9,962 bases of DNA from Desulfuromonas sp. SDB. Its GTDB lineage: Bacteria > SDB-A. The stretch is from contig LKUE01000287.1 of the NCBI GenBank assembly GCA_001412365.1, forward strand, positions 1 to 9,962, given 5' to 3'. The notes beneath the pieces were generated by a model. That model saw only the letters and a list, made by a program, of their open reading frames with translations. It was not told the origin of the DNA and did no database searches. The translations under genes were made by a program, and so were the position numbers. Position 1 is the first letter of the stretch. Every line of letters starts with the position of its first letter. This document shows, piece by piece, positions 1 through 9,962 of this stretch.

Positions 1-16
1 TTATCGAAAAATAGGG
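1..16 (-). terminator. T-run terminator after the zinc-ribbon gene
   Basis: On the minus strand a run of five T (CTATTTTTCG) starts about six bases after the stop codon of the gene at 17-328. Archaeal RNA polymerase commonly stops at such oligo-T tracts without a hairpin. The same 8-mer CTATTTTT follows the stop at 447, which supports a shared terminator signal. It is cut close to the window edge. Confidence 0.45.
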
Positions 17-328
17 TTAGAGATTACCAAGGAAGGAGGTAATTTTCTCTACCTTGGCCTTGTCTGTAGCCTTGCTACGGATTATCTTGTCGATATCCGC
101 CTTGAGGGTACGGAGGTCGTTAAGTTCATCCTTGCGGTGGGATTTTCTGCGCTTGGCTGCTTCCCTCTTCCGCTCCTTCTTCTTGACCTCAGCACAGGTA
201 GGGCAGTATTTGGACCCTGAGTATGGGCTTTCATATGCAGCTCCACAGGAGGCGCAGACCCTTGCATTAGGGGTTTGTTCGACAGCGGGTTCCTTGGTTT
301 TGGGTTCGGTCTTGGTCTTTTTAGCCAT
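17..328 (-). CDS. Zinc-ribbon protein with basic helical tail
   Basis: A 103-residue protein from the ATG at 328. An in-frame ATG at 337 exists, but the start at 328 lies at the same distance from an upstream hairpin as the start of the gene at 9392-9823. Residues 1-22 are Lys/Glu-rich. Cys25, Cys28, Cys42 and Cys45 form a C-x2-C-x13-C-x2-C zinc ribbon, followed by a strongly basic helix (about 48-67) and a second charged helix to the C-terminus. This design suits binding of DNA or RNA, or a transcription regulator; the exact role is unknown. The cysteine spacing and following basic helix match the protein at 9016-9390, so the two are probably paralogs. It has its own promoter and leader and appears to be a separate transcription unit from the large operon that ends at 447. 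Confidence 0.8.
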   Translation of the reverse strand: MAKKTKTEPKTKEPAVEQTPNARVCASCGAAYESPYSGSKYCPTCAEVKKKERKREAAKRRKSHRKDELNDLRTLKADIDKIIRSKATDKAKVEKITSFLGNL

Positions 329-338
329 TTCGTACATC

Positions 339-356
339 CTGAGGATTTCTCCTCAG
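339..356 (-). promoter_or_regulatory. GNRA-loop hairpin in the leader of the 17-328 gene
   Basis: On the minus strand the leader reads CTGAGGA, loop GAAA, TCCTCAG: a perfect 7-bp stem closed by a GNRA tetraloop, ending ten bases before the ATG at 328. The 5' arm contains GAGGAG, a ribosome-binding-like sequence that the stem would hide. A matching hairpin with loop GCAA precedes the gene at 9392-9823 at the same distance from its start. The loop changes while keeping the GNRA rule, which supports an RNA role. Confidence 0.65.
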
Positions 357-390
357 TAAAAAGTTTAGATACATAAACCTATGCAAAACG
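357..390 (-). promoter_or_regulatory. Probable promoter of the 17-328 gene
   Basis: Minus-strand sequence just upstream of the hairpin contains TTTATG-x2-TCTA-x2-CTTTTTA, shared at identical spacing with the region 9851-9872 before the SSB-like gene. The expected TATA position (about 384-390) holds only a weak TTTTGCAT. Transcription is inferred to start just before the hairpin. The exact start site cannot be read from sequence. Confidence 0.4.
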
Positions 391-397
391 AAGAGAG

Positions 398-411
398 AAG
401 AAAGCTTTCTT
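398..411. repeat. 14-bp perfect palindrome, possible operator
   Basis: AAGAAAGCTTTCTT is a perfect 14-bp inverted repeat located between the terminator of the large operon and the promoter of the zinc-ribbon gene. It could bind a dimeric repressor. It has no spacer and an A/T-rich makeup, so chance is possible. No second copy was seen in the window. Confidence 0.25.
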
Positions 412-432
412 GGTGGGGTAATATGCGGCAGG

Positions 433-446
433 TCAAAAATAGATAG
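433..446 (-). terminator. T-run terminator of the large operon
   Basis: On the minus strand CTATTTTTGACC begins a few bases after the TAA at 447-449. It carries the same CTATTTTT 8-mer as the tract after the gene at 17-328. It marks the likely 3' end of the long unit that runs from about 9855 down to 447. Confidence 0.45.
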
Positions 447-572
447 TTATTTCTTAAACCTACCTTTGCTGTCGCGCTTAAGCTTAACAGGTTTTCGACA
501 TCCAGGATTTTTCCATTCCCATCCACTCTTGGTCTTCTTGCACGGGGATGGAGGCTTGCCAGATTTCTTCAT
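447..572 (-). CDS. Small basic protein, 41 aa
   Basis: A 41-residue reading frame whose ATG overlaps the stop of the 96-aa gene as ATGA (569-572), a typical translational-coupling junction. The protein is very basic (many Lys/Arg) with two cysteines (Cys11 and Cys25), two tryptophans in a GWEW patch, and a C-terminal DSKGRFKK. No membrane segment is seen. It resembles small DNA-binding or capsid-interior peptides only in composition; no family was recognised. It is the last gene of the operon, directly before a T-run terminator. The exact ATGA overlap and the stop just before the terminator are the main reasons to accept so short a gene. Confidence 0.6.
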   Translation of the reverse strand: MKKSGKPPSPCKKTKSGWEWKNPGCRKPVKLKRDSKGRFKK

Positions 573-859
573 TTTTTGATTCTCCAGTAAACGATGTGGT
601 ATCCTGGACCATCATCGACCTTGATAATTTCTGATGCCGGAGGAATAGCCCTATCCATGGCCTCTTTTGCGGCATTGGACCACTGAGATGTAACAGATGT
701 TGTATCTATTATGGCGGTGGTCTGTATTTGTTGTTCGACCTTCTCTTCGATGGCCTTGATAGAACCTGTATTTGTACGGGTGCGATAGGCCATATATGAT
801 GCCAAGGCGGTTAATAATACTACTAGGGCCTCGACAATTTCAGGTGGAATATCTGTCAT
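569..859 (-). CDS. Small membrane protein with coiled-coil-like segment, 96 aa
   Basis: Residues 8-24 form one membrane segment (VEALVVLLTALASYMAY), followed by an RTRT basic stop and a heptad-like helix at about 34-46 (KAIEEKVEQQIQ). A soluble tail follows, rich in Thr/Ser and then Asp/Gly, ending in basic WRIKK. The predicted layout is one helix in the membrane with the C-terminus on the positive-inside face. The start overlaps the stop of the preceding gene as ATGA (856-859), and its stop overlaps the next start in the same way. The neighbours are also tiny membrane proteins, so a job in lysis, egress or the virion membrane is plausible. The family is not recognised. Confidence 0.7.
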   Translation of the reverse strand: MTDIPPEIVEALVVLLTALASYMAYRTRTNTGSIKAIEEKVEQQIQTTAIIDTTSVTSQWSNAAKEAMDRAIPPASEIIKVDDGPGYHIVYWRIKK

Positions 860-1035
860 CCTTTACACAACCATATAATGAATCCTACAACGATAGCCCT
901 TCCACATACGAATCCTGCGCGATAATAGTGGGGTTCATTGCGGCATTCCTGGTATTCTGGCATTGGGAATATGGATATCGAATCGAATAGCCCATGAAAA
1001 AATGAATGTACCTCATCGGCTGTCACCTTGAACAT
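856..1035 (-). CDS. Small protein with C-terminal membrane anchor, 59 aa
   Basis: The start is placed at 1035 because GGAAGG lies about six bases upstream; an in-frame ATG at 1041 has no spacing from that site. Residues 1-40 are polar and aromatic with His and Cys. Residues 41-57 are hydrophobic (GFVCGRAIVVGFIIWLC), giving a tail-anchored layout. The stop TGA overlaps the next ATG (ATGA). It starts inside the end of the 39-aa gene. No family recognised; the clustering of short membrane proteins suggests a membrane-active function. Confidence 0.6.
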   Translation of the reverse strand: MFKVTADEVHSFFHGLFDSISIFPMPEYQECRNEPHYYRAGFVCGRAIVVGFIIWLCKG

Positions 1036-1142
1036 AGGCATCCTTCCAGATATCCTAATTTTCGATAGATGGTAAATAATGCCAAATAAATTGGAGTAAT
1101 CATACCAGCCATTATTGCTAGCATGATTTCAGGATTTTCCAT
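1023..1142 (-). CDS. Mini membrane protein, 39 aa
   Basis: A 39-residue frame whose ATG shares its A with the TGA stop of the 200-aa protein (TGATG at 1140-1144), a stop-restart junction. Residues 5-24 are hydrophobic with several Met (IMLAIMAGMITPIYLALFTI), followed by YRKLGYLEG, so a single helix with a basic cytoplasmic end is likely. Short size, one helix and position just after structural genes resemble phage holin-like or accessory lysis proteins, but this is only an analogy. Its last codons overlap the start of the 59-aa gene by 13 bases in another frame. Confidence 0.55.
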   Translation of the reverse strand: MENPEIMLAIMAGMITPIYLALFTIYRKLGYLEGCLCSR

Positions 1143-1744
1143 CAAGCAGGCTCCTGCGCACGAATTACGAGGCCCATCGGGTCATCCGCAGAACCAATCC
1201 AAAATTCTCGACAGCCATATGTAGTGCCAGAATCAGCTTTTTGGTACAGTGTAACCACATCGCCAGCACTAACATCTATATTTCTGATATATGCAGTATA
1301 TGTATCAGAGTTGAGGTATTGTTCTGTGCTAACACCAGCACCATTTACATATATTTGAACCCTACCACCTGTAGAACCTGCCGTCCTTGCCTGTTCCCAT
1401 CCAACACGAATTTGTCCTGAACGTACGACCATGAATCCTGGCATTAAACGTACAAATGATGTGGATGTAGTAGTTTTGGCATCAGGATAATAGGATGCCT
1501 TCACATTTCCTGCGGTAGGTGCAGCCGGTGTATAACTTGCGATAAGTGAACCCAATACAGTTAAATCATCCGAGATTTCAACAGGGTTACCAACACCTAT
1601 CCCAGCACCTAGGGTATGTTCATATATGTCACTTATATAGATAGCGGGTGTTTGTAATGCATATAGGCCCAAATCAAGGTTTGTATCTACCACTAGGGTA
1701 GACACCTTTGCAACCTTTGATATCGGAATAACTGTTATACCCAT
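1142..1744 (-). CDS. Beta-rich virion protein, candidate receptor-binding protein, 200 aa
   Basis: Strong ribosome site GGAGGT seven bases before the ATG; it lies inside the last codons of the preceding gene. Residues 1-60 alternate short hydrophobic strands with D/T/G turns. A linker (about 70-85) is Ala/Pro/Thr-rich. Residues about 95-190 look like a compact beta sandwich: GQIRVGWE, VQIYVNGAG, IDVSAGDVVTLYQK and a late FWIGSADDP strand. That pattern is like the C1q/TNF-like or carbohydrate-binding jelly rolls found at the tips of viral spikes. No membrane segment is seen. It is the last large gene of the virion module, after two membrane-anchored proteins, which suits a host-attachment role. 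A second jelly-roll capsid protein is the alternative. The fold is inferred from strand pattern only. Confidence 0.7.
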   Translation of the reverse strand: MGITVIPISKVAKVSTLVVDTNLDLGLYALQTPAIYISDIYEHTLGAGIGVGNPVEISDDLTVLGSLIASYTPAAPTAGNVKASYYPDAKTTTSTSFVRLMPGFMVVRSGQIRVGWEQARTAGSTGGRVQIYVNGAGVSTEQYLNSDTYTAYIRNIDVSAGDVVTLYQKADSGTTYGCREFWIGSADDPMGLVIRAQEPA

Positions 1745-1745
1745 A

Positions 1746-2480
1746 TCATCTACCTCCTACCCCACCACCGCCATACCCAGAATAAGAAGAACCACCATAA
1801 GGTGTCTTTGTTCTTACTGTGGTATTTACTGTCGGTGAGGTAGTTGTTGATTTCTTAGATGGCGAGGACGATGACGAACCTGAGGAACCACCACCGAATC
1901 CATATATTGATAGAAACTGCTGATATGGTGTCAGCGTGGGTGCGGGTGAACCGGAGGAACCAAATCCACCCATTGACGAGGTGACCTCTTTCTTAGAGCC
2001 AGATAGGGCATTCCCAATAACAGATTTTACTGAAGCTCCTATCTTAGTCTGTCCAGCAAGTGCAACAGCAGGACCAGCAAGGAACCCTGTCGGTCCCATT
2101 ATCATTCCAAGAATCCCAGTGAGAATCCCTCCTCCAACAGTCTCATTTACATTGAGAGCGGCTGAGGACGATGTGGATTTTTTCAGCGGGGTAGCAGCCA
2201 CATATGGTTCTGAGATAGCAGGGGTAGTACTGAATGAACTTACAGGCTGTTGGGGAAATACTTCCTGGAATGTCGGGAGGGTTGGGAAATTTATCGCAGG
2301 TTCAGCAGGGAACTGGTATATTGTTGCAGGACCAGCATCACCGTCTTGCGAGGCATATCCGGCATGAACACCACTACCCATTACTGCTTCTTGAAGCGTA
2401 CCAGATTTTGTCAAAATATATAGGGCTGCAACCGCAACACCACCTATTATGACAACGCTGAAGATTTTATTCTTATCCAT
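1746..2480 (-). CDS. Membrane-anchored Ser/Gly-rich virion protein, 244 aa
   Basis: The start is placed at the ATG at 2480, about ten bases after GGAGG and one base after the upstream stop; an upstream in-frame ATG at 2510 lies inside the previous gene. Residues 6-23 form one N-terminal membrane helix (IFSVVIIGGVAVAALYIL). Residues 50-92 are Pro/Phe-rich. Residues 115-143 are a Gly/Ala-rich hydrophobic stretch (GGGILTGILGMIMGPTG) that may enter a membrane or act in fusion. The C-terminal third is Ser/Gly/Thr low-complexity ending in Tyr/Gly repeats. This fits an elongated spike or stalk anchored in an internal virion membrane. The order membrane anchor, long flexible region, then a beta-rich neighbour suggests a spike pair with the 200-aa protein. 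No family recognised. Confidence 0.7.
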   Translation of the reverse strand: MDKNKIFSVVIIGGVAVAALYILTKSGTLQEAVMGSGVHAGYASQDGDAGPATIYQFPAEPAINFPTLPTFQEVFPQQPVSSFSTTPAISEPYVAATPLKKSTSSSAALNVNETVGGGILTGILGMIMGPTGFLAGPAVALAGQTKIGASVKSVIGNALSGSKKEVTSSMGGFGSSGSPAPTLTPYQQFLSIYGFGGGSSGSSSSSPSKKSTTTSPTVNTTVRTKTPYGGSSYSGYGGGGVGGR

Positions 2481-2481
2481 A

Positions 2482-2877
2482 TCACTTCTTCCCTCCTGAC
2501 AACAGGCCATATCCTATGATAGCTCCTGCTCCTATAATGCCAAGGAGAATCAGTGTCGATGAATCGATACCAGCTGAAGAACCTGTGGTCTGTGGAACAT
2601 CCCATTCACCTGTCTGTGATGGAATAGATGTTTGGTCTATTGCAGATTGTTTCTTGGATTCAGCTCCTGGGGAGTTAATTATGTACGTTGCTCCCTGATA
2701 CGTATATCCTAATTGCGGTGCGTATGTCTGTTGTGGCGCATATGTCTCATATGGTGCATGGGTGATTACCGAGGATGAGGATTCTTTCTTTGTACCGCCA
2801 AGAATCTGCGACAGGCCCATTCCACCTGCCACACCTCCTAATCCTGCCAGTGCACCTATCACCAGTGGTGCTACCAT
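2482..2877 (-). CDS. Two-helix membrane protein with APxxxY hexapeptide repeats, 131 aa
   Basis: It starts directly after the TAA of the 127-aa gene (TAAATG). Residues 3-28 are a Gly/Ala-rich hydrophobic segment with GxxxG-like packing, then KK. Residues 41-58 hold three hexapeptide repeats: APYETY, APQQTY, APQLGY. A polar Ser/Gln-rich middle follows, then a second membrane helix at 107-126 (SSTLILLGIIGAGAIIGYGL) and a GGKK end. Both ends would sit in the membrane with the repeat segment exposed. Pro/Tyr repeats of this sort occur in virion membrane proteins as spacers. Function unknown; context argues for a minor virion membrane protein. Confidence 0.7.
   Translation of the reverse strand: MVAPLVIGALAGLGGVAGGMGLSQILGGTKKESSSSVITHAPYETYAPQQTYAPQLGYTYQGATYIINSPGAESKKQSAIDQTSIPSQTGEWDVPQTTGSSAGIDSSTLILLGIIGAGAIIGYGLLSGGKK
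2704..2757 (-). repeat. 18-bp tandem repeats coding for APxxxY hexapeptides
   Basis: Three in-frame 18-bp units in the 131-aa gene encode APYETY, APQQTY and APQLGY. The DNA copies have drifted, so this is an old expansion or one kept by selection on the protein. Confidence 0.5.
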
Positions 2878-3261
2878 TTATGACACCATCCTGTCTCTCT
2901 TGAGAGGCGGTTCCCATGCGACAGTAATCCATGCTTCATTCACGGCAAGGGCATCTGCAGCACTGAGATTTGTCACATCGAATTCCTGAAATGTAATCTC
3001 ATCTACTGATATTGTAGTACCAACAGGAACGATATACAATTTTTCAGGAGCAAAATCTAGATTTATTCTCAGATTGACAGATGTGGATAGGTTCATTATG
3101 GTGATGGAATTGTATGCACCATATTGCTTTATTCCGGGTTGGATATCGGCATGGTTGCGGTCATACTGAACCATAGCTCCTGCTGCGATTGCACCAAGGG
3201 CAATAGTCCTTTTGTATCCTCGCTTCCTTACCTCCTGCCGGAGGCTTGATTTTACCCACAT
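2878..3261 (-). CDS. Beta-rich minor virion protein with basic, hydrophobic N-terminus, 127 aa
   Basis: Start at 3261, six bases after AGGAGGAG. Residues 4-18 are basic (KSSLRQEVRKRGYKR), and 19-31 form a short hydrophobic Ala/Gly stretch (TIALGAIAAGAMV). Residues 52-116 look like one small beta sandwich: ITIMNL, NLRINLDF, KLYIVPVGTTISVDE, FQEFDVTNL and WITVAWEPP. The pattern of strands around VPxGTTI is like small jelly-roll or coat-associated domains in viruses. It lies directly after the capsid candidate, behind a hairpin that may lower its translation, as would suit a minor component such as a penton or cement protein. This assignment is inference. Confidence 0.65.
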   Translation of the reverse strand: MWVKSSLRQEVRKRGYKRTIALGAIAAGAMVQYDRNHADIQPGIKQYGAYNSITIMNLSTSVNLRINLDFAPEKLYIVPVGTTISVDEITFQEFDVTNLSAADALAVNEAWITVAWEPPLKRDRMVS

Positions 3262-3263
3262 AA

Positions 3264-3292
3264 TAGGCTCCTCCTGAAGTAGGAATAGCCTA
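3264..3292 (-). promoter_or_regulatory. Hairpin hiding the ribosome site between capsid candidate and next gene
   Basis: On the minus strand TAGGCT pairs with AGCCTA (6 bp), then after a 2x2 internal loop TCCT pairs with AGGA around a 5-base loop. The 5' arm begins with the TAG stop of the 165-aa gene, and the 3' arm contains the AGGAGG ribosome site of the 127-aa gene. Folding would block initiation until ribosomes finishing the upstream gene open it. This would set the ratio of the two proteins. Confidence 0.5.
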
Positions 3293-3787
3293 CGATGTGG
3301 TTACATCCTTCTGCAGATTGAGTGCCGAATCGACACGGGCATCCTGGATACCATGTCCAAGGCGCATTTCCAGCTGAGCACCTAGTGTAAGGGAGAAGAT
3401 ATCGTACCATACATTGGCGGTCCAGGCCTGACTGTTGGCATAGGCTCTCCTGTCGGTAAAATCAATCGTTGTCAGTGTCTTCTCGAACGCGAAGTTGGAA
3501 CGAAGGTTCTTTATCCTGACAGGAACGCGAACAGTATTTGTGGCCGCTGTAGAGGTAGTGTGTTCTGTGACAGTAGTATCGGGCTTGAACATGACGACAA
3601 GCTTGTCATCCTCGCGAATACTGCGTGTAGTGGGTTTCACCTTCGGCATCTTCTGTGGGTCAGTATTAGGTGTACCGACAGTACCACCGAATTCTGAAGA
3701 GTGTTTCTCCAGCAGTTCTGCGAGGGTATTATCGTTGTTGTCCCTGTGGACCAGTCTGTATGTGCCGGTAAGCATAGTTTGTGCCAT
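3290..3787 (-). CDS. Candidate major capsid protein (single jelly-roll size), 165 aa
   Basis: Start ATG at 3787, preceded by GGTGA and five bases after the previous stop. Residues 10-60 are polar and helical or flexible. Residues about 61-150 alternate strands: DKLVVMFKP, NTVRVPVRIKN, TTIDFTD, WTANVWYDIFSLTLGA, LEMRLGHGIQ. There is no membrane segment. It is third after the packaging ATPase and the 98-aa membrane protein. The order ATPase, small membrane protein, then small capsid protein is known from P23-77/SH1-like viruses with single jelly-roll capsid proteins of about 170-290 residues. A double jelly-roll protein of PRD1/STIV type would be about twice as long. The assignment rests on position, length and strand pattern; I do not recognise a close family. 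Confidence 0.6.
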   Translation of the reverse strand: MAQTMLTGTYRLVHRDNNDNTLAELLEKHSSEFGGTVGTPNTDPQKMPKVKPTTRSIREDDKLVVMFKPDTTVTEHTTSTAATNTVRVPVRIKNLRSNFAFEKTLTTIDFTDRRAYANSQAWTANVWYDIFSLTLGAQLEMRLGHGIQDARVDSALNLQKDVTTS

Positions 3788-3792
3788 TTAAA

Positions 3793-4083
3793 TCACCAGT
3801 TATCCTGGCCACCGCCACCGAGAAGACCTCCACCCATGAATCCAATGAAGCAATCCTCGATGCCGTCTACGGCGAGTGCAATCTGTACTCCATTCCCGAT
3901 GGTGTTTCCACCAACGAATTGACGGACAGCCATAGCACCGATTATCTTTGCGATACCGGATATGACTGTACTATTCCCGACAGGGGTCTTTGCGATTACC
4001 CCTTCGAGAAACGGCTTGGCAATACCAGCTACCCCAAGGGTAACAAGTGGTACGCCGCCTGCCTTAACTCTTCCGATTTTCAT
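3793..4083 (-). CDS. Gly-rich small virion membrane protein, 96-98 aa
   Basis: Two starts are possible: the ATG at 4089, overlapping the ATPase stop as ATGA, and the ATG at 4083, eight bases after GGAG, which is preferred. After a basic N-terminus (MKIGRVK) there are three hydrophobic, Gly/Ala/Val-rich stretches: VPLVTLGVAGIAKPFL, STVISGIAKIIGAMAV and NGVQIALAVDG, then an acidic IED and a Gly-rich tail ending QDNW. It lies between the packaging ATPase and the capsid candidate, the usual place for a small membrane-embedded virion protein in internal-membrane viruses. Two-hydrophobic-segment proteins are also the coat of spindle-shaped viruses, which is the alternative, but the ATPase type argues against it. 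Confidence 0.65.
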   Translation of the reverse strand: MKIGRVKAGGVPLVTLGVAGIAKPFLEGVIAKTPVGNSTVISGIAKIIGAMAVRQFVGGNTIGNGVQIALAVDGIEDCFIGFMGGGLLGGGGQDNW

Positions 4084-4085
4084 AG

Positions 4086-4718
4086 TCATTTCTCCATCTT
4101 GATTATCCCATCTGGAATCGTATCAAGGGTATATTGTTCAAAGGAACGGTCCCTATCAAACAAAATGAACTCATGCTTGTCGTATGACAACCTGCGTACA
4201 GCGTCTACGCAATCGGCATTCATATTCCTTAATGTTTTAAGGGCATTCGCTCCGGATATCTTGAATACTATCAGGTAATCGGCCACATCCATTACATAGG
4301 TATTTAGGTCTGTGGGCCTACGAGAAACCGCAATAAGGTCAAGTTGCATGTGTCGGCACTGAATGTATGTTCTGCGGATAGATGCATTAAGCAACCTCTG
4401 TGATGGCATATACATATCCGCCTCCTCATATACCAGCATTCTCAACCTCTTGGGTTTATTGTGGCCCTTGGCCTGTTTCTCCAATGTAAGGATATTCGGC
4501 CATACTAGTTTCCTATGGATTAATGCAATCTCCTGATTGAGAGAGTCATAATTCTCCATAAACTTAGTATGTGGCACATACCTGGTGAACCCATCATATT
4601 CATCCATGGGGTCTATTACGAGATGATACGGCTGGCTCCTCAGGAAATACTCTCTCGTGAAATAAGATTTCCCCGAACCCTGCAGGCCCAGGACAGCAAT
4701 CTTTACCAACCGTACCAC
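4086..4718 (-). CDS. A32/PRD1-type genome-packaging ATPase
   Basis: A P-loop ATPase that would translocate viral DNA into preformed capsids. Counted from the GTG at 4718 (210 aa): Walker A GLQGSGKS at 11-18, Walker B RMLVYEEAD at 93-101 with paired acidic residues, and a sensor-like LIAVSRRPTDLN at 128-139, which is typical of the FtsK-HerA superfamily branch used by membrane-containing icosahedral viruses. About 200 residues is the family's usual size. A TTG start at 4709, six bases after GAGGTG, would give a neater N-terminus (VKIAVLGLQ) and is a good alternative. No membrane segment is seen. Its stop overlaps the next gene's start region, and it heads the virion module. It is clearly not a large terminase, since there is no nuclease domain. 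Confidence 0.9.
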   Translation of the reverse strand: MVRLVKIAVLGLQGSGKSYFTREYFLRSQPYHLVIDPMDEYDGFTRYVPHTKFMENYDSLNQEIALIHRKLVWPNILTLEKQAKGHNKPKRLRMLVYEEADMYMPSQRLLNASIRRTYIQCRHMQLDLIAVSRRPTDLNTYVMDVADYLIVFKISGANALKTLRNMNADCVDAVRRLSYDKHEFILFDRDRSFEQYTLDTIPDGIIKMEK

Positions 4719-4720
4719 CT

Positions 4721-4734
4721 CAATAAAAAGGACG
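4721..4734 (-). repeat. 14-base repeat CGTCCTTTTTATTG, copy 1
   Basis: Minus-strand CGTCCTTTTTATTG stands just before the GTG start of the packaging ATPase. An identical copy is at 5675-5688, before the C2H2 protein. Both follow an upstream stop codon and directly precede a start. The T5 core and following TG also recur in the two hairpin leaders. It could be a terminator of the upstream segment or part of an internal promoter. Confidence 0.45.
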
Positions 4735-4740
4735 AGGGCA

Positions 4741-5172
4741 TCACTTTACCATCCCTCTCACTAATTCGATCACGGAATCCTTGTCGTTAACTAACATAGT
4801 GTGTATCTCCGACATTTTCAGGTCACCATACATCTGTATCGCCAGCGGCATGTGTTCGATGACATTATCCACCAACTTGGGTATATCGATGGTAATAGTA
4901 TCCTTTGAGGGCGGTGCAGCAAGAGAAGGTTCCTTGTTTATCGGTACTGAAGAATCAGGTATCTCCTTCATGGTGGTAGTCTTAGGAGACATGGTCTGTG
5001 TAATCTTGCTTATCTCTGCTAACAACTTGGTTATATCGGATATGTCCTTTATTCCAAGAAAATCAACTCCACCACCACCACCATCTGAATGGGATACCTG
5101 CTTAGAAACCTGCTTGGCAACCTCATCTGCAATAATATCATCAAGGCTCAGTCTTCGTGGGGATTCCGCCAT
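4741..5172 (-). CDS. Unknown protein with central flexible linker, 143 aa
   Basis: The ATG at 5172 is chosen because GGAGG lies about nine bases upstream; a TTG at 5181 touches the ribosome site. Residues 8-28 form a charged helix (SLDDIIADEVAKQVSKQV), then a run of five Gly, then a second helix (about 41-61, IKDISDITKLLAEISKI). Residues 62-92 are Pro/Thr/Ser-rich and flexible, and residues 95-143 form helices with a hydrophobic face. No membrane helix or cysteine is present. It overlaps the 66-aa gene and stops 22 bases before the ATPase. Position between replication and virion modules leaves scaffolding, assembly or regulation open; nothing in the sequence decides. Confidence 0.65.
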   Translation of the reverse strand: MAESPRRLSLDDIIADEVAKQVSKQVSHSDGGGGGVDFLGIKDISDITKLLAEISKITQTMSPKTTTMKEIPDSSVPINKEPSLAAPPSKDTITIDIPKLVDNVIEHMPLAIQMYGDLKMSEIHTMLVNDKDSVIELVRGMVK

Positions 5173-5341
5173 GACGCTCAACCTCCTCCATAATAAACTT
5201 AGACACCAAATCCCTTATCGGAGGGTTTTGCCGGATGAGATTTATACCCATACCAGCAAAATATACCTCTCTTGGTGTGATAGATTCCTTATGACGATAT
5301 AAGAAATCCTCAAGGTCTGTGGCCACATCAATCGAATTCAT
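5141..5341 (-). CDS. Unknown small helical protein, 66 aa
   Basis: ATG at 5341, preceded by GGAGAGGAAA. The same frame stays open further upstream to 5665, but that part overlaps the zinc-finger gene and is a shadow. The protein is charged and mostly helical (VATDLEDFLYRHKES, IRDLVSKFIMEEVERHG) with a central GMGINLI stretch that is too short to cross a membrane. There is no cysteine. It overlaps the end of the C2H2 gene by 14 bases and the start of the 143-aa gene by about 30, so all three are likely translationally coupled. No family recognised. Confidence 0.6.
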   Translation of the reverse strand: MNSIDVATDLEDFLYRHKESITPREVYFAGMGINLIRQNPPIRDLVSKFIMEEVERHGGIPTKTEP

Positions 5342-5672
5342 TTTCCTCTCCACATTTGGGACAGAAATGGAATTCCCTGCTGGAAGTGTATCCACATCCT
5401 CCACATTGATATCCGTCATCATCTTCCTCTGTTTCGGCATCTTTGGTGGGTGTGATTTTAACGCGCGAAGCCCTATCTTCATCACCAAAGAGGTCAATTC
5501 CTTCTGATTCATCCTCGTCTGTCTCCTCTTCCCTCGGTATATCCCTATCTGGCTTGGCTTTACATACTGCGAGATGCCCATTGAGAGCATTTTTGGACCT
5601 AAATCCCTTCTCACAGTGAGGACACACATAGATAAGAGCATCCTCTTTCGATGGCTGTTTCTCATCAGTCAT
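5328..5672 (-). CDS. C2H2-type finger plus zinc-ribbon protein with acidic linker, 114 aa
   Basis: Residues 17-37 form a classic finger with CCHC ligands: Cys17, Cys20, then 12 residues, His33, and Cys37 in place of the second His (CPHCEKGFRSKNALNGHLAVC). A strongly acidic linker (about 47-87) follows, then a zinc ribbon with Cys90, Cys93, Cys104 and Cys107 (CGGCGYT, CPKCGEEN). Small C2H2 proteins are frequent regulators in archaeal viruses; the finger probably binds DNA, and the ribbon may touch DNA or transcription factors. No ribosome site is seen before the ATG at 5672; an AT-rich box about 20-26 bases upstream suggests a leaderless transcript. It is the first gene after the polymerase. 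Confidence 0.8.
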   Translation of the reverse strand: MTDEKQPSKEDALIYVCPHCEKGFRSKNALNGHLAVCKAKPDRDIPREEETDEDESEGIDLFGDEDRASRVKITPTKDAETEEDDDGYQCGGCGYTSSREFHFCPKCGEENEFD

Positions 5673-5674
5673 AC

Positions 5675-5688
5675 AATAAAAAGGACGG
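5675..5688 (-). repeat. 14-base repeat CGTCCTTTTTATTG, copy 2
   Basis: Identical to 4721-4734 and placed three bases before the ATG at 5672. The shared position relative to gene starts at two operon joints suggests a functional signal, not chance. Confidence 0.45.
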
Positions 5689-5708
5689 CCTAATAAACTA
5701 AAAGAGAA
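5689..5708 (-). promoter_or_regulatory. Possible internal promoter before the C2H2 gene
   Basis: The 36-base gap after the polymerase stop contains minus-strand TTTTAGTTTATTAGG, a TATA-like box whose centre is about 20-26 bases before the ATG at 5672. In archaea this spacing gives a leaderless or nearly leaderless mRNA, which agrees with the missing ribosome site. It may separate late structural genes from the replication genes. Confidence 0.35.
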
Positions 5709-7523
5709 TTATTCGTTGATAATAAGAGGCTCAACCCATCCAGATGCCGTTCGGACACCTTTATGATATTTTCGGGTGGGCCTTTTCTCGAAGTTATCAA
5801 CAATTATTACCCCTTCATCAATACCCCTTGCCCGCATACCAGTCATCCTGACAAAATGAACCTGTTTGAAAACACCATCCTTTTCGACAGCATCTTCACG
5901 GATACCTTTTATAGCACGATGGCCGTTGAAGAGATAATCCTTTGCACCATGTATCGTTAGAGGACCCTCTTCCTCAAGTTTATATGCACCTAACCTGGAT
6001 GGCGATACACGGCCAGCAGAACATAGGGCCTCATATCCAACCCTATCACAGAAAATCGAGTCTGTATCAACATAATACACTTCTCCACCAGATGAATGAA
6101 TATAGCGTATATCATCATAGAGGATTGTCCGGGTATAGGCCCTGATGAATGACGATATGGCTGTAAAAGTATTGGCAGAATCTCTCTTGGTGCGAGTATA
6201 CATCCACTTTCTGTCACCAAACACCTTTACTGAGAATGTAGCACCAGTGGATTCATCAAATACCTCTATATCTTCGGAAGAGAGAGGACCAGTAACCTCC
6301 ATCGACAGCGGCACATGTTGAGCAAATTTACCCTCCAACGAATTCATGAAGTATTTGGACATTGTATCCAGAGTCTTATTATCTAAAGACTTATATTTTA
6401 ATCTCAGGGAATAGAAATAATCTATATACGACTTGAACAATATAGATGACGAGTATTTCAGCAGCATCTCGCCCTCGACAAGTGAACCACCTACCGACAA
6501 TAATTGAGCATATTCCATGGATGTAATAGTAGCGGAGAACGTGCCAACAGGAAATATAGTTCTTTCGATACGTGGAGCAACGACACGGCGAACAGATATG
6601 ACAGGGGTAGGAACAAAGAACTTGCCCTGTACTAGGAAAAGTGTTCCCTGGTCCAGTAACCCGCTCAAGGACTTGGCCTTGGGGTGCACGAGTCCTCCCG
6701 CTAACCTGCAGGGTAATTCTTTTTCCGCCATGATGTACGGATGGAAGGAATTTACATCCAGCTTATAGGCATGCTTGATATTTCCTAGGAAAAATGCCTC
6801 ATTCCTGCCACCTTTATAGGATGCCCTCTCAATCTGGGATGCCTCCGGGTGGTGATGGATATATATGGGGTTATCGATAAAGCGGTGTCGAAATGTAGTC
6901 AAACACTGTGCTGCTATGCTTGGCCTGTAAGGTCCCAGGTCATTGTCTTTTAGGAAATTCATCCATTCAAGCATCCATGTCCTTACTATTTCTGCATCGC
7001 GTTTACAATACGTTGATACCTCTTCATCGGAATATTGGTCTAGTTTCGATGCGTCCACATCAATCTTTTCTAGTCCAAGTTCTTCTCCTATCCTTGCAAG
7101 TTTTGGTCTGGTTCCAAGGTGATTACCCATATCAAGGAACCATACTACGCTCCCATTACAAGTCGCCTCTATGATAAATGGCTTATCAATGGGTGCTCTC
7201 TTGAGATGCCATCCTTCTCTCTCAGTTATTCTCTTTATTACACCTAAAATTTGGTAGTCAAAAGAGGCATTATATGAATACACAAATACTGCTTTTTGTC
7301 TGTGTCCTATAAAATCTTCTAGGTCGTCAAAAAACTGGTCTGGTGTCTTAAATTCCTTGCTGTATTCTTCTCCCGTCTTCCAGAAAATTGCCCACCCTAG
7401 ACGCAATAAATGGAGTTTTGGGGTTCCTTTTCCCTTCCATAGGTCTGTTGGTGTTCCTGTCGTCTCAGTATCCAAAAATACCATTCTTCTTACATTAGTA
7501 GTGCTTTTTATTTCTGACAACAT
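5709..7523 (-). CDS. polB: Family B DNA polymerase, probably protein-primed
   Basis: Replicative polymerase with a 3'-5' exonuclease, 604 aa from the ATG at 7523, eleven bases after GGAGGT; the open frame continues upstream to 7652, but that part overlaps the previous gene. Exo I DTE (Asp18, Glu20), Exo II NASFD (Asn85, Asp89), Exo III YCKRD (Tyr172, Asp176). Linker motif YKGGR (236-240) is the YxGG/A type seen in phi29-like enzymes. Motif A DVNSFHP (256-262), motif B K-x3-NSLEGKF (390-400), motif C YVDTDS (484-489). All catalytic acids are present. Length near the 572 aa of phi29 polymerase and the YxGG motif favour protein priming. Unusual: motif A ends Phe-His-Pro where Tyr-Pro is usual, and motif B has Glu where Tyr is usual, so both tyrosines that line the incoming nucleotide are changed. 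Confidence 0.93.
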   Translation of the reverse strand: MLSEIKSTTNVRRMVFLDTETTGTPTDLWKGKGTPKLHLLRLGWAIFWKTGEEYSKEFKTPDQFFDDLEDFIGHRQKAVFVYSYNASFDYQILGVIKRITEREGWHLKRAPIDKPFIIEATCNGSVVWFLDMGNHLGTRPKLARIGEELGLEKIDVDASKLDQYSDEEVSTYCKRDAEIVRTWMLEWMNFLKDNDLGPYRPSIAAQCLTTFRHRFIDNPIYIHHHPEASQIERASYKGGRNEAFFLGNIKHAYKLDVNSFHPYIMAEKELPCRLAGGLVHPKAKSLSGLLDQGTLFLVQGKFFVPTPVISVRRVVAPRIERTIFPVGTFSATITSMEYAQLLSVGGSLVEGEMLLKYSSSILFKSYIDYFYSLRLKYKSLDNKTLDTMSKYFMNSLEGKFAQHVPLSMEVTGPLSSEDIEVFDESTGATFSVKVFGDRKWMYTRTKRDSANTFTAISSFIRAYTRTILYDDIRYIHSSGGEVYYVDTDSIFCDRVGYEALCSAGRVSPSRLGAYKLEEEGPLTIHGAKDYLFNGHRAIKGIREDAVEKDGVFKQVHFVRMTGMRARGIDEGVIIVDNFEKRPTRKYHKGVRTASGWVEPLIINE

Positions 7524-7530
7524 GTGCGCT

Positions 7531-7911
7531 TTATACCTCCTCTGCCCACTCTCCATCTTCATACATAATATTTCTAGAACCTCCTTGGACGACAAGCTCA
7601 TCTTCATTCCAATATTTGCCATCTTCTTCGTCATATTCTTCCTTCCTGGCATTATAGAACTTTGTTGCCGCCTGTCGTATTTGGGATGAGGTCATTGCCC
7701 TATCTGAACGTATAGTTACATGTCCTCTACTACTATTACCCTTCGGGCGCACAATATAGTAATATTTGTCACCATATATATGCACCCCTTCTTCTTTGGG
7801 TATTATTATCCCCTTGTACGTGGTCCTGGTCTGTGCTATCGTTGCACCCGTTCTGGCTGCTTCTTCCTTAATATATCTCCAGTATCGCTTAAGGGATTCG
7901 CTTCTTGACAT
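7531..7911 (-). CDS. Unknown 126-aa protein, candidate terminal protein
   Basis: ATG at 7911, four bases after GGTGAGG; it begins inside the end of the purine enzyme gene (23-base overlap) and ends seven bases before the polymerase start. The N-terminus (RSESLKRYWRYIKEEAART) is a basic aromatic helix. Residues 28-70 look like strands with several Tyr (YKGIIIPKEEG, DKYYYIVRPKG). A helix (AATKFYNARKEEY) and an acidic tail follow. In protein-primed replicons the terminal protein gene commonly sits directly upstream of the polymerase, and these proteins are short and poorly conserved. Several Tyr, Ser and Thr could carry the priming hydroxyl. The role rests on position alone; a DNA-binding accessory protein is the alternative. 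Confidence 0.6.
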   Translation of the reverse strand: MSRSESLKRYWRYIKEEAARTGATIAQTRTTYKGIIIPKEEGVHIYGDKYYYIVRPKGNSSRGHVTIRSDRAMTSSQIRQAATKFYNARKEEYDEEDGKYWNEDELVVQGGSRNIMYEDGEWAEEV

Positions 7912-8884
7912 AATCCCTCACCTGTTCACCGTGGCGAGTATAGGATATGTCATATCCCTCATCATGGATTGCCTGGGTAATATATTCAAGCTCATCCGGT
8001 GTCGTCCAGTCGGTATGGGTTAATATGATAGAATCAGGAGTATTTAGGTTCGCTGCTTTGCGAAAATCTCGCAGGTCAAATTTCCCTATTCGCTCCTCGC
8101 CATATGGGGTGTTATCCTCGTTGGTCTGTTGCCGTCTGTAGTCAGTTATTTTCGCACCAGATTTCCTCTCTATCTCATCGAACGATGTTTCCTGCGGGAG
8201 AGGGCCACTGTTTCCAGCCACCCGCATAGGGTAGCACCGTACAACGCCATATACATGTCTGACAGCCTTTATACCTATTCCGGCTGCATTCATTACTGCT
8301 GGTGCTGTCACATCATAGGATGTGGTATGTGGGTAGTCGCCATGGGTTATTGATAATAAGGCTCCTTGAGAGGCCTCGATAAGACCATGCCTGCCCATCT
8401 TCACCAGCTCATTAATATCCCTTGAGACATCAGATGTTTCACCTGGAAATACTGATGAGGCGAGGATCGCTGTTCCATCCCTCCTAATCTTTGCGATAAG
8501 TGCCGGGGAGATACCCATTCCATATCCTCCTCTTCGTTCATAGAGTCCCAGTTGTTTTGATTCATCCCTATCTCTGGCAACAGAGATGGGAGCACCAGCA
8601 TCAATGGTGAGATATCTGATGTTATATCTAAGCCGTTCAGTAGCAAGTATATCAGGCCTAATGACCATCCCTCCTGCAAGGAAACAGGGTACATCTGGCC
8701 TAATCGCGGCAATACAAGGTAGCACCCGCATGCGGTAAAACCTAGGGCCATATCGAAACCTATGTTCTGCCTGGGAACCCCCTGTCCTCACAGCAAAATC
8801 ATACCTGTTCTCCATGTCAAGCATTACAGCCGATGCTCCTTTACCCTCGTCACCATACTGCATTCCAACAATAATATCAATCAT
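7889..8884 (-). CDS. Adenylosuccinate-synthetase-family enzyme (PurA/PurZ type)
   Basis: 331 aa, close to archaeal PurA (about 340) and phage PurZ, shorter than bacterial PurA (about 430). PurA joins Asp to IMP using GTP; PurZ does the same with dGMP on the path to 2-aminoadenine DNA. Seen: YGDEGKG (10-16) with the catalytic Asp12 kept, where phage PurZ usually has Ser/Gly; a His41 equivalent kept in GGSQAEH; ASQG with the substrate Gln173; TTSYDVTAP (187-195); and RCYPMRVAGNSGP (216-228), closer to phage PurZ than to the RVGAGPFPTE of PurA. Changed: the IMP-site Gly-Thr-Thr is GGY (119-121); the Arg-rich aspartate loop is TPYGEERIGKFD with one Arg of four; and the guanine loop STGP is YTRHG (315-319). 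Asp292 of LTHTD remains. GAGGAAG precedes the start. It may be PurA, a PurZ0-like enzyme or one with a new substrate. Confidence 0.88.
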   Translation of the reverse strand: MIDIIVGMQYGDEGKGASAVMLDMENRYDFAVRTGGSQAEHRFRYGPRFYRMRVLPCIAAIRPDVPCFLAGGMVIRPDILATERLRYNIRYLTIDAGAPISVARDRDESKQLGLYERRGGYGMGISPALIAKIRRDGTAILASSVFPGETSDVSRDINELVKMGRHGLIEASQGALLSITHGDYPHTTSYDVTAPAVMNAAGIGIKAVRHVYGVVRCYPMRVAGNSGPLPQETSFDEIERKSGAKITDYRRQQTNEDNTPYGEERIGKFDLRDFRKAANLNTPDSIILTHTDWTTPDELEYITQAIHDEGYDISYTRHGEQVRDYVKKRIP

Positions 8885-9035
8885 CTTGCTTCCTCAGTTC
8901 TTCAGATACTGTCTTTACTGCCTTCTCCAGACGCGATATAACTATTCCTGGTTCAGGATGTGCTATTCGTATTTCAACCTGCCAATAGTGTCCTCCTGGA
9001 CGATACAAAACAACTTCACTCTTCGGTAACTGCAT
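8877..9035 (-). CDS. Unknown small protein, 52 aa
   Basis: The ATG at 9035 is chosen because AAGGAGGGC lies about ten bases upstream; the frame is open to 9074 inside the previous gene. The stop overlaps the start of the purine enzyme gene by eight bases. Predicted shape is two strands (EVVLYRP, YWQVEIRIAH) joined by a GGHYW turn, then one charged helix (ISRLEKAVKTVSEELRKQ). No cysteine or membrane segment. A small partner or regulator of the neighbouring enzyme or SSB is possible, but nothing in the sequence tells. Confidence 0.6.
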   Translation of the reverse strand: MQLPKSEVVLYRPGGHYWQVEIRIAHPEPGIVISRLEKAVKTVSEELRKQDD

Positions 9036-9390
9036 TATCTTTTGCCCTCCTTTCTTCTCTCTTTCTGCGGGCATATTCTCTCTGCCGCCTATTCCTATTC
9101 TCCACCTTCACAATAGGACCACATTTCTTGCAGTATTTTTGTGTTGGGTGTTCCTTAGGTACGATTTCCCCGCACCTGAGACATTTTAATTTTGCGATAG
9201 GTGGTTCCTTCCACCCAAGCTCCTTTTTATGTCTGCGAAGACTAGACTCAATTTCAAGCTCTGTCTTATGAGAGCCTCCTACCTTCAGCTTTCTGTCAAA
9301 AGGAGTAGGAGGAGCCTCGACAACATAATACATTAGGTTGCCGTCCTCGTCATAGACAGGAATCATCTGCTTCCTACTCATTGTTGTCAT
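9016..9390 (-). CDS. Zinc-ribbon protein with basic helical tail, 124 aa
   Basis: Start ATG at 9390, one base after the stop of the SSB-like gene; an internal ATG at 9381 is also possible. Residues 8-30 form a small acidic, Tyr-containing segment (IPVYDEDGNLMYYVVE), then a charged linker. Cys70, Cys73, Cys87 and Cys90 make a C-x2-C-x13-C-x2-C ribbon (CLRCGE, KYCKKCG), followed by a very basic helix (about 95-117: many Arg/Lys). The spacing between the cysteine pairs is the same as in the protein at 17-328, including KYC before the third position, and the basic tail follows directly in both. Nucleic-acid binding or transcription control is likely. It lies in the replication module, second gene of the operon. 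Confidence 0.75.
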   Translation of the reverse strand: MTTMSRKQMIPVYDEDGNLMYYVVEAPPTPFDRKLKVGGSHKTELEIESSLRRHKKELGWKEPPIAKLKCLRCGEIVPKEHPTQKYCKKCGPIVKVENRNRRQREYARRKREERRAKDNAVTEE

Positions 9391-9391
9391 A

Positions 9392-9823
9392 CTACTTCAG
9401 TTCCCCGGCCTGCTCCATCCTAAGAAAAGTTGCCTTGGATACAACAGAATACATCCTGTTGCCGGTAGGAAGAACCTTCTTGATGAAGACTACCTCTAGT
9501 GGTAATTGGTCCTCCACCTTATCAAGCCGCTCCATTACCATCTTGGAGCCACAGTTGAAGATAATGTTATCCTCAATGTGAATGGTATAGTATGGCCCAT
9601 ATGCGCCATCCCTGCGGTCAAATCCTGATACTGTCACAAGAGAATTGATTACATCATCCATGGCGACAAGCTCACCATCGTAGAAACCCTCTCCAAGGGG
9701 GTCTGTCATGTCGGCCATAAATTCTTCCTCTTTCGATACAGGGTTACCCTTAAGGGTATGCTGAGTCTCAGCAATCTTTTTACCTCCAGCGGTATGGAGG
9801 TCCTTACCGATAGTTTTACCCAT
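9392..9823 (-). CDS. Probable OB-fold single-stranded DNA-binding protein, 143 aa
   Basis: Residues 1-45 are polar and flexible. The core (about 58-132) has the order expected of an OB fold: strand NSLVTVSGFDRR, turn GAYGP, strand YYTIHIED, strand IIFNCGS, helix MVMERLDKV, strand LPLEVVFIKKV, strand MYSVVSK. The YGPYYTI turn and KKV-PTGNRMYSV ending recall small viral ssDNA-binding proteins, which coat displaced strands during protein-primed replication. It lacks the acidic tail of bacterial SSB. It is the first gene of the operon, behind a promoter and the GNRA hairpin leader that also precedes the 17-328 gene, consistent with early or regulated expression. The fold call rests on strand pattern; another OB-fold or nucleic-acid protein is possible. 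Confidence 0.7.
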   Translation of the reverse strand: MGKTIGKDLHTAGGKKIAETQHTLKGNPVSKEEEFMADMTDPLGEGFYDGELVAMDDVINSLVTVSGFDRRDGAYGPYYTIHIEDNIIFNCGSKMVMERLDKVEDQLPLEVVFIKKVLPTGNRMYSVVSKATFLRMEQAGELK

Positions 9824-9834
9824 TTTGCGTTTCC

Positions 9835-9850
9835 TGAGGATTGCTCCTCA
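9835..9850 (-). promoter_or_regulatory. GNRA-loop hairpin in the leader of the SSB-like gene
   Basis: Minus-strand TGAGGA, loop GCAA, TCCTCA: a 6-bp stem with a GNRA tetraloop eleven bases before the ATG at 9823. It matches the hairpin at 339-356 in stem sequence and position but has GCAA in place of GAAA. GAGGAG in the 5' arm would be masked when folded. Confidence 0.65.
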
Positions 9851-9886
9851 TTAAAAAGGCTAGAACCATAAAACAAGCTATATAAC
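9851..9886 (-). promoter_or_regulatory. Promoter of the replication operon
   Basis: Minus-strand GTTATATAGC (9877-9886) is a good archaeal TATA box. About 25 bases downstream lies CTTTTTAATG, directly before the hairpin, so the RNA likely starts near 9853-9857. TTTATG-x2-TCTA-x2-CTTTTTA between them is shared with the 17-328 promoter. Confidence 0.55.
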
Positions 9887-9888
9887 AC

Positions 9889-9927
9889 TATAGAGATGGC
9901 TGCTGTTCCTATAGAGAAATATAGAGA
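9889..9927. repeat. Three phased TATAGAGA repeats, possible operator
   Basis: Plus-strand TATAGAGA occurs at 9889-9896, 9910-9917 and 9920-9927, with start-to-start steps of 21 and 10 bases, that is two and one helical turns. The repeats lie immediately upstream of the TATA box of the replication operon, so a regulator could bind one face of the DNA. The rest of 9928-9962 shows no further feature I can support. Confidence 0.4.
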
Positions 9928-9962
9928 GTAGAGGGTATGTGGACCGATATTGATAATAATAT

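Follow-up and report, generated by a model that had tools for sequence, protein, structure and literature searches.

Gene content of the 10-kb window

The DNA analyzed here, a window of 9,962 nt, is the entire contig C287 of a 3.14 Mb bacterial bin, and its likely genes all lie on the minus strand. An open reading frame of 331 aa (7889–8884), with an ATG start codon at 8884 and GAGGAAG upstream, encodes an adenylosuccinate-synthetase-fold protein of the PurZ type, as assigned by Pfam, phrog, fold and tree. The protein matches PF00709 (9.9e-35) and phrog_1211 (‘2-aminooxy adenylosuccinate synthetase’, 8.5e-44), and it scores at most 145 bits with the NCBIfam PurA and PurZ models, whose cut-offs of at least 300 bits lie far above. 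According to the AlphaFold2 model (pLDDT 95.2, pTM 0.93), the predicted fold is intact. The closest solved structure is Pyrococcus PurA (5k7x; Z 43.0, 316 residues, 2.0 Å), and further neighbours in the PDB are phiVC8 PurZ (6fm1, Z 40.9), S-2L PurZ (7odx, 40.1) and PurZ0 (7vf6, 39.7). The original prediction, made from the DNA alone, had placed the protein in the PurA/PurZ family and pointed to a PurZ-like block; Pfam, phrog and fold bear out the former, and the presence of RVxGNSGP the latter. A defence-library scan of the gene gave no match.

Several small reading frames surround this gene. A 65-aa frame (8877–9074), which overlaps its start by 8 nt, has no family match in Pfam, phrog or NCBIfam, and a 143-aa frame (9392–9823), the first gene of the replication-side block, has no significant match in the same three collections. 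A single 126-aa frame (7531–7911, no significant match in phrog or NCBIfam) separates the PurZ-type gene from a protein-primed-type DNA polymerase of family B (PolB, 5709–7652; PF03175 1.7e-23, phrog_1907 9e-39), in which the motifs DVNSFHP, NSLEGKFA and YVDTDS can be read directly. PF03175 assigns this polymerase to the organellar/viral type, and its nearest records come from 10-kb Vibrio phages and from the archaeal virus LCBv1, whose record carries a protein-primed annotation. Farther along are a C2H2 zinc-finger protein (5328–5672; PF00096 6.5e-6) and a packaging ATPase of the HerA/FtsK type (4086–4718; phrog_2666 9e-15), whose nearest records are STIV2 (5e-5) and HCIV-1. Besides that, two small proteins (9016–9390 and 17–337, minus strand) carry a zinc-ribbon-like CxxC...CxxC pattern together with basic RKR stretches, and the former shows a weak likeness to endonuclease VII (phrog_1035, 3.5e-5). 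Two copies of a TGAGGA-GNAA-TCCTCA hairpin with GNRA-type loops (340–355 and 9835–9850, minus strand) are located within a 59-nt direct repeat (80%), directly ahead of two start codons. The chance expectation is 0.02, and the hairpins could possibly represent a shared operator or translational control element.

Since the ATPase and PolB look closest to those of archaeal viruses, the binning of the contig was not taken as host evidence. The bin's own PurA (431 aa, 2e-162) sits elsewhere in the bin, outside the window contig. A PolB search across the bin's phylum returned the window itself as the sole match, and CRISPR-like DNA matches in the four genomes of this phylum yielded nothing convincing. 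Terminal inverted repeats of the contig were not found, the Rfam scan of the window gave no match, and the structural proteins of the window produced no confident capsid match in Pfam, phrog and a further search. By its gene content, the contig probably derives from a small virus, which was probably tailless and possibly infected an archaeon. A genome that encodes both a protein-primed-type PolB and an ATPase of the HerA type is an unusual setting for a PurZ-type gene.

Phylogenetic placement and active-site residues

Single-sequence scans of viral contigs with the PurZ-type protein, PolB and the ATPase revealed no close relatives, and relatives were recovered by alignment-based queries of IMG/VR and GTDB genomes. 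Seventeen metagenomic relatives (loci L052–L058, L061, L063, L064, L066, L135, L136, L141 and L148 and the two binned contigs L212 and L213) share a signature that no other sequence of the set has, and the window protein is 30–41% identical to them. When 50,697 phage records were queried with members of the three subgroups, no clade member was identified: two subgroups matched phiVC8-type PurZ best, at ~30–32%, and the third a Ser-type protein of a Bacillus phage, at 27%.

Monophyly of the clade is supported at 100/99, at 98 without the motif columns and at 100/99 with plasmid homologues added. It stands apart from cellular and viral PurA at 100/100, and the clade, PurZ and PurZ0 form three separate clades, each at ~100/99. 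The best tree nests the clade among Ser-type viral enzymes and thereby prefers a Ser-to-Asp reversal at position 12 over an ancestral Asp; a position outside all Ser-type sequences, which would accommodate the latter, is not rejected (AU p 0.106), and the deep branching shifts with sequence sampling. An intermediate place between archaeal PurA and PurZ, as originally proposed, was not recovered. Neither is the protein placed deep in archaeal PurA, so that a changed substrate stays a viable idea. These results define a previously unnamed viral clade within the PurZ-type branch, of which the window protein is the most divergent member (branch length 1.35–1.85). Judged by its sequence, the window protein is neither a cellular PurA nor a known PurZ or PurZ0.

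Residues were compared across 18 clade members, 75 Ser-type viral PurZ-like proteins and 47 PurA. Asp12 (8849–8851, minus strand; E. coli Asp13) is kept, as had been predicted: the alignments place Asp in every clade member where the residue is covered and in PurA. The likeness to PurZ0 enzymes supposed to keep this Asp did not hold up, as all 75 Ser-type viral sequences carry Ser, including the PurZ0 of Archimedes and Wayne, in agreement with PMC12884076. In place of NAGHT, the clade motif is NAEHR. Within AEHR (residues 39–42; 8759–8770, minus strand), position 40 is Glu in 18/18 clade members and Gly in all others compared, position 42 is Arg in 18/18 and mostly Thr or Ser elsewhere, and the catalytic His41 is kept in the window protein. 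At position 38, the window protein has Gln for Asn and is unique in the clade in this respect.

The aspartate loop has been rebuilt (residues 251–267; 8084–8134, minus strand). The TTVT/TTGR loop is absent from all 18 clade members, and E264-R265 stand for R305-R306 of E. coli, an assignment confirmed by an independent profile-profile alignment that placed E-R opposite R-R. R305, at least 99% conserved in PurA and Ser-type PurZ, is charge-reversed in the whole clade (Glu in 18/18, Arg in all others compared), and T301, which is Thr in at least 99% of these proteins, is lost in every clade member. R303, which in PurA contacts the ribose 2'-OH and Asp, is lost in the window protein, whereas R306 is retained in all clade members (R265 in the window protein). 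Position 251 is Arg or Lys in 88% of the clade and Glu in 97–100% elsewhere; further clade marks are R118, F267 and R317.

At the nucleotide sites, the original prediction had named two more losses. The replacement of Thr-Thr by Gly-Tyr in the phosphate loop is seen on the alignment (G119-G120-Y121; 8522–8530, minus strand), but G120-Y121 in place of S/T128-T129 is unique to the window protein and not a clade trait, as the 17 relatives have S/T-T there. The guanine loop has indeed lost STGP, and the S414-G-P region reads R317-H-G-E in the window protein (R317 in 89% of the clade). Asp292, however, the counterpart of the E. coli Asp333 that reads the guanine of GTP (8009–8011, minus strand), is invariant in 18/18 clade members. 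The guanine site is therefore altered but not destroyed, and a different phosphate donor, which had also been suggested, is not indicated.

Published structures help to place these changes. In S-2L PurZ, the loop tip T273–T276 (TTVT) contacts aspartate, R280 (equivalent to R305) is a neighbour of S23, and contacts to the triphosphate come from G51-H52-T53 (PMC8342488). In H. pylori PurA, two arginines bind sulphate, a negatively charged group, and the IMP phosphate is held by T121, N37, T230 and R135* (PMC11571797). Since E40, R42 and E264 are invariant over 18 sequences differing by up to 70%, these residues are under selection. The original reading of the letters was accurate, and the rebuilt substrate pocket first noted in the window protein is found throughout the clade; much of it is a conserved clade trait rather than decay. 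The carboxylate site appears to have been dismantled and two acids introduced, with the phosphoryl-transfer machinery retained.

Gene neighbourhoods and the proposed reaction

A deoxyribosyltransferase gene was found within 4 kb of 8/17 clade loci and 21/64 Ser-type loci, and DNA polymerase I (PolA) within the same distance of 11/17 and 33/64, respectively, compared with none of the 12 viral and 31 genomic PurA loci in either case (Fisher, clade versus 0/43 canonical PurA: 1e-5 for the deoxyribosyltransferase and 4e-8 for PolA, with relatives that are not fully independent). A dUTPase is present near 3/17 clade loci. In one relative, at L143, a deoxyribosyltransferase-dUTPase fusion matches Wayne gp52 (3e-22); DmtZ-DutZ fusions of this kind are a feature of PurZ0 phages (PMC12884076). 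No DatZ- or MazZ-like gene lies near the clade loci. By analogy with 2-aminoadenine phages, the clade sits in modules that make modified deoxypurines in studied phages, but what surrounds the gene in the relatives may not carry over to the 10-kb window virus. In addition, MT-A70 or N6/N4-type DNA methyltransferase genes occur near 7/17 clade versus 7/64 Ser-type loci (Fisher 0.008, uncorrected), with genes noted at L137 (8458–9018), L139 (4632–5186) and L212 (1365–2039), and also at L134, L138, L141 and L143.

The window protein is likely a PurZ-type enzyme for viral DNA precursors. GTP binding and O6 phosphorylation are taken as kept because the residues concerned are conserved: with GTP and Mg, the enzyme would phosphorylate O6 of a 6-oxopurine deoxynucleotide, either dIMP-like or dGMP-like, using the retained Asp12, Lys15, His41, Gln173, Thr188 and Arg135, with T188 and R135 holding the 5'-phosphate of the nucleotide. 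A preference for deoxy substrates is suggested by the loss of R303, with V222 and the inserted NSGP loop still present. The phosphate would then be displaced by a nitrogen nucleophile, and it is the binding of this nucleophile that would be altered, the amine being possibly bound by E40 and E264. As these two acids occupy the place of the lost aspartate-binding Thr and Arg, a neutral or cationic amine is likelier than aspartate. The different amine donor of the original prediction is thus plausible, given the Glu found in 18/18 in place of an aspartate-binding Arg, and we consider a donor other than aspartate an even bet. Host kinases could convert the product to a triphosphate for the viral DNA polymerase, that is, PolB in the window virus and DNA polymerase I in the relatives, and the outcome would be modified, probably restriction-resistant DNA.

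Taken as a whole, we lean towards a functional enzyme of viral nucleotide metabolism that belongs to a new clade, depends on GTP, uses an amine that is probably not aspartate and serves modified viral DNA. More tentatively, the clade as such may couple a non-aspartate amine to a 6-oxopurine deoxynucleotide, giving a purine unlike A or 2-aminoadenine that is carried in viral DNA, including that of the probably tailless window virus. Some observations speak against the main reading. The window virus has no recognisable PolA, deoxyribosyltransferase, dUTPase, DatZ or MazZ. The window protein is also the only one of the clade with Q38 and Y121 where the 5'-phosphate binds, a carboxylate might still be held by K/R251 or R42, and the methyltransferases near 7/17 relatives hint at free amino groups in their DNA.

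The most serious alternative, which we nevertheless regard as rather unlikely, is that the protein is equivalent to PurZ and has kept aspartate as the donor, whose carboxylates would be bound by R265, R/K251 or R42 despite the rebuilt loop. The product would be succino-2-amino-dAMP or N6-succino-dAMP, from which a host lyase would release dZMP or dAMP. The fold and the module partners are of the same kind as in PurZ0 phages, R306 is kept in all clade members, and no lyase is found among the annotated proteins near the relatives, while in studied phages the later steps are left to host enzymes (PMC8342488). Against this stands the clade-wide loss of T301 and R305, the latter with reversed charge; a guanine substrate is also made less likely by Asp12, since PurZ carries Ser at this position.

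If the rest of the clade is active and the window protein alone is a pseudoenzyme, either decaying or regulatory, this would account for its long branch and for the change, seen in no relative, of two residues that contact the 5'-phosphate (N38 to Q and T129 to Y). Such a pseudoenzyme seems improbable, as the reading frame and its ribosome-binding site are intact, catalytic and clade-defining residues are kept, pLDDT reaches 95, and a contig as compact as this one (10 kb) is an unlikely place for dead genes to persist. An ordinary auxiliary PurA boosting AMP synthesis, to which Asp12, the GTP-reading Asp and the occurrence of PurA genes in viral contigs (e.g. L041 and L089) might point, is very improbable and was already disfavoured, given the separation from cellular and viral PurA in the tree, the PurZ-type RV-G-NSGP insertion, the loss of R303 and R305 and the location of the relatives in DNA-replication modules.

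Comparison with known systems

The PurZ-type enzymes characterised in the surveyed literature all use aspartate and lead to 2-aminoadenine. For a GTP-dependent enzyme with a non-aspartate donor, a viral clade with a replaced aspartate pocket in a like gene module would open an unexplored route to modified DNA, and its viruses may build a not yet known base into their DNA. Descriptions of this chemistry come from tailed phages, and its occurrence alongside a HerA-type ATPase and a PolB of the protein-primed type would widen its known range. L054, L063, L058 and the window protein offer concrete, expressible proteins for direct assay.

Archaeal and bacterial PurA (5K7X, 1CG0) provides the best structural match (5K7X), and the equivalents of its Asp13, Lys16, His41, Gln224, Thr239, Arg143 and Asp333 are kept in the window protein. 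Unlike PurA, the window protein falls outside the PurA clade, lacks T129, T301, R303 and R305 and has Glu for G40. As a contrast to the clade, canonical Asp-type PurA occurs in a 735-kb uncultured phage (L041, 4998–6200) and a 108-kb viral contig (L151), where it is an ordinary auxiliary metabolic gene.

Rhizobiaceae plasmids encode fusion proteins in which a P-loop AAA_18 domain at the N-terminus precedes a Ser-type PurZ domain (L297 5452–7735, L298 5446–7739, L299 5452–7744 and L300 ~5407–7053). They share the PurZ-type domain with the clade (~33% identity to L054) but are Ser-type, P-loop-fused and bacterial, and cluster with other viral sequences, apart from the clade. In three annotated cases, the fusion is followed by a gene of ~230 aa (DUF7002, 2e-71 in L297 and 4e-70 in L299), and SIR2, AbiE, AbiJ or RelA/SpoT genes lie near some of them. 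This arrangement suggests that a PurZ-type enzyme may here form the core of a defence or conflict system.

PurZ of phiVC8 and S-2L (6FM1, 7ODX), a succino-2-amino-dAMP synthase of the kind with which some phages replace adenine in their DNA, resembles the clade in fold (Z ~40), single-domain length and the RV-x-G-x-SG block and, as in the relatives, adjoins a DNA polymerase I gene. It differs from the window protein in having Ser instead of Asp12, NAGHT instead of NAEHR, a TTVT..RR aspartate loop where the window protein has none, and Gln or Asn instead of Asp at the nucleotide-reading position; DatZ and MazZ have no counterpart near the clade. PurZ0 of Gordonia phage Archimedes (7VF6) and Arthrobacter phage Wayne differs from the clade in its Ser at position 12, its complete aspartate loop and its separate position in the tree. 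Still, it shares the fold, the GTP-reading Asp and the NSGP block with the window protein, and its DmtZ/DutZ/DpoZ set is resembled by the partner genes of the clade relatives.
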